Shown here in pieces: positions 1-64,000 of a stretch of 64,000 bases of DNA. The position numbers and the translations under genes were made by a program. The notes under the pieces were generated by a model. The model ran no database searches. It saw nothing but the letters and a program-made list of their open reading frames with translations, and had not been told where the DNA came from. Position 1 is the first letter of the stretch; every line of letters begins with the position of its first letter. Origin of the DNA: Leptolyngbyaceae cyanobacterium (lineage in GTDB: Bacteria; Cyanobacteriota; Cyanobacteriia; Cyanobacteriales; Aerosakkonemataceae); the NCBI GenBank assembly GCA_036703985.1, contig DATNQN010000137.1:1-64000 (forward strand), read 5' to 3'.

Positions 1-101
1 GCTGGTGGTGCTGGGTTTTCCACCGTGGGTGGTGGTGGTGCTGGTGGTGCTGGGTTTTCCACCGTGGGTGGTGGTGGTGCTGGTGGCGGGGGGTTTTCTG
101 G
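1..101. repeat. 39-bp in-frame tandem repeat inside the FecR-protein gene
   Basis: Two exact 39-bp copies (1-39 and 40-78) are followed by a degenerate third (79-101). The unit is 13 codons long on the minus strand and gives the residues PPPPTVENPAPPA. The repeat may continue beyond the left edge, so the copy number is unknown. Confidence 0.9.
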
Positions 102-1013
102 ATTGGCGAGAATTTGCCCTCCTTCAAGTGGAGGTACTTGTAAGCTTGGGTCGTTATTTAAATTAGGGTTGTTTTGTATGCCAAAATTTGGATTTGGTTC
201 TGATATTTCTGGGCGATTATCAATGCGATCGCCAACATTAGGCAAATTAGATGAATTAGTGGGAAGTTGTATAAAAGAAGGGTTTTCAATTACGCCTTCA
301 CCCGCGATCGGTGTTTGTGCTGATACAGCAGTAGATGTTTCCGATTGAACATCTGCGATCGCGGCGTCTGTATTGGCTTTATCACTCGGTTGATTGAGGC
401 TGAGTCCCCTAACTAGGTCGCTAGTTTCATAAAAGGTTCTCAGATCGAAATTGTATATGCGTTCTATTTTGTCTTTGACAATAACAGCAAGTTGCCCTGC
501 CCGCAGTCCTTCCCTTTGGGAACTGTTTTGGTTAAAAACTTCTATATTGCTGTCTGTTAAAGCTCCCACGACAGTGGTGTTGGTTTCGGGATTATATCTG
601 ACGAATAAAGCCGAACCCCGAATTCCTGCTCTAGCATTAGGAGTTGTGACGCCAGTGATACCCCTGCCAGGTGGGATAAGTAATAATGCTGTACCGTTAG
701 ATAAACTAAAAGTTCGGGTGTTAGGCAAAAATTGAAAAACTGCCTGCGCCCCAATTCGCGCTAAAGAACCATCATTGAAGCGTAATTCTGCTAGAGATTC
801 CCGACCTGTAGCCAAGGCATCTCCAGGGTTTATAGCATCGGATACACGAGCGGTACGACCTGATTGGTTTTGTGGTATTAAACGCACGAGGTTACGTAAG
901 CTCTGAATGATGGCTTTAGTCAGAGGTATCTGGGCATTAGCCTCTTTCGGTAAAGGTAGTGTCATTGTGCTCCATAGAATTAGGCCCAGGAGCAAAACTA
1001 ATTTGCGAGACAT
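1..1013 (-). CDS. FecR-domain protein, secreted (3' part beyond the window edge)
   Basis: The reading frame begins with ATG at 1013-1011 and stays open to base 1, so the C-terminus is missing. Residues 1 to about 27 form a signal peptide (MSRKLVLLLGLILW, then a cleavage-like ANA-Q). Residues about 50-155 look like a FecR domain: a GDALATGRESLAELRF stretch followed by TPNARAGIRGSALFVRY and a beta-rich end. In cyanobacteria FecR-domain proteins of this shape are stand-alone exported proteins whose ligand is usually unknown; classical FecR regulates iron-citrate sensing. The visible C-terminal part is low-complexity, Asn/Pro-rich and ends in PPPPTVENPAPPA repeats coded by a 39-bp tandem repeat. 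It diverges from the outer-membrane protein at 1273 across a 259-bp gap, suggesting a shared regulatory region. The domain call is good; the function is inferred only at family level. Confidence 0.8.
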   Translation of the reverse strand, partial: MSRKLVLLLGLILWSTMTLPLPKEANAQIPLTKAIIQSLRNLVRLIPQNQSGRTARVSDAINPGDALATGRESLAELRFNDGSLARIGAQAVFQFLPNTRTFSLSNGTALLLIPPGRGITGVTTPNARAGIRGSALFVRYNPETNTTVVGALTDSNIEVFNQNSSQREGLRAGQLAVIVKDKIERIYNFDLRTFYETSDLVRGLSLNQPSDKANTDAAIADVQSETSTAVSAQTPIAGEGVIENPSFIQLPTNSSNLPNVGDRIDNRPEISEPNPNFGIQNNPNLNNDPSLQVPPLEGGQILANPENPPPPAPPPPTVENPAPPAPPPPTVENPAPP

Positions 1014-1272
1014 TGATTACCAACCTTGGATTATTTCACCCATACCAAAGCCGCTCAAAAGTGACCTTTATGTCCATCGTACAAAAATTAGTTTCAAGCG
1101 TCGTACTCCTAAATTGGTATGCGATGAACCCGGAAGTAGTAAAAGCTAGTTAAAGAGGATGAAAAGCCTATAATTAGCTGTTTTTTTAATTTATTGGTTA
1201 TTTACGGACGTATAAATTTAATTAGTTAATTTGGCGTAAAGATGTCTCTTCGTGTTAAGGATTTAATATGTA

Positions 1273-2838
1273 ATGTGTAATGTGGCAACTTTTGGCGGTA
1301 AGGCTGTGGTGAAAGGCATTAAAACTTTTTGGCAGCAACGGGACTCTAGGGAATCGCGATTACTGCAAAAGGTCAATCCTGTTTGGAGAGATAAAGGTTT
1401 GAAACTGCTTATCTGTCCGAAGCTAGAAGGGCAATTTGGGAAAAATCTCGGATTATCGATTTGTTTGATTTCTGGTAGTACGGCTATCTTAAATATTGCA
1501 TTAAGTGTCGCAGTGGCTAGTACGCTACCTCAAAAAAAAGAGGTTTCTCCTGCCTACGTAATTCCACCAACAGTACCAACTGCGAACGAGTCAACTAATT
1601 TTTCATATTCTGTTAATAATTTCTCATTTAATCGAGCTTTTAATCGCCAAAATAACAGACAAGTTAATGGGAAAATATCTTCGCTTAGTTGGCAAGAAGC
1701 GTTGTTACCACATGAAAATATTGCAGAAGGACAAGTTAGTTCGGATGTTCTGGATTTGAGAGAAAAAAATGCTTTTTTGTCTGAAGCGGAAGATATAATT
1801 AAATCGGAGAGCGGGTTATCCGATCGCGATCGCCTAGTTAATCAAGTTTCGCCAGCAATTTCTGCTCCTGGCGTTAGCTTTTCAGCAGCAGATTTGTCTC
1901 AGCCTAATTTGACAATTCCTCTTGTTCCCACCGCCGAGTCTCAAGTCATCCAATTAAGCGATCGTTTATTTTTGGGACAGCAGCCAACGGAAGAGCCAAC
2001 TCAACAAGAAGGACAGCCAACGCCTGGATCGACCGAAGAGCAAGAGCAGTTAGAACCATCTGATTCGGAAATAGATCCTGAATTAGGAAGATTACGGCTG
2101 CGAGAGCAAAAAAAAGTGCCTCGCCAGCGTCAACCAGTTTTACATTTTGTACCGCGAATTAGCTATTTTTATACTAACAATATATTTTCTGGGGTAGCTC
2201 CGATTGAGGATAGTTTGCTTTATCCTAGTTTGACTCTTTGGGCAGCACCTAAGATTGGTTCGTCAACTTATCTTACTACTTCGATAGATGGGAGTTTGAT
2301 TCGTTATATAAATGAGTCGGATTTTAATTATAATTTGCTGAGATCCAGGGTGGGGGTTTATCAACGCCTTACTTCTAAAATGTATGGAGAAGTTGGTTGG
2401 ACTAATCAATTGTTTTTTAGGGCAAGTAATGGCGATCGCTTTTTAAACGAACATTTTGTATACTTGAGTTTGGGGCGACGCGATTGGTTAAATAAGAAGT
2501 TAGCTTTAGATAGTTATTTCGATGTTAGGGCTGGTTTTGCAGACCCGCAAAGTCGCAGTCGAATTGCGAATTATCTCTCGGTTTCTTTGAATTATTATTT
2601 ACTGAATAATTTGCAAGTGGGAGCGGATTATCAATTTAGTTATTCGGATTATACGAAGCGCGATCGCGAAGATTTGTATCAACGTTTTCTAGCTCATTTG
2701 AATTATCAAACTTCCCAAAAGAGTCAGATCAATTTATATGCTGGTTATACTTTAGGAGGTTCCACAGATCGGAATATCAATTATGATGGCTTTTTCCTGA
2801 GCGTTACTTACAGTATAGATTGGGCAGTTTTTGATTAG
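1273..2838 (+). CDS. Outer-membrane beta-barrel protein, uncharacterised
   Basis: A 521-residue protein. Residues about 57-80 are hydrophobic (LGLSICLISGSTAILN) and probably act as a signal or anchor after an unusually long basic N-terminal stretch. Residues about 230-280 are Glu/Pro/Gln-rich. From about residue 285 to the end the sequence alternates polar and hydrophobic residues with many aromatics (PRISYFYTNNIFSG, LSVSLNYYLLNNLQVGADY, LNLYAGYTL-like strands) and ends in FD, the pattern of a transmembrane barrel whose last strand finishes with an aromatic residue. No metal-binding or catalytic motif was seen. The ATG at 1273 is the only Met early in the frame and has no strong ribosome site. 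It diverges from the FecR-domain gene; a joint role at the cell surface is inference. Confidence 0.75.
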   Translation: MCNVATFGGKAVVKGIKTFWQQRDSRESRLLQKVNPVWRDKGLKLLICPKLEGQFGKNLGLSICLISGSTAILNIALSVAVASTLPQKKEVSPAYVIPPTVPTANESTNFSYSVNNFSFNRAFNRQNNRQVNGKISSLSWQEALLPHENIAEGQVSSDVLDLREKNAFLSEAEDIIKSESGLSDRDRLVNQVSPAISAPGVSFSAADLSQPNLTIPLVPTAESQVIQLSDRLFLGQQPTEEPTQQEGQPTPGSTEEQEQLEPSDSEIDPELGRLRLREQKKVPRQRQPVLHFVPRISYFYTNNIFSGVAPIEDSLLYPSLTLWAAPKIGSSTYLTTSIDGSLIRYINESDFNYNLLRSRVGVYQRLTSKMYGEVGWTNQLFFRASNGDRFLNEHFVYLSLGRRDWLNKKLALDSYFDVRAGFADPQSRSRIANYLSVSLNYYLLNNLQVGADYQFSYSDYTKRDREDLYQRFLAHLNYQTSQKSQINLYAGYTLGGSTDRNINYDGFFLSVTYSIDWAVFD

Positions 2839-2844
2839 TTATTT

Positions 2845-2879
2845 GTCATCGGTCATCGGTCATCGGTCATCGGTCATTG
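2845..2879. repeat. Heptamer tandem repeat (GTCATCG x5)
   Basis: Four exact GTCATCG units and a fifth with one mismatch lie just after the stop codon of the barrel protein. It is a simple-sequence tract with no evident function. Confidence 0.85.
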
Positions 2880-2912
2880 GCTGTTTGCGATCGCGATTTA
2901 GGTGAAAAGTTG

Positions 2913-3237
2913 ATAACTAATAACGTAAGTTGCTAGTTATGAGATTAGACGTTTTAGATCCCCCTCGTATCCTGAGCGCTAACGCGCCGCTTCGCTAGAA
3001 AAAAGGGGACTTTAAGATACAATTCCCCCTTTTTAAGGGCAGGGCTAATTCATTGTACCGAAAGAAAATTTGGGGAGCAGGGGAGCAGGGGAGCAGGGGA
3101 GCAGGGGGGAGGAATTTACCGAATTTTTCCACTTTTCCATAGAGAGATTTATCCAAAATAATTTTCTATCATCACAACGAATTAGCCCTGGGGTTAGGGG
3201 GGATCGGTTTTAACTAGCAACTTACGTTAATAACTAA
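2913..3237. mobile_element. MITE-like element with 19-bp TIRs and 8-bp target duplication
   Basis: TAACGTAAGTTGCTAGTTA at 2921-2939 is exactly reversed and complemented at 3211-3229. The two ends are flanked by the same octamer ATAACTAA (2913-2920 and 3230-3237), the expected footprint of a transposition event. Inside the arms more inverted matches occur: GATCCCCC near 2958 against GGGGGATC near 3197, and AGGGCTAATTC near 3043 against GAATTAGCCCT near 3178. The body is 309 bp with no open frame, so it would depend on a transposase elsewhere. The 8-bp tandem GGGGAGCA lies within it. This element occupies most of the gap between the barrel gene and the sulfurtransferase. Confidence 0.8.
3072..3103. 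repeat. GGGGAGCA octamer tandem repeat (x4)
   Basis: Four exact 8-bp units inside the MITE-like element. Related G-rich or C-rich tracts (GGGGAGCAGGGG, CCCCCTGCCCCC) recur near 24236, 28245, 51225, 51310 and 61738, always between genes or at gene edges. Confidence 0.85.
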
Positions 3238-3257
3238 TGAGCGATGACTGTGAATAT

Positions 3258-4082
3258 TCAAACTAAATAAGAACACCAATCACTCCAGCTACCTGGGTAT
3301 AATTTTGCGGAGGGAATGCCGGCTATTTCTAAGGATAGTAAGTTCACGCAAGCGGTGACGCCCGAACCGCAATAAACCATGATTTCTTCGGCATTTTTGA
3401 CATCTGACCAACGTTGCTGTTGTTCGGCTGGCGATCGCACTATACCAGAATCGTCAGTGACTTCTTGCCAGGGATAGTTGACGGCACCGGGAATCGAGCC
3501 CGCGATCGGATCGATCGGTTCTCTTTCGCCGCGATAGCGTTCTGGTTCCCGCGAATCTACTAATACCACTTGTGGCAAATCTTTGCGAGCTTTCACGGTG
3601 TCGATATCTACTACCATATGCGATCGCGCTTCTGGTACGAACTTGCCAGGTTTAGCAGTCGGTACGGCATCCGTAACCGGATAACCCCCCGATACCCAAC
3701 CTTTCCAACCACCATCGAGCAACGCTACCCGATCGTGTCCCAAATAGCGCAGCAACCACCACAAGCGGGAAGCAAAAGCAAAACGAGAGTCATCGTAACC
3801 GACTACTAAAGTTTCTTGGGAATCGATCCCGATAGACGCTAACTTTTCCGCCAACTCTGCGGTATCTGGTAAAGGATGTCGTCCGCCATGTTTACCTACT
3901 GGCGAAGCCAAGTCGCGGTTGAGATCGAGATAATGAGCGCCTAAAATATGACTAGTCTGATATTGTCGCTGTCCTAATTCTACATCTGCCAAGGAAAAGC
4001 GACAGTCCACAATTACCACTTGCGGATCGTTTAGGTGTTCGGACAGCCATCGGGGAGAGACAATAAAAGGAATTTCAGTCAT
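3258..4082 (-). CDS. sseA: 3-mercaptopyruvate/thiosulfate sulfurtransferase (tandem rhodanese)
   Basis: The enzyme moves a sulfane sulfur from mercaptopyruvate or thiosulfate to cyanide or thiol acceptors in the cytoplasm. The 274 residues form two rhodanese domains: an inactive N-terminal one (about 6-125) and an active C-terminal one (about 150-270) ending in the loop VYCGSGVTACV, whose Cys is the sulfur carrier. The CGSGVTA form of the loop is typical of mercaptopyruvate sulfurtransferases, whereas thiosulfate enzymes usually have CRKGVT. The region SRFAFASRLWWLLRYLGHDRVALLDGG marks the end of the first domain as in the family. The ATG abuts a heptamer repeat, so no ribosome-binding site is visible. 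It appears to be transcribed alone. Confidence 0.93.
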   Translation of the reverse strand: MTEIPFIVSPRWLSEHLNDPQVVIVDCRFSLADVELGQRQYQTSHILGAHYLDLNRDLASPVGKHGGRHPLPDTAELAEKLASIGIDSQETLVVGYDDSRFAFASRLWWLLRYLGHDRVALLDGGWKGWVSGGYPVTDAVPTAKPGKFVPEARSHMVVDIDTVKARKDLPQVVLVDSREPERYRGEREPIDPIAGSIPGAVNYPWQEVTDDSGIVRSPAEQQQRWSDVKNAEEIMVYCGSGVTACVNLLSLEIAGIPSAKLYPGSWSDWCSYLV

Positions 4083-4423
4083 TCGATTTTAGATTTTAGA
4101 TTTTAGATTTTAGATTGAATAATTAATACCCAAGATATTTTATCTGTCTTTACCTGGGGTCATTGTTAAATTTATCTGAAAATTAAATAGCAATTAAATT
4201 GGTTTTATTTAATCAGATCGTTTACTAGTTGGCCAAAATAGACGACTTTACGGATGCGATCGTTCTTTTAAGCAATACAGGTACGTTTTTTGCAGTTATC
4301 ACCTTTAATGACCAGAAAAAGAGCGGTTTTGCCAAATCAAGGGTTATACTGTGGGGCTAATCACATCGATTGGTTAAAATCTAAAATCAATCCAACAGAT
4401 CTCAAGCAACGGAGACTAGCAAC
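4083..4423. other. Intergenic region with heptamer repeat (ATTTTAG x4)
   Basis: A 341-bp divergent gap. Four ATTTTAG heptamers occupy 4086-4113, directly upstream of the sulfurtransferase ATG. A second, shorter copy in the opposite orientation (TAAAATCTAAAATC, 4375-4388) precedes the methyltransferase start. A short open frame from 4290 overlaps the methyltransferase start and has no family resemblance, so it was not called. No clear promoter hexamers were identified. Confidence 0.6.
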
Positions 4424-5503
4424 TTGGTCGCTTCTCAAGATAAACCAGCAACAACAGAACAACTGCCCTTAGTGACAGACCCAGCTGTACTACAGCAAGT
4501 CATCCTCAACAAGCTCAACACCCGCATTTTTCCCCGTGGTGAGTTGGTAATGCCTTGCGTACCGTCGATGTTAGATAATTACGTACAGCGACTAAAGGTA
4601 CTGTTCGAGACGCTTGGCAGAGCTTTCTCTCAAGAAGAACTCGATCAGTTGCGTCAAGTTCTCGGTAAAAGACTCGAGGAAGGTTTTCGCACTTCGCCGC
4701 ATTCTAGCGTAGTACTAAAATACGAGCCAGCTAAACCACCCAATGTAGGTTTAACCTGTAATCTGACAACGGCAGTTTCCACGGTAGCAGATCAGTATAA
4801 AAACTGGGTGGAAACGCGCAAACCGCCTTTGTTTGGCTCTCATCCAGACGCCAAAGTAATGGCTGTACTGGCTGAGATGGGTGAAGAACCTGGAAAGACG
4901 CCTGTTTTGGATGTAGGTGCGGGGACGGGACGCAATACTTTACCGATCGGAAGACTCGGTTATTTAGTTCACGCGATCGAATTAACCCCGGCTTTTGTCC
5001 AACAAATGCAATCGGTCGTCCAAGCAGAAGGTTTACCGATCGTAGTCACCGAAGGTAATATCCTCGATCCGATGGTACGGATGCGACCGGCACATTACAA
5101 ATTCGCTTTTGTTTCGGAAGTAACTTCTCATTTTCGCGATGCCGATCAACTCCGGCTTTTGCTGGCTAAAATGTGCGACGTGATTCGATCGGGTGGCTTG
5201 CTGCTATTCAATATTTTCTTAACTGTAGACGGATACAATCCAGAACAAGTCGTGCGAGAAATGTCGGAAATCGCCTGGTCTTGTCTATTCACCAAAGCAG
5301 ACCTCGCATCTGCAATGGAAGGTTTACCTCTAGAGATAATTTCTGATGAATCGGTAATCGAATACGAACAAAAACACCTGCCTCCAGAGGCGTGGCCTCC
5401 TACCGGCTGGTTCGTCAATTGGTCTACGGGCAGAGATTTATTCCCGATCGTCAATGGTAAGCCACCAATGGAATTACGCTGGATTTTGTGCAAACGGCTG
5501 TAG
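4424..5503 (+). CDS. Class I SAM-dependent methyltransferase, substrate unknown
   Basis: A 359-residue protein. The SAM-binding motif I is VLDVGAGTGRNTLPIG at about residues 162-177, followed by an acidic end of strand 2 (AIELT) and a later SGGLLLFNIF segment, as in Rossmann-type methyltransferases. The first 130 residues are a helical domain without a recognised motif. The start is TTG at 4424: the frame is closed by a stop at 4382 and holds no earlier ATG, and GGAG at 4411-4414 sits at proper spacing. Long-tailed class I enzymes of this kind are common in cyanobacteria, but the substrate (small molecule, lipid or protein) cannot be told from the sequence. The next gene is convergent. Confidence 0.8.
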   Translation: MVASQDKPATTEQLPLVTDPAVLQQVILNKLNTRIFPRGELVMPCVPSMLDNYVQRLKVLFETLGRAFSQEELDQLRQVLGKRLEEGFRTSPHSSVVLKYEPAKPPNVGLTCNLTTAVSTVADQYKNWVETRKPPLFGSHPDAKVMAVLAEMGEEPGKTPVLDVGAGTGRNTLPIGRLGYLVHAIELTPAFVQQMQSVVQAEGLPIVVTEGNILDPMVRMRPAHYKFAFVSEVTSHFRDADQLRLLLAKMCDVIRSGGLLLFNIFLTVDGYNPEQVVREMSEIAWSCLFTKADLASAMEGLPLEIISDESVIEYEQKHLPPEAWPPTGWFVNWSTGRDLFPIVNGKPPMELRWILCKRL

Positions 5504-5586
5504 GGAAAAGAAAGGGAAAGGGAAACAAGATAACTAAATTAACTTGGTAACTTTCCCGCGAAATAGTTGGTTGTCCCCTTTGAGTA

Positions 5587-5643
5587 ATAAAAAATAAAAA
5601 TTAAAAATGAATAACCAGGCTGTTATTTTTAGTTTTTATTTTT
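5587..5643. terminator. Bidirectional AT-rich hairpin between convergent genes
   Basis: A/T-rich arms (AAAAATAAAAATTAAAAAT and ATTTTTAGTTTTTATTTTTT) enclose AATAAC-CAGGC-TGTTATT. The structure lies between the methyltransferase and the EamA-like gene and overlaps the stop codon of the latter. It resembles a two-way intrinsic terminator, though the stem is weak in GC. Confidence 0.5.
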
Positions 5644-6004
5644 TCCAGAGGACTAAAACCACACCGCAAATAATTAAACCCAAGCCCACAACTCGGCTTA
5701 ATGGAATTGGTTCCCGAAATAGAAAGTAGGCAATCAATAAAGAAAAAACATAGACCAATGCTACTGCTGGGCCAGCAATACTCAGCTTAACTCGCGTCAG
5801 CAGTAAAATGTAGGCACAAGCTCCTAAGCCATAACAAGTTAAGCCAATTAAGAGTTCCGGGGTAATCAAAATACCCAACATATGGCTGAACAAGTTAGTA
5901 GCATTGACTTTGCCTAACTTTAACGCTCCTGCTTTCAAAAAAAATTGTCCGGCTACGCTGGTCAATACTGAAATGAGAAACAGTCCAAATTCCGAGGGGG
6001 TCAC
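5636..6004 (-). CDS. Half-size EamA/DMT-family membrane transporter
   Basis: A 122-residue membrane protein with four predicted transmembrane segments (about 5-23, 42-62, 70-92, 100-120). The end reads GPAVALVYVFSLLIAYFLF-REPIPLSRVVGLGLIICGVVLVLW, the typical EamA pattern. Full-size EamA exporters have ten segments; a four-helix unit like this matches SMR- or ArnE/F-like proteins that work as dimers. The substrate is unknown. The start is GTG at 6004; the frame is closed by TAG a few codons upstream and there is no earlier Met. A heptamer repeat of the ATTTTAG type lies 30 bp upstream. Confidence 0.8.
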   Translation of the reverse strand: MTPSEFGLFLISVLTSVAGQFFLKAGALKLGKVNATNLFSHMLGILITPELLIGLTCYGLGACAYILLLTRVKLSIAGPAVALVYVFSLLIAYFLFREPIPLSRVVGLGLIICGVVLVLWKK

Positions 6005-6171
6005 AAGCTATGATTCCTGCACGAACAAATCATTCGATTTTAGATTTTAAGTTTTAGATCGAGCAATAGCTAGTTTTCAGTTGAGTCGATCGATCGAGTG
6101 ACCCGAGTTAATTTTTGGTTCATTATTAAAGAATATAGGTAAATTGTCTTCAATTAGCCGATTTGGTAACC

Positions 6172-6885
6172 ATGACAAACCAAAAAACTCAATCTCAGGC
6201 TTTATCTTCTCCTTATACCAGCGAACAAATTACGGCTTGGCTGCGCGGTCTGCTGACTCTGGCTTGGGCTGATGGTAACTTTGATGAGGACGAACAAGCA
6301 TTAATTGCTTCTTTAACTCAAAGCGAACTCGCACCGCAAGATGAGTTGGGGTCTCTGGGAGAAATTACGCCGGAAGAGTTAGCGGCAGTTTTGGGAAAAG
6401 GAACTGATGCGGCAGAAAATTTTCTGCGAACTGCGGTGATGGTGGCAGTGGCAGATGGGGTTTATTCTAGTAGCGAGGATGAACTGTTACACCAGTTTTG
6501 CCAAGCTTTAGGAGAAAAGGACGAGATATTAGAGGCTTTACGCCATACTCTTTATGAAGAGAACGGGGAGGCGTCAGCTACTCGACAAGCTGCTTTAGGG
6601 AGGGAACGCCACTCGAAAAATTTACCCGATCCTTTGTCACCAGTGCGTCATTGGCTGGATGGATTGGATGTTCACGATCCTACAGTGGCGCGTTTCTTGT
6701 GCAAAATGATTCCGTCTCAATGTCCGTTTGAAAGAGATGTGAAGTTATTCGATCGCAAAGTGGTACATATTCCACCCCTATGTAAACTAAATCCGCTTTA
6801 CGAGCAATTAGTAGGTTTGCGTTTCCGCGCGCTTTCTTACTTAGCGGATAAGTGCGGTGAAGATGTCTCTTCCTACGTTCAGTGA
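6172..6885 (+). CDS. TerB-like protein fused to a Mo-nitrogenase C-terminal-type domain
   Basis: A 237-residue cytoplasmic protein from the ATG at 6172; an in-frame TTG at 6163 would add three residues. Residues about 20-125 resemble a TerB/DjlA-type helical domain, with two repeated acidic segments (LTLAWADGNFDEDEQALIASL and VAVADGVYSSSEDELLHQF) of the kind that bind metal in this family. Residues about 155-235 match the domain named Mo-dependent nitrogenase C-terminal (PF06967): SPVRHWLDGLDVHDP, then PSQCPFERDVKLFDR and HIPPLCKLNPLYEQLVGLRF. Despite the domain name, members occur in many cyanobacteria outside nitrogenase operons and no nif gene is seen here. The function is unknown; the family call is firm for the C-terminus and moderate for TerB. 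Confidence 0.85.
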   Translation: MTNQKTQSQALSSPYTSEQITAWLRGLLTLAWADGNFDEDEQALIASLTQSELAPQDELGSLGEITPEELAAVLGKGTDAAENFLRTAVMVAVADGVYSSSEDELLHQFCQALGEKDEILEALRHTLYEENGEASATRQAALGRERHSKNLPDPLSPVRHWLDGLDVHDPTVARFLCKMIPSQCPFERDVKLFDRKVVHIPPLCKLNPLYEQLVGLRFRALSYLADKCGEDVSSYVQ

Positions 6886-6944
6886 TATTCGTTAGATTTC
6901 CCAGGAAAAAGGGGCATTTGCGATCGCAGTAATGAAAACGAATC

Positions 6945-7023
6945 ATACCTATTCACTTTAACCTTGTCACAAATCTTTCCCCCTGCCAAAATTAAAAGTG
7001 ACAGCGTTTAAGTGAAGTGGTAT
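6945..7023. repeat. Dispersed palindromic repeat, copy 1 (about 80 bp)
   Basis: The left arm ATACCTATTCACTTTAACC and the right arm TTTAAGTGAAGTGGTAT are imperfect inverted repeats, with inner TGTCAC and GTGACA also inverted. The core contains TTTCCCCCTGCCAAAAT. A second copy lies at 51192-51285. Copy 1 ends at the stop codon of the DNA methyltransferase and may act as a transcript 3' structure. Confidence 0.8.
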
Positions 7024-8366
7024 TAGTCCCTAGCCCCTACTCCCTCTTCTCTATCTACCATTTCAGTCAACCTAAAATTATTCCTTTTTCTCGGCTCAAT
7101 TACATGGGGATCTACACCATAAAATTGAGCCGCGTGCAACATAGTTAATTCTAATAATTCTTTTTTCCCCAAAGGTTTCCTATCAATAGGTTTAATAGGA
7201 AATAATCCCAAAGCACGCATAATTTCTGAGGCAATGGCTTTGGCCAATAAAGGTGGAACGGAATTACCAACTTGCCGAAATCCGTGCCATTTCGTAACGT
7301 GAAATCTAAACCAATCTGGATAAGAATGAAGTCGAGCAGCTTCTCTTACAGTGATACATCGGGGTTTATAGGGATGAATGGGACGGGGGGAAGTAAAAGC
7401 ACCTCGATTGCTAGCAGTTCCCGCTCTTAAGGTGTTACAAATTCCAGTGGGTTTTAATTTATAAAAGTGACTGATTTTTTCAATTTTTCCCGGTTCTGTT
7501 TCAGCAAATCTTTGAATGGATTCCAGATTGTGATTCGTCCGCAAGCTGGCAGTAAGTATTGTCGGGTCAAACTCTCTGGGATAAGAATAATCTTTATCTA
7601 CTGCGATGATACCGCGCAGTTTAGCAGCGTATAAACTCGGTTTACCATAATATGTCAAAACCGAATCCGTCTTAAATAATTCCGGGTAATTTTCTATTTC
7701 AGGTAAATCTCCTATGGCATCCCAAACAGTTGCTACTGGTAGCAGAGAAGATGATGAACGGGGTTTCTTTTTTGTTCGATAATGCGAAATAGCAGTAATT
7801 GGTTCAGGATATCGGGGAAGGGAAAAACCTTTGCGACATCCTAAGAGAAATAAGCGAGAGCGATTTTGCGGTACTCCGTAGTTAGCAGCGTTGAGAACCC
7901 GGTAATTTTCTTCTACTTCGTATCCATTTTCTCTAAAACGATCGATTAATTCTTGCAAAAATTGTTTATGGTTGCCAATGGTCAGTCCTGGTACGTTTTC
8001 AAATACAAAAAATTTTGATTGAAGTTCGATAACTAATCGATGAAAATGAGCGACTAAAGCGTTACGTTCATCTTCTAAGCTACGTTTTCCCATCAGAGAA
8101 AATCCCTGACAAGGAGAACCGCCAAAGACTACATCTATTTCGCGAGAGCCAATTCCAGAAACCGCTCTAATTTCTTCACCAGTAATATCTAAAACACTGC
8201 GGCATAAAATAGACCAAAAGGGAAAATTATATTGGTGGGTAGCACAATGAATTGGGTCTAATTCTACCGCAGCGATCACGTCAAACCCGGCTTGTTCAAA
8301 GCCAAGGCTCATGCCACCCGCACCTGCAAATAAATCTACACCAATTGGTCTTTGTTGAGAGTTCAT
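7023..8366 (-). CDS. DNA (cytosine-5-)-methyltransferase, apparently orphan
   Basis: It transfers a methyl group from SAM to C5 of cytosine in a short DNA target. The 447 residues hold the ordered m5C motifs: I DLFAGAGGMSLGFEQAG (about 11-27), IV GGSPCQGFSLMG with the catalytic Cys (about 82-93), VI FVFENVPGL, VIII NRSRLFLLGCR, and X FRQVGNSVPPLLAKAIASEI. The region between VIII and IX, about 100 residues, is the expected target-recognition domain. No restriction endonuclease adjoins it, so it looks like a solitary enzyme. Known solitary cyanobacterial m5C enzymes include M.Ssp6803I/DmtC (CGATCG) and DmtB (GGCC); the abundance of CGATCG here makes the former tempting, but specificity cannot be read by eye. 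The ATG directly follows a heptamer repeat, and the stop codon adjoins a palindromic repeat. Confidence 0.95.
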   Translation of the reverse strand: MNSQQRPIGVDLFAGAGGMSLGFEQAGFDVIAAVELDPIHCATHQYNFPFWSILCRSVLDITGEEIRAVSGIGSREIDVVFGGSPCQGFSLMGKRSLEDERNALVAHFHRLVIELQSKFFVFENVPGLTIGNHKQFLQELIDRFRENGYEVEENYRVLNAANYGVPQNRSRLFLLGCRKGFSLPRYPEPITAISHYRTKKKPRSSSSLLPVATVWDAIGDLPEIENYPELFKTDSVLTYYGKPSLYAAKLRGIIAVDKDYSYPREFDPTILTASLRTNHNLESIQRFAETEPGKIEKISHFYKLKPTGICNTLRAGTASNRGAFTSPRPIHPYKPRCITVREAARLHSYPDWFRFHVTKWHGFRQVGNSVPPLLAKAIASEIMRALGLFPIKPIDRKPLGKKELLELTMLHAAQFYGVDPHVIEPRKRNNFRLTEMVDREEGVGARD

Positions 8367-8644
8367 CGATTTTAGATTTTAGATTTTAGATTTGGGATTA
8401 ACCAAAATCACCGCAGATGAACGTAAATATCTAATATCGTTTTCCTAAAAATTTGCTACGTATGGTGATTTCTCTTTCCCTCTTCCCTTTTCCAGTTAGA
8501 TGTATAGTAGTATCAAGTGTAATTGATATAAAAGTAATTTCCTAAATTTTAATAAAAAGATCGGGCGATCGCGAGATGGTCACTCTAGATCGCCTATTAA
8601 AATTGGCAGATTTTCGATCGGCTAATTGAAGTTTTAAGGTTTAC

Positions 8645-9115
8645 TTAATGTAACCAGCCAACCGTTTTACCTTGAGTTTTGAAAGATTTTCCCTGGAAAG
8701 ATTTATTTTGCCAAATTTTCTGTACCAAACTCTTGGTCGATGGTTCATCTTCTTTTACTTCTAACATACCCATGAGCCTCTGATTGATTTGCTCGTAATT
8801 CGGTTGCTCTTTCAAGCGCTCGGAGATAGAACGCAAGGTAGTATCGATTAATGTTTGAGCTTCTCCATCGTTTTTTACTGTAGCCAATTGTGCGTACAGA
8901 GAATTTAGTTCTACTCGTAAAAAGCTCATATCAGAAGTTTTTGGCAGTTGTTTGAGCATTTCGGCGATCGCATTTTGCGTGTCACTGGCCACCTTGCTGG
9001 TGTTAATCTGGCTGTATACTGCTGCCTCTGGAGCGTTAACTTGCGCTACGTTAACTGGTTGTGGCGCTGGCATGAACATCATGAGGGTTGAGTACACTAC
9101 ACATTGGACGCACAT
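8645..9115 (-). CDS. Small exported protein of unknown function
   Basis: 156 residues. The start (MCVQCVVYSTLMMFMPAPQPVN) looks like a short signal sequence or hydrophobic anchor, followed by a mostly helical, polar domain (about 40-120, including LPKTSDMSFLRVELNSLYAQL) and a basic C-terminal tail (KSFQGKSFKTQGKTVGWLH). No recognised motif. It stands alone between the DNA methyltransferase and the metal-binding lipoprotein genes. The 278-bp gap on its 3' side contains only AT-rich sequence with an HIP1 site. Coding is supported by length and composition, not by a family match. Confidence 0.6.
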   Translation of the reverse strand: MCVQCVVYSTLMMFMPAPQPVNVAQVNAPEAAVYSQINTSKVASDTQNAIAEMLKQLPKTSDMSFLRVELNSLYAQLATVKNDGEAQTLIDTTLRSISERLKEQPNYEQINQRLMGMLEVKEDEPSTKSLVQKIWQNKSFQGKSFKTQGKTVGWLH

Positions 9116-9200
9116 GATTCGTCACTCCTGCTATTGTTCTTTTAAAAGACTTTAACAGTTTTAACCCGAATCCTGATTTTTCGATGAAAAGAAGTCTCCG

Positions 9201-9338
9201 AGTCAGAATTCAGGAGTCAGAATTTAGTATAAGTCGGAATTTAGAAGTTTAAACAAAGAAAAATTTGGCTATATCCGATGATTATTTCTCAATTGCACGG
9301 AATAATTCTGAATTTTGGCTCCTGACTTCTTAATTCTT
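9201..9338. repeat. Inverted simple repeat (AGTCAGAATTC / GAATTCTGACT type)
   Basis: AGTCAGAATTCAGGAGTCAG at 9201-9220 is mirrored by TTCTGAATTTTGGCTCCTGA at about 9306-9325 on the opposite strand, just after the stop codon of the metal-binding lipoprotein gene. The same word family occurs at 29228-29270 at the end of the cyclase gene. It may form a transcript 3' hairpin. Confidence 0.6.
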
Positions 9339-9341
9339 CAT

Positions 9342-10313
9342 TCAGCCTTTTGGTTGAAAAGGAGTATAATTTCCCCCCAAGGCTTGTACGATCGCCCTTG
9401 TATTCGCAACCATCATCTTGACATAAGAGTCCCCATCGCTACCGGGCGCACCGATCGAATCGGAATACAATTGCTGTGGTGCTAATTTTATTCCCGCTTC
9501 TTGTGCAACTGTCTTAATCAAAGCAGGATTGATCGTAGTCTCGGCAAAAATAGCCGGTACGCCCGTTGTTTTAATCGAGTCTACCAGTTGACGCACGGTT
9601 TGAGCGCTGGGCTGTTCTTCCGTACTGATCCCGATTAAAGTACCAGTAACGGGGATGTTGTAAGCACGAGAATAATATTGAAAAGCATCGTGACTGGTGA
9701 CTAGTTTGCGCTTTTCGGGTGGAATAGTAGCAATTTGTTGATTTATCCAAGTATCTAACTGTTTTAATTCGTTGATGAGTTGCGCTGCATTTTGAGTAAA
9801 CTTTTCTCGATCGTCTGGCGATAACTCAATTAAGGCATCTCGGATTGCGTTTGCCATTTCAATGACATTTTTTACATCACCCCATACGTGGGGATCTGGG
9901 ACGATTTCTCCTTTGCTTTTCTCCATTTGCAAAGGTTTTGCCTTTTCTCCCACGGCTAATTTCCGCGCCTTAATACCAGCAGCGTTCATTAACTTAATTA
10001 AACCCGGTTCCAAATTATACCCGTTATACAAAATGAGATTGGCTTTTTCCAAAGCTACGCTATCGGCGGGTACCGGTTCGTAAATGTGAGGATCTGCACC
10101 CGGTTGCAGAATACTCTTTAGCTGGATTTCCTCTTCACCGACTTCTGCGGTTAAGTCGGCAATTATGGTGCTGGTTGCTACTACATTTGGTTTGTTATTA
10201 CCAGCAGAATTGTTATTTTGCGAAGTTATGCTAGTACAAGCGCTGATGCAGAGGGTAATAAATATTGCTGCGATCGGCCATCGGTTTCTGTGGTTTGGTG
10301 GGTGACTAATCAC
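9342..10313 (-). CDS. Zn/Mn ABC importer, substrate-binding lipoprotein (TroA/ZnuA family)
   Basis: It captures a divalent metal in the periplasm for the ABC importer coded divergently next to it. The 323 residues begin with a lipoprotein signal peptide whose lipobox CISAC puts the lipidated Cys at residue 26. Metal ligands expected for cluster A-I binding proteins are visible: His76 (ADPHIYEP), His142 (PDPHVWGD), His208 (TSHDAFQYYSRAY) and Asp285 (LYSDSIG). A His at the third position is the TroA/ZnuA pattern, whereas Mn-specific MntC/PsaA have Glu there. On the other hand the His-rich loop typical of ZnuA is absent. Zinc is therefore favoured but manganese is not excluded. It faces the ATPase gene across a 98-bp shared promoter region. 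Confidence 0.93.
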   Translation of the reverse strand: MISHPPNHRNRWPIAAIFITLCISACTSITSQNNNSAGNNKPNVVATSTIIADLTAEVGEEEIQLKSILQPGADPHIYEPVPADSVALEKANLILYNGYNLEPGLIKLMNAAGIKARKLAVGEKAKPLQMEKSKGEIVPDPHVWGDVKNVIEMANAIRDALIELSPDDREKFTQNAAQLINELKQLDTWINQQIATIPPEKRKLVTSHDAFQYYSRAYNIPVTGTLIGISTEEQPSAQTVRQLVDSIKTTGVPAIFAETTINPALIKTVAQEAGIKLAPQQLYSDSIGAPGSDGDSYVKMMVANTRAIVQALGGNYTPFQPKG

Positions 10314-10411
10314 TTTTACCTATCTTTAGTATTGCGTCCTTTTATAGATGTTTTCATAATTCTTTCATTTTTACACTATGCTTAAGAAAAGCAAAAATAT
10401 AGGAACGAAGT

Positions 10412-11224
10412 ATGAAGACAGCGATCGAGCCAGCAGATACCGATTGGAGCAAAATGGTATGTCAGCTGAGAAACATACCTTTCGCAGATAGCTTAACGAT
10501 AACAGTCAGCGATTTGGCGGTGCAGTATCGCACGGTAGAGGCGCTGCGGGATGTTAATTTGGTGGTGAATCCGGGGCGGCTGACGGGCATTATTGGGCCA
10601 AACGGTGCGGGAAAGAGTACGCTGATCGAGGCGATGCTGGGGTTAATTCCGGTCAGTAGCGGTACGGTGGAATATGATGGGAAAGCTTTGATGGATCGGC
10701 GGGAGTTGGTTGCTTACGTACCGCAGCGATCGCAAATTGACTGGACTTATCCCGCTACTGTCTGGGATGTGGTGATGATGGGAAGAGTTAGAAAAACCGG
10801 GTGGTTTCGGCGTTTTTCGGCGGTGAGTCGGCGGATCGTCCAAGATGCGCTAGAAAGAGTGGGGATGAGTGCATTTCGCGATCGTCCGATCGGACAATTA
10901 TCTGGCGGACAACAACAACGGGTATTTTTAGCCAGAGCGTTAGCACAAGAAGCAGAAATTTTTTGTTTCGACGAACCTTTTGCAGGAATCGACCAAAAAA
11001 CCCAAGCAGTTATTTTTGATATTTTCCGCGAACTAGCTAATGAAGATAAAACTGTTTTGGTGGTTAATCACGACTTGGGAGAGTCGATCGCTCATTTTGA
11101 TGATTTGATTTTATTAAATACAGATTTAATTGCTGCTGGTTCTCGCCAACAGGTTTTAACTCAGGAAAATCTGTATCGCGCTTATGGCGGGAGAGTGGTA
11201 TTTTTTGAAGAAAAGGCTGCTTAG
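10412..11224 (+). CDS. Zn/Mn ABC importer, ATP-binding protein
   Basis: The 270-residue cytoplasmic ATPase energises metal import. It has Walker A GPNGAGKSTLIEAML (about 64-78), Q-loop YVPQRSQIDW, signature LSGGQQQRVFLARAL, Walker B IFCFDEPFAGID and H-loop VVNHDLGES. The first 30 residues precede the usual ABC fold and may reflect an upstream start; the ATG at 10412 has AGGAACG ahead of it, which supports it. The permease gene follows after 300 bp occupied by an inverted repeat, an unusually wide gap for this operon. Confidence 0.95.
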   Translation: MKTAIEPADTDWSKMVCQLRNIPFADSLTITVSDLAVQYRTVEALRDVNLVVNPGRLTGIIGPNGAGKSTLIEAMLGLIPVSSGTVEYDGKALMDRRELVAYVPQRSQIDWTYPATVWDVVMMGRVRKTGWFRRFSAVSRRIVQDALERVGMSAFRDRPIGQLSGGQQQRVFLARALAQEAEIFCFDEPFAGIDQKTQAVIFDIFRELANEDKTVLVVNHDLGESIAHFDDLILLNTDLIAAGSRQQVLTQENLYRAYGGRVVFFEEKAA

Positions 11225-11250
11225 TTGGTAAGTGGATTGAGATTATTTTT

Positions 11251-11439
11251 TACCACAGATGTCCACAGATGCACACAGATGAACACAGATATATTTCTAG
11301 CGTTATTGTCGGAAACATAAATAAGCTAGATGAAAAATTTGATTAAGTTGTAAAAATATCTTTAATCACTTGTACTCCTTATGATAAATGTAGAACTACA
11401 TCTGTGTTCATCTGTGTTTATCTGTGGATATCTGTGGTA
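11251..11439. repeat. Inverted decamer-repeat element inside the metal-transport operon
   Basis: Four decamers of the form (N)3-4CACAGAT (TACCACAGAT, GTCCACAGAT, GCACACAGAT, GAACACAGAT) at 11251-11290 face four complementary decamers (ATCTGTGTTC to ATCTGTGGTA) at 11400-11439, separated by 109 bp of AT-rich sequence. The arms can form a stem of about 40 bp. The period equals one helical turn. Related arms occur at 36152-36181 and 54471-54584. Placed between the ATPase and permease genes it could act as an attenuator, processing site or simply an insertion. Confidence 0.85.
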
Positions 11440-11524
11440 AAAAAAAATATTTCTCATCCATTTTGGGGATTATTAGTACTTTAACGCTTTTGAAAGGACT
11501 GAAGTCCTTAATACGAACCTGCTT

Positions 11525-12421
11525 ATGTTAGATGCTTTAATTGAGCCATTGCAGTATGGATTCATGCAGCGATCGCTAGTCGTCGCTGTTTTGGTTGGTT
11601 TGATTTGTGCGGTAGTTGGCAGCTATTTAATGGTGCAGCGCTTAGCTTTGCTGGGAGATGCGATCGGTCATTCGGTTTTACCGGGATTGGCGATCGCGTT
11701 TATGCTGAATGTGAATATATTTGTTGGTGCTTTTATTGCTGGTGTGGTGAGTACGATGGCGATCGCTTGGATTAGGACGCGATCGCCAATTAAAGAAGAT
11801 GCAGCAATGGGAATAGTTTTTTCTGCTTTCTTTGCTTTGGGGATTACTCTAATTACCATTATCCAAAAAAGTAATAAAATCGATCTCAATCATTTTTTAT
11901 TCGGCAATATTTTAGGAGTAACTCCTGAGGAAGTTTGGAATACAGCTTTAATTGCGGCGATCGTATTATTTGTAGTTGGTTTACTTTATAAAGAATTACT
12001 ATTTTACACTTTCGATCCTTTAGGCGCACAAGCAGCAGGATTGCCGATCAATTTACTCAATTTTGGTTTAATGTTGCTGATTGCCTTAACGATCGTAGCT
12101 AGCATGAAAGCCGTGGGTGTCATCTTAGTCTTATCTTTGCTAATTACACCGGGTTCGGCAGCATACTTGTTGGTGAAAAGATTGCATTATATGATGATGT
12201 TAGGCGCAGGAATTGGCATTTTTTCTAGTATCAGCGGAATGTATTTGAGCTATTTTTTTAATTTGCCTTCTGGCCCTGCGATCGTATTAGTAGCATCCGG
12301 AATATTTGTACTTGCTTTGTTATTCAGTCCTCAATACGGGATTTTTACCCAACGTCATTCTGATTCAGGTGTATTATTACTCTGGCGCGAAATCAAACAG
12401 TTGATTTACCGAACAAAATAA
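11525..12421 (+). CDS. Zn/Mn ABC importer, membrane permease (ABC-3 family)
   Basis: 298 residues with about eight hydrophobic segments form the membrane channel of the metal importer. Family features are the early LVGLICAVVGSYLMVQRLALLGDAIGHSVLPG block, which is very characteristic of ZnuB/MntB/TroC proteins, and the later VGVILVLSLLITPGSAAYLL segment that contacts the ATPase. Length is normal. The ATG at 11525 lies downstream of the inverted decamer repeat, and GAAAGGACTGAAG some 30 bp upstream gives only a poor ribosome site. It should act with the ATPase at 10412 and the lipoprotein at 9342. Confidence 0.93.
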   Translation: MLDALIEPLQYGFMQRSLVVAVLVGLICAVVGSYLMVQRLALLGDAIGHSVLPGLAIAFMLNVNIFVGAFIAGVVSTMAIAWIRTRSPIKEDAAMGIVFSAFFALGITLITIIQKSNKIDLNHFLFGNILGVTPEEVWNTALIAAIVLFVVGLLYKELLFYTFDPLGAQAAGLPINLLNFGLMLLIALTIVASMKAVGVILVLSLLITPGSAAYLLVKRLHYMMMLGAGIGIFSSISGMYLSYFFNLPSGPAIVLVASGIFVLALLFSPQYGIFTQRHSDSGVLLLWREIKQLIYRTK

Positions 12422-12458
12422 ATTACTCTAAAATCAAAAATTAAAAATCTAAAATAGT

Positions 12459-13442
12459 ATGACTGTTCGCGCTTTATATCGGGCAACAAAAGTAGAAAGT
12501 GCTGCAATACCCTACGACACTATTCATTTAAAAGTGTTTTATCCAGCCCGACTGTCTGGTAGCGAACGGGAAAATAACTTAGGTATCGTACCGGCAGATC
12601 CGGAAAAAGCACCTTTTCCCGTGGTAATTTTTTTGAGTGGAATCAACTGCGCTTGGGAAATGTATCAATGGTTAGCAGTTGAACTAGCGGAACAAGGAAT
12701 CGTAGTAGTTACTTATAATTGGGTAGCAGAGAATTTGCCGGGAGTAATTGGTTTAACTCCGGGAGTTAATTTAGCAATGTTAGCACCAAATACTTACGGG
12801 ACTGGTGCTACTGCTTCGGCTTTACCAGCTATATTAGCTGAGTTGGAAAATTTGCAAGCGAATAGTTTGCTGGCAGGAATGTTGAATTTGCAACAAGTAA
12901 TTTTAGGCGGACATTCTGCTGGTGGAAGAGTAGCTTTAGAAAGTGCCGATCCCCGCTTTTTTCCCCAAATTACGGCAGCTTTTGCTTATGCCGCCCACAG
13001 TGCTGGTGCGGTGATGTTGGGCTTTCCAGCTGATAGCATATTGCCTTTGCCTTCTTCAGTACCAATGCTTTTGATCGGTGGGACTCGCGATGGGGTAATT
13101 GCTGGTAGTAGCGAACGTTATGGAGTGAGTGAGGGAAGTCCAACGAGGGCTGTGGTGCGGACTTTCCGCGAGGCAATTACTAGCGATCGCAAAGACTCTT
13201 ATCTGTTGATCGTAGAGGGAGCTAATCATTTCTCGATCGCTCATCCAGCAGATCCTACGGCGGCGAGAGGATTTCTCGATTTCCCAGTTACTCAGCCAGA
13301 AGAGAAAATCCGTGCTTTGTTGGCAGAAACGATCGCTCTTTTTATTGACGCCCACGTTCGCCAAAATCTTCAAGCTTTAGAAAGACTGGGCAATCTCCTA
13401 AACAATCATGCTAATCTGGTAGCAGCTTTTGAGCGAAAATGA
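12459..13442 (+). CDS. Alpha/beta-hydrolase (chlorophyllase/dienelactone-hydrolase-like)
   Basis: A 327-residue serine hydrolase. Signals are the oxyanion-type segment FPVVIFLSGINCAW (about 51-64), the nucleophile elbow LGGHSAGGRVAL (Ser near residue 151), PMLLIGGTRDGV with the acidic residue, and EGANHFSIAHP with the catalytic His. The GHSAGG elbow with a large loop before it is reminiscent of plant/cyanobacterial chlorophyllase-like enzymes and platelet-activating-factor hydrolases. The substrate is unknown. It follows the permease by 37 bp, but its leader is a TAAAATC-type repeat with no ribosome site, so operon membership is uncertain. Confidence 0.82.
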   Translation: MTVRALYRATKVESAAIPYDTIHLKVFYPARLSGSERENNLGIVPADPEKAPFPVVIFLSGINCAWEMYQWLAVELAEQGIVVVTYNWVAENLPGVIGLTPGVNLAMLAPNTYGTGATASALPAILAELENLQANSLLAGMLNLQQVILGGHSAGGRVALESADPRFFPQITAAFAYAAHSAGAVMLGFPADSILPLPSSVPMLLIGGTRDGVIAGSSERYGVSEGSPTRAVVRTFREAITSDRKDSYLLIVEGANHFSIAHPADPTAARGFLDFPVTQPEEKIRALLAETIALFIDAHVRQNLQALERLGNLLNNHANLVAAFERK

Positions 13443-13487
13443 TCCGATCGCTCTATTCGCTGCTACAGATTACATTTTACATTTTTG

Positions 13488-13517
13488 AAAAGTGAGGATT
13501 TTAAGCCTCACTTTTTG
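13488..13517 (+). terminator. Intrinsic terminator after the hydrolase gene
   Basis: A perfect 10-bp stem AAAAGTGAGG / CCTCACTTTT with loop ATTTTAAG is followed by TTG. It lies 46 bp after the hydrolase stop and would end a metal-transport/hydrolase transcript. Confidence 0.75.
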
Positions 13518-13926
13518 TCGTTGAAATTCTGGCAATCAAGGAAATGTTTGCCAGAATGTAGATGCACCCCGAGATCCCTAATGATGGTGTTTATCCCTAT
13601 CAAATAGGGCGTTAAAGAAAAATTTATATAAAGTTTATGTAAACGTAAGTGATAGGAATCACCATCGTTACGTAAAAGTATCACATCCATTCGGCAACTC
13701 GGTAACACTAGTCCCACTAAGTACTGTAGTAAGTACGGAGTAAACCGTCGATCGGATTCAACGTTTGAAATTGCAACTACAAAAATATCTCCCCCTACCC
13801 TTTGCTAACACCGATGAGAAAGCAGACTAGATCGCGAATATGGGGGTTATTAGAAAAGAATGATTTCAAAACCGATTAATTTACGTGCATTTACTTAGTA
13901 AAGTATAATTTTAAATTTACTTTTCC
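13518..13926. other. Intergenic region without a recognisable gene
   Basis: About 410 bp between the terminator and the stop codon of the CDF exporter gene. A 69-codon open frame on the minus strand from 13717 shows no family features. An imperfect dyad, AAGTACTGTAGTAAGTACGG near 13720, is visible. Nothing else can be supported. Confidence 0.4.
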
Positions 13927-14853
13927 TTAATGATTAGAGCAGGATTCTTGAGGACAAAGTAAGCCTGAATTGCCTATTTCTACTTGTAGGGTAGCGTGTT
14001 CGATACCAAAGCGATCGTGCAAATCCTTCACTACTCGCGCTAAGAAATCATCGCCCGGATGCCCTCCGGGTATTACTAAGTGTGCAGTCAAAGCGATTTC
14101 CGTAGTACTCATCCCCCAAATATGCAAATCGTGAACTTGGGCCACATCGGGCAGTTCTGATAGGTAAGTCAGTACAGCTAACGGTTCGATATTTTCGGGA
14201 ACCGCATCTAAAGCCAATTTCAGAGAATCTTTAAACAATTCCCAAGTTCCCACTACAATTACTATGACGATAATTAAACTCACTACCGGGTCAAACCACA
14301 GCCAACCAGTAGCCAGAATTGCAATGCCAGCTAAAACAACCCCCAAAGATACAAACGCATCAGCTGCCATATGCCAAAAAGCCGCGCGAATGTTCAAATC
14401 TCTGTGCCGACCCGACAAAAAAAGTAAAGCGGTAGAAGTGTTAATAATAATTCCCACCGTTGCAACACCAATTACCAAACTACCTTCGACTGCCGCAGGC
14501 TGAATAAAACGTTGGATGGCTTCCCAAGCAATACCACCAGTAGCAACTAACAAAAAAATGGCATTCAAAAGCGCCGCCAAAATAGAAGAACGCCGCAAAC
14601 CGTAAGTATATCGAGGTGTGGTAGGGCGACGGGCGAGAATCGAAGCACCCCAAGCTAATAGCAATCCCAGAACATCGCTGAGATTGTGTCCCGCATCGGC
14701 TAGCAGTGCCAGAGAATGACTCAGAATGCCAAAAGTAGCTTCACAAAGCACAAATCCGCCGTTCAGAATCACGCCTATTAAGAAAGCACGATTATAGTTG
14801 GCAAATTCGTGGCCGTGTTGATGGTTGTGTTGATGGTTATGTGCGTGAGACAT
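13927..14853 (-). CDS. Cation diffusion facilitator, Zn2+/Cd2+ exporter (CzcD/ZitB-like)
   Basis: A 308-residue membrane antiporter that exports divalent metal in exchange for protons. The N-terminus is His-rich (SHAHNHQHNHQHGHEF), followed by six transmembrane segments. The metal-site signatures are HNLSD in TM2 and HMAAD in TM5, the HD-HD pattern usually associated with zinc or cadmium rather than manganese. The C-terminal cytoplasmic domain (about 215-300) ends with an HATLQVEIGN segment and a Cys pair (LCPQESC). Its presence 1.5 kb from a TroA/ZnuA-type importer suggests a local zinc-homeostasis cluster, although the genes are separated by a hydrolase and point in different directions. 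Confidence 0.93.
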   Translation of the reverse strand: MSHAHNHQHNHQHGHEFANYNRAFLIGVILNGGFVLCEATFGILSHSLALLADAGHNLSDVLGLLLAWGASILARRPTTPRYTYGLRRSSILAALLNAIFLLVATGGIAWEAIQRFIQPAAVEGSLVIGVATVGIIINTSTALLFLSGRHRDLNIRAAFWHMAADAFVSLGVVLAGIAILATGWLWFDPVVSLIIVIVIVVGTWELFKDSLKLALDAVPENIEPLAVLTYLSELPDVAQVHDLHIWGMSTTEIALTAHLVIPGGHPGDDFLARVVKDLHDRFGIEHATLQVEIGNSGLLCPQESCSNH

Positions 14854-15802
14854 GAGAAATAACCTAGCACTTCTTTAAAAAATCATAACTCGCTCTTGCT
14901 ATTAATTAATGACTTATGTATTGCGGAGGACAGATAGTGGTGGAATAATTTGTTTGGCAAAATAATTAAACCAAATTTAACTAACCTACGAAGAGAAATA
15001 TGCTCGATTTTTATTGGTAATTATTAATGTCATTGGCATAAGATTTAACATAAAGTTGCACAATTACTCGTTCCATTTTTTGTTACCATTTATCAGACAA
15101 TTCTCCTCGTTCTATGATTTTTTTAAGCTAAGTTATGCTACTCAAGGCCCGCAACGAAGCTAAGCTTTCATTGACTTCGATGCGACCATACTCAGCGCGA
15201 TCGCATTTACTCTCCTATCACCCGCCAAACAACAGATGGGATAAGTAGATGCACTAGAAAATCAACCAAATGTTGCGATCGGTCGAAGATAACTGCGAAG
15301 AAACTTATTCGTTCTATATAGGACAAAAATTTTCAATTCAGTTATTGATGAGTTTTCTTGCTCATCAGCCAATGCCAACATGAATATTACAAATCGTACT
15401 TTTCGTACTTTTCATACTTTTAGTGTTTTCACTTAACTCCAGTTGTAAGGCAATCATTAATTTATGTCTTAAAGATGTGAATATAAAAAGTAAATAGTGG
15501 TAAAGCAAGGCTTATCTATTGTAAAATACCATTTGTGATTTATCTCTTAGGGTTAATTGCGTCCGTAAAGCTTGATGGCAAGCCTTAGCTGGGGCTTATC
15601 TAACCACGGATTATGATGAAAAATTTTCCATTACCAGGTTTAATATTATGTCTACCACCACCATACAGCCTCATACAATCTTTTAAATAAAGTGGCGCGA
15701 TGCTTCGGCAAAAGTTAGCCCCCAGGTAATTTTAAGCATGGGTGTAACCCTATTCGGAATTGCTGGCACTCATTCATACCTCTGTACCTCAGGTAAAAAA
15801 GG
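14854..15802. other. Long intergenic region (949 bp), possible gene remnant at its end
   Basis: No open frame of gene length. It holds the word GCTTGATGGCAAGCCTTAGC at 15570-15589, which forms a small hairpin and recurs at 62209-62234. TACTTTTCGTACTTTTCATACTTTT near 15398-15422 is a short tandem tract. From 15647 a short frame (MSTTTIQPHTIF then stop) can be joined, through the in-frame stop, to about 40 more codons with a hydrophobic stretch (SMGVTLFGIAGTHSYL), which looks like the decayed start of a membrane protein. The 3' end contains the leader of the MscS gene. Confidence 0.45.
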
Positions 15803-17425
15803 ATGGTTGATATTTTAGAATTTTCCCATTTGCCACTGGCATTTCTATCTTTGCCAGATAACTTTACTGCTTTCCTAATAGCTTTAGTTGCTTTGGGAGT
15901 AGGAGCAGTAGTACTCTATATCCTATTTTTTTACGTGCTGCGAGCTATTTTCCGCCAAATGGAAAACGATGCGGCCTTAGTCAGTTTGAGCGTTTCTCGT
16001 GGCCCGATACTGATCGTTTTCATATTGATCAGCTTGAAAATTTCTTTTCGGTATTTGGCATCCGGGCCGATTGTAGATGGAATTCAAAGAGCGTTAAGCG
16101 CCTTTATTATTCTGGCAATTACCCACTGGATTTCTCAACTATTTACTCAAGTAGTTATTTATTACTTAAAAGCCTATGCACGGAAAACCGAGGCCGTTTG
16201 GGATGATGTATTACTCCCGATTTTAGAACGCACGATTCCGGTATTAGCTTACCTAATCGGGATATCCCTATTCTTACAAACATTCGGGGTTGACTTAACA
16301 GGTATTGGGTTAGCAGTAGGTAGTATTACCGTCGTACTCGGTTTGTCGGTAAAAGAAATTTTAGGAGACTTCTTCGGCGGATTAGTTTTGTTGATCGACA
16401 CGCCGTTTCAATTCGGAGATGTCATCTCGATGAACGGGTCGATGGCAGTGATTAAAAACATCGGCATTCGGGTGACAAAGCTATACATGATCGATACTCA
16501 CTGCGAGGTTTATACTCCTAACTCTGCCTTGGGAAATAGAGATATTATCAACCTCAGTCGTCCTACTCCTCACTACGCTTATTCTATTAATATTGGGGTG
16601 AGAGTGGATGCCGACCCAGTAACCGCATCGAGAATTTTAAGAGAAATCGTGTTAGGACATCCAGATACTTTGGGCAATCTGGATGACAAGCTTCTCTACA
16701 TAGACCATTATGAGGGATTCGAGCCGCCAGAACCTGGTAAAATCTCGAAGAAAGAAGCTGGACGGCTCCGTCTAATGGCAGAAAGAGACGTGAACGATCA
16801 ACTGCAAAAAATTGAAGTAGAAGTGGAGGATTTAACTACCAAAATTAAATCTTTAGAAAGAGGAGGGATAGACTCAGACGAACTGAAAGTAGTGATCAAA
16901 GAATATACTGATGTATTGGAATTGGTGGGTTTACGGGTAGTAACAGAGCGTAAAGGAAGACGAGTTCGCTACACTCTGGAAGAAGAACAAGAATCGGTTT
17001 TGAAAAATACCTTGATCGGGTTAATTAGAACTTGGTATGAAGCTTGGTTAAAAGACCCCGATCTGGTAGCTGAAGATAATATTTTGTTACCGGAAGAGTG
17101 GGAACAAAAAATTGAAGTGCTCAAAACTAAAATGACCAAGCTTTATCAAAGAATGGCTAACCCTCGCGGAGAGGAAACCAGACTAGATGACTACGCGGTC
17201 AGCTTCGTACAGTGGTTGCACGACAATTTCAAAGAGTCCCGAACTGTCTGGAAAGAGCCGAAAGTTCGCTTGAACAATATTGCTGGCCCTGGCATGGAAT
17301 TTACTGTCAAGTACTACGTGGATAATATTAAGCTAGAGCATTGGGAGCGGGGATATCGCGTTAACAATGAAGTACGTAGAGAGATGATCCGGCGCTTGAG
17401 ACAGGCTTACATCTACAACACTTAA
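15803..17425 (+). CDS. MscS-family mechanosensitive channel with extended C-terminus
   Basis: A 540-residue inner-membrane channel that releases solutes on hypo-osmotic shock. There are about five hydrophobic segments in residues 15-195; the pore-lining helix is LTGIGLAVGSITVVLGLSVK, followed by the beta domain GDFFGGLVLLIDTPFQFGDV and the family motif YTPNSALGNRDIINLSRP. The usual channel core ends at about residue 300; the remaining 240 residues include a coiled-coil with many charged residues (about 320-370) and a C-terminal domain not found in the small E. coli protein. Such extended forms are common in cyanobacteria. The ATG has AGG 10 bp upstream. The gene ends in a strong two-way terminator shared with the hibernation factor gene. 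Confidence 0.9.
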   Translation: MVDILEFSHLPLAFLSLPDNFTAFLIALVALGVGAVVLYILFFYVLRAIFRQMENDAALVSLSVSRGPILIVFILISLKISFRYLASGPIVDGIQRALSAFIILAITHWISQLFTQVVIYYLKAYARKTEAVWDDVLLPILERTIPVLAYLIGISLFLQTFGVDLTGIGLAVGSITVVLGLSVKEILGDFFGGLVLLIDTPFQFGDVISMNGSMAVIKNIGIRVTKLYMIDTHCEVYTPNSALGNRDIINLSRPTPHYAYSINIGVRVDADPVTASRILREIVLGHPDTLGNLDDKLLYIDHYEGFEPPEPGKISKKEAGRLRLMAERDVNDQLQKIEVEVEDLTTKIKSLERGGIDSDELKVVIKEYTDVLELVGLRVVTERKGRRVRYTLEEEQESVLKNTLIGLIRTWYEAWLKDPDLVAEDNILLPEEWEQKIEVLKTKMTKLYQRMANPRGEETRLDDYAVSFVQWLHDNFKESRTVWKEPKVRLNNIAGPGMEFTVKYYVDNIKLEHWERGYRVNNEVRREMIRRLRQAYIYNT

Positions 17426-17454
17426 AAGATTTGATTTTGCTGTTATTTGCCGTT

Positions 17455-17497
17455 AAAAAATATCACGCTACTAATAAAAAGTAGCGTGATATTTTTT
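17455..17497. terminator. Strong bidirectional terminator between mscS-type and hpf genes
   Basis: A perfect 18-bp stem (AAAAAATATCACGCTACT with its complement) and a 7-base loop AATAAAA. A-runs and T-runs on both flanks make it work for both converging transcripts. Confidence 0.9.
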
Positions 17498-17536
17498 AGC
17501 TCGGTATCGTCAGAATAGACAATTCTTTAAATAGAA

Positions 17537-18193
17537 TTATCCTTTCTGGGCGTTTATTTTTTCTGCCGCAGCGTTACTACTTTGGGCTGTTTTCCCATTT
17601 TTATGATTAGTATGTCCGTTGCCTTGACGAGGTTGAATTACTCCATAACCTCCATGATTTCGTTCGTAAATTACGTTGATTTCTCCTGTTTCTGCATTGC
17701 GAAACATATAAAAGTCATGGTCTACTAATTGTAGCTGTTCCAAAGCTTCTGTTAGTGTCATGGGCGGCATGGCAAAATACTTGGTACGTACTACTTCGCC
17801 AGGGAGTTCCGGAGTACGATCGCCAATTAAATCCGATGCAACTGGTGCTTGTTCCACCACTTCGCTAGTTTTAGGTTGAGCTTGAGTTTTCTTATCGAGT
17901 CGTTTTTCTTTGTATTTACGTAGTTTACGAGCAATTTTATCGGCTACTAAGTCTATGCTGGCATATAAGGTTTCGCTGCCTTCTTCGGCTCGAATCACTG
18001 CGCCGTTAGCGTAGATGGTTACTTCAGCGATCTGCTTGGAGTTTACCCGAGGATTGCGAGCGACTGAAAGATGTACGTCAACTTCATTGGTGCTATTTAA
18101 AAAATGACCTGCTGCCTTTTCAATTTTTTGATTTACGTACTCACGAATTGCATCGGTGATTTCAATATTTTTGCCATGAATTACAATCTTCAT
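17537..18193 (-). CDS. hpf: Ribosome hibernation promoting factor, long form (HPF/LrtA)
   Basis: It binds the 30S decoding site and drives 100S ribosome dimer formation in darkness or stationary phase. The N-terminal domain (1-100) reads [20 protein letters not shown] and then [10 protein letters not shown] and [22 protein letters not shown], as in YfiA/HPF; a charged linker follows; the C-terminal dimerisation domain (about 135-190) reads [31 protein letters not shown] and [13 protein letters not shown]. The long form (218 residues) is the cyanobacterial LrtA, first described as a light-repressed transcript. The start was set at the ATG at 18193 because GGGAG lies 8 bases ahead; an ATG 9 codons upstream is possible. 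The tail is Asn/Lys-rich. Confidence 0.94.
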
Positions 18194-18760
18194 ATTCAAT
18201 TCTCCCGCTGAATACTCCATCTTATGCAGGCTATTTTTGACCTGCGTCTACCTTTTGGTTTATCAGGAAAGCCGGACAGAAATTTGTGGCAAGCTTTCCA
18301 ATTTTTGGCTTTTGTTTGGATACCATGCCGCCGTCCTCTGCAATGAGCGATCGGCTAACAAGGTCACTGAAACTTTGGGGGATTTTCTCTCCTAGTCAAC
18401 TGTTTTGAGAACTTGAAGCGTTCATGTTCTTATGCTAAGTATAACCTTTATTTTCCGCCCATCTCTCAATTAAATTTCTTTGTGCGATTTAACCAACTAT
18501 GCTTATTTCAGAGATGAGTTGGCCGATCGCCATCTCTACGTTGTGGGCGTCTTCTTGTTAAATAGGCTTCCTCCTATTGAGACTGAGGTTATACATAAAA
18601 CAGTAGCATTTTGTATTCTGGAGTACATAGCTATTTGATTTCTCTTTAAAATCTTTTGCATCTGTTGACATTTCTTGATTTGATTTGCCCAATTGTGAAG
18701 TAAAGTTAAATCCGATGGCTGTTGATTTTAGTAGAAATTACAAGTAAAAATTGATGTTTT
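18194..18760. other. Divergent intergenic region: probable long hpf leader and lipB promoter
   Basis: 567 bp without an open frame. lrtA messages in other cyanobacteria have a long 5' untranslated region that controls mRNA stability in light and dark, so part of this stretch is probably the hpf leader (inference). A hairpin AATAGG-CTTCCT-CCTATT lies at about 18561-18578; on the minus strand its loop region reads AGGAGGAAG. A-rich sequence with TTGAC near 18664 precedes lipB. No promoter was firmly identified. Confidence 0.45.
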
Positions 18761-19528
18761 ATGATAGAGAATGGCGGTCAAGCTCGTGTTTGCTGGCTGT
18801 GTAATGAAGGGTTGGTAGAGTATGCTAAGGCGTTGGAATGGCAGCGATCGCTAGTGAGCGATCGTCGGGAAAGACCCTCTAGCCCGGATCTTGAAGATGT
18901 GTTAATTTTGCTGGAACATCCCCCCGTCTATACGCTAGGACAGGGAGCCAGCTTAGAATTCCTCAAATTCAACCCGGATGGTACGGCTGGCAGTGACAAG
19001 CAAGTTTACCGGATCGAAAGGGGTGGAGAAGTAACTTACCACTGTCCCGGTCAACTAGTGGGTTATCCGATTTTGAATTTACGATATTACCAACCAGACC
19101 TACACTGGTATCTTCGACAATTGGAAGAGGTAATCATCCGCGTGTTAGCTCTTTACGGTTTGTCGGGAGAGAGGGTAGCAGGCTTTACTGGCGTGTGGGT
19201 AAGCGGACGGAAAGTAGCCGCCATAGGTATCAAAGTCAGTCGTTGGATCACCATGCACGGCTTTGCTTTAAACGTTTGTCCTGACTTAGCAGGATTTAAG
19301 GAAATCGTTCCTTGTGGCATTTCAGATAAACCTGTCGGCAGTTTAGCCGAGTTTATTCCAGATATTCAGATCGATCGAGTTCGTCAACAAGTAGCAAATG
19401 CTTTTGCAGAAGTATTTGGAGTTGAATTAAAAGAAAAAAGCTTACAAAAACCAAGATCGAGCTCGATCCGCCGCCACAAAAAGCCTTCAGATATGATACT
19501 TTTGCTGGATAACCAAAGCATACATTGA
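18761..19528 (+). CDS. lipB: Octanoyl-[ACP]:protein octanoyltransferase (LipB)
   Basis: It moves octanoate from acyl carrier protein to lipoyl domains of 2-oxoacid dehydrogenases and glycine cleavage H protein, the first step of lipoate synthesis. Family blocks are clear: [35 protein letters not shown] (the first G-P is C-P in this lineage), [25 protein letters not shown] with the catalytic Lys, and [20 protein letters not shown] with the catalytic Cys. Length is 255 residues; the last 30 are a basic tail beyond the usual domain. The next gene starts 10 bp downstream, so the two are likely co-transcribed. Confidence 0.95.
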
Positions 19529-19538
19529 AGGTACACCC

Positions 19539-21425
19539 ATGACAGCCGACAGCAACCACAATGGGTTAAAGGTAGTAGAGGTAACAGAATATATTACCGT
19601 AGCGGGTTCTGTGGCAGGAACCCTAGCGGCTATGGCTTCTCAGCAATTTATTTACGCAGCCGCTCCTCTCACTTTAGCTTTATCCCTGAATTTATTTACC
19701 AGACGGAAATTCGAGCAAAATTTACAACAAAGTATGAGTACTGTCTTATCGGAGATGAGTACTCGCGTTCGACAAGTAGATCGAGAGTTATCAGAAGAGA
19801 TCCGCACTTTAAAAGGTTCAGAGCGAGAAAGTTCTACTCCTTCTCCAACAGTTAATCTTACTCCTATTCAGGAAGACATCTCCCAGCTGCAAAAAAGGTT
19901 TGATACTTTAGAACAAGCTATCACCAGCTTTACTTCATCTGAAAAAGAATTAACTCCTACCGAGGCTGTTAATTTCGATCCATCTTACTTAGAATCTCAA
20001 ATTCAACAATTACAGGCAAATATCTCCTCCGTTACCACTGCGTTTAACGAACGCCAAGAATTACAACGGATCGAAGAACTCAGACAAATAGCCGAAGAAA
20101 TTCAACAACAATTGTCTGTACTAAATGTCTCATCTGCTCCTGCTGATTCCAGTTACTTGGAGAAGCAAATTCAACAATTACAAAAAAATCTTGCTTCTAC
20201 TTCTGATGCGCTTAATCAACGAGTAGAACAAGTGAGAAAAATTACTTCAGAAGTTCAATATCACCTTTCTACCTTACCACCTCAACCTGCTTCTTTTGAT
20301 GCCAGTTACTTAGAAAAACAACTTCAAGAGTTAAAAGCAACATTCACCGAGGCAGAAGAGACTACTCGCTCTAATTTAAATCAGCTAGAACAGCAAAATT
20401 TACAATTGCAAGAGGCTCTCCAGTCTTTAAATAAAGGATCGAGCGAAAGTTCGATAACGGAAGAAATAGCGGAATTAAGGGAAATTAACAGAGAAGTTGA
20501 AAAGCAGGTTTCAGATCAGCCTTCTGCTGTAGATACCAGCTATCTAGAAGCTGAAATTCAACAACTCAAACAAGAAATATTATCTCTGCGACAACTGCCA
20601 CCTTCTCAGGATTTTACCAGAGTGGCTGACATAACTTTGTCGCAGTATTTAGTTGCTAAAATGCAGCGACTGGCAGAATGCTTTACTCATGTCAGAAAAG
20701 ATCTTTTCCAAGTAAATGACCCTGCGATCGCGTCATCTCAGGTAAAAACTCCGATCCTCACAGAAGTTACACTGCTGTCTCAACCTGAATTGACACCTCA
20801 AATTGAATCTGAGTCAGTTACTGATAAACTTGATTCTGCTCTGACAAATTTGACTGAATCTTTAGTGGCTAAAACTTGGCAAATGTTCGATCATGCTTCT
20901 CCTCAAGAAGAGGTTTCAGTAGATGTAGAGCAAGTGAGTACCGTACCTCATCCGACTGTAGAGGTATTATCAGATGACGATATGGAAGTTATTTCTCAAG
21001 CAGAAATAGAATTAAAAAATCCGTCTGAAAATAAAAATTTCGGGATTGAAAAATTAGTAGAAATGGCCGAAAATAACGGTATTGGCCAAGCCTTTCATAA
21101 GGTACTGGAAACGGCCAGAAAACTTGAATTAACTTTGAATACTTGGCCTACTAATTTGATGGTTAGTCCGGCCATTCATCTCCTTTCATCCGCGCAGAGA
21201 AATACTTCTCAGTGTTTGTTTATTTTTTCCACAAAGCCTACTAAAGAAGGAAAAATTTTACTTTGGTTATCTCCTTCATCTTTTGTGGAATTTTATCATT
21301 TGGAACGTGAAAATGTTATTGCTAGTTTGGGAGCAGATGGTTGGCATGAAATGGACGAATCAGAAGTAGAAGGATTTGTGGCTAGCCTTCATCAGTTGTT
21401 AGGAAAAGTGGAACAAATAGCATAA
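19539..21425 (+). CDS. Membrane-anchored coiled-coil protein with internal SYLE repeats
   Basis: 628 residues, not assigned to a known family. Residues about 18-53 form a hydrophobic hairpin (ITVAGSVAGTLAAMASQ, then AAAPLTLALSLNLF), followed by a long coiled-coil (about 55-370). Four segments share the pattern D-x-S-Y-L-E-x-Q-I-Q-Q-L: at about residues 148, 204, 255 and 333. Residues about 370-480 are acidic and poorly structured. The last 110 residues look globular (FIFSTKPTKEGKILLWLSPSSFVEFYHLE, then LGADGWHEMDESEVEGFV). The start is 10 bp after lipB. A scaffold or envelope role is possible but unproven. Confidence 0.8.
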   Translation: MTADSNHNGLKVVEVTEYITVAGSVAGTLAAMASQQFIYAAAPLTLALSLNLFTRRKFEQNLQQSMSTVLSEMSTRVRQVDRELSEEIRTLKGSERESSTPSPTVNLTPIQEDISQLQKRFDTLEQAITSFTSSEKELTPTEAVNFDPSYLESQIQQLQANISSVTTAFNERQELQRIEELRQIAEEIQQQLSVLNVSSAPADSSYLEKQIQQLQKNLASTSDALNQRVEQVRKITSEVQYHLSTLPPQPASFDASYLEKQLQELKATFTEAEETTRSNLNQLEQQNLQLQEALQSLNKGSSESSITEEIAELREINREVEKQVSDQPSAVDTSYLEAEIQQLKQEILSLRQLPPSQDFTRVADITLSQYLVAKMQRLAECFTHVRKDLFQVNDPAIASSQVKTPILTEVTLLSQPELTPQIESESVTDKLDSALTNLTESLVAKTWQMFDHASPQEEVSVDVEQVSTVPHPTVEVLSDDDMEVISQAEIELKNPSENKNFGIEKLVEMAENNGIGQAFHKVLETARKLELTLNTWPTNLMVSPAIHLLSSAQRNTSQCLFIFSTKPTKEGKILLWLSPSSFVEFYHLERENVIASLGADGWHEMDESEVEGFVASLHQLLGKVEQIA

Positions 21426-21637
21426 AATTTTTGGAGATTGGGTATGTATGGGGAGAGATTAATTACAGATAAGTAGAGGATGGTATGAATAAACGTACAT
21501 GGGCAGGGCGGGTAAGATAAGCGAGTAAAACGGTTGTATATCAAGCACTCTAAACAAACCCTCCCCTACAAATCTACCTTCGTTTTTTCACACCTACCTA
21601 CTTAGTTGATTTCTACTATCTCCCCATACCCGATCCT

Positions 21638-22600
21638 TTATTCCCAGTTCCACATGACAGCGCTATCATCTAAACGATCGGTAACTATACGCCCGATCGC
21701 GTCAATTTCTGCTATTTCATCAGCCGATAATTTCACATCGCCAGCTTTGGCATTATCTGTTGCTTGATTGGCATTACGGGCACCGACAATCGCGTTAGCT
21801 TGTGGTTGGGCAATTAACCACGCGATCGCTAATTGGGCAAGGGTGCATTGATGGCGTTCTGCTATCGGACGCAATCGTTCTAAAGCGAGTTGCGCCCGTT
21901 GATAATTTTCTCCTTGAAATAATTTATTGCTCTGGCGATTATCTCCCTGTGGAAATTCGTGATCCGGGCCAAATTTGCCTGTTAACAAGCCTTGGGCTAA
22001 AGAAGAGTAAGCCAGAATCGAAATATTACGTTCAACGCAATAAGGCATGGTATCTTTTTCGATCTGACGCCAAAACAGAGAATAGGGTGGTTGTAAACTA
22101 TCGATGCGTCCGTATTGGGCAGCTTCTTCGATTTGGGCGCGAGAAAAATTGGAAACCCCAATTGCTCGAATTTTTCCTTGCTGTTTGAGATGATTTAATG
22201 CCCCCATCGTTTCTTCGATGGGTACGATTTCACTTTTAAAAGCACCGGAAGGCCAATGAATTTGATAAAGATCGATATAATCAGTTTGGAGATTTTTCAA
22301 AGAGCGATCGCACGCTTCGATTACCTGGTCGTACTTGAGATGGTTGGCAAAAACTTTGGTTGCGTAAACTACTTGGCTTCGGACATCTGATAAGGCTTTT
22401 GCGATAATTTGTTCTGAATGGCCATTTCCGTATACTTCCGCAGTATCGATCGTGGTGATACCCGCCTCGAAAGCCGATCGAATCGCTTTAATAGTATCCT
22501 CATCCTCAATTCCCACCCACATCGCTTTGCCAGCTTGCCACGTACCCATCAGGATCGGAGAAATTTTTACATCGGAATTACCTAGTTGTCTGAGATCCAT
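21638..22600 (-). CDS. Aldo/keto reductase (NADPH-dependent)
   Basis: 320 residues with a TIM-barrel AKR pattern. The catalytic tetrad is visible as Asp (TTIDTAEVYGNGHSE), Tyr in the same block, Lys (VVYATKVFAN) and His (DLYQIHWP). The cofactor region near the C-terminus, QANAIVGARNANQATDNAKA, is the usual nucleotide-phosphate-binding segment. Such enzymes reduce aldehydes and ketones; the actual substrate is not evident. No neighbouring gene points to a pathway, and it is likely monocistronic. Confidence 0.92.
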   Translation of the reverse strand: MDLRQLGNSDVKISPILMGTWQAGKAMWVGIEDEDTIKAIRSAFEAGITTIDTAEVYGNGHSEQIIAKALSDVRSQVVYATKVFANHLKYDQVIEACDRSLKNLQTDYIDLYQIHWPSGAFKSEIVPIEETMGALNHLKQQGKIRAIGVSNFSRAQIEEAAQYGRIDSLQPPYSLFWRQIEKDTMPYCVERNISILAYSSLAQGLLTGKFGPDHEFPQGDNRQSNKLFQGENYQRAQLALERLRPIAERHQCTLAQLAIAWLIAQPQANAIVGARNANQATDNAKAGDVKLSADEIAEIDAIGRIVTDRLDDSAVMWNWE

Positions 22601-23178
22601 GTTTAACCCCTAATGTTTAATTCCATCCTTAGAATTAACATAATATTCTGTCTGTTCATCTTCATATTTTCCAGTCGTATAGGTTAAATTAAATTAAATA
22701 ATTATTAACTAAACATAGATGTCAATCGGCTAAAATGAACCTCTGCAAATTATTTGTATCAACCTTAACGTGAAAACCGATTGCCAGATATATTAGCGGA
22801 ATAAGTATAAAAATTTAAAAGCAAAATTAATTTTTTAATAAGAACGATGATTCGTAATTCTCGATTTCTAAGATATATTTTATACGAAAAATTTTAAGTG
22901 ATGGTCGAAAAAGGTTTTTCGGTAAAGCTTTGCTAAGAAAATCTTTACCTTGTCAGCCTTTGTAGGGGCGTTCGCGTAGCGTGCCGTAGGCATCAGCATT
23001 CGGACAGAAAATATAGGGTTTGAGTCATAAATTGTCGCCCGAATGCGAGAGCCCCTACTCTTAACTTCGAGGAATTAGCGACTTAAGATAGTTGTAAATT
23101 TCTGCATATCTTGACAAATCCATCCCAGGTGGAGGATAGACTGAAACAAAGTTAAGGTGTTGAACTGGGTGAGTAGCA
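22601..23178. other. Intergenic region with a palindromic repeat (GTAGGGGC...GCCCCTAC)
   Basis: 578 bp without a gene. A roughly 97-bp element spans 22962-23058: outer arms GTAGGGGC / GCCCCTAC, inner arms GCATTCGG (22996-23003) / CCGAATGC (23039-23046), and the word GTTCGCGTAGCGTGCCGTAG, a type of repeat frequent in cyanobacterial genomes. The rest is AT-rich and includes the divergent promoters of the aldo/keto reductase and the small membrane protein. Confidence 0.6.
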
Positions 23179-23478
23179 ATGAATCGTCACGATGATGACC
23201 AAATAGAACGGCGACTTCGAGAAATAGAGGCAGAACTGTCTATCCAGCACATACCTCGATCGGCAAAACCCCAGCCCCAGCCCAAAGGTTTCCAACTGGG
23301 ATCTCTGCAAGTGAAAAAAGCCGCTAAGATTGCTGCCTTTGCTGCGACTGGATTTGTGGGGGTTTGGGTTTTTAGTGCGGTGGTCAGTTACGTTTCGATC
23401 GCGATCGGTTTCGTAATTGCCGCCGGGGTATCTTATGTGGGTTACAAACTTTTCTTTGAACGGAAAAATATGAGATAA
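23179..23478 (+). CDS. Small membrane protein of unknown function
   Basis: 99 residues. The N-terminal third is charged and helical (DDDQIERRLREIEAEL); residues about 55-92 hold two hydrophobic segments (AAFAATGFVGVWVFSAVV, SIAIGFVIAAGVSYVGYKLF) and the protein ends in a basic tail. The layout is that of a small two-helix membrane protein with a cytosolic N-terminus. No catalytic motif. The DUF1802 gene follows after 60 bp in the same direction and may share its transcript. Confidence 0.7.
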   Translation: MNRHDDDQIERRLREIEAELSIQHIPRSAKPQPQPKGFQLGSLQVKKAAKIAAFAATGFVGVWVFSAVVSYVSIAIGFVIAAGVSYVGYKLFFERKNMR

Positions 23479-23538
23479 ATCTGCCCCCTGGTTGTTACGG
23501 AAATCGTTAGCCTAAAAAAAGAATTCAATAAAATAGCT

Positions 23539-24126
23539 ATGTCGTTAACTACTACCCACGCGCTTAAGGAATGGGCAGTTGCCGTTCGTGCTTTGGAAGA
23601 AGGTAAAACAATTCTGCTGCTGCGCAAAGGCGGTATTCGCGAGGAAGGCGGTACTTTTAAGGTTGCCCAGAATGAGGTTTTACTTTATCCCACTTTTGAA
23701 CATCAGCAGCTAGATTTGCTCAAATCGGAATATGCTGGGGAGGTACGATCGGTAGAGTCGGGTTGGCATCCGGAAACGGTGCGAATTAGTACTTGGGCAA
23801 AAATTACCGATATTTTTATGGTGAGTTACCAGCCGAGTATTGAGGTGCTGCAACCTTACCATATCTGGAATGAAAAGTTTGTCAGCGATCGCCTGAAGTG
23901 GAAGCACCGTCAGCCAATGTATCTTTTGCTGCTGCGTACTTATAAGCTGCCTCAACCGCAATTTGTTTCTTATCGTCCGGAATATGGCGGCTGTAAATCT
24001 TGGATCGATTTGCTAGAACCAATTTCGATCGCAGATGCCGTTCCAGTTTTAAGTGATGCTGAATACAATAAACAAGCTAATGCGATTAGAAGCGCGATCG
24101 CTAATCCCGAACTGGTGAGTGGGTGA
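23539..24126 (+). CDS. DUF1802 family protein
   Basis: 195 residues. The family hallmarks are present: ALKEWAVAVRALEEGKTILL at the start, then LLRKGGIREEGGTF, VLLYPTFEHQ and a C-terminal GCKSWIDL. DUF1802 proteins are cytosolic, occur in cyanobacteria and some other bacteria, and have no established activity. Length is normal and the ATG directly precedes the conserved block. Confidence 0.85.
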   Translation: MSLTTTHALKEWAVAVRALEEGKTILLLRKGGIREEGGTFKVAQNEVLLYPTFEHQQLDLLKSEYAGEVRSVESGWHPETVRISTWAKITDIFMVSYQPSIEVLQPYHIWNEKFVSDRLKWKHRQPMYLLLLRTYKLPQPQFVSYRPEYGGCKSWIDLLEPISIADAVPVLSDAEYNKQANAIRSAIANPELVSG

Positions 24127-24468
24127 GCAGAGTTTTGAATTTTGAGTTTTGAATTTTAATTCAAAACTGAGAACTCTTCCTGGTATGGGAGGACAAATAA
24201 TTTTTTACATCATATTTCAAATTTTTTCCCTTTCCTCCTGCTCCCTGCTCCTAATTAATTTTTCCTGCTAATGGTTGATATCGGATGAGGTAGAAGAAAA
24301 ACCAAACTTCCTCTGATCGGGTGATGTAGCTGTGAAAAATATAGTGTCATGATATTGACAAAATAACCAACTTAGGGTAGGTTAGCTGAAAACAGAAGCT
24401 AACGAGCGCATCCTCACACAGCCTGCTTACAGCTTCACCGAACCTAGTATCAGCAAAGGAGTGTTTTT
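24127..24468. other. Intergenic region with AT-rich tandem words
   Basis: 342 bp. A TTTTGAATTTTGAG type tract at 24132-24166 partly folds back on AATTCAAAACTGAG, which could terminate the DUF1802 transcript. A C-rich CTCCTGCTCCCTGCTCC tract lies at about 24236. The 3' part ends with AAAGGAGTGTTTTT, a strong ribosome site for the 84-residue gene. No coding frame. Confidence 0.5.
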
Positions 24469-24723
24469 ATGGCTGGACAGATGTGCTGGTTGCCAAGCTT
24501 TGGAACTAATGGTGCGAAGATTCTACATTTGCAAACCGCACCCAATCAACCTTGGCGTCCTTATACAGCATTTCCGCAGATAGCTGTACCGGATTATCGC
24601 GAACCGGGTGGTTCCAAAGGTTGGGCAACTTATCAGAAATTGTTCAAAACAGGCTGGAAGTTAGTGCCTTCAGATCAAGTAATGCAAGATTCCATGATGG
24701 ATGTTGATACGGAAGTAGCTTAG
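24469..24723 (+). CDS. Small conserved-type protein of unknown function (84 aa)
   Basis: 84 residues, preceded by a strong ribosome site (AAAGGAG, 7-8 bp from ATG) and followed by a perfect hairpin, both good signs of a real gene. It is rich in Trp and Pro (MCWLPSFGTNGAKILHLQ, PNQPWRPYTAFPQI, GSKGWATYQKLFKTGWKLV) and ends in an acidic tail. No known domain was recognised. It stands alone. Confidence 0.75.
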   Translation: MAGQMCWLPSFGTNGAKILHLQTAPNQPWRPYTAFPQIAVPDYREPGGSKGWATYQKLFKTGWKLVPSDQVMQDSMMDVDTEVA

Positions 24724-24751
24724 AAACGATCGCAAAAATGCGATCGTTTCT
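24722..24751. terminator. Perfect 13-bp hairpin after the 84-residue gene
   Basis: AGAAACGATCGCA and its exact complement flank the loop AAAA; the left arm starts in the stop codon. It ends in TTTCT rather than a long T-run. It may serve this gene and the converging gamma-glutamyltransferase transcript. The stem contains the HIP1-like GCGATCG. Confidence 0.7.
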
Positions 24752-24889
24752 ACTTGCTTAACCCACGATAAATTTACATTTACATCTGTATTTGTATACT
24801 CTTGTGTAAATCTCGTGGACACCTGTTCTGTGGTGAAAAAATCCCAAAATTACTTTCCATATAAGTAATCTCGCCCACAGCAAGCAGAC

Positions 24890-26668
24890 TCAAAAACCTT
24901 TAGGTGAACCTTCACCACGGGGATCGGCTGCTGCTTCTAGAAAATTATCTGGTGTAACCCCGATCGCATTGGCATTACCCCAAGAATTCCGTCGTTCGAT
25001 TTCATGTCCGCGACGACGCAACTCTTCCAAAGTTAAAGCATCTAAACCAAAATTTTCTACCCACAATCGATCGGGCAACCATTGATGGTGAATGCGGGGG
25101 GCAGCGACAGCCGCACCTACATCCATATTGTATTCCAGCACGTTCAGTAGGATCTGCAAAACGGTAGTAATAATCGTGCTGCCACCAGGAGCACCGACTG
25201 CCAAGCGAAAGCGACCTTTTTCGGTGACGATCGTCGGACTCATGCTAGAAAGAGGAGTTTTGCGAGGTGCGATCGCATTCGCTTCTCCACCGACTAATCC
25301 AAATACGTTCGGTACGCCGGGAGCAATTGCGAAATCATCCATTTCATTATTAAGTAAGATACCCGTTCCAGGTACTACCACCCCTGCACCGAAAGCATAG
25401 TTAATCGTAAAAGTTAAGCTAACTGCATTGCGCTGTCGATCTACCACCGTTAAATGACTGGTATCGGAAGATTCTTTGCGATCGCTAAAACGTTGCAATG
25501 TTTGCGCGTCTAGTGCTTTCACCTCATTTGCCGATCGCGCCCTTTGCATAGAAATTTCCTGGCGTCTGCGTGCAGCATAAGCGTGACTTATCAGCGCTGC
25601 TACCGGAACATCTACAAAATCCGGATCTCCTAAATGCACAGCGCGATCGGCATAAGCAATTTTCATCGCTTCTACCAACAAATGTAGCGAATCCGGATGA
25701 TGCCATCCCTTCGATTTCAGGTCAGTATCGCCGATAATATTCAAAATTTGCAATAAATGAACCCCTCCCGAAGAAGGCGGTGGCATCGAACAGATTTGAT
25801 AAACGCGAAAAGAACCGCACAAAGGCGTGCGCCAAGTCGTTTGATAAGTTTTCAGATCTTCCAGGGTAATCAAACCACCATTTTTTGCCATATCATTTGC
25901 GATCGCCCGGGCAATTTCTCCCGTATAGAAACTCTGGGGATCTCTGGCAATTCTTTGCAAAGTCCGTGCCAAATCTCTTTGCACCAAACGTTCCCCCGGC
26001 GGAAGGATAAATCCATTGGGAGCAAAAATTTCCCGCGCCGCCTGATTAATCAAGGTAGTATTGTTGCGTGGCTGAGAAAACTGCGGAAAACGAGAACGAA
26101 GATCGTAACCGACGATAAAACCATCTTTAGCCAACCGAATTGCAGGTGCAACTACATCTTTCCAAGGTAATTTTCCATACTGACGATGAACCTCGTAAAG
26201 TCCCGCCACCGTACCGGGAACACCCGCCGCCAAATATCCTTTTGTACTCGCATTCGGGCGCACCGTTCCTTGTTCCGTTAGGTACATATCCTTCGTAGCG
26301 GCTAACGGGGCGCGTTCCCGAAAATCCAGCGCTTTCGTCTCCCCCGTTTCTGCTTGATGCAGTAACAAAAAACCACCGCCACCAATCCCCGCCGAAAAAG
26401 GGTCTACCACAGAAATCGCAAAAGCAGTCGCCACTGCTGCATCGATCGCATTACCACCTTTCACCAGCATCGCGAGTCCCGCTTCACTCGCCAAAGGATG
26501 GGCAGAAACTACCATACCTTGTTTAGTTCGCAGGGGCTTCGGAAACGCAGCTAATGCGGGTTTAGAATACGAAATCAGGTAAAAAGAAAAGCCGAGATGA
26601 AATAAACATAGGGAAAGCTGTGCGCCTCTGCCAAAAATTCCTAAATAGTTTTGAAATACCTTTTTCAT
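24890..26668 (-). CDS. ggt: Gamma-glutamyltransferase (glutathione hydrolase), exported
   Basis: It cleaves or transfers the gamma-glutamyl group of glutathione and related compounds outside the cytoplasm. The 592-residue precursor starts with a signal peptide (hydrophobic about 18-42). The large-subunit block GMVVSAHPLASEAGLAML and GGNAIDAAVATAFA are typical. The autocleavage site and nucleophile Thr lie in SSDTSHLTVVD, with the small subunit following; GGSTIITTVLQILLN is the conserved glycine-rich loop. The gene starts 8 bp after the stop of an ABC substrate-binding gene and closes a four-gene operon, an unusual partner for this enzyme. Confidence 0.95.
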   Translation of the reverse strand: MKKVFQNYLGIFGRGAQLSLCLFHLGFSFYLISYSKPALAAFPKPLRTKQGMVVSAHPLASEAGLAMLVKGGNAIDAAVATAFAISVVDPFSAGIGGGGFLLLHQAETGETKALDFRERAPLAATKDMYLTEQGTVRPNASTKGYLAAGVPGTVAGLYEVHRQYGKLPWKDVVAPAIRLAKDGFIVGYDLRSRFPQFSQPRNNTTLINQAAREIFAPNGFILPPGERLVQRDLARTLQRIARDPQSFYTGEIARAIANDMAKNGGLITLEDLKTYQTTWRTPLCGSFRVYQICSMPPPSSGGVHLLQILNIIGDTDLKSKGWHHPDSLHLLVEAMKIAYADRAVHLGDPDFVDVPVAALISHAYAARRRQEISMQRARSANEVKALDAQTLQRFSDRKESSDTSHLTVVDRQRNAVSLTFTINYAFGAGVVVPGTGILLNNEMDDFAIAPGVPNVFGLVGGEANAIAPRKTPLSSMSPTIVTEKGRFRLAVGAPGGSTIITTVLQILLNVLEYNMDVGAAVAAPRIHHQWLPDRLWVENFGLDALTLEELRRRGHEIERRNSWGNANAIGVTPDNFLEAAADPRGEGSPKGF

Positions 26669-26676
26669 AAATATCT

Positions 26677-27585
26677 TTACTTTTGATTTTTAACTAAACC
26701 TTTCGACTGTAAAAAGCTCTGTACTACTTGTTTGACATTTTTTCCTTCTCCATCAACTTGATAATTTAAATTTCTCATTTCCCGGTCAGAAAGCACGCCA
26801 GCTAATTGGCTTAAGGCTTGTTGTAATTCTGGATGTTTCTGAAGAACTTCTTGACGGATAACTGGCGCAGCTTGATAGGGAGGAAAAAATAGGCGATCGT
26901 CTTTTAAAACTACTAAATCAAACCGATCGATTACTCCATCTGTCGAATTTCCTGCTACTATATCTACTTGATTTTCTTTTAAAGCACGGTACATCAAACC
27001 TAAATCCATCACTTTTGGTGTTTGCTCAAAACGCAAGCCATAAGTTTGCGATAATCCCGGTAATCCGTCTTTGCGTTCGGTAAATTCGTAGCCAAATCCC
27101 GCTCGCCAAGAAGGAGCAAATTTAGCAGCTTGAGAAATGGTATTAACTTTTAATTTTCGAGAATCTTCTCCTCTAATAATCATAGCAAAGGTGTTATTAA
27201 ATCCTAAAGGTGGCAGCCAAGTTATGTTAAAACTTTGTTCGTAATCTCTTTTAACTTTTTGATATACTTTATCTGCATCGTTAATTGGTTCGTTTTTTAA
27301 TATAGCAGTGAAAGCCGTCCCGGTATATTCTACATAGGTATCGATTTTACCCGCAGTAATAGCTTGATGACAAACGAATGTTCCGCCTAAATCGAAGCGA
27401 CGTTCGACTTTTAAATTAGTATTAGACTCGATTTTCTGAGCTAGAAGTTCACCTAAGATGCGCTGTTCGGTAAAGTTTTTGGAACCGATGACGATTAGGT
27501 TATCAGGTTTGGAGTTACAACTTGCGATCGCAAATACTAAACTTAAACTAAGAAAACTACAACTTAAAAACTTTACTTTATTCAT
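26677..27585 (-). CDS. Quaternary-amine-type ABC importer, substrate-binding lipoprotein
   Basis: 302 residues of the OpuAC/ProX/YehZ-like family. The lipobox FAIASC gives a lipidated Cys at residue 23. The family start VIGSKNFTEQRILGELLAQ is clear, as are IDTYVEYTGTAF and GNSTDGVIDRFDL. Family members bind glycine betaine, choline or related compatible solutes; the ligand cannot be decided here. Its start overlaps the permease stop by 4 bp and its stop is 8 bp from ggt, so these are translationally coupled. Confidence 0.92.
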   Translation of the reverse strand: MNKVKFLSCSFLSLSLVFAIASCNSKPDNLIVIGSKNFTEQRILGELLAQKIESNTNLKVERRFDLGGTFVCHQAITAGKIDTYVEYTGTAFTAILKNEPINDADKVYQKVKRDYEQSFNITWLPPLGFNNTFAMIIRGEDSRKLKVNTISQAAKFAPSWRAGFGYEFTERKDGLPGLSQTYGLRFEQTPKVMDLGLMYRALKENQVDIVAGNSTDGVIDRFDLVVLKDDRLFFPPYQAAPVIRQEVLQKHPELQQALSQLAGVLSDREMRNLNYQVDGEGKNVKQVVQSFLQSKGLVKNQK

Positions 27586-28235
27586 GGTGATTTTTTCCTG
27601 CTTTCAGTAGATGCTAGGCGACTCTCAATTGCTCCCAGCGTTAAATCTACCACCAATGCCATCAAAGCAGCTGGAATTGCACCCAATAAAATTAACTGAT
27701 TGTTTACCATCCCCACTCCCGCAAAAATAAATGTCCCCAGTCCACCCGCACCAATAGCAGCGGCGATGGTACCAACACCCACCGAAATCACGATCGCTAC
27801 TCGTACCCCTGCTAAAATAAAACCCAATGCTAAAGGGAGTTCTACCTGAAATAATAATTGTCGATCCGTCATTCCCATCCCTCGTCCCGCTTCTCGAATT
27901 GCGGGGTCTACATTAACGATGCCAGTATAGGTGTTGCGAATAATTGGTAATAAAGCATATAAAATAAGTGCGATAATTGCCGTTCTAGCACCAATTCCAC
28001 CTAAGATCGGTAAGGGAATCAAAAATCCAAATAAAGCCAAACTAGGAATAGTTTGGAAAATGTTGGCACAACCAAGGATTATTTTGCACCAGAGTCCATT
28101 ACGAGTACAAAAAATGCCTAATGGAATGCCAATTATAATCGCAATGCTGATAGAGATACCCACCAAAAACAAGTGTTCTATGGTGCGATTAATAACCTCA
28201 TCACGATATTCAAATAGAAATTCAATCCAATTCAT
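27582..28235 (-). CDS. Quaternary-amine-type ABC importer, permease
   Basis: 217 residues, five to six hydrophobic segments. The sequence holds the OpuB/ProW-like pattern: ISIAIIIGIPLGIFCTRN, the LPIIRNTYTGI segment, the EAA-type loop DPAIREAGRGMGMTDRQLLF that docks on the ATPase, and GAGGLGTFIFAG. The ATG at 28235 was chosen; an in-frame TTG nine codons upstream lies in a low-complexity CCCCCTGCTCCCC tract and is unlikely. The stop overlaps the next start by 4 bp (ATGA). Confidence 0.93.
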   Translation of the reverse strand: MNWIEFLFEYRDEVINRTIEHLFLVGISISIAIIIGIPLGIFCTRNGLWCKIILGCANIFQTIPSLALFGFLIPLPILGGIGARTAIIALILYALLPIIRNTYTGIVNVDPAIREAGRGMGMTDRQLLFQVELPLALGFILAGVRVAIVISVGVGTIAAAIGAGGLGTFIFAGVGMVNNQLILLGAIPAALMALVVDLTLGAIESRLASTESRKKSP

Positions 28236-28326
28236 AGTAGGGCGATGGGGAGCAGGGGGCAAGGGGAAAGGGAAAAGGAACAGTTTGGAATACCCACTTC
28301 AGACTTCATCCTTCATCCTTCATACT

Positions 28327-29079
28327 TCACACTTCATCCTTTCCAAGACATTGTAAGAATTTTTGCGCTTCTGGATTCGATGATTTTAGGAAGTTAGATG
28401 GTGTATCGATTAATATCATTTTTCCTTCTTGCATAAGGGCAATTCTAGATGCTAATATAAAAGCTTCTTGAATATCGTGAGTGACGAAAACTACGGTTTT
28501 TTTAAGCTGTTGTTGTAATTGACGAAATTCCCTTTGGATCTCAATCCGAGTGATGGGATCGAGCGCGCCGAAAGGTTCATCCATTAGTAATAAAGGTGGA
28601 TCTGCTGCTAAAGCGCGTGCAACACCAACGCGCTGTTTTTGCCCGCCTGATAATTCATGGGGATAGCGTTTGGCAAATTGTTCTGGATTTAAACCAACTA
28701 ATTGTAAAAGTTCATAAACTCGCGTTTTAATTTGTTTTGGTTTCCAATTTTCTAAAGCTGGGACTAACCCGATATTACGTTCGATCGTAAAATGGGGAAA
28801 TAAGCCAATGTCTTGAATTACGTAGCCAATTTGTCGCCTTAATTTAATTGGATTCCATTCTTGAGTACTGATTCCTTCTACTATCACTTCTCCACTAGTG
28901 GGGTTCAGCAGGCGATTGATTAATTTCATGGTAGTTGTTTTGCCACTACCGCTACGTCCGAGTAATACTAATATTTCACCACGGGGGATATTAAAATTTA
29001 GATTAGATACGAGATAACGTTGATTTAGAAGGTAACTAACATCGTGAAATTGGACAGCAATTCGATCGTCTTTTATCAT
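28327..29079 (-). CDS. Quaternary-amine-type ABC importer, ATP-binding protein
   Basis: 250-residue ATPase, first gene of the operon. Walker A is LLGRSGSGKTTTMKLINR (about 38-55), Q-loop YVIQDIGLFPH, signature HELSGGQKQRVGVARAL, Walker B LLLMDEPFGALDP and H-loop VVFVTHDIQEA. OpuA-type ATPases often carry C-terminal CBS domains for ionic-strength sensing; this protein stops after the ABC fold and lacks them, as OpuC-like and YehX-like ATPases sometimes do. It is separated from the permease start by about 90 bp containing a CTTCATC tandem tract. Confidence 0.93.
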   Translation of the reverse strand: MIKDDRIAVQFHDVSYLLNQRYLVSNLNFNIPRGEILVLLGRSGSGKTTTMKLINRLLNPTSGEVIVEGISTQEWNPIKLRRQIGYVIQDIGLFPHFTIERNIGLVPALENWKPKQIKTRVYELLQLVGLNPEQFAKRYPHELSGGQKQRVGVARALAADPPLLLMDEPFGALDPITRIEIQREFRQLQQQLKKTVVFVTHDIQEAFILASRIALMQEGKMILIDTPSNFLKSSNPEAQKFLQCLGKDEV

Positions 29080-29227
29080 GATATAATCTTTGGCTTTTAT
29101 GTCTGAATTTAATCAGTGAGGAATAAGAGACTCGCTACTGAATTGTTGCACCACCTTTCAATTTTGTGGTGGTGTTAAACACGTTGGTTTATCCGCCGCG
29201 TACACTCAAATTCAATTAGATAATTTT

Positions 29228-29270
29228 GGCTCCTAAATTCTGAATTCTGAATTCTGACTCCTGAATTCTT
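29228..29270. repeat. GAATTCTGA-type simple repeat forming the end of the cyclase gene
   Basis: The tract (AATTCTGAATTCTGAATTC, then TGACTCCTGAATTC) covers the stop codon of the adenylate cyclase and codes its last ten residues (FRSQNSEFRI). It is related to the inverted repeat near 9201-9338, which also borders a stop codon. Confidence 0.75.
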
Positions 29271-30606
29271 CCTTTAGTTTTTCTTTGAGTAAATAAGTAG
29301 TCATTTCACCTTTGCCTTTGACTAAAATTTTCCCCCGTTCTTCAAACAAATATTTATCTTTGATTGACCGATAAAATGCTTCGCACACTTGAATATAACC
29401 AGCGATACCGTGAGATTCCATGCGACTGGCAGTATTTACCGTGTCTCCCCATAAATCGTAAGCAAATTTTTTCAAACCAATTACTCCTGCTACTGCTGGC
29501 CCAGTGCTAATCCCGATGCGAATGCGAAAAGATTGGCCGTTTTTTTGATTGAAATCAGCTAATGTTTTTTGCATATCTAAAGCCATATCAGCGATCGCAA
29601 AAGCATGATCCTTGCGAGGCTCGGGCAAGCCTGCCACTACCATATAAGCATCGCCGATCGTTTTTATTTTTTCTACGCCATGTTGTTCTGCTAGTTGGTC
29701 GAACATGGTGAATATTTGGTTGAGTAACTGTACTAATTCAGCAGCAGAAACACGGCTGGATAGTTCGGTAAAACCAACGATATCGGCAAATAATACGGAA
29801 ACTTCATTGAAGCAGTCAGCAATGGTGTTACTTTCTTGTTTTAGTCGTTCTGCGATCGATTCAGGTAATACGTTTAGTAATAGCTGTTCTGATTTTTCCC
29901 TGGCGATTTCTAATTCTCGACGAGTAGAAAATTCATTTTGTTTTAATCGTTCGTACAAATAAACGGAGAGATTACAGATCGCGCAAGTCCAAAATAAGTA
30001 TAACCATTGTTCTGTATAAGAAAAGATGGCCGTTTGGAAATTGGGATTTGACCATGAATACAAACTGAAATAGCAAAAAATTGCACCCAATTGAGATATT
30101 AAATGAAGGGGCCACAAGACTGGCACGAGAGTAGCTTGGGATAAAAAGACTAAGTTCCAAAGGCTTGTTTCTGGTTCGTAATAGCCAAAAAAGGCGATCG
30201 CAATTTGCACCACACAGGTAATCGCCCAAGATAACCCTAAAAATACGATTTGGGGATATTTACGGCCAAAACTAGTTCTGCATAAAGCTAAGCAAGCGAG
30301 TAAGGAAGCTTCTACAGCAGCACCAATTACAAGCGCAGAAAATTTTGCTTGTCCTTGCAACATAGAGGTGCAAAAGAAGAAAGCGGGAATGGTGCAGCCA
30401 ACTATCAGCATGATCTTCCCTTCTAACTGAAGTCGGTCTAGCATGAAGCAGTTTCGCTGCAATTCGTAGGGTTCTAATGGGAAGGCAATTTCTGGCCAGC
30501 AAGACTTTTGTTTGCTAATTAGCGTGTCTAGTAATGTATTAGCTGCCATAGGTTTGGCTAATTTGTGATTTGTTTTTTTCCCTGCACCCTTGCTTGTATT
30601 TAACAT
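29233..30606 (-). CDS. Membrane-bound class III adenylate cyclase
   Basis: It makes cAMP from ATP. From the ATG at 30606 the protein has 457 residues; a TTG 14 codons upstream is possible. After about 75 polar residues, residues about 80-225 hold six hydrophobic segments. A short coiled linker leads to the catalytic domain: VSVLFADIVGFTELSSR and KIKTIGDAYMVVAGL carry the two metal-binding Asp; the Lys in EKIKTIGD and the Asp in YDLWGDTVNTASRMES are the adenine-selecting residues, so adenylate rather than guanylate cyclase is favoured. No GAF, PAS or receiver domain. The C-terminal tail is repeat-derived. It lies 150 bp upstream of the ABC operon on the same strand. Confidence 0.93.
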   Translation of the reverse strand: MLNTSKGAGKKTNHKLAKPMAANTLLDTLISKQKSCWPEIAFPLEPYELQRNCFMLDRLQLEGKIMLIVGCTIPAFFFCTSMLQGQAKFSALVIGAAVEASLLACLALCRTSFGRKYPQIVFLGLSWAITCVVQIAIAFFGYYEPETSLWNLVFLSQATLVPVLWPLHLISQLGAIFCYFSLYSWSNPNFQTAIFSYTEQWLYLFWTCAICNLSVYLYERLKQNEFSTRRELEIAREKSEQLLLNVLPESIAERLKQESNTIADCFNEVSVLFADIVGFTELSSRVSAAELVQLLNQIFTMFDQLAEQHGVEKIKTIGDAYMVVAGLPEPRKDHAFAIADMALDMQKTLADFNQKNGQSFRIRIGISTGPAVAGVIGLKKFAYDLWGDTVNTASRMESHGIAGYIQVCEAFYRSIKDKYLFEERGKILVKGKGEMTTYLLKEKLKEEFRSQNSEFRI

Positions 30607-30754
30607 ATAACGTCTGGTTAAAAAAAAGCGAAAAGCTCCAAATATCAACTTTTCTGCTGCTACCTCTTTGCTCGTGTCTCTGCCCTTTTCCTTTCACCTA
30701 TTTGGAATAAAGCCATTCATCTCCCGTTACAATCGAAGACTTAACGGGAGTGCG

Positions 30755-33700
30755 TCAAATTCTGCCAGTGAGATTAGCAACTGCGGCTACTAATTCCCCT
30801 GGATTGATGGGTTTTGGGATGTGTAACTGAAAGCCCGAAAGTAATGCTTGGGTACGGTCTTCTGCTCTAGCATAAGCGGTGAGAGCTACAGCGGGAATTT
30901 GTCCGCCTTGCGTTGCATCGAGATTTCTCACTTTGCGAATCAGGGTGTAACCGTCTTCTTCCGGCATTCCGATGTCGCTGAGGAGAATATTTGGCTGAAT
31001 TTTTAGTATTGCTTCTAAGGCTTCTCTAGCGGAACTAACGGTGGTGACTTCTGCTCCTGATTGTCTCAAAATGGTAGCGAGTAATTCTCGCGCATCGGGT
31101 TCGTCATCTACTACGAGTACTCGCAAACCGTTGAGGGGATTACTGTCTGATGATTTTTCGCTGGTGGCTGGTGGTTGGGTGGGTGAGTCAGTCTGGGAAT
31201 TGGTGGTGGTTTCTAGAAGGGGTAAGTTGACGATGAACGTTGCACCTTTACTGATTCCGGCACTTTCGGCGAGGACTGTACCGCCTTGCATTTCTACCAG
31301 GTGGCGTACAATGGCTAATCCCAATCCCAGTCCGCCGTGGGTTCTAGTCATGGTACTGTCGGCTTGGCTAAAACGATCGAATACGTAGGGTAGAAAATTC
31401 GGATCGATGCCGATACCCGTGTCGCTAATTTTGATTTGGGCATATTGAAGGGGATGGGGGGAATTTTCGATCGCTTTTTCACTCTGTTGTACAGAAAGTT
31501 GAATTGTTACCTGTCCTCCATTTGGGGTGAATTTAATAGCGTTGGAGAGCAAATTCCAGATAATTTGCTGTAAGCGGGTGGGATCGCCTAAAACCGACTT
31601 AATCGAGCGATTTAATCGGCGTTCGATTTGGATTTTTTTGGCTTCAGCCGCAGATGCGATCGTTTCGATCGCAGCCTCAATAACTGGTACAAGAGGTACG
31701 GGAGAGAGATTCAGCCGCATTTTCCCGGTGATGATGCGGGAAACATCCAACACGTCATCGATCAGTTGGGCGAGGGATTTGGTATTGCGGTGAATTGTTT
31801 CTAACGCCCTTGCAGTAGTATCTTCGTTTAACTGGCGGGTGTGGAGTAACTGAGTCCAACCTAACATGGCGTTGAGGGGGGTACGCAGTTCGTGGGAGAG
31901 GGTGGCGAGAAACTCGTCTTTCATGCGGTTAGCGGCTTCTGCTTGGGCGCGGGCTGTTTGTTCTCTACACAAAAGTCGATCGCGTTCTTCTTCTAGTCGT
32001 TTGCGATCGCTAATATCTGCCACGATCGACATACAGCTAATATTGCCTTTAGCATCTCGCACCGGACAAGCCCAGATACTCAGATCGATCGGCGTACCAT
32101 CTTTTTTCTGACGTTTGGTTTCAAAAGCAAACAGTGATTTCCCTTGGCGAATCATATCTAAATTTGCTAAAAATTCGGCTTTTTTAGCTTCCGATGTAGA
32201 AGGTAAAAAATGTCCTAAAATTTCTTGTTCGCTCCAGCCAAAAATTTGTTCGGCGGCAGGATTCCACATTTTTACCGTACCATCATCCAAATTAAATAGA
32301 GCGATTCCTAAAGGACAAGCTCGGATCAGAGTTTGCAGAGTTTGATTACTTTCAGCGAGAGCTTCTTGAGTTTGTTTTATTTCAGTTAAATCAAGATAAA
32401 AAGCAATAATCTCTTCTTGCTCTTCGTAAGGTTCTTGTAGTAATGCACCACCGATCAGAATGGGTACTCGACTACCATCTTGGCGGATGTATTCTTTTTC
32501 AAACGGAGTGGAAATCCCATATTTTTTGATTTCTTCTCCCGCTTGCATATCTAAAGGTAAAAATTCCGCTGGTGTCATTTTATCCCAACGCATTCTTCCG
32601 GCGATCAGATCTGCCCGTTCATATCCGACCATATTGAGAAAATAATCGTTGGCGTAGTGAATTCTTCCTTGAAAATCTCCGAAAGCAACGCCAAAAATAT
32701 TCGATTCAACCAAACGCCGGAAGCGTTTTTCACTTTCTTGAAGTGCCATTTCTGCCTGTTTGCGTTCGGTGATGTCGCGAGAAATAACCACGACTCCCCG
32801 AACGCTTTGCTCTTCGCCATACAAGAGAGGGACTATAGTGTATTCGTAATGGCGTAAATTATGGCTTGCCGTTACATATTGAGTTTCTGTTTTCAGGGGT
32901 TCTCTGGTTGATAATACTTCTTTTATTTGGCGATCGAACTTTTCCATCGTATCCGACGAGAGTCCTAATTCTTGCCAACTTTTATTAATTATATCTGTTG
33001 GCTCGAATCCTAAGACTTTGGCGGCTCCGTAACTTACATATTTATACTTTCCGACACTATCTATAACGTAAATGTGATCTATAGAAGCGGAAAGAATGGC
33101 ATTGAGCGTGTTGGCTTTTTCTCGAACTTGATTGGCTAGTTGACGAGTATTTTCTTCGGCAAGTTTGCGTTCGCTAATATCTAATACGAAAAATGGCCCT
33201 TCGTTATTGCAACCGTCCAAACTGGCACCACCAACTAATGCGGGGAAACGGCTACCATCTCGGCGGATGTATTCTTTTTCAAATGGCGTACAAAATCCGG
33301 TTGCTTTGATTTGAGCGATCGCATTTTCATCTAATGGGCTATATTCTGGGGGGGTAATTTCCGACCACTGAATTTTTTGGGTGAAAAATTCTTGGCGAGT
33401 GTAACCTAGCATTTGCAACAAAACTTGGTTGGCATAAGTAATGTTGCCATCTAAATCCCAAAAACCGATCCCGATCATGTGAGACTCTACCACGCTACGG
33501 AAACGTTTTTCGCTATCTTTGAGCGCTTCTTCTGCTTGCTTGCGTTCCGTTACATCTGTCAGCATGGCGATCGAACCGATAAATTCACCTTGTTCGTCGA
33601 TAATGGGGCTAGTGCAAACGATTGCCCATAAATTAGACCCATCTCGACGGCGATAGCGAAAATCAAATTGTTGTTTAGAGAGATGTTTGCTTTGCTCGAT

Positions 33701-34261
33701 CCGTTGCTGCGCTTCTAGTCGCGCTTCTTTATCCATAAACTCGAATATCGAGCGATCGAGCATATCTGTTATGTTATAACCAAACATTTCCGCTATGCGT
33801 TGATTTGCGTAATCGATCTTTCCTTCAGCGTTAATCAGCCAAATACCTTCGTAAGCAGTATCGATAATTCGACGATACTTTTCTTCGCTAATTTTTAACT
33901 TTAATAAATTTGCTTCGATGCGTTTTTTGCTAGAATGTAATGCGGCGATGATAGCGCTAATTAATATTCCTTGTAACTCAAATATGCCGAGTCGCAATGC
34001 TTCTCCCCAAGTCATTCTTAAGGAATCGGTTGGGGGTATAAAGAAGTAAGCTCCAGCAATGCCAGACAAAGCAGTAGCTAGCAGTCCCGGCCCCAAACTA
34101 CCATACCAAGCACTAGCAATAACTGCGCCAAAAAATAACAGAAAAGGGCTAAATCGCATATTAATTTGAAAATTGAGCAGCCATGTCAGTACTAGTGCGA
34201 TCGCTACGTTCAAAATTGCCACAGCATAGGATGGTAAGTAGGAAATAATTTTTTTGAACAT
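30755..34261 (-). CDS. Hybrid sensor histidine kinase with five PAS domains and a receiver
   Basis: 1168 residues. The N-terminus (about 1-110) has four hydrophobic segments of the DUF4118 (KdpD-like) type. Five PAS domains follow, roughly at 125-240, 250-370, 380-500, 510-630 and 640-755; PAS2 and PAS4 are near duplicates (both carry a FEKEYIR-DGSR block). HisKA has DEFLATLSHELRTPLN with phospho-His790. The ATPase domain has NLLSNAIKFTP, DTGIGID and HGGLGLGLAIVRHL. The receiver (about 1047-1168) has the acidic pair VVDDEPD and phospho-Asp1096 in LLSDIGMPE. PAS number suggests sensing of light, redox state or small ligands, but no chromophore Cys motif was noted. No separate output gene adjoins it. 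Confidence 0.95.
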   Translation of the reverse strand: MFKKIISYLPSYAVAILNVAIALVLTWLLNFQINMRFSPFLLFFGAVIASAWYGSLGPGLLATALSGIAGAYFFIPPTDSLRMTWGEALRLGIFELQGILISAIIAALHSSKKRIEANLLKLKISEEKYRRIIDTAYEGIWLINAEGKIDYANQRIAEMFGYNITDMLDRSIFEFMDKEARLEAQQRIEQSKHLSKQQFDFRYRRRDGSNLWAIVCTSPIIDEQGEFIGSIAMLTDVTERKQAEEALKDSEKRFRSVVESHMIGIGFWDLDGNITYANQVLLQMLGYTRQEFFTQKIQWSEITPPEYSPLDENAIAQIKATGFCTPFEKEYIRRDGSRFPALVGGASLDGCNNEGPFFVLDISERKLAEENTRQLANQVREKANTLNAILSASIDHIYVIDSVGKYKYVSYGAAKVLGFEPTDIINKSWQELGLSSDTMEKFDRQIKEVLSTREPLKTETQYVTASHNLRHYEYTIVPLLYGEEQSVRGVVVISRDITERKQAEMALQESEKRFRRLVESNIFGVAFGDFQGRIHYANDYFLNMVGYERADLIAGRMRWDKMTPAEFLPLDMQAGEEIKKYGISTPFEKEYIRQDGSRVPILIGGALLQEPYEEQEEIIAFYLDLTEIKQTQEALAESNQTLQTLIRACPLGIALFNLDDGTVKMWNPAAEQIFGWSEQEILGHFLPSTSEAKKAEFLANLDMIRQGKSLFAFETKRQKKDGTPIDLSIWACPVRDAKGNISCMSIVADISDRKRLEEERDRLLCREQTARAQAEAANRMKDEFLATLSHELRTPLNAMLGWTQLLHTRQLNEDTTARALETIHRNTKSLAQLIDDVLDVSRIITGKMRLNLSPVPLVPVIEAAIETIASAAEAKKIQIERRLNRSIKSVLGDPTRLQQIIWNLLSNAIKFTPNGGQVTIQLSVQQSEKAIENSPHPLQYAQIKISDTGIGIDPNFLPYVFDRFSQADSTMTRTHGGLGLGLAIVRHLVEMQGGTVLAESAGISKGATFIVNLPLLETTTNSQTDSPTQPPATSEKSSDSNPLNGLRVLVVDDEPDARELLATILRQSGAEVTTVSSAREALEAILKIQPNILLSDIGMPEEDGYTLIRKVRNLDATQGGQIPAVALTAYARAEDRTQALLSGFQLHIPKPINPGELVAAVANLTGRI

Positions 34262-34536
34262 CTTTAAATCTCGATTAGACGCTGCTCTTGCTTTGTGGTG
34301 TCAACTTGGAAAATTTGCTCCTGGTTAAGCGGTAAGTAAGGATGGCTAAGTTTCATATAGCGATTTAGGAAATTCAGATAAGGAGAAAAATATATTCATA
34401 GTTTGCGATCTTTTTGATAATAGAAAATAGTTTTCACCGTTGACCTTTCATTTAAAACTCAAAACTCCCAACTCTCCTCCCCCATACCGCCAGGAGTTGA
34501 TAACCCCTAAAATTAACGGGGTAAGAATAGGAAAAA

Positions 34537-36105
34537 ATGATGGCTCGCACTCCCACATTATCTTTCGATCGGGGAACCCTGATCTTGCATCCCCCTCCGA
34601 GAGGAAAAATTTGGGTAGAATTTGCTACTTGGGATGACAGAGTGGAAAAATTCCGCATTCCCGCTATCCACTACCGTACTCTAGTGGAGGCGCTGCAAGG
34701 GGAAGGAACTAATTTTATCGATGAAGCGAAGGAATTTGGCCCAGTAGAATTAGTTCCCAGTGTAGAAATGGAACCTTATCCTCACCAGAGTGAGGCGTTG
34801 ATGGCGTGGAAGTTGGCGGGACGCCAAGGGGTAGTGGTGCTTCCGACGGCGGCGGGTAAAACTTATTTGGCGCAGTTGGCGATGCAGGCGACTCCCCGCA
34901 GTACTTTGATCGTAGTGCCGACTTTGGATTTGATGCACCAGTGGTACGCTCATTTGATGGCGGCGTTTCCGGATGCGGAGATTGGTTTGCTGGGCGGTGG
35001 TTCCCGCGATCGCACTGCTATTCTAGTGGCTACTTATGATAGTGCGGCGATTCACGCGGAAGCTTTGGGAAATCGTTACGCGCTGTTAATTTTTGATGAA
35101 TGTCATCATTTGCCAACTGAATTTTACCGGGTAATTGCGGAATATGCGATCGCGCCTTATCGTTTGGGATTAACTGCAACACCCGATCGATCGGATGGCA
35201 AGCATACTGATTTAAATAGTTTAATCGGGCCAACGGTTTTTCACAAGACGCCGGAAGAGTTGGCGGGGTTAGCACTTGCTCAACATGAAGTGATTCCGAT
35301 TAAAGTAAATTTATCGTCTCACGAACGCGATCGCTACAACGAGTTAATCAAAATTCGCAATGATTTTTTGAAGACAGAAAAGATTCACTTAGGTAGTTTA
35401 GATGGGTGGCAACATTTTGTGAAAGTAAGTGCGAGATCTCCTGCCGGACGCCGTGCTATGCTAGCACATCGAGAAGCGCGAGAAATTGCCTTATGTACGG
35501 ATGGAAAATTGCGCGTACTAGCAAATATAATGGCGCAACATTATCCGGAACGCACCTTAATATTTACCGCTGATAATGCCACAGTTTATCGAATTTCCCA
35601 AGAATTTTTAATTCCTGCTATTACTTATCAAACCCCTGTTAAAGAACGACACGAAATTTTAACCAAGTTTCGAGAAGGAGAATATAAAACTTTAGTAGCT
35701 TCTCACGTATTAAATGAAGGTGTTGATGTTCCAGCAGCTAGTATTGCCATTATTTTATCCGGTACTGGTTCCCCTAGAGAATACATTCAAAGATTAGGTC
35801 GCATTTTGCGAAAAGGAGAAGATAAAAATAAACGTGCTTTACTTTATGAAGTGATTACCGAAAACACCAGTGAAGAAAACACTTCCGAACGACGGCGAGG
35901 AGTAGAGAAAAAGAACGAACCACCCAAACGCAAAGTACGCCAACCAAAAGAAGAAGAAAAAGAACAGCAACTAGAGCTTTTTCCTGCTAAACCGATTTAT
36001 GAGATTGGCAAAAAGAGTACTTATCTAGCCGCCGAACCAAAAGCCAAATGGGGAGAAAAATCTCCTAAATCGCCAGAAGATTCAGAAGAAAATAATTTAA
36101 TGTAA
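34537..36105 (+). CDS. XPB/Rad25-like superfamily 2 DNA helicase
   Basis: 522 residues, similar in layout to archaeal and bacterial XPB. The N-terminal 85 residues form a small damage-recognition-like domain ending in PYPHQSEALMAWKL. Motifs: I VVLPTAAGKTYLAQLAM (about 95-111), II LLIFDECHHLP, III LGLTATPDRSD, then RTLIFTADNATVY, the motif V-like HVLNEGVDVPAAS and motif VI QRLGRILRKGEDK. A charged tail (about 445-500) follows. XPB unwinds or remodels DNA in nucleotide excision repair. The next gene codes a Bax1-like protein, the known XPB partner in archaea, which strongly supports the assignment. Start: ATG ATG; the first was taken. Confidence 0.92.
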   Translation: MMARTPTLSFDRGTLILHPPPRGKIWVEFATWDDRVEKFRIPAIHYRTLVEALQGEGTNFIDEAKEFGPVELVPSVEMEPYPHQSEALMAWKLAGRQGVVVLPTAAGKTYLAQLAMQATPRSTLIVVPTLDLMHQWYAHLMAAFPDAEIGLLGGGSRDRTAILVATYDSAAIHAEALGNRYALLIFDECHHLPTEFYRVIAEYAIAPYRLGLTATPDRSDGKHTDLNSLIGPTVFHKTPEELAGLALAQHEVIPIKVNLSSHERDRYNELIKIRNDFLKTEKIHLGSLDGWQHFVKVSARSPAGRRAMLAHREAREIALCTDGKLRVLANIMAQHYPERTLIFTADNATVYRISQEFLIPAITYQTPVKERHEILTKFREGEYKTLVASHVLNEGVDVPAASIAIILSGTGSPREYIQRLGRILRKGEDKNKRALLYEVITENTSEENTSERRRGVEKKNEPPKRKVRQPKEEEKEQQLELFPAKPIYEIGKKSTYLAAEPKAKWGEKSPKSPEDSEENNLM

Positions 36106-36151
36106 AATAATCCACAAAAACTCTATCTATTCACAAAAAAATTACCTCTAC

Positions 36152-36181
36152 ATCTGTGTTAATCTGTGGACATCTGTGGTA
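36152..36181. repeat. Decamer repeat arm (ATCTGTG type, x3)
   Basis: Three decamers ATCTGTGTTA, ATCTGTGGAC, ATCTGTGGTA followed by an A-run lie between the helicase and the Bax1-like gene. They match the right arm of the element at 11400-11439. A left arm is not clear here; only degenerate words (AATCCACAAA, ATTCACAAAA) occur upstream. Confidence 0.75.
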
Positions 36182-36216
36182 AAAAAAAATCCCTATAGTA
36201 ATTTTACAAAAACAAG

Positions 36217-37431
36217 ATGTTACCAAGCGAACTATTAATTTACCGATACACTGGCGAAACCATTATCCCCAAACGCCTAAAAATTGACGATCGCAATTTA
36301 GAAATGGCGATCGATCTAATTAATTGCTTCCAAGAATCTGTCGGTAAAAGACAAGGAGAATTAGATAGCCAATTGTTAGAATTAGAAGGCGATCGACCTG
36401 AATATCGCATTCTCAGAGGATTCGTTCATATCCTCAAAAGTAGCTTCTCTACCTTTGAGATTGTCAGTCCTTTAGAACCCCTAGAATTGCGTCAGAAAGT
36501 ATTTGCTTTATCTGCCAGATCCGTTCCCAGTTCCCACTCATCACTAGAAGTTCTCGACGTTTTAGCAAATAAACTCAGTCAAGAATTAAAAAAAGAAGTT
36601 TTACCAGATCACATCCGTGCAGGTTTGTATGCAGATTTGCAAGAAAATCGCATTTTAACCCAATTCGATCCACCAACTCCAGAAGCGGTTTTACATAGAT
36701 ATAATTTATCACAAGTGCAAGGTATTTTCTATCGCGCCAGTCAATTAACTTTAAACGCTCATCGCAATGTTCCAGGCGAATATAAATTACTATTTCGCTA
36801 TCTGAAATTATTTCAATTGATGGCATATATTGAAGGAGATGCGGATCATGGTTTTACCATTACCATTGATGGGCCAACAAGTTTATTTAAACCTAGTACG
36901 AGATATGGATTAGCGATCGCAAAACTCATCCCCGCATTATTGCACGTTACCAAATGGAGTCTCAACGCCACTTTACAAACTAGAGATATCTATACTGGTA
37001 AAGACAAAACTGGTAAATTTTCCCTCAATTCTGATTGTGGATTAGAAACTCATTATCCCCCAGGTAAACCTTATGACAGTATGTTAGAAGCATCTTTTGC
37101 TAACCGTTGGGAAAGTTTAAAAACAGATTGGGTTTTAGAGAGAGAAGTCGATTTAATTCCCATTCCCGGTAGCGTGATCATTCCCGATTTCCGCTTAGTA
37201 CATCCCGATGGCAGAAGTTATTTATTAGAAATAGTTGGTTATTGGCGTCCTGAGTATTTGCAAAAGAAATTTGCTCAGGCGAGAAAGGCAGAAAGTGACA
37301 ATTTAATTTTGGCTGTTTCAGAAAGATTAAACTTAGAAAATGCTGGTGTAAAGGTGAAGGATACACCAGCTAAAATCATCTGGTTTAAGGATAAATTATC
37401 ACCGAAGGCAGTGTTAGAAGTGTTAGAATAA
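36217..37431 (+). CDS. DUF790/Bax1-like nuclease, XPB partner
   Basis: 404 residues. The opening (LPSELLIYRYTGETIIPKRL) and the middle FYRASQLTLNAHRNVPGEYK, LLFRYLKLFQLMAYIE are characteristic of DUF790, the family of archaeal Bax1. The C-terminal third holds a nuclease-like core: MLEASFANRW, then VIIPDFRLVHPDG-RSYLLEIVGYW, with the Asp and Glu placed like a PD-(D/E)XK or Bax1 active site. Archaeal Bax1 binds XPB and cuts bubble DNA 3' of the lesion, so this pair may form an excision machine beside UvrABC. It follows the helicase by 111 bp in the same direction. Confidence 0.88.
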   Translation: MLPSELLIYRYTGETIIPKRLKIDDRNLEMAIDLINCFQESVGKRQGELDSQLLELEGDRPEYRILRGFVHILKSSFSTFEIVSPLEPLELRQKVFALSARSVPSSHSSLEVLDVLANKLSQELKKEVLPDHIRAGLYADLQENRILTQFDPPTPEAVLHRYNLSQVQGIFYRASQLTLNAHRNVPGEYKLLFRYLKLFQLMAYIEGDADHGFTITIDGPTSLFKPSTRYGLAIAKLIPALLHVTKWSLNATLQTRDIYTGKDKTGKFSLNSDCGLETHYPPGKPYDSMLEASFANRWESLKTDWVLEREVDLIPIPGSVIIPDFRLVHPDGRSYLLEIVGYWRPEYLQKKFAQARKAESDNLILAVSERLNLENAGVKVKDTPAKIIWFKDKLSPKAVLEVLE

Positions 37432-37454
37432 TTTAATCAGTACTGGAGGTAGAA

Positions 37455-38015
37455 ATGAACTTACAACTAATCAGACGAAAATTTACGGTAAGTCAGTATC
37501 ACCAAATGGCTGATGCTGGTATTCTAAATGAAAATGACCGAGTGGAATTGATTCGAGGAGAAATAGTTGAAATGACACCAATCGGTAGAAGACACGCTGC
37601 TTGTGTAAATAGATTAGTTAGATTATTTATCCAACTTCTTGGAGATAGCATCATACTTTCTCCCCAAAATCCAATTGAATTAGACAATAACTCTCAACCT
37701 CAACCAGATATAGTATTGCTACAACCTCGTCCGGACTTCTATGAATCGCGACTTCCGCAACCGCAAGATATTATTTTATTAGTAGAAGTTGCAGATACAA
37801 CAGTAGAAAGCGATCGAAATATTAAAATACCCCTTTATGCTGAAAATGGAATTAGAGAAACTTGGTTAGTAAATATTAATGAAGAATGGGTCGAAGTTTA
37901 TCGAGAACCATCAACAACAGGGTATCAAAACGTACAGAGATTTCAGCGAGGGGAAAGTTTATCTATACTGGCTTTTCCCGATCTTAATCTGACTGTAGAT
38001 GAAATTTTAGGGTAA
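37455..38015 (+). CDS. Uma2-family (DUF820) PD-(D/E)XK endonuclease-like protein
   Basis: 186 residues. Uma2 hallmarks: YHQMADAGILNENDRVELIRGEIVEM at the start, QPDIVLLQPRPDFY with the first acidic residue, LLVEVADTTVESDRNIKIPLY with the E-x-D pair, and ETWLVN. Uma2 proteins are very abundant in cyanobacteria; a nuclease fold is accepted but function is largely unknown. A strong ribosome site (TGGAGGTAGAA) precedes the ATG, only 23 bp after the Bax1-like gene, so the three genes from 34537 appear to form one operon. Confidence 0.9.
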   Translation: MNLQLIRRKFTVSQYHQMADAGILNENDRVELIRGEIVEMTPIGRRHAACVNRLVRLFIQLLGDSIILSPQNPIELDNNSQPQPDIVLLQPRPDFYESRLPQPQDIILLVEVADTTVESDRNIKIPLYAENGIRETWLVNINEEWVEVYREPSTTGYQNVQRFQRGESLSILAFPDLNLTVDEILG

Positions 38016-38045
38016 GATATATTTTATTGAAAAAATGTTTTTAAC

Positions 38046-38537
38046 TCAAAAATCAAACCAATTTTTCTTTTCTACATAAAGTTCTCTCAGCTCTGTCAAT
38101 ATTTCTTCAGATAAGAGGGATTTCACCATATTTACGATTGTTCCCCACTCGAACAACTCCATCACTGATAAGGCATTTTTAAATCGAATGGTGTAAAATT
38201 TTTGCCATAATTCCTGCGCTGGCTTTTTGTGCCAACGTTTCCGCCAAAAAACGAAATCCGACGATGTGGGAGGATTTACTGCCAAAATTGGGGAAAAATC
38301 AGCATAGCTGACAAATCTACTCACTCCTTTTCCATGTACGTGAACGACATAACGCAAGCAGGTGATGCGATAAACATTTTCTAGCGCGAGATGAAACATC
38401 AGCGCAACTGCTTCTTCGGTGATGAATCTTGCTAAGGGGTGCAGGATTGGTGACTTGTGGAGGATTTTCGATTCTCGAATCTTCCACCATGATTCTTGGC
38501 AAATGCTTTGCGATCTCTCCTCTGGAGTTGATACCAT
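38046..38537 (-). CDS. Protein of unknown function (163 aa)
   Basis: 163 residues, no recognised domain. It has mixed helical character, several His and Trp (SWWKIRESKILHKSPILHP, DFVFWRKRWHKKPAQELW) and a C-terminal helical part (VNMVKSLLSEEILTELREL). The start was taken at the ATG at 38537, which lies right beside a 42-bp tandem repeat. It converges on the Uma2 gene with 30 bp between and diverges from an XRE regulator. It may be part of an accessory module, but no function is suggested. Confidence 0.6.
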   Translation of the reverse strand: MVSTPEERSQSICQESWWKIRESKILHKSPILHPLARFITEEAVALMFHLALENVYRITCLRYVVHVHGKGVSRFVSYADFSPILAVNPPTSSDFVFWRKRWHKKPAQELWQKFYTIRFKNALSVMELFEWGTIVNMVKSLLSEEILTELRELYVEKKNWFDF

Positions 38538-38539
38538 AG

Positions 38540-38621
38540 TAGTTAGCCTTTGTTAGTTGAACTCTGTTGACTAATTTGGTTTAGTTAGCCTTTGTTAGTT
38601 GAACTCTGTTGACTAATTTGG
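38540..38621. repeat. 42-bp tandem duplication in a divergent promoter region
   Basis: Two identical 40-bp copies, 38540-38579 and 38582-38621, are offset by 42 bp (4 helical turns). Each contains GTTAGCC, GTTAGTTG and GTTGACTAA sub-words, an iteron-like series, and a partial dyad TTAGT...ACTAA. It sits between the unknown gene (minus) and the XRE regulator (plus), a likely place for an operator. Confidence 0.9.
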
Positions 38622-38717
38622 GGAAATTTAGTGTTCGCCCTTGAGTTTGACAGACTATGGGGGGCGATCACTTTTAAGATATGATTATTTTAAGTTGCAG
38701 TTGCACCGTAGTCAAGC

Positions 38718-38930
38718 ATGGGTCTAGTCAGGCTAAAAATTCGAGAATTGGCAGCAGAGAAAGGCTGGACGCTTAAGGAAGTATCTGATCGTTCTGGTGT
38801 TTTATACAATACGGTCAAAAGCTACGCTCGTCGTCCCGAAATGTCAATGGTTGACTTTACCGCTATTCATAAACTGGCGCGAACGTTTAATGTAAAGATC
38901 GAGGATTTGGTAGAAATTTTGGAGGAATAG
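38718..38930 (+). CDS. XRE-family helix-turn-helix regulator (small)
   Basis: 70 residues, a single Cro/cI-type HTH domain: LKIRELAAEKGWTLKEVSDRSGVLYNTVKSY, then FTAIHKLARTFNVKIEDLVEIL. Such short proteins bind DNA as dimers and often act as antitoxins or autorepressors. A natural target would be the tandem repeat about 100 bp upstream (inference). It is the first gene of the small AT-rich region that ends at the psaB terminator. Confidence 0.88.
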   Translation: MGLVRLKIRELAAEKGWTLKEVSDRSGVLYNTVKSYARRPEMSMVDFTAIHKLARTFNVKIEDLVEILEE

Positions 38931-39065
38931 GCGATCGCTCATTCCTCCTAATCTATCGTTAGTGTATCTTTTTCGTTTAAGCAGGTCAATACTAATTTAA
39001 GCACGTTACATAATATCGAAAAGAAATGCTAAGATTTAGGCGTTGTCCTTCGTTTACGATATTTT

Positions 39066-39260
39066 GTGCCTAGAGCAAGTACGGCGATCGGTGTTAGCCC
39101 GATCATTAAAGATATAGTTCAAAAAAAAGCGCGATCATCTCGATTGACGCTAAAAGAAGTTATCCTGATGGGAATGTTAGCGATCGATGAATTAGACGAT
39201 CAACGTCGTCAAGAGCTAGCTGATAAGGTGCATCAGATGCAAGTTAATGGAGAAATTTGA
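39066..39260 (+). CDS. Small putative DNA-binding or antitoxin-like protein
   Basis: 64 residues from a GTG at 39066, with no good ribosome site. The composition (IIKDIVQKKARSSRLTLKEV, LADKVHQMQVNGEI) suggests a short ribbon-helix-helix-like or helical DNA-binding protein, but this is weak. No toxin-like partner is evident downstream. It could be a chance frame. Confidence 0.4.
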   Translation: MPRASTAIGVSPIIKDIVQKKARSSRLTLKEVILMGMLAIDELDDQRRQELADKVHQMQVNGEI

Positions 39261-39350
39261 GGAGTAGTTGACGAAAAGGTAGATGAAATGCGATCGCTCT
39301 CAGGGATCGATCTAGAAATAGGCGATCGCACTTATTTAAATATTAGACAT

Positions 39351-39902
39351 TTATTGCTTTATCTTTTCCTTTGCTATATATGCTCTTAGCCAATTTAAAG
39401 ACCGTTTAGCACCCAGCTTTTTCTGCATATCCTCTAGAGAATTGTAAGGACGGTTATCCTTAATCAATCGTGCGTATCCATCCTTAACACCTGGTATTAA
39501 AGTCAGATTAGCTTTTGTATTGTTAATGAAATCTAAAAACTTTGTAACATCTTGAGGCTCTACTACTCTTTCATTAAGCTTCGATTGCAAAAGAGCTTGT
39601 TCAATAACTCTTTCAGATTCAGGTTGTTTAGCTGCTATTAAGAATACCCAAATTCGCTCAACATTTGCTGTTAATGCGGCTTGATATATTGGTAATCCAG
39701 TTAATAAATGGTATTTATCCTCTTCATCAGTAAGGCAAACTAGAGGAAGAACAGGGTTAAAACCTAGTTCTTCTTTATCCAGACTTTTAGAAATTTTTAC
39801 TATAACATTTTTTGCAGTAATTGAACTGGTTTGTGAAACTTCTATTTGATTCAAAACCATTAATCTTGGTTGACTTTGTATATCCTTGATTAGTTTGACC
39901 AT
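39351..39902 (-). CDS. ParB-like N-domain protein with C-terminal helix-hairpin-helix
   Basis: 183 residues. Residues about 40-95 resemble the ParB/Srx-like fold: NPVLPLVCLTDEEDKYHLLT followed by GLPIYQAALTANVERIWVFL, aligned with the ParB pattern G-H-R-R-x-x-A. The catalytic/CTP-binding Arg pair is replaced by Pro-Ile, so the usual CTPase activity is doubtful. Residues about 130-175 look like one helix-hairpin-helix (LTLIPGVKDGYARLI, SLEDMQKKLGAKRSLNWLRAYI), which binds DNA non-specifically. The start lies one base after the stop of the ParA gene, so the two are translated together. It may be a divergent ParB-type partner; that is inference. Confidence 0.65.
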   Translation of the reverse strand: MVKLIKDIQSQPRLMVLNQIEVSQTSSITAKNVIVKISKSLDKEELGFNPVLPLVCLTDEEDKYHLLTGLPIYQAALTANVERIWVFLIAAKQPESERVIEQALLQSKLNERVVEPQDVTKFLDFINNTKANLTLIPGVKDGYARLIKDNRPYNSLEDMQKKLGAKRSLNWLRAYIAKEKIKQ

Positions 39903-39903
39903 T

Positions 39904-41259
39904 TTATACTCCTACAGTACTTTCAATTTTATCTATTTTTTTCACTATTTCTTTGGTTAAATTAGCAAATTGGATTGCAACATTACCTGCATTATTATGA
40001 TTTTCAGCGAACAAAGAAACAGGTTGACGAATGCAAGAAGCCTGCCCAATATAAGTAGATCTTTTGATCTCAGGCAGTATGGTAATATCCTTAAATCTTT
40101 TTTGAACTAATTGTTTAATTGTAGTATGAAGCTTGACATTTTCAATCATCATTGGAACAATACCAAGTATAATTCCACGCTTACTCATGTTTGCCTGTAT
40201 TTCTTTGGCTCGCCTGATAGGAGTTCGTATCCCATAAACAGAAAAGTATTCCATCTGAGATGGGATAACTATATACTGGCAGGCACATAGTCCATTCATT
40301 GTCATAGTTGAAGTACTACTTGGAGGCGTGTCAATTATTACATAATCATAATCACCAGCTACTCCTGACCTTTGAAGAGCTTTGTTAAGACGAAGTTGAG
40401 GAAATGCGTCAAGAGTAGCAATTGCGTCGTCTACAGTTTTATGGCTACTGGGTAAAACATCAACTGTTCCAGTGCTGCCACTTTTACTCAAGATAGTATT
40501 AAGTGAAGAAGGTTTTATATAATCTTTGTAATTAAAGCCTGTTGTGTTGAAGTCTTTTAAAAATTCTACTAGCTCTTTTCTTTTCTCCAACTCGTCCAAA
40601 ATCTTTTCAAACTCTTCGAGTTTAGATGCTTTGTCAAACTTATCGGCGTAGTTAACTCCCAAAGATAAACTAGCATTCGCTTGCTCGTCCAAATCAACTA
40701 CTAAAACTCGGTGACCAATTTTTGCCAACTCATAGGCAATGTTAACAACCAAGGTTGTTTTACCTACTCCGCCCTTAGATGTATGAATTGCTATTGTACG
40801 CATTTTAACTGTATCCAAAAATGTCTTTAAAAAATCTGCTACACATTGAACTTTCTCAGGATTTTCTATATGGAATTTACATCTTAATTTTGACTGCCAT
40901 TGTGTAAATTCATATATTTCAATTAAAAATGGATCGATTAATACTCCAAATCTTGTATTTGAGTATTTAAGATATGTCTCAAGTTGAATACGGGCATCAT
41001 CATCAATCTTTGTTTGAGCCGTCTTAATTTCCACTAAAAAATTGATGTGCCTACTGAAATCCTCTACGAAAAAATCAACCTCCTTTTGAACCCAAACTAA
41101 AGAATCTGTTTCAGTTAATTTAGGTACTTTAATTTTAAATTCTGGAATCCAGTGAGAGTAGCCACTCTTACGAGGTAAACCTGCCTTCTCTAGCATTGTT
41201 TTAACCAAATGCAAAGATACATAAGCTTCATTATTCCATTCAGAAGACAATTTTGCCAC
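39904..41259 (-). CDS. ParA-type ATPase fused to an N-terminal HsdR-like nuclease domain
   Basis: 451 residues. Residues about 1-135 resemble the N-terminal domain of type I restriction subunit R: QKEVDFFVEDFSRHINFLVEIK, giving Asp62, Glu77 and Lys79 of a PD-(D/E)XK site, then the typical IQLETYLKYSNTRFGVLIDP. Residues about 152-450 are a ParA/MinD ATPase: deviant Walker A TSKGGVGKTTLVVNIAYEL (from 160), VLVVDLDEQANASLSLG, and Walker B YDYVIIDTPPSSTSTMT. ParA proteins move DNA or cargo on the nucleoid. The combination with a nuclease-type domain is unusual. It is followed after one base by a ParB-like gene and lies downstream of psaB behind a terminator. Confidence 0.82.
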   Translation of the reverse strand: MAKLSSEWNNEAYVSLHLVKTMLEKAGLPRKSGYSHWIPEFKIKVPKLTETDSLVWVQKEVDFFVEDFSRHINFLVEIKTAQTKIDDDARIQLETYLKYSNTRFGVLIDPFLIEIYEFTQWQSKLRCKFHIENPEKVQCVADFLKTFLDTVKMRTIAIHTSKGGVGKTTLVVNIAYELAKIGHRVLVVDLDEQANASLSLGVNYADKFDKASKLEEFEKILDELEKRKELVEFLKDFNTTGFNYKDYIKPSSLNTILSKSGSTGTVDVLPSSHKTVDDAIATLDAFPQLRLNKALQRSGVAGDYDYVIIDTPPSSTSTMTMNGLCACQYIVIPSQMEYFSVYGIRTPIRRAKEIQANMSKRGIILGIVPMMIENVKLHTTIKQLVQKRFKDITILPEIKRSTYIGQASCIRQPVSLFAENHNNAGNVAIQFANLTKEIVKKIDKIESTVGV

Positions 41260-41389
41260 GTTTACGCTCCTCTTCCTGTATTCATTATTCCCAGTAATGG
41301 AGTTTGACTAACAGAAGTAAGAAAAAATTTACTTGGCGGTTCTTTAAAAAGGCGTAGTTAATATTAGTAGCAATTTTAATCCCCAAACA

Positions 41390-41419
41390 AAAATCCCCCG
41401 CCCGGAGGCAGGGGATTTT
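41390..41419 (-). terminator. psaAB terminator
   Basis: AAAATCCCC and GGGGATTTT form a 9-bp stem around a GC-rich loop (CGCCCGGAGGCA). On the minus strand the stem is followed by TTTGTTT. It lies about 40 bp beyond the psaB stop codon. Confidence 0.85.
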
Positions 41420-41456
41420 CTAATTACCTAACAGCTAAGTTATTCAATTAAGAAGA

Positions 41457-43682
41457 TCAACCGAACTTACCAGCAGTAGAGGCAATTAGGAATGCTGCGT
41501 AGGTGAGGATGTAGCCAACGGTGAAGTGAGCTAGACCAACCAAACGAGCTTGAACGATCGACAGAGCAACTGGCTTGTCCTTCCAGCGAACTAAGTTTGC
41601 CAGAGGAGTGCGCTCGTGTGCCCAAACAATAGTTTCGATCAACTCTTGCCAGTAACCGCGCCAGCTAATCAGGAACATGAAGCCAGTAGCCCAAACCAGG
41701 TGTCCGAAGAGGAACATCCAAGACCAGACTGCCAGGTTGTTCATGCCGTAGGGGTTGTACCCGTTGATCAGCTGAGAAGAATACAGCCAGAGGTAGTCGC
41801 GCAGCCAGCCCATTAAGTAAGTAGAAGACTCGTTGAACTGAGCTACGTTGCCTTGCCAAATACCTAGATGCTTCCAGTGGAAGTAGAAGGTTACCCAACC
41901 AATGGTGTTGAGCATCCAGAACATAGCGAGGTAGAAAGAGTCCCAAGCAGAGATGTCGCAAGTACCGCCACGGCCAGGGCCATCACAAGGGAAGGCATAA
42001 CCGAAGTCTTTCTTATCGGGCATCAGCTTAGAACCGCGTGCATCCAACGCACCTTTGACCAAGATCAAGGTGGTGGTGTGCAGACCTAGTGCGATCGCGT
42101 GGTGAACCAAGAAATCGCCAGGGCCAATAGTTAAGAACAAAGAGTTGGTACCGGAATTGATCGCATCCAACCAGCCGGGTAACCAAACGTTGCCGTGGTT
42201 AGGCCAAGCGGTAGAAGCAATGCTATCGGGATTGGACAACAGAGTGTCCATACCGTAGAGCAGTTTCCCGTGAGCAGACTGAATGAACTGAGCGAATACA
42301 GGTTCGATCAGGATTTGCTTTTCAGGAGTGCCGAAGGCAACTACTACGTCGTTGTGTACGTACAGACCCAAGGTATGGAAGCCCAGGAACAGAGACACCC
42401 AACTCAGGTGAGAGATGATCGCCTCTTTGTGCTGCAATACGCGATCGAGAACGTTACCTTTATTTTGTTCGGGGTCGTAGTCCCGCACCCAGAAGATTGC
42501 TCCGTGGGCGAAAGCACCGACCATCAGGAAACCAGCAATGTACTGGTGGTGAGTGTACAGCGCTGCTTGCGTTGTGAAGTCCTGTGCCAAGAAAGCATAG
42601 GGAGGCAGCGAGTACATATGTTGCGCGACCAGAGAGGTTATAACACCCAAACAAGCCAGGTGCCAGCCTAACTGGAAGTGCAGGGAGTTGTTGTAGGTGT
42701 CGTAAATGCCTTGGTGAGGCAAGTTAAACGGCCCTTCAACTTTGATGCCAAAGAAATCCTTGGCATTCATCATTTCTTTGATGCTGTGACCGATTCCGAA
42801 GTTCGTGCGGTACATATGACCGGCCACGATGAACAGAACTGCGATCGCCAAGTGGTGATGAGCGATATCAGTCAGCCACAGAGATTGGGTTTCGGGATGA
42901 AAACCACCTAAGAAGGTGAGAATTGCAGTTCCAGACCCTTGAGCCGTACCAAATACGTGGTCAGCAGTATCTGGGTTTTGAGCGTAAACTCCCCAGTTAC
43001 CAGTGAAGAAAGGTGCTAAACCAGCTGGGTGCGGCAGGGTGCTGAGGAAGTTATCCCAACCTACGTGCTGTCCGCGAGCTTCGGGGATCGCAACGTGAAC
43101 CAAGTGACCTGTCCAAGCCAGAGAGCTAACGCCGAACAAACCAGCTAAGTGGTGATTGAGGCGGGACTCAGCACTCTTGAACCAAGAGAGGCTGGGACGG
43201 AACTTAGGTTGTAGGTGGAGCCAACCAGCAAACAGGAAGACTGCTGAGAGTACGAGGAGGAACAGTGCACCTTGATACAGGTCACCGTTTGTCCGCATAC
43301 CGATGGTGTACCACCACTGGTAAAGACCGGAGTAAGAAATGTTTACCGGATAGTTAGCGCCAGCTTGAGTGAACGCATCAACTGCCGGAGCGCCAAATTG
43401 CGGGTCCCAAATTGCGTGAGCAATGGGTCGTATATTTAGCGGGTCTTTAATCCACTGTTCAAAATTTCCTTGCCATGCGACGTGGAACAGGTTACCGGAA
43501 GTCCACAGGAAGATGATTGCTAAGTGGCCGAAGTGAGAGGCGAAAATCTTTTGGTAAAGATTTTCCTCTGTCATGCCATCGTGACTTTCAAAATCGTGTG
43601 CGGTGGCAATCCCGTACCAAATCCGTCTTGTAGTTGGATCTTGAGCTAGATCCTGGCTAAATTTGGGGAATTTAGTTGCCAT
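41457..43682 (-). CDS. psaB: Photosystem I P700 chlorophyll a apoprotein A2
   Basis: With PsaA it forms the core of photosystem I in the thylakoid membrane and binds P700, the A0/A1 cofactors, the FX cluster and antenna chlorophylls. 741 residues with eleven transmembrane helices, normal length. Recognised segments include [20 protein letters not shown] at the start, the FX-cluster loop [19 protein letters not shown] with both Cys, and the C-terminal end [18 protein letters not shown]. Many conserved His (for instance [17 protein letters not shown]) are chlorophyll ligands. It follows psaA by 25 bp and ends at a clear terminator. Confidence 0.99.
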
Positions 43683-43707
43683 AGGTCTTAGAGTATCCTC
43701 CTCGGCC

Positions 43708-45963
43708 TCATCCTAGTGAGAGTGTGCGAGCCAGGAAGAACGCCCATGTAGTAGCGATTCCTCCCAGGAGGTAGTGAGCCACCCCCACAGCCCGACCCTG
43801 AACGATGCTCAGAGCGCGAGGCTGAATTGATGGGGCAACTTTTAGCTTATTGTGTGCCCAAACAATGGATTCGATCAACTCTTGCCAGTAGCCGCGACCG
43901 CTGAACAAGAACATCAAGCTAAATGCCCATACGAAGTGAGCGCCCAAGAAGATCAGACCGTAAGCAGACAATGGCGTGCCGTAGGACTGAATTACTTGAG
44001 AAGCTTGAGCCCACAGGAAGTCGCGCAACCAACCGTTGATAGTCAGAGCGCTTTGGGCAAAGTTACCGCCCGTGATGTGAGCTACTGTACCATCTGGATC
44101 GACAGTTCCCCAGACATCGGATTGCATCTTCCAACTGAAGTGGAAAAGTACCACCGAGAGGCTGTTATACATCCAGAACAGACCCAGGAATACGTGGTCC
44201 CAACCAGATACTTGGCAGGTGCCGCCGCGACCGGGGCCATCACAGGGGAAGCGGAAGCCCAAGTTAGCTTTGTCTGGAATCAGACGAGAGCTACGGGCAA
44301 ACAGAACGCCCTTAAGCAGAATCAGAACGGTGACGTGAATGGTGAAGGCATGGATGTGGTGAACTAAGAAGTCCGCCGTACCCAATGCGATCGGCATCAT
44401 TGCCACCTTACCACCTACAGCAACGATACCGCCGCCGAAGGCATAGCTAGCAGGCTGAAGCGCGTTAGGAGCGGTAGAGCCTGGAGCTAAAGTGTGGATA
44501 TTTTGAACCCATTGTGCAAAGACTGGTTGCAGTTGGATGGCCGTATCCGAGAACATATCTTGGGGACGACCAAATGCCCGCATGGTGTCGTTATGGACGT
44601 ATAAGCCAAAGCTGTGGAAGCCCAGGAACATACACACCCAGTTCAGGTGAGAGATGATGGCGTCCCGGTGACGGAGAACGCGATCGAGGAGGTTGTTTTG
44701 GTTCACTACCGGATCGTAGTCCCGAACCATGAAGATGGCACCGTGAGCGGCTCCACCAACGATCAGGAATCCACCGATCCACATATGGTGAGTGAATATG
44801 GACAACTGCGTAGCATAATCAACCGCTAAGTATGGATACGGAGGCATCGCATACATATGTTGAGCGACGATTATGGACAGCGACCCCATCATGGCTAAGT
44901 TAATAGCCAATTGAGCGTGCCAGGAAGTAGTGAGTACTTCGTAGAGACCTTTATGACCTTCTCCAGTGAAGGGGCCTTTGTGGTTCTCTAGAATTTCCTT
45001 CATGCTGTGGCCGATACCCCAGTTTGTCCGGTACATATGGCCAGCAATGATGAACAGAACGGCGATCGCCAAATGGTGGTGTACGGTATCTGTCAACCAC
45101 AAGCTTCCGGTAACCGGATTCAAGCCGCCCTTGAAGGTTAGGAAATCAGCATACTGTCCCCAATCCAAGGTGAAGAAAGGCACTAATCCTTTCGAGAAAC
45201 TGGGATACAGTTGCGCCATCAAGTCGCGGTTGAGAATGAACTCGTGGGGCAGGGGAATATCTCCCGGAGCCACACCAGCATCCAGTAGCTTGTTCGCTGG
45301 CAAGGATACGTGAATCTGGTGGCCAGCCCAACCTAGTGAGCCTAGACCCAACAGCCCTGCCAAGTGGTGGTTCATCATCGACTCCACATTCTGGAACCAT
45401 TCCAGTTTGGGAGCGCGTTTGTGGTAGTGGAACCAACCAGCAAACAGCATCAGGGCTGCCATTACCAGACCGCCGATCGCGGTGCAGTAAAGCTGGAAGC
45501 TATTGGTGAAGCCAGCCGCACGCCACATATAGAACAGACCGGAAGTGATCTGAATCCCGTGGAAACCGCCGCCGACATCAGCATTGAGAATCTGTTGGCC
45601 TACGATCGGCCATACCACCTGAGCACTGGGTTTAATACCAGTGGGGTTGGTTAGCCAAGCTTCGTAGTTCGAGAATTTAGCGCCATGAAAATACATGCCG
45701 CTTAACCAGACAAAAATGACAGCCAAGTGACCGAAGTGAGCGCTGAATATCTTGCGCGAAACATCTTCTAAATCACTGGTATGGGTATCGAAATCATGGG
45801 CGAGGGCGTGAAGATTCCAAATCCAGGTGGTGGTTTTGGGGCCTCTGGCTAAAGTGCGATCGAAGTGTCCTGGTTGAGACCACTTTTCAAAGGAAGTGGG
45901 AACCGGATCTTTATCGACTACTACTCTTACCTTTGCTTCTCGCTCCGGAGGACTAATCGTCAT
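43708..45963 (-). CDS. psaA: Photosystem I P700 chlorophyll a apoprotein A1
   Basis: Partner of PsaB in the photosystem I reaction centre. 751 residues, usual length. The start [20 protein letters not shown], the FX loop [18 protein letters not shown] and many His-rich transmembrane segments are diagnostic. A strong ribosome site (GAGAGGAGAG on the coding strand) stands 8 bp before the ATG. It is the first gene of the psaAB transcript, which is normally light-regulated through a long leader. Confidence 0.99.
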
Positions 45964-46398
45964 GAAGACTCTCCTCTCTCTTTACAAGGCACGAGGGTTG
46001 ATCCAAATGAACTTTGAGGATAGACGGTAGAAACCTCACTAATTCAAGCAACGAGGAATGCCCCAGAGGAATTAACTCTTGTTAGGCCCCCTTCATTGCG
46101 AGGGTGAGTTTCTTTTGATGAATTATAGGGCTAGCTTCCCAACCTATTCTTCAGCACTTAACAATAATTCAAATTGGCTAGAGCGCAGACATACATTAGT
46201 TTTTACCCTATATCTCCTGGTTAAAAAGTCAAGGGGTATTTATATTTACTTTACAAAACTAAATAATTAGTTAAGATTAACAACTTATTTAAGGTAGGAA
46301 AAAGGCCACCATTAGAAGGGGTTGAGCCTTTTGGGATATATTCTCCTATGGACGGCTTGCAGAGAATTTTATTGTTGCTTATTTAGGAGTATTAAAAA
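45964..46398 (-). promoter_or_regulatory. psaA leader and promoter region
   Basis: 435 bp between psaA and the divergent lipoprotein gene. On the minus strand TTGACT (46232-46227) and TAGGGT (46210-46205), spaced 16 bp, give a weak sigma-70-like promoter, and a direct-repeat-like TTTTGTAAAGTAAAT lies just upstream, in the style of HLR1 sites bound by RpaB. That would make a leader of about 230 nt with several G/C-rich stems. A conserved psaA RNA motif is known in such leaders in other cyanobacteria; its match here was not verified. Short open frames in the gap were not believed. Confidence 0.4.
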
Positions 46399-48597
46399 GT
46401 GTTCGATCTGAAATGGCCCCATAGGGGTATAAAAAAATTAGTTAGCAGCTTAATGGTACTAGCGTTAATTTTTTGTCTGGCCAGTTGTAACGATCGCACC
46501 AGTATCAGCCAGTCATCTCAAAAAAGTAATCCCGCCCCAACTAGAAACATCCCTAAAATTGCCGAAGTTTCTCCTCCTAGCACTATTCAAGAACTACGCC
46601 AAGTATTAGAAAGTTACCGCCCCCAGGTAAAAATTCTCAGCCCCGGATCTGGTGAAGTACTGCAAGATAACACCGCTACAGTCAAACTCCAAGTAGAGGA
46701 TTTACCAATCTTCAAGAACGCCCGACTAGGTTTAGGCCCACATCTCCACGTCTTTTTAGACAACCGACCCTACGTAGCAGTTTACGACCTAAACGAGCCT
46801 TTAATCTTTAAAGACTTAGAACCAGGTACTCATACATTAAGAGTTTTTGCTTCTCGTCCTTGGCATGAAAGTTTCAAAAATCAGGGAGCATATGCCCAAA
46901 TTACATTTCATATACTTACTAAGACAGATGACAATAATCCCGACCTCGAAGAGCCACTACTAACTTATAGCCGCCCCCAAGGTAGCTATGGAGCAGAGCC
47001 AATCATGCTAGACTTTTATCTTGCAAACGCTCCCTTACAAATAGATGCAGGAAATTCCAGCAACGAAAATACAGATTGGCGAATTCGTTGCACCATAGAC
47101 GGCGCTACGTTCGTTGTTCAAGACTGGGAGCCAATTTATTTAACAGGATTTCAACCAGGTAAAAATTGGGTACAACTGGAATTAATAGACAAACAAGGTA
47201 ACCCAGTTAAAAACGCTTATAACAATAGCGTTCGCTTAATTAATTACGAACCTAATGGAAACGATACTCTTTCTCAGTTAGTCAGAGGAGAATTATCAGT
47301 TGCCGACGCACTTGGTATCGTCGATCCGAATTACACTCCGCCACCGCCGCCACCAGAACCAACACCGATTGAAACACCCGTTACCGAAGTAATTGAACAA
47401 CCAGAAACCGCGCCTACCGAAACAGCACCAGCCGAACCAATTACTCCCGATACACCTGCACCTGAAGAAACTTCAATACCAGAAAAAGTAGAGGAACCAC
47501 CTATTAAGGTTGAATCTTCCGCACCAGAACAAAAAGAAATAGAAGTTACAAAGCCTTTAGAAAAGCCCGAACCATCAGGATTCTACAATCGCGTTATCAG
47601 TCCGGAAGCCGCTCAACAAATCACAGCACCTAAAGAATTAGAAAAACGTAAATTTGGCGGATTCTTTAATCGCCCTCGTCGTTCTGAAGAAACGAAATTA
47701 CCTATATTAGTAGCACCGACCAACGCACCAACATCAGCCCCAGTTGCTCCTCCAGAATCAATTCCTCAAACAGAAGTTATTTCCGAACCAACATCTGGAG
47801 TAATTCAAAATCCAACTGAAGAATCTCAAAACTTAGGAGAAGAAGTTACAAAATCCGTAGAATTAAATTCGACAGATTCAGAAGGAAAATCATCATCTGA
47901 GCCGAGCGCTCCTGTGGAAAATATTCTGCAAGAAGACAAAGTTGAAGAAGCTGGTAATGCAGAAGTAGAAACCGCACCAGAAATAACGCCGACAGAAAAT
48001 GTCGAATCCACAGAAAATAGCAGCGCAGAACTTGATGAATCAACTGCAACTGATTCCCAAGTTACAAATTCAGATGTTGTACGAGAAACATCTTCTTCTA
48101 ATTTGCCAAATGATAATTCAACAGATGAAACAGAGACTTCTCAAATAAATAATACTCAAGCGGAAGCTAAAATCGATCCGAACAAAACTGCACCTGTATT
48201 GGTGAAGCCTCAGCCTAATAATGTATTTTCTAAGTTTTTCGATCGCTTCCGACGTTCACCATCCCCACCAGTAACGCCGCCAAGCAGCTTACCCCCTACT
48301 CTGCCAGAAATTATTAATTCTCCGACTCCGGAACAAACCACTTCTAAGCCAGTTGTTAATCCCGAAACCGCAACTCCTGAATCGGCTGTAAACCCCGAAA
48401 TAACGACTTCCGAGCCAGCACAGTCGGAAACAAGCACTGCTAGTCCTAACCCTGCGATCGGTAAATCAACCCCTGAACTAGAAGTTCCTAATTTAGATTT
48501 AGATGCAGAAGCTGAAAACTCAGCAGGAGATAGCGATACCCCAACCCCAGAAGTAGTAAAACCTTCAGAAGCACCAGGAGTCAGAAAAGAGGCTTGA
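46399..48597 (+). CDS. Pro/Glu/Thr-rich lipoprotein of unknown function
   Basis: 732 residues. The N-terminal signal ends in a lipobox FCLASC (Cys30). Residues about 65-310 form a folded domain with repeated beta segments (VKILSPGSGEVLQD, LGLGPHLHVFLDNRPYVAVYD, LEPGTHTLRVFASRPWHESF, then a second half with IRCTIDGATFVVQDWEP), conserved in style with cyanobacterial proteins of unknown function. The rest is a disordered chain rich in Pro, Glu, Thr and Ser with two similar basic inserts (KFGGFFNRPRRSEE and FSKFFDRFRRSPSPP). The start is GTG at 46399 with AGGAG ahead. The stop codon falls inside a hairpin element resembling an IS200/IS605 end, so the native C-terminus may have been altered. Confidence 0.78.
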   Translation: MFDLKWPHRGIKKLVSSLMVLALIFCLASCNDRTSISQSSQKSNPAPTRNIPKIAEVSPPSTIQELRQVLESYRPQVKILSPGSGEVLQDNTATVKLQVEDLPIFKNARLGLGPHLHVFLDNRPYVAVYDLNEPLIFKDLEPGTHTLRVFASRPWHESFKNQGAYAQITFHILTKTDDNNPDLEEPLLTYSRPQGSYGAEPIMLDFYLANAPLQIDAGNSSNENTDWRIRCTIDGATFVVQDWEPIYLTGFQPGKNWVQLELIDKQGNPVKNAYNNSVRLINYEPNGNDTLSQLVRGELSVADALGIVDPNYTPPPPPPEPTPIETPVTEVIEQPETAPTETAPAEPITPDTPAPEETSIPEKVEEPPIKVESSAPEQKEIEVTKPLEKPEPSGFYNRVISPEAAQQITAPKELEKRKFGGFFNRPRRSEETKLPILVAPTNAPTSAPVAPPESIPQTEVISEPTSGVIQNPTEESQNLGEEVTKSVELNSTDSEGKSSSEPSAPVENILQEDKVEEAGNAEVETAPEITPTENVESTENSSAELDESTATDSQVTNSDVVRETSSSNLPNDNSTDETETSQINNTQAEAKIDPNKTAPVLVKPQPNNVFSKFFDRFRRSPSPPVTPPSSLPPTLPEIINSPTPEQTTSKPVVNPETATPESAVNPEITTSEPAQSETSTASPNPAIGKSTPELEVPNLDLDAEAENSAGDSDTPTPEVVKPSEAPGVRKEA

Positions 48598-48645
48598 CAT
48601 ACTCTCCCGTCACGGCATAGCTTGGCGGGAGATTCTCCCAAAGCC
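48591..48645. repeat. Nested hairpin resembling an IS200/IS605-type end
   Basis: GGCTT...AAGCC (48591-48595 / 48641-48645) encloses TCTCCCG...CGGGAGA (48603-48609 / 48626-48632). The words TTGACATACTC and GGGAGATTCT are typical of the ends of IS200/IS605-IS1341-like elements as remembered from other cyanobacteria. No transposase or tnpB is beside it, so it would be a relic or a stand-alone structure. It may also terminate the lipoprotein transcript. Confidence 0.45.
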
Positions 48646-48722
48646 TTCATTTGATATCACTGGCTCAACGAGACAACGTAAAGTAAAGCGATCGCAGATC
48701 GCCCTTATTTCAAAAACACACT

Positions 48723-50225
48723 ATGGAACCCCGCGTAAGAGCCCCCCAACTACCCCAAAATAACCCCTGGCTCAATACAGAGCGTCCCTTATCCCTCCCA
48801 GAGTTAAAAGGGCGAGTTGTACTCTTGGACTTTTGGACATACTGCTGTATTAACTGCTTGCACGTTCTGCCTGACTTAAAGTTTTTGGAGCAAAAATACA
48901 AAGATAGCCTTACTGTGATCGGGGTTCACTCAGCTAAATTCGACAATGAAAAAGAAGTGGAAAATATTCGACAAGCTATTCTCCGCTATGACATAGAACA
49001 TCCGGTTTTAGTTGATAGCGATTTCCGAGTTTGGCAAGAGTATGCAGTGAAGGCGTGGCCTACATTAGTAATCATCGATCCGGAAGGTTACTATGTAGGT
49101 CATGTATCGGGGGAAGGTAATCTGCAAATTCTCGACAATAAAATTTCTGAATTAATTGAAGCGCATCGAGAAAAAGGCACGATTGATTTACGGGAGATCG
49201 ATCTTACTTTGGAAAAACAACAGCAACCTTTAAATACTCCTTTGGCTTTTCCCGGTAAAGTATTGGCATCTCAAAATGCTGATGGAAAAGAGTACTTGTT
49301 CATCGCTGATTCCGGTCATCATCGCATTATTGTTAGTAGTTTTAATGGGGAAGTGCTGCACGTTATCGGTAATGGCGCACCTGGTTTAACGGATGGTTCC
49401 TTTAAGGAAGCCCAATTTTTTTCTCCTCAAGGAATGGCTTTTGATGAAGATAATCAAATTCTTTATGTTGCCGATACGGAAAATCACGCGATCCGTCAAG
49501 TTAATTTACAAACTCAACAGGTTATAACAATTGCCGGGAAAGGAGAACAAAGCCATCATATTCGTCCCCACAGTGGCGCAGCTTTAGAAACAGCGCTTAA
49601 TTCTCCTTGGGATTTAGTTAAAGTGGGAAATAAACTATTTATTGCAATGGCTGGCCCTCACCAAATCTGGGAAATGGAGCTAGAAACAGGTATGGTGGAA
49701 ACTTATGCTGGTACGGGTGCGGAAGCTTGCGTTGATGGGGAGTTAACTGAATCGGCGTTTGCTCAACCTAGTGGTATTACTACTGATGGTCGAGAATTAT
49801 ATATTGCGGATAGCGAAGTTAGTTCTATTCGAGCAGTTGGTATTGTTGATGTTTTAAAAGTGCGAACTGTTTGCGGTAGTGGGGAACTATTCAGTTTTGG
49901 AGATGAGGATGGTATTGGCTCTAAAGTAAGGCTGCAACATTGTTTAGGAGTGGAATACGCGCCTGATTATCTTTGGGTGGCGGATACTTACAACCATAAA
50001 ATTAAGCGCGTCGATCCTCACACGGGGAATTGTATAACTATGTTGGGAGATGGAGAACCGGAATTAAAGGATGGTCAAGGTTTAGCGAGTAGCTTTTTTG
50101 AACCTTCTGGGCTAAGTGCTTTAGGTACTCATCTTTTTATTGCGGATACTAATAATCATGCAATTAGGAGGGTAGAACTAGATACCTTGATGGTAAGTAC
50201 GATCGCCTTTTCTAATAATTTATAA
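48723..50225 (+). CDS. Thioredoxin-like/NHL-repeat protein (NHLRC2-like)
   Basis: 500 residues. Residues about 10-155 form a TlpA/thioredoxin-like domain: VVLLDFWTYCCINCLHVLPDL carries the redox pair Cys42 and Cys45, and AYAVKAWPTLVIIDPEGYYVG has the cis-Pro. Residues about 165-495 are NHL beta-propeller repeats (LFIADSGHHRIIV, LYVADTENHAIRQV, LWVADTYNHKIKRV, LFIADTNNHAIRRV). The same order occurs in animal NHLRC2 and many bacterial homologues, whose role is not settled. No signal peptide, so it should be cytosolic. The nearest upstream gene is the lipoprotein at 46399. Confidence 0.92.
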   Translation: MEPRVRAPQLPQNNPWLNTERPLSLPELKGRVVLLDFWTYCCINCLHVLPDLKFLEQKYKDSLTVIGVHSAKFDNEKEVENIRQAILRYDIEHPVLVDSDFRVWQEYAVKAWPTLVIIDPEGYYVGHVSGEGNLQILDNKISELIEAHREKGTIDLREIDLTLEKQQQPLNTPLAFPGKVLASQNADGKEYLFIADSGHHRIIVSSFNGEVLHVIGNGAPGLTDGSFKEAQFFSPQGMAFDEDNQILYVADTENHAIRQVNLQTQQVITIAGKGEQSHHIRPHSGAALETALNSPWDLVKVGNKLFIAMAGPHQIWEMELETGMVETYAGTGAEACVDGELTESAFAQPSGITTDGRELYIADSEVSSIRAVGIVDVLKVRTVCGSGELFSFGDEDGIGSKVRLQHCLGVEYAPDYLWVADTYNHKIKRVDPHTGNCITMLGDGEPELKDGQGLASSFFEPSGLSALGTHLFIADTNNHAIRRVELDTLMVSTIAFSNNL

Positions 50226-50297
50226 ACAATATAATTGGTGATAAAAGAAATTTTGTCATTGAATATTTGATATTAATGGTCGATACATCTCCACCTT

Positions 50298-51152
50298 TTG
50301 GTTATTGCTGAAACTGTGAATCAAAAACTTGTGGAACTAAGAGATTTGTGTAGAAAACCTACTACCGAGCTACTTAGAGAGGCACTTTTGTGTAGACAAG
50401 AATTTTCTGAATCTGAAAGTAATTTCATTACATATATGGCTGGATTTTCTCATTATGAATTTGCCGAAAGTTTATTTTCAGATTTTAATTTATCCTTTTT
50501 AGAAAACACCTCAATATTTTTTGATGGAGAAAATAATAAGTTTCACTTCAAGATCTTATTACATGACAAATCTCATTACTGTGCTAAGTTACATATGGGA
50601 AGGATAGTACGTGATTACAACTCTCCAATGTTTTGGAGTAAAATGGAATTTAGGGATAAAGATGGTTTATACATTGATAGCCTTGGAAAGCAGCTACGCG
50701 GATGTTCTGGAGAACAGGTCAGAGCGTACATCGCACAAGGAATATCAGGTGTATCTGAAAATGTGGTGTCTTATCAAAGAGATTTGCAAGGTTATTGCGT
50801 AGTTACTCATTTCGTTAGAGCGGCTGAACCTAATACGGATATCAATGTGAAAACTGTTTTCAGCCGAGTCACAGCGTGTATTTTTGTGAACACCTGCGAA
50901 AAATCTTTCTCTAATCTATCACTTTATCAATTTCAACACCGAGTTGAGCTATACCCGTTACTAAAAAGTATATATTGGTATGTCATAGATGCCATACCGC
51001 CTGAAAAAGTTACAGATTTTTTACACAAAATTAAAGCCGATTTCAAGCTCATGCAATATGCAGGTGCAAAGCATGACTATCTTCAAGAAGTACTACCTGA
51101 AATTGATCGGATGGTACTAGAGCGATGCAATCAACTTTTGATAACTTCTTAA
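50298..51152 (+). CDS. Protein of unknown function (284 aa)
   Basis: The frame opens with TTG at 50298; a GTG at 50316 is equally possible and neither has a good ribosome site. The protein is soluble and mixed in secondary structure, rich in aromatic residues (FITYMAGFSHYEFAESLF, YNSPMFWSKMEFRDKDG, KSIYWYVIDAIPPEKVTDFL). No domain was recognised; prenyltransferase-like or polyketide-associated folds were considered without support. AT-rich codon use differs from the NHL gene before it, which hints at an acquired gene. It is followed by a dispersed palindromic repeat. Confidence 0.65.
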   Translation: MVIAETVNQKLVELRDLCRKPTTELLREALLCRQEFSESESNFITYMAGFSHYEFAESLFSDFNLSFLENTSIFFDGENNKFHFKILLHDKSHYCAKLHMGRIVRDYNSPMFWSKMEFRDKDGLYIDSLGKQLRGCSGEQVRAYIAQGISGVSENVVSYQRDLQGYCVVTHFVRAAEPNTDINVKTVFSRVTACIFVNTCEKSFSNLSLYQFQHRVELYPLLKSIYWYVIDAIPPEKVTDFLHKIKADFKLMQYAGAKHDYLQEVLPEIDRMVLERCNQLLITS

Positions 51153-51191
51153 AGAGAAAATATATAAATCTCGGCTCAATGCCCAGTATGT

Positions 51192-51285
51192 TACCAATTA
51201 ACTTTAACCGTGTCACTTATCTTTCCCCCTGCCCCCTGCCCCCCTGCCAAAATATAAAAGTGACAGCGCTTAAGTGAAATGGTAT
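51192..51285. repeat. Dispersed palindromic repeat, copy 2
   Basis: TTACCAATTAACTTTAACCG with TGTCAC on the left and GTGACAGCGCTTAAGTGAAA with TGGTAT on the right mirror the copy at 6945-7023; the core has an expanded CCCCCTGCC tract. Here the element lies between the unknown gene and the converging aar gene. Confidence 0.8.
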
Positions 51286-51395
51286 GTCATACCTCTAACT
51301 GCGCGATCTGCCCCCTACCCCCCTGCAACCTCAACGATAAAAATATAACTGAAGGCGATAGATATCATGAGGGGCGGGATTACCCCACCCCTCAA

Positions 51396-52421
51396 TTAAG
51401 CAAATTGTAACAACGGTTGAAATCCGTGCTTAACGGAAACTTGACCGATTTGCTCCATCTTTTCGACAGTGATTTGATTGCGTCCCCAAGAAAAATTGGT
51501 GTACCAATTTTCAAATTCCAGTAGCATTGATTCGGCAAAACAGGCGAATAATTGGCGTGCAGGTACGTCCATGTTGACGATTTGCATAATTTTCCACTCG
51601 ATGTCGAGGGAATGTTCGACAATGCCGCCATTGAGGACGAATACGTCTGGATGCTGTATTTTGCTGCCTAAATTTTTAGGGTAGCCGCCGTCAATTAACA
51701 GACACGGTTGCTTGAGTGTGGTGGGATCGATTTCTACGCCTTTGGGCATACTGGCTACCCAAACTATAATGTCAGCTAGGGGCAGGGCTTCCTCTAAACC
51801 CAAAATTTTTCCCCTACCGAGTTCTTCTTGTAAATTCTGCAATCGATCGCGATCGCGTGCGATCAACAACAATTCTGCCACATCAGTACGAGCGTTCAGC
51901 CAACGGCAAACAGCACTACCAATGTCGCCTGTTGCACCGCAAACTGCTACTGTCGCTTTAGATAGTTCAATACCCAACTTTTTCGATGCTTGTTCTACTT
52001 GGCGACAAATAATATAAGCAGTGTGGGTATTACCAGTGGTAAAGCGCTCAAACTCTAACTTGATATTCCGAACTTGGGTAATTTGATTTAGATTAAAGTT
52101 CTCAAAAACGATCGAGGAGAAGCCTCCTAAAGCCGTGATATTAATGCCGTGCTTTTGGGCGTGCGCCATTGCATTAATCACTTTACGGGTAGCGGCTTTG
52201 ATGCGACGAGTTGCCAGCATTTCTGGCAAAAAGCACGATTCTACATACCGACCTTCAATTTCTTGACCCGTAATACTTTTAACTTTAATGGTATCGACGA
52301 TTTGGGGTGGGGCAGAACACCAAAAATCCAAATCTCGATCGGCATATTCTGGGTAGCCCAAGTCTCTGGCGACTGCTTGGGCGTGTTCTAAACTGGTAAG
52401 GTGACCGATTAGACCAAACAT
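51396..52421 (-). CDS. aar: Long-chain acyl-[acyl-carrier-protein] reductase
   Basis: It reduces acyl-ACP to fatty aldehyde with NADPH, the first step of cyanobacterial alkane synthesis. 341 residues, normal length. The family start [20 protein letters not shown] is distinctive, as are [34 protein letters not shown] and the Rossmann segment [18 protein letters not shown]. The segment [13 protein letters not shown] lies near the C-terminal third. It is downstream of the aldehyde deformylating oxygenase gene on the same strand with a 183-bp gap that holds a perfect hairpin. Confidence 0.97.
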
Positions 52422-52512
52422 GAATTGCTTTAAGCAGACCTGTCAACCAGGTTTGACGAAAGTGGGTGGGATAAAAAACGTTTACTGAGACTTTACAATA
52501 CTACACAAAATG

Positions 52513-52542
52513 GCCGATTAGTACAGCGATCGACTAATCGGC
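52513..52542 (-). terminator. Hairpin between the alkane-synthesis genes
   Basis: A perfect 10-bp stem GCCGATTAGT / ACTAATCGGC with a 10-base loop containing GCGATCG. On the minus strand it is followed by CATTTTGTG, a weak T-tract. It could end or attenuate the transcript of the oxygenase gene, leaving the reductase gene to its own promoter. Confidence 0.55.
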
Positions 52543-52604
52543 ATGGTAGTTTATGCTAAAGCATCTCAAATTGGTTTTTTTCGAGTTTGCCAAGACTTGG
52601 TAGA

Positions 52605-53300
52605 TTAAGCAGCTGCTAACCCTTGGGCGGACATCTTCATGATGTCGCGATTGGAAAAACCTATATTACCAAGTGCTTCGCCATATTGAATCATGAAGTC
52701 CTCAACTAAGGCTTCTTTTTCCATGCCCAGAATGCGGGCGTCATTTTCTACCTGGTTAAGCATTTGCCAAACTATTGGTAGGTTCTGACGGTTGGCTTCT
52801 TCCAACTCAGCTTTGGATTGTTCAAAATTTTCTTTCAGCCAAACTTCGCCAAAGTTTAGGTGAGAGTATTCATCTTTTACTACTCCTTCAGTGATTTTAC
52901 GGGCGAAGGGGTCAGCCACGGGAATGTAAATGTTGTAAGCGGCGATCGCAAAACATTCGATAATCAATGCTTGAATGAGCAAACAAGTGACTACTTTGCC
53001 TTGCGGGAGTGCTTCTTGGAAATTTCGATGTAGTTGGGCGAAGAACTCCTGGGCGAATTTCATATCAGGAGTCACTTCTAAGTTGCGCCCACAAGCTTCA
53101 AAGCCTTTTTTATGGCGGCTCTCCATTTTGGAGAGTTTGATTAACTCGTCCTTGTGTTCGGGCAGCAGTTCAGCCAGTTGGATGTAATTTTCGTGGGCTT
53201 CTTGTTCGCCTTCAATCACGATCGCGTTGATGCGACTGTAGGCATCTTTGTAGGTTTCATTCTGGAAGTCAAGTGCTGGACTGGCTTCAACCTGCGGCAT
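52605..53300 (-). CDS. ado: Aldehyde deformylating oxygenase (alkane synthase)
   Basis: A ferritin-like di-iron enzyme that converts fatty aldehydes to alkanes or alkenes plus formate. 231 residues. All six iron ligands are present at the standard numbers: Glu32 ([10 protein letters not shown]), Glu60 and His63 ([16 protein letters not shown]), Glu115 ([15 protein letters not shown]), Glu144 and His147 ([12 protein letters not shown]); the conserved Cys70 is also there. The end reads [17 protein letters not shown]. With the acyl-ACP reductase it completes the pathway to heptadecane-type alkanes, which sit in the membranes. Confidence 0.98.
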
Positions 53301-53561
53301 AAGTTACTTGTCTCCTCAACATTACTGGGTAGATATCGGTCGATTCAAAAATCGACAAGTGGCTAAGAGCTAAAGTATGACAACTTAACTGGCAATTTAT
53401 ATACAATTTACCAGAATCGTCAAAAATCCCTGGTTTTCTTGTTAAAGTAACTCATTGAAATTACCTTATCATTACCCACGATCTGCCAAACTAGGATCTA
53501 GCCTGAGTCAGAAAAACAGAATTAATACCTAATTGTAAGCACATCCTTCTTTTAGATATAG

Positions 53562-54446
53562 ATGGTAAACCAAAATAAGGGAAGTAATTTTCCAATTAAA
53601 GATCGAAATGGGCCAGCACCATCATCGGTGGTCGGGCAATATATCCTGCAATGGCTCAATCCATTATTACTCTCGATCGGCGCTGGAGTCGTACTCCTAC
53701 CTTTGGGGATCGTATTTCTCACCTCGTTTGCAGCAGCCGGGTCAACCCCTAGCTTAAACTCCTGGCAAAATGGGTGGTCCTGGGAAAACTATCACCAAGC
53801 TTGGCAGAAAGGGAAATTTTTACTGGGATTTGCCAACTCGACTTTTGTTGCTTTGATGGTAACTGGTTTTCAAGTAATTACCTCTGCGTTAGCTGGCTAT
53901 GCTTTGGCAAGATTAAAATTTCGCGGTCGCCAAACGTTTTTACTAATTATTTTGGCAACTTTAGTGATTCCGTTTCAGTTATTAGTAATTCCTATCTTTT
54001 TAGTACTGAAGTGGGGACACATGATTAATACTTATTGGGCATTAATCTTACCCACTGCTGCTAATGGTTTTGGCATTTTCTTGCTGCGTCAGTATTTTCT
54101 TACCGTACCAGCGGAGTTGGAAGAAGCCGCAGCATTAGATGGGGCAAATCGATGGCAAATCCTTTGGCGGGTAATGTTACCTTTGTCTCGTCCGGCTTTA
54201 GTAACTCTTTTTCTCTTTACTTTTATCGGGGAATGGAACGATTTGTTTAAGCCGTTAGTTTTTACTACTCGACCGGAATTAAGAACGGTGCAACTTTCTT
54301 TGGCAGAATTTCAAGAGCAATTTACTAATAATTGGCCGTTGATGATGGCAGCAGTCGTAATTGCTACTTTGCCAGTAGTAGTACTGTTTGTAATCGGACA
54401 ACGCCAGTTTATTAGGGGAATTGCCACGACTGGAATTAAGAGTTGA
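53562..54446 (+). CDS. Carbohydrate ABC transporter permease (MalG type), orphan
   Basis: 294 residues, six transmembrane segments after a 35-residue polar N-terminus. The EAA loop EEAAALDGANRWQILWRVMLP is clear, and TPLSLNSW-like N-terminal and ATLVIPFQLLVIPIFLVLKW blocks fit the MalG/UgpE/GgtD-like family. It needs a second permease, a binding protein and an MsmX/MalK-type ATPase, none of which are in the window; such split systems are common in cyanobacteria. The substrate is unknown. A decamer-repeat element follows the stop codon. Confidence 0.9.
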   Translation: MVNQNKGSNFPIKDRNGPAPSSVVGQYILQWLNPLLLSIGAGVVLLPLGIVFLTSFAAAGSTPSLNSWQNGWSWENYHQAWQKGKFLLGFANSTFVALMVTGFQVITSALAGYALARLKFRGRQTFLLIILATLVIPFQLLVIPIFLVLKWGHMINTYWALILPTAANGFGIFLLRQYFLTVPAELEEAAALDGANRWQILWRVMLPLSRPALVTLFLFTFIGEWNDLFKPLVFTTRPELRTVQLSLAEFQEQFTNNWPLMMAAVVIATLPVVVLFVIGQRQFIRGIATTGIKS

Positions 54447-54470
54447 TTTGAAGTGGCTATTAGATTTTTT

Positions 54471-54584
54471 TACCACAGATATCCACAGATAAACACAGAT
54501 GAACACAGATGTATAAATAGATATACTGTTTGTGTTGGATGCTTTGCGATCGAATCAAATATCGATCCGTGTTTATCTGCGGTT
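54471..54584. repeat. Decamer-repeat element, third locus
   Basis: Four decamers TACCACAGAT, ATCCACAGAT, AAACACAGAT, GAACACAGAT at 54471-54510 face degenerate complementary decamers ATCCGTGTTT and ATCTGCGGTT at 54565-54584. It lies between convergent genes and could form a stem of about 20 bp. Confidence 0.8.
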
Positions 54585-54612
54585 CAATTACTATCAAAAA
54601 ATAAAAAATCGC

Positions 54613-55680
54613 TCAATCTGCTTCGGAAAGAATTCGCAATCTGACAGTACGATCCCCTTCATCATCCAATGGTACTTCGATGATTTCACCGGAAAGGCGT
54701 TCTAAACAGTTAAGTAGCGATCGCAAATGAGGCGTGCTTGCCCCAGTATCCACGTATAATCGATCGGCTAAACTGCCGATCCGCTTCCAAGTAGTGTACA
54801 GTCTAGCCATCGTTTGCTCTAACTGGGCGGCTTGCTTCACCAAATCGGACGTGGTGTTCAGACAGCCTAAGCGGATGGCTTCTTCTAGTGCCATTTCCAC
54901 GTCAACTGACGATTGGTTGAGGGCTTGCACTTGAGCGGCAGCATCGAGATACTTAGATAAATTGCGGGCGTCCGTAGTTACCTGTTTGAGTCTCTCCACA
55001 GTAGGCTCTACGGCAACTTCCTCTTGCATTAAGCTGAGGTGAGATTCGGGTAATTTACCCAACTCTTTGACTAAGGGCGCTAAGTAGCGTGGGGGAAGGG
55101 AACGATCTGCTGCCTTGACTTTTACTTCATCGGGAAGCAAATCGGAAGTCATCGCAGTCCACTCATCAGCTAGTTGACGCACTTCTCGGCGAGTGATGCG
55201 ATCGCCTTTTTGCGCCGCCTCAGTCACTAATTGCTGTATTTCCGGGGTACATTTGGCAGTTTCTACAAAAGCTCGTTTGCTGAAGTTTCTAATCGCCGAA
55301 GGATCGAGCTTGCCTTCCTCCAACAGTTTATCAGCACTGTTGGCTAACTCAATTAAAGAATAAGCCTGACTTTTACTGATTTCTCGTTCTTTTAGCCAGT
55401 TAAGGAAGCCCGTACCCCTGCCATCGCCGCCTTTCTTTTCGCGATCGCGCACTACTCGCAGAATGCGCCCCCGCCAAATTTCCGTTTGCAGATCGAAGCG
55501 ATCGCATACCTGCCAAGCGACATCCACCTGCTGTTGGAACTCGAAATCCGGTATCTTTTCATCCTCCGGATCGGGCAGTTGGAAGTTAATATCCGTGCCA
55601 ATTTCTAAGGCAGCGATCAAGTCATTCTGAGATGGAGAATTTTCGGGCATTAGGAGAGCGATCGTATAATCACAGAGCAT
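54613..55680 (-). CDS. Conserved-type cyanobacterial protein, possibly DNA-binding (DUF3102-like)
   Basis: 355 residues. Residues about 60-170 contain a helical module, GFLNWLKEREISKSQAYSLIELANSADKLL followed by SAIRNFSKRAFVETAKCTPEIQQLV and DRITRREVRQLADEW, which resembles the DUF3102/ParB-like HTH region of phage and plasmid proteins and some chromosomal cyanobacterial proteins. The remaining half is helical, ending in an acidic beta segment (IIEVPLDDEGDRTVRLRIL). The assignment is tentative. Start: the ATG at 55680, or ten codons later at 55650. Confidence 0.72.
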   Translation of the reverse strand: MLCDYTIALLMPENSPSQNDLIAALEIGTDINFQLPDPEDEKIPDFEFQQQVDVAWQVCDRFDLQTEIWRGRILRVVRDREKKGGDGRGTGFLNWLKEREISKSQAYSLIELANSADKLLEEGKLDPSAIRNFSKRAFVETAKCTPEIQQLVTEAAQKGDRITRREVRQLADEWTAMTSDLLPDEVKVKAADRSLPPRYLAPLVKELGKLPESHLSLMQEEVAVEPTVERLKQVTTDARNLSKYLDAAAQVQALNQSSVDVEMALEEAIRLGCLNTTSDLVKQAAQLEQTMARLYTTWKRIGSLADRLYVDTGASTPHLRSLLNCLERLSGEIIEVPLDDEGDRTVRLRILSEAD

Positions 55681-55839
55681 ACATTATTGCACGTTCTGGC
55701 AGCGCGATCGTCCCGAACATTACGGTGATTTCCCAAAAATTTTCATACAATACATAGAAATATTATTTAATTTTGCCTGGAGATTCCAGTTTTTTGAATG
55801 TTAAGATTGCAAAAACTCTTAATTTAAAAAACAACATAT

Positions 55840-57546
55840 ATGGACTTGCCAAATCCAGCACTGGCAATTTATCGCTACCCTGTCACCGTTTCACCAGATA
55901 CTTCCCTGTTAGAAGTTCTCGCTAAAATGAATCAAATTCATGGTAGTCAATGTGCTTTATCAAATGAATCAAAAATCACCGATCTTAATAATTATGAATC
56001 TAGCCATAATTCTCAAATACATAAAATTAATAACTGTGCTGTCATTGTAGAAAATGAGCATCTGAGGGGAATCATTACCGAAAGAGATGTCGTGAATTGG
56101 GTAGCAAAAGGTCAAAATTTAGCCGTACCTGTTGGCGAAGTAATGACCAAGAAAATGATAACTCTCACCGAATCAGAATTTAAAGATGTATTTGTTGCTT
56201 TATCAATTTTGCGACAAAACCAAATTCGTCACTTGCCGATTGTAGATGATAGGGGAAAACTAATCGGTATCGTTACCGCTGAAACAATTCGCCAAGTATT
56301 ACAACCGCTCAATTTGTTAACCATGCGTCGGATCGGCGATGTAATGACAACCCAAGTCATTCACGCCTCTCCTTCTACACTAGTATTAGATTTAGCTCGA
56401 CTAATGGCTCAAAATCAAGTAAGCTGTATTGTCATTGCTAATCTACTAAATTTATCACTTACTTCCCAACAACCCATACCGATCGGAATAGTTACGGAAC
56501 GGGACATTTTACAGATGCAAATCCTCGGTTTAGATATGAGTAATATTCGAGCCGAAACCGTGATGAGTCAGCCTCTATTTTGTATGCGTCCAGAACATTC
56601 ATTATGGGTTGCCCATCAAGAAATGCAGCGACGTTTAGTGCGTCGTTTGGTAGTTACTGGTAAGCAAGGCGAATTAGTCGGTGTAATCACTCAAACTAAT
56701 ATTATGCGAGCGCTCGATCCGGTGGAAATGTATAGCGTAATTGAAACCCTCCAAGAAGTTGTAAATAAGCAAACTATTCAATTAGTAACAGTTAATAAGC
56801 AATTAGAATTACAAGCCGAAGAAGTTCGCCAAGCCCTCCAAAAAGAACAAGAAATAAATCAACTTAAGAGCCAGTTTATTTCGATGATTTCCCATGAATT
56901 TACCAGTCCTCTTACTGGCATTATCGGATTGGCAGATTTATTAAAAATCCAAGAAAATAAATTAACTGAATCAAAGAAAAATCAATACTTAAATTGCATT
57001 TCAGATTCATCAAAACGGATGCTCGATTTGGTCAAAAACTTGTTATTAATTAGTAAATCAGAACAAATTAATTTAGATTTTTATCCATTGCCTTTAAACT
57101 TAAATTTATTCGGGCAACAATTGATCGGGGAAATGCAAATATATGACAGCAATCAACATGATTTTATATTTACCTATTACGGTGAGGAAAATTGCCAAGC
57201 TTTTTTCGATGAAAAAGTACTCCGACATATTTTCGTTAACTTATTTTCTAATGCAATTAAGTACTCTCCCATAAAAACTCAAATCAACTTTCAAATTTTT
57301 CTTGAAAATGAACAAGGAAGAGCCATTTTTAAAATCCAAGATGAAGGAATAGGTATTCCTTTAAAATCTCAATCACGACTATTTGAATTATTTTATCGAG
57401 CAGATAATGTTGATAATACTCCCGGTACTGGAATTGGTCTGGCAATAGTTAAAAAGTATATCGATTTACTTAAAGGTGAAATTATCGTTGAAAGTACTGT
57501 AGAAGTCGGAACAACTTTTACAGTACTCCTACCGCTTCATAAGTAA
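55840..57546 (+). CDS. Soluble sensor histidine kinase with four CBS domains
   Basis: 568 residues. Two CBS pairs (about 8-155 and 165-290) bear repeated GIITERDVV, GIVTAETI, GIVTERDI and GVITQTNIMRAL endings and probably bind adenosine nucleotides. A coiled-coil (about 300-345) leads to HisKA with SQFISMISHEFTSPLTG, phospho-acceptor His352. The ATPase domain has NLFSNAIKYSP, DEGIGIPL and GTGIGLAIVKKY. No transmembrane segment, so it should sense an internal energy signal. No response regulator is adjacent. The gene converges on a hydrolase with only 9 bp between. Confidence 0.93.
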   Translation: MDLPNPALAIYRYPVTVSPDTSLLEVLAKMNQIHGSQCALSNESKITDLNNYESSHNSQIHKINNCAVIVENEHLRGIITERDVVNWVAKGQNLAVPVGEVMTKKMITLTESEFKDVFVALSILRQNQIRHLPIVDDRGKLIGIVTAETIRQVLQPLNLLTMRRIGDVMTTQVIHASPSTLVLDLARLMAQNQVSCIVIANLLNLSLTSQQPIPIGIVTERDILQMQILGLDMSNIRAETVMSQPLFCMRPEHSLWVAHQEMQRRLVRRLVVTGKQGELVGVITQTNIMRALDPVEMYSVIETLQEVVNKQTIQLVTVNKQLELQAEEVRQALQKEQEINQLKSQFISMISHEFTSPLTGIIGLADLLKIQENKLTESKKNQYLNCISDSSKRMLDLVKNLLLISKSEQINLDFYPLPLNLNLFGQQLIGEMQIYDSNQHDFIFTYYGEENCQAFFDEKVLRHIFVNLFSNAIKYSPIKTQINFQIFLENEQGRAIFKIQDEGIGIPLKSQSRLFELFYRADNVDNTPGTGIGLAIVKKYIDLLKGEIIVESTVEVGTTFTVLLPLHK

Positions 57547-57555
57547 AAAGCAAAC

Positions 57556-58506
57556 TCAAACATCAAGAAAATCCGTATCGCGTAGAAATTCTAAAATAGC
57601 TGCATTAACCGCCTCTGGAGAACCGCCAGCCGCATCGTGTCCGCAATTAGGTAAAGTTTTGAGAAAAGAGCCTGGTAAATTTGCTTGTAATTTTGTAGCA
57701 TTAGCAACCGGAAACCATTGGTCTTGTTCGCCCCATAAAATTAAGGTAGGACAATCAATTTTGCCCAAATCATTTTGAATATTACTAATGATATTAGGTT
57801 GGTAATTTAGTAATCGTTCAATTTCTTGTGCTGCGTGTTGTAAATCTTCCGTGGTTTTGGTAATTGTATTGGGAAAAGTAATATATGGGTAAGTAATCCA
57901 ATACACTTCTTCTTCGGTAATTTGTGCGGGATCGACTACAACTTCATGCCGCCCTAGAGAGACGATTTGTAGTAAAATGGGTGCTAATAAATTTGACAGT
58001 CTCAGACTATCTACTATTCTTACTAACTCTAGAGGTAAGCCAGCCAAAAAACGCATCCATATGCTGGGTAGTTGTTTGGGAAAAACCGGAACGTTAATTA
58101 ACACTAATCTAGCAAATAAATCAGGAGCTTTTTCTGCTATGGCGAGGGTAGTTAATGCTCCTAAAGATTGTGCTACTACTACAGCAGGTTCATCACACAA
58201 AGCGTTGATAATTCGCTCCATTTCTACAGCTTGATGACCTAATTGTTCGGAATAAGTTGGTTTATCAGAATAGCCATGCCCTTTGGCATCAAAACAAATT
58301 ACGTGAAAATATTGAGCTAGTTTATCTATGTTGTGTCGCCAACCATAACTCCAACTGCCGATACCATGTACTAAAATTAATGGTTTACCTTTTCCCTTTT
58401 CGCCATAAGCAATTTTGACGGGGTAACCACTTGCATCAGTAATTGTCAATGTCTGGCGACCATTGGGGAATGTATTTTTCCACCAATCTTTAATTTCAGT
58501 TACCAT
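57556..58506 (-). CDS. Alpha/beta-hydrolase
   Basis: 316 residues. The oxyanion motif LVHGIGSWSYGW, the nucleophile elbow VVAQSLGALTTLAI (Ser in AQSLG), the acid in LILWGEQDQWFP and the His in LPNCGHDAAGG are placed as in haloalkane dehalogenase/esterase-like hydrolases. The Asp-Trp pair after HG is absent, so a dehalogenase is not indicated. The substrate is unknown. Its start overlaps the stop of the DUF4112 gene by 11 bp, so the two are coupled. Confidence 0.9.
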   Translation of the reverse strand: MVTEIKDWWKNTFPNGRQTLTITDASGYPVKIAYGEKGKGKPLILVHGIGSWSYGWRHNIDKLAQYFHVICFDAKGHGYSDKPTYSEQLGHQAVEMERIINALCDEPAVVVAQSLGALTTLAIAEKAPDLFARLVLINVPVFPKQLPSIWMRFLAGLPLELVRIVDSLRLSNLLAPILLQIVSLGRHEVVVDPAQITEEEVYWITYPYITFPNTITKTTEDLQHAAQEIERLLNYQPNIISNIQNDLGKIDCPTLILWGEQDQWFPVANATKLQANLPGSFLKTLPNCGHDAAGGSPEAVNAAILEFLRDTDFLDV

Positions 58507-58978
58507 TTACCAAACCCAAAATTAATTTAAATAGTACTACGCTAATAAAGGTCACGGTCATCACAATTAGCATTAACGCAATTATCAGAAAAATTAAAAA
58601 TACTCGATCTACTTTTTTACTTTTTTGGGGTAACGCTAAATGAGATTCGATTAATGCTAAGTTTTTGATGTTGGCTTTCCATGTGGCATCAAAAATATCA
58701 CCTAAAAATGGTAAAGAACCAAGTGCTGTATCTACAATTAGGTTAAATACCATTCTGATTAAAGATTCTCGCGGTAACCCTAAACGAGCAGCTTCTATCA
58801 CGATATAAGCAGAAAGAACAGCTGCGATCGTATCTCCTCCTCCAGGAATTAATCCTAAGATAGGATCGATACCGATGCGATAATCAGTACCGGGAATAGG
58901 AATGGCATTATCTAACAAATTGCTGAGGTTACGAAGGCGTTGTAAGCTAATAGCTTTGGGATTTTCAAAATTGGCCAT
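58496..58978 (-). CDS. DUF4112 family membrane protein
   Basis: 160 residues from the ATG at 58978 (an in-frame TTG ten codons upstream is unlikely). The family block is clear: LSNLLDNAIPIPGTDYRIGI, DPILGLIPGGGDTIAAVLSA, then LGSLPFLGDIFDATWKAN. A transmembrane helix lies near the C-terminus (IFLIIALMLIVMTVTFISVV). DUF4112 proteins are membrane proteins of unknown role. It lies between the YihY-like gene and the hydrolase in one direction, with short gaps. Confidence 0.9.
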   Translation of the reverse strand: MANFENPKAISLQRLRNLSNLLDNAIPIPGTDYRIGIDPILGLIPGGGDTIAAVLSAYIVIEAARLGLPRESLIRMVFNLIVDTALGSLPFLGDIFDATWKANIKNLALIESHLALPQKSKKVDRVFLIFLIIALMLIVMTVTFISVVLFKLILGLVNGN

Positions 58979-59035
58979 CTTTAAAAAATTAACTAGAAAA
59001 AACAACAAACAATAGTTCGTTAACGAGCCACTTCT

Positions 59036-59911
59036 TTATTTTAATCTTTTCTGCATTGATTCTCCTACGATCGCGTTAAGTTGAGCGCCAAATAGCATAA
59101 CTAATGATGTTAAGTTAAGCCATAGCATCAGGACGATAAATGTACCCACCGTGCCGTAAGCGGCGTTATAATTACCAAAGTTAGAGACGTAATAGCGAAA
59201 TAACCCCGATAAAATTGCCCAGGAAATAGCGGCTAAAATAGCTCCTGGTAAAATAGGTATTCCTTTGCGCCAACGACTGGGGCCATAGCGATATATAAAG
59301 CCAACGGCACAGGCAATAATTCCTAAAGCGGTAGGCCAGGTAAACAGTCGCCAAAGAGATAATACTTTCGATTCTAAATTGCCTGTTTGACTGGCGATGA
59401 CTTGCACTAGCAAATCGCTAATAAATACTAAAAAAGAAGCGGCAATTAGTAGTAAAATCGTGCCTATCGTAAGAGCAAGGGAAACCAGCTTAGCTTTCCA
59501 AAAAGGTCTAATTTTCTCTGGAGGAACGTGATTGATTTGATCGAGGGCTGTCATGGCAGCGCTGATAGCGCCAGAGGCTGTCCAAATTGCCAAAATAAAA
59601 CTGAGAGAAAACAAGCTTCTGTTTTTACTGAGGCTGATCGTATTGACGAAACCTTCGATCAGAAAAAGGGCATCGTGGGGAGCAATATTACCTAATTGCT
59701 GGGCTAGATAGTCAAAAGTGGTTTGTAATGGTTGAAATAAACCAATGGCAGTCAGGAGGGCTAAAATTGATGGAAACAAGGCTAACATGGCGTTGTAAGC
59801 CATTTCCGATGCCAATCCTGGCAAGCGCTTTTCTCCAGCACGTTGGACGGTCTTTCTGATGGTTGCCCAATTTAAGTGTTGGAAGAAACGGAAAAAACGC
59901 GCATATATCAT
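59036..59911 (-). CDS. YihY/BrkB-family membrane protein
   Basis: 291 residues with six hydrophobic segments. Family signs: GLASEMAYNAMLALFPSILALLTAIGLF near the start, ILAIWTASGAISAAMTALDQI, and GTVGTFIVLMLWLNLTSLVMLFGAQLNAI near the end. Members were once called ribonuclease BN; that role is not accepted. A transport or envelope function is supposed. It is first of a three-gene run with DUF4112 and the hydrolase. Confidence 0.93.
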   Translation of the reverse strand: MIYARFFRFFQHLNWATIRKTVQRAGEKRLPGLASEMAYNAMLALFPSILALLTAIGLFQPLQTTFDYLAQQLGNIAPHDALFLIEGFVNTISLSKNRSLFSLSFILAIWTASGAISAAMTALDQINHVPPEKIRPFWKAKLVSLALTIGTILLLIAASFLVFISDLLVQVIASQTGNLESKVLSLWRLFTWPTALGIIACAVGFIYRYGPSRWRKGIPILPGAILAAISWAILSGLFRYYVSNFGNYNAAYGTVGTFIVLMLWLNLTSLVMLFGAQLNAIVGESMQKRLK

Positions 59912-59996
59912 ACCTAATAAGGAAAAAAGTGTTAGGAAGAGTTAATATTGCTCATCCTATTACCACAAACTATTACACGCTAACAACTACTACTAT

Positions 59997-60590
59997 ATGA
60001 GCAACGATGTAACGAAGTGGATAGCTGAAATTAAGGCGCTGAGGGAGCAATTGGCTGAGGCACAGCGCGATCGCGATGCTGCTTTAGATAGCGCAGCCCA
60101 GTGGAGCCAACTGTATAATAGGGAAGCGGAACAACGCCGTGCAGAGGCTAAGACATCTCAACAAACGATCGAATCTCTCAAACGAGAAATCGACCATTTA
60201 AAGGCTAATTTACTGGAAAAACCGGACGAAGGAGTAGATTTATCTGCTATTTCTACTAAAGTCAAGCAAATAAACACAGTTGAAGAGTTACAACAGAAAT
60301 TAATCGAAGCGCTGTCAGATCGCGATCGCTTAGTGGAAGCTTTCAAAGCCGAACAAATGAGCCACGCACGGACTCGCCAAAGTTTAACCACTGCGTTAGG
60401 GGATACGATCGACCTTTTAACCAAACACCGAGAAGGCGGACAGCTAGAGGAAGTTCCGGCAAATAAGGCAATTCCAGCTAAACCTCAGCCTGCCAGATTG
60501 CCAGAACCTCCCGCTCAGCCTGCACCATTACCGTTTAAAACCCCATCACTTCGGCTACCGCCAACACGTCCGGCTCCACCCCGGTCTTAA
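59997..60590 (+). CDS. Coiled-coil protein with Pro-rich tail, unknown function
   Basis: 197 residues. Residues 5 to about 145 form a heptad-rich helix ([35 protein letters not shown]), the tail (about 155-197) is Pro/Ala-rich ([19 protein letters not shown]). No recognised domain. Its last 56 bp overlap the end of the converging threonine synthase gene, so both C-terminal ends are coded by the same DNA. Confidence 0.72.
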
Positions 60591-61668
60591 ACTGATTTTG
60601 GCAATGTTTAATTGCCGTATCCGGGTCTTTCAGTCCGTTACCGGTCAGGACGCAAACCACGGTTGCACCTGTGGGTATTTGGTCTTTGACTTTTAGCATT
60701 CCCGCTACGGAAGCGGCGCTGGCTGGTTCGCAAAACACCCCTTCTTGGGAAGCTAACAAGCGATAAGCGGCGAGAATTTCCTCATCCGTAACTGCGGCGA
60801 ACCCGCCTTGGCTAGCTTCGGCAGCGGCGACGGCTTTTTCCCAACTAGCTGGGTTGCCGATGCGAATGGCAGTTGCGATCGTTTCTGGATTCGGTACCGG
60901 CTGACCGATGACGATGGGAGCCGCTCCTGCTGCCTGAAAGCCCATCATGCGAGGCAAGCGATCGCACTTCCCTTCTTGATGGTATTGACAGAACCCCATC
61001 CAATATGCTGTAATGTTACCGGCATTTCCGACGGGGATACATAGCCAGTCAGGTGCATCGCCCAGGGCATCTACCACCTCAAAAGCTGCGGTTTTCTGCC
61101 CTTCCAAACGATAAGGATTGACTGAATTTACCAGGGTTACCGGATAAGTTTCGGCCATTTGACGCACGATTTCCAGCGCCCGATCGAAATTTCCTTTAAT
61201 TGCTAGGACTTCTGCACCGTAAAGTAAAGCTTGCGCTAATTTACCCAACGCTACATAACCATCGGGAATCAGTACGAAAGGACGCATTCCCCCACGACGA
61301 GCATAAGCAGCCGCCGAAGCAGAAGTATTGCCGGTACTAGCGCAAATCACGGCTTTGGCACCAGCTTCTTTTGCTTTAGTAATCGCCATCGTCATCCCCC
61401 GGTCTTTGAAACTACCAGTGGGATTGAGGCCATCATACTTCACAAAAACTTGTACTTGTCTGCCAATCAAAGATGCGATCGCAGGTACCGGAATTAGAGG
61501 CGTATTACCCTCTAAAAGCGTTACCACAGGCGTACTTGAGGTTACTGGCAGATAGGAACGATAGGCTTCGATTAAACCAGGCCAGGTTTTGAATTTTGAG
61601 TCAGCAGGAGACAGGCTTACAGTCACAATAAATGAATAACGGGAATCCAACAAAAATTCCGGGTACAC
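60535..61668 (-). CDS. thrC: Threonine synthase
   Basis: It converts O-phosphohomoserine to threonine using PLP. The PLP Lys is in [14 protein letters not shown]; the phosphate-binding [16 protein letters not shown] and [14 protein letters not shown] segments are typical. Cofactor and substrate regions such as [13 protein letters not shown] are present. Length is 377 from GTG at 61668, close to the family norm; a GTG 14 codons later is an alternative start. A TAAAATC-type repeat lies about 25 bp upstream. The 3' end overlaps the coiled-coil gene on the other strand. Confidence 0.96.
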
Positions 61669-61693
61669 CCTAGTTTAGCTTGGATAGTCAATC

Positions 61694-61718
61694 GATTTTA
61701 GATTTTGGATTTTAGATT
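61694..61718. repeat. Heptamer repeat (ATTTTAG/TAAAATC type) upstream of thrC
   Basis: GATTTTAGATTTTGGATTTT plus TAGATT, three units with one variant. It has the same orientation relative to the gene as copies before the genes at 4082, 6004, 8366, 4424 and 12459. Confidence 0.7.
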
Positions 61719-61872
61719 GAAGGAATCTTTTTCCCACCTCCTGCCCCCTTGCCGAATAAGTTCATGGTGGACAATTAGAAAAATTGATACGTGGGAACTT
61801 AACGCAGCTTAACATTCAGGGTACAATTACCAAATGATAACGACTAAGCAAAAATAACTAGGCAACGAAAAT

Positions 61873-62136
61873 ATGGCAACTCGTTCATCTAGTGTCCCCA
61901 GTATCGAACGTCCTACCGTGACTTCCCAAGAAGTTAGTGATATGTCTGTTGCATTAGCTAATCAAGTTCGCCTTATGAAGTCAATGAAATCGGTTTACCA
62001 GGCGGATCAGCAAGCTAAGTTGTTGAATTTGCAAGCTGATGTAGAAAGCCTTCTCCTGCAACTCAAGAGTCTCAAGCAACAACAGCCAACTCCCGATCTG
62101 GAACTAGTCGTCGGCTACGACAAAGAAAATAACTGA
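61873..62136 (+). CDS. Small protein with coiled-coil, unknown function (87 aa)
   Basis: 87 residues. Residues about 20-70 are helical with heptads (DMSVALANQVRLMKSMKSVY, LLNLQADVESLLLQLKSLKQ). No recognised domain. It is preceded by AT-rich sequence and followed by a hairpin at 62209. A structural or adaptor role is possible. Confidence 0.68.
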   Translation: MATRSSSVPSIERPTVTSQEVSDMSVALANQVRLMKSMKSVYQADQQAKLLNLQADVESLLLQLKSLKQQQPTPDLELVVGYDKENN

Positions 62137-62493
62137 TTAAAAAACTCGATCGCAGGCCATCGTGCCAGCTAGAAACAGTTATATCCCACTGAAAATAAAA
62201 CATTTTTAGGCTTGACAAAAGGCAAGCCTTAGCCAGTTCAGGCGATTAAAAAATCAATGGTTTGGATCATCGCCATATTGTGGTATAAAAGCTAAGGCTT
62301 CGCCACTAACAGTGCTGCTTTTTAGCAAAAAAAGCTTTAATTTATTTTTAGCAATGCCGCTTAGCAGCAGCTAGAAAATAAAACTTATTGCAAGCACTGC
62401 CTGTTACTCAATTCAGTTTGCAATAACAGGTTGTTTCCACTTGTCCATACAATCCCTTCACTTTACTGGCACTAGGAGACCTGTCATTTATTC
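62137..62493. other. desA upstream region with hairpins
   Basis: 357 bp without a gene. GGCTTGACAAAAGGCAAGCC at 62209-62228 forms a 7-bp-stem hairpin and shares GGCAAGCCTTAGC with 15577-15589. GCTGC/GCAGC words near 62310-62370 give a further possible stem. AGGAGA at 62475 is the ribosome-site region of desA. Cold- and light-regulated leaders are known for desA genes; nothing here proves this. Confidence 0.45.
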
Positions 62494-63549
62494 ATGACTG
62501 TATCAAGCATTAAGCCACAGAACTTGGCACCTACTTTTAAAGCTTCAGAACTACGCCTGAGAGATATATTGAGGACTCTGCCTAAAGATGTCTTTATCAA
62601 AAATCGGCGCAAAGCTTGGACATCAGTATTCATAAATATTTCCCTAGTTTTTCTAGGCTACTGTAGTATTGCCTTTTCTCCCTGGTTTCTTCTGCCGTTC
62701 GCTTGGATTTTTACGGGTACGGCGTTGACTGGTTTTTTCGTGATCGGGCATGATTGTGGCCATCGGTCATTTGCGAACCGCCGTTGGGTAAACGATTTGG
62801 TGGGTCATGCCATGATGCTGCCTTTAATTTATCCTTTCCACAGTTGGCGCATCCTACATAATTACCACCACAAACATACGAATAAGTTAGATGTAGACAA
62901 TGCTTGGCAACCTTTTAAGCCTGATTTTTACGAAAGCTTAGGCATGGTGAAAAAGTTGGGCTATCAAGGTTTGCGCGGTCGAATTTGGTGGATCGGTTCT
63001 ATCATACATTGGGCGGTTCTGCATTTTAGTTGGTGGGAATTTGAGGGTAAACAACGATCGCAAGTGAAGTTCTCCGCGTTGTTAGTACTGATAACAGCTG
63101 CGATCGCATTTCCAATCATCATCGCTACTCTCGGCATCTGGGGTTTTGTCAAGTTCTGGCTTCTTCCCTGGATGGTTTATCATTTCTGGATGAGTACCTT
63201 CACCCTCGTACACCACACCGATCCGGATATCCCCTTTAAACCAGAAGGTGAGTGGAGCGAAGCTTTAGCTCAATTATCTGGCAGCGTTCACTGCGAATAC
63301 CCTCGTTGGGTAGAATTTCTCTGCCACGATATCAACGTCCACGTTCCCCATCACCTTTCTACTGCCATTCCTTCTTATAACTTGCGGATGGCTCATGCCA
63401 GTTTGAGAGAAAATTGGGGAAATTATCTGCGAGAATATCGGTTCTCTTGGCCTTTAATGAAGCAAATTACCGATAAATGCCACTTGTACAATCCAGAGGA
63501 ATGTTACGAGTCTTTCCAGGACTACAAAGCTAAAAATGTTGAAAAATAG
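62494..63549 (+). CDS. desA: Acyl-lipid delta-12 desaturase (DesA)
   Basis: It introduces the second double bond (delta-12) in membrane glycerolipids, using ferredoxin. 351 residues, the same length as Synechocystis DesA as remembered. Histidine boxes: HDCGH at 86-90, HNYHHKHTN from 122, and HVPHH near 287. Surrounding blocks FFVIGHDCGHRSFANRRWVN and LLPWMVYHFWMSTFTLVHH are typical. Four hydrophobic spans anchor it in the membrane. It ends at a strong terminator. The delta-12 rather than delta-15 call rests on similarity to DesA and should be checked by alignment. Confidence 0.92.
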   Translation: MTVSSIKPQNLAPTFKASELRLRDILRTLPKDVFIKNRRKAWTSVFINISLVFLGYCSIAFSPWFLLPFAWIFTGTALTGFFVIGHDCGHRSFANRRWVNDLVGHAMMLPLIYPFHSWRILHNYHHKHTNKLDVDNAWQPFKPDFYESLGMVKKLGYQGLRGRIWWIGSIIHWAVLHFSWWEFEGKQRSQVKFSALLVLITAAIAFPIIIATLGIWGFVKFWLLPWMVYHFWMSTFTLVHHTDPDIPFKPEGEWSEALAQLSGSVHCEYPRWVEFLCHDINVHVPHHLSTAIPSYNLRMAHASLRENWGNYLREYRFSWPLMKQITDKCHLYNPEECYESFQDYKAKNVEK

Positions 63550-63577
63550 CTAGTAATTATTTCCCCTGTGAGAATTT

Positions 63578-63609
63578 AAGCCCAGATGCGATCGCATCTG
63601 GGCTTTTTT
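63578..63609 (+). terminator. desA terminator
   Basis: AAGCCCAGATGCG and CGCATCTGGGCTT form a stem of about 12 bp around a short AT loop, followed by TTTT. The centre is a GCGATCGC HIP1 octamer. Confidence 0.92.
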
Positions 63610-63648
63610 GCATCTATAAAATAGATATATGGGTAAACGAGGGATTTA

Positions 63649-63681
63649 AGAAACCCGGTTTTTTAGAAAAACCGGATTTCT
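63649..63681. repeat. AGAAACCCGGTTTTT palindrome
   Basis: AGAAACCCGGTTTTT and AAAAACCGGATTTCT form a near-perfect 15-bp stem around TAG. It lies 60 bp before the last gene; similar palindromes are known as dispersed repeats in cyanobacteria. Confidence 0.75.
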
Positions 63682-63740
63682 GGCAAACTACAATCGATTG
63701 AAGGCCAGCAGAAATCTCAGCATCACAAAAATTTTTTAGC

Positions 63741-64000
63741 ATGACAGAATCTAAGCATTCCGAAACTCTGGCATCAAAAAACAAAAGCCTAAATTATCAC
63801 GATGTTTATACTTGTCCGGTCTGTCGCCACGGAGAAATTTCTGTATTGACTCTCACGGAGTCCTTTGCTTGTAACTTTTGCCGCCACATTTTTTCAGCTA
63901 ATCTTGACGAACAATCGCTTATCTTAGCAGATGGTACTCAGCCATTAGCTTGGCGATGGAATGGACGTAGCTGGAAATTAGCACAACAGAAAAATTACGA
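63741..64000 (+). CDS. Zinc-ribbon protein of unknown function (3' part beyond the edge)
   Basis: The frame opens with ATG at 63741 and is open to the end of the window (86 codons). Two CxxC pairs, YTCPVCRHGE (residues about 29-38) and ACNFCRHIFSA (about 50-60), make a zinc ribbon, followed by QPLAWRWNGRSWKL. No further domain is visible. Too short for a functional call. Confidence 0.7.
   Translation, partial: MTESKHSETLASKNKSLNYHDVYTCPVCRHGEISVLTLTESFACNFCRHIFSANLDEQSLILADGTQPLAWRWNGRSWKLAQQKNY

Follow-up and report, generated by a model that had tools for sequence, protein, structure and literature searches.

A two-gene cyanobacterial cassette joining a nuclease-like domain, a ParA ATPase and a ParB-fold partner

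Results

Layout of the gene pair

The window analysed here, a stretch of 64,000 nucleotides from a Leptolyngbyaceae cyanobacterium (contig DATNQN010000137.1), carries on its reverse strand a gene for a nuclease-ParA fusion and, directly behind it, a gene for a ParB-like partner. The features of the locus are as follows.

38046..39260: downstream block (context) of orf64, 39066-39260 (+), HTH70, 38718-38930 (+), and orf163, 38046-38537 (-)
39351..39902 (-): partner CDS, 183 aa, a ParB/sulfiredoxin-fold domain with a C-terminal helix-hairpin-helix (AlphaFold, Foldseek)
39387..39515 (-): helix-hairpin-helix (HhH) region, about residues 130-172 (AlphaFold helices 141-149, 156-163, 165-182; HHH_3 in homologue L003)
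39687..39698 (-): GLPI codons, at the position of the ParB GERR CTP-binding motif (alignments)
39904..41259 (-): nuclease-ParA fusion CDS, 451 aa, GTG start at 41259 (ORF and Pfam)
39904..40803 (-): ParA ATPase domain, residues 153-451, opening with a conserved Met, MRTIAIHTSKGG (AAA_31, sequence)
40753..40779 (-): deviant Walker A, SKGGVGKTT (sequence; AAA_31 1.5e-36)
40804..41259 (-): N-terminal nuclease-like domain (head), residues 1-152 (AlphaFold pLDDT 85.5, Foldseek, HSDR_N_2 3e-4)
41023..41031 (-): E77-I78-K79 codons, E-x-K of PD-(D/E)XK (E in 54/54, K in 53/54)
41074..41076 (-): D62 codon, metal-binding Asp of PD-(D/E)XK (51/53 homologues with a residue there)
41227..41229 (-): E11 codon, conserved Glu opening the first helix (49/51)
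41267..41276 (-): strong Shine-Dalgarno of the fusion gene, GGAAGAGGAG (sequence)
41390..41419 (-): terminator-like hairpin between psaB and the pair, separating the transcripts (inverted repeat, then a T-run)
41457..43682 (-): psaB, the upstream neighbour, context and not cassette (retained next to the pair in several genomes)

The open reading frames and coordinates of both genes agree with a sequence-only reading of the same DNA, down to the start of the partner one base past the stop of the fusion. Homologues of the fusion in many genomes have the same start and length as the 451-aa window protein. The junction between the genes is GTAGGAGTATAAAATG (TAA stop, one base, ATG), and the Shine-Dalgarno of the partner gene (AGGAG) sits within the 3’ end of the ParA gene; because of this arrangement the two genes look translationally coupled. 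The view that the two genes form one unit is upheld. No Rfam family matched near the locus.

The ParA part carries the deviant Walker A motif that had been reported for it and matches Pfam AAA_31 at E=1.5e-36. PADLOC matches to the window pair (PDC-M28B, mad8) are confined to the ParA region, and no PADLOC model matched the partner or the fusion outside this generic region. The methionine at window positions 40801-40803, where the ParA part starts, is kept in nearly all clade-A fusions, and in Thiomargarita RS_2_10 (L053) the head and ParA are separate ORFs, with ParA starting from the conserved Met. These two features make it possible that a second ParA product, lacking the head, arises from the internal methionine. 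Two clade-A loci in two cyanobacteria (L056, L096) encode a ParA without the head and keep the partner.

The head is predicted to be a PD-(D/E)XK nuclease domain

The N-terminal domain had been likened to the N-terminus of HsdR, the type I restriction subunit. With 12 homologues as input, AlphaFold2 modelled residues 1-152 at a mean pLDDT of 85.5 as an alpha-beta-beta-beta-alpha-beta core, in which D62 lies on strand 2 and E77 and K79 close strand 3. Foldseek matched this model in the PDB best to 9y1l, a putative restriction-endonuclease domain (5.5e-5), and then to HsdR (3h1t, 7.6e-4); a profile of the N-domain found nothing among PDB sequences. Pfam matches to the head are HSDR_N_2 (E=3e-4; 21.3 bits, below the gathering score of 25 bits) and PDDEXK_3 (E=2.6e-3, below cut-off), and the head of a clade-B member scores 20.5 bits against HSDR_N_2 (gathering score 25). 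The modelled core and the structural matches uphold a PD-(D/E)XK fold with an intact D62...E77-x-K79, and the similarity to HsdR itself holds at superfamily level only.

Conservation of the acidic and lysine residues had been set beforehand as a test of the nuclease reading. D62, E77 and K79 are invariant across 12 close homologues and near-invariant in a set of 54 diverse N-domains: E77 occurs in 54/54, K79 in 53/54, D62 in 51/53 and E11 in 49/51, and Q92/Y96 are found in 45. These four residues rank among the most conserved columns, the rest of the head diverging beyond recognition by single-sequence search; on these alignments, conservation of D62, E77 and K79 is far above chance. In the more divergent pairs, dN/dS of the head is 0.08-0.28, similar to that of the ParA part, the values from very close pairs being noisy and higher. 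By this measure the head is under purifying selection equal to that on ParA. Near-invariance of the active site and the low dN/dS argue for retained catalysis by the head. One clade-B member (L101) has both D62 and K79 altered.

The partner is ParB-like and lacks the GERR motif

By itself the window partner matches no Pfam family, HTH families included. Its AlphaFold model (pLDDT 81) matched Noc, ParB, KorB, PadC and sulfiredoxin in Foldseek (2e-5 and weaker), and more distant partners match ParB_N weakly, at best at 7.8e-5. The model comparison supports a ParB/Srx fold; of the earlier proposal of a ParB-like N-domain, the fold stands, and the Pfam similarity stays below cut-off. As had been read from the sequence, the GERR position is occupied by GLPI in the alignments; GERR is absent from the partners of all clades, and the region corresponding to ENxQR of ParB reads LLQSKLN. 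The proposed HhH is corroborated by the C-terminal helices of the model and by HHH_3, which matches at 1.4e-7 in a homologue 57% identical to the window partner (L003). Other clades have partners in which HhH-like segments are duplicated or the tail is of the Rho_N/SAP/HeH type.

A recurrent chromosomal locus

The pair lies 3’ of psaB in the window, in Microseira and in Nostoc S13; in Microcoleus FACHB-61 and Cylindrospermum an extra gene stands between psaB and the pair; and remnants of the pair lie 3’ of psaB in Phormidium LEGE 05292 and in one further genome (G134). The block of orf64, HTH and orf163 recurs downstream in several psaB-linked loci and remains conserved next to the pair in further genera, without being part of the cassette. 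The arrangement of psaB, pair and block spans several cyanobacterial families and is decayed in some: G125, G134 and Nostoc flagelliforme retain partner-only remnants, and Microseira has a broken ParA fusion. Because the psaB-linked locus recurs, the pair is, judged by gene order, a long-standing chromosomal resident that has disappeared or decayed in many lineages.

In genomes related to that of the window, the 3’ flank of psaB varies (loci L111-L117). One genome (G140) combines psaB and some of the flanking block with other cargo, by eye an EndoU-like nuclease-type gene. Elsewhere in the window (36217-38015), a DUF790 gene adjoins a gene of the Uma2 family (putative restriction endonuclease).

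Distribution and exchange of the head

Clade-A relatives were sought in 149 genomes of the order, in 391 genomes of the order (11 hits) and in 84,980 GTDB species (19 loci), and were found in cyanobacteria and in Thiotrichaceae of the Thiomargarita/Parabeggiatoa type. Gene exchange between such Thiotrichaceae and cyanobacteria has already been described (PMC5108060). A profile of the partner matched 42/386 cyanobacterial genomes at E<=1e-13; the 13 hits weaker than this are probably ordinary ParBs. A complete gene upstream of the partner nearly always encodes a nuclease-ParA fusion. A search for the pair in other genomes had been suggested, and the pair turned up in about 11% of the sampled cyanobacteria and in Thiotrichaceae; some cyanobacterial plasmids carry it too. 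Viral contigs yielded no relative of the partner. Among phage records the fusion matched only ordinary-looking ParAs, over <80% of its length, and a clade-B partner had no match. The open-access literature yielded no description of a nuclease-ParA fusion.

The genome of the window has a second pair, of clade B, on contig C57 (G000:C57:79224-80012; L083, L090), whose partner has two HhH-like segments. Comparison of N-domain profiles gave P 5.6e-6 for clade A against B (A4-A8) and P 4.3e-19 for B against C (A8-A9), and was not significant for A against C alone (A4-A9). The tree has long branches, and one ordinary ParA joins clade A. A shared origin of the clade-A fusion with clades B and C is favoured by the N-domain comparison of A with B and by the comparison of partner profiles.

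In two genomes (G148, G065), the same ParA and partner occur with a different head, a HEPN_Swt1 domain with the motif RNNWAH (4.8e-40 in G065, the copy tested). These copies lie near the window copy on the tree, and G148 still has, downstream, the HTH and orf163 known from the window locus. This retention suggests that the exchange of a DNase-type for a HEPN head probably took place in situ, at the original chromosomal site.

Plasmid copies and partition

Distant cassettes reside on six plasmids (Nostoc UHCC 0870 unnamed4, 9 and 10; Leptolyngbya pLBA; Pseudanabaena pPg_01 and ABRG53g) and also on megabase-size chromosomal contigs; the window partner itself found no match on plasmids. Another partition system is present on 4/6 of the cassette plasmids, the further partition genes on the three Nostoc plasmids and pPg_01 being ParM, ParAB or a short ParA. 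No ParA-type pair besides the cassette was recognised on the 12.6-kb ABRG53g. Just upstream of the cassette there, positions 10326-10655 of L037 weakly match the restriction-alleviation protein Lar (E 0.003).

The flanks examined contain no shared or iterated parS-like element, a survey that a single or distant parS would escape. Copies of GCGATCGC were considered as parS and rejected, since they are the cyanobacterial HIP1 repeat. ParA matches on non-cyanobacterial plasmids proved, in those whose annotation was inspected, to be ordinary ParAs beside annotated ParBs. We also dropped the idea that the HTH travels with the pair onto plasmids, as the pLBA HTH is by eye a different protein. The suggestion of a mobile-element segregation system is thus weakened: the cassette does occur on plasmids, but it mostly sits next to other partition systems and has no recognisable parS.

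Neighbouring genes

Defence genes were not convincingly enriched near the loci (166 against 75 PADLOC families in the control set, inflated by methyltransferase cross-hits). In 4 of about 23 clade-A loci (Cylindrospermum, Mastigocoleus, G569 and Thiomargarita RS_2_10), the partner is followed after 344-394 bp by a DNA methyltransferase, the four belonging to three unrelated Pfam families (N6_N4, C5 and Dam); this is a post hoc observation:

L016 8290-9159, same strand as partner: methyltransferase
L047 6910-7827, same strand as partner: methyltransferase
L159 1698-2741, same strand as partner: methyltransferase
L053 3515-4120, same strand as partner: methyltransferase

These four loci have no intergenic sequence in common, and the Cylindrospermum and Mastigocoleus linkages may be one event. 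The window copy has no adjacent methyltransferase. Of the traits of type I restriction-modification, there is no SF2 translocase in the chain and no HsdM or HsdS at the window locus; one other locus has an HsdS-like ORF. An ORF similar to type I specificity subunits (L056 6689-8374) lies 128 bp past the partner gene of a locus whose ParA is head-less. In a Nostocales MAG, 44 bp separate a clade-A pair from a NACHT NTPase gene (L050 2130-4214) that precedes it on the same strand.

Discussion

ParA ATPases are movers of DNA and protein cargo. We tentatively read the pair as a ParA-based module for DNA surveillance or interference with a nuclease output, not as an ordinary segregation system, and would give this reading a little under an even chance. 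A more specific version, possible and rather more doubtful, is that a diffusion-ratchet ParA ATPase delivers an interchangeable DNase- or RNase-type head against competing or aberrant DNA, with a CTP-independent ParB-like protein as DNA sensor, and that cyanobacteria and giant sulfur bacteria use it for nucleic-acid surveillance. The ATP-bound ParA part would dimerise and bind nucleoid or element DNA non-specifically. The partner would hold DNA through its HhH (in other clades, through HhH repeats or a Rho_N/SAP-type tail), and its ParB/Srx domain would touch ParA and govern the ATP cycle. On meeting the wrong kind or state of DNA the nuclease head would cut; rather than segregating DNA, the system would thus interfere with competing or aberrant DNA or keep it under surveillance. 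The head would be an interchangeable effector, the DNase-type domain having been swapped for an RNase-type HEPN_Swt1 in one sublineage while ParA and partner were kept. We infer the nuclease activity, its control by ATP, the contact between partner and ParA, the trigger and the target.

We prefer an interference module to segregation or toxin-antitoxin because of the conservation of the catalytic site and the exchange of a DNase-type for an RNase-type head; the same two observations favour the defence role with ATP-driven scanning that the sequence-only reading had offered for the putative nuclease. The cassette behaves as an accessory system might: it is sporadically present, decays in place and has been transferred between cyanobacteria and Thiotrichaceae. 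The methyltransferases near four clade-A loci, noticed post hoc, also speak for interference. Against the interference reading, the window copy has no such neighbour, defence-gene enrichment was unconvincing, the N-domain profiles of clades A and C alone gave no significant match, a long stay at one chromosomal locus is less typical of defence genes, and ABRG53g, with the cassette as its sole recognised ParA-type pair, suits segregation. The head is, by the sequences of the members concerned, dispensable in some of them, because L056 and L096 are head-less and L101 has D62 and K79 changed.

Segregation or positioning, in which ParA would move a plasmid or other cargo tethered by the ParB-like partner, seems to us somewhat unlikely. 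The head would then be a DNA-binding or regulatory module replacing the winged-helix N-domain of type Ia ParAs. An adjacent ParB-fold partner, six cyanobacterial plasmid types with the cassette, ABRG53g with no other recognised ParA, and the ParA-only L056 and L096 are in keeping with this, and pNOB8 ParB and PadC offer precedents for ParB-fold adaptors without the standard ParB role (PMC9178275, PMC12704722). DNA binding alone, however, would not need invariant D, E and K, and the replacement of the head by a HEPN domain, the lack of parS-like repeats in the flanks examined and the chromosomal position of many copies also tell against it. Moreover, partition is not the obvious job of the cassette, because most cassette plasmids, four of six, carry another partition system. 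A toxin-antitoxin or addiction module is a weaker candidate that we regard as unlikely; the nuclease or HEPN head would be a toxin that the ParA domain and the partner keep in check and that is freed when the partner is lost. Two translationally coupled, mobile genes that decay in place would suit such a module, as would the exchange of the head between DNase- and RNase-type domains and the postulate of a HEPN and ParA/Soj dyad as toxin-antitoxin (PMC3710099). Yet the toxin and its putative antitoxin ATPase would form one chain, and L056 and L096 retain ParA and partner without the toxin head.

We think it improbable that the pair serves housekeeping DNA repair or the management of genome copies. 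Its hosts, cyanobacteria and Thiomargarita, are polyploid or giant-celled, and purifying selection together with a long history at a single locus would agree with such a role; against it, the pair occurs in only about a ninth of the sampled cyanobacteria and was repeatedly lost. Least of all do we expect the window pair to be a defunct chromosomal remnant of a plasmid partition system, as the sequence-only reading had allowed. True relics exist in G125, G134 and Nostoc flagelliforme, as does the broken ParA of Microseira, but we reject this reading for the window copy, which is intact and coupled and has all motifs. Homologue dN/dS well below 1 in divergent pairs, with the purifying selection that it indicates, and the orthologous locus in several families run counter to it.

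The nuclease-ParA fusion and its partner are a widespread cyanobacterial cassette, so far undescribed in the open-access literature searched, that is built of known parts and may be an unrecognised system of DNA surveillance or element conflict. A conserved ParA with a built-in nuclease of intact active site and a switch-less ParB partner would tie the partition machinery to nuclease-based conflict, and a nuclease-headed ParA would make it practicable to test whether cleavage of DNA or RNA can be steered by ParA patterning.

With ParABS systems (SopAB/P1 type Ia, Soj/Spo0J) the cassette shares a deviant Walker A ParA and a tightly coupled downstream gene of ParB fold. An N-terminal extension of ParA is likewise common to it and type Ia systems; this is a winged helix there and a PD-(D/E)XK or HEPN domain here. 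ParB of those systems has the GERR CTP motif and an HTH that binds parS, whereas the partner lacks both and has HhH- or SAP-type tails instead, and no parS was found at the flanks of the cassette. A survey of ParB-CTPase folds (Kaljevic et al., 2025) used PF02195 at the gathering threshold and reports only DUF3850 fusions as consistently co-encoded with ParA (PMC12704722). The surveyed proteins resemble the partner in having a ParB/Srx fold beside a ParA gene; the partner differs in lacking the Box II GERR, and no HhH fusion is described in the survey text consulted. As the partner falls below the PF02195 threshold, a survey of this design would have missed it.

The head has the fold, the D...E-x-K site and the Q-x3-Y motif in common with the HsdR N-terminal nuclease (PF13588, HSDR_N_2); HsdR has a helicase motor, whereas the head here is fused to a ParA-family ATPase, with no HsdM or HsdS at the window locus. 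ParI of Pseudomonas putida, an orphan ParA encoded on a genomic island, destabilises IncP-7 plasmids (PMC9178275) and is thus also a chromosomal ParA-family protein possibly acting against plasmids; as described, it has neither a nuclease head nor a ParB-like partner. In the dyad postulated from a survey of HEPN domains, MAE_18760 with ParA/Soj (PMC3710099), a nuclease-type toxin domain is likewise coupled to a ParA-family ATPase. There the HEPN protein is separate; here the HEPN domain is of the Swt1 family, fused to ParA and accompanied by a ParB-like partner, and in the window its place is taken by a nuclease-type head.
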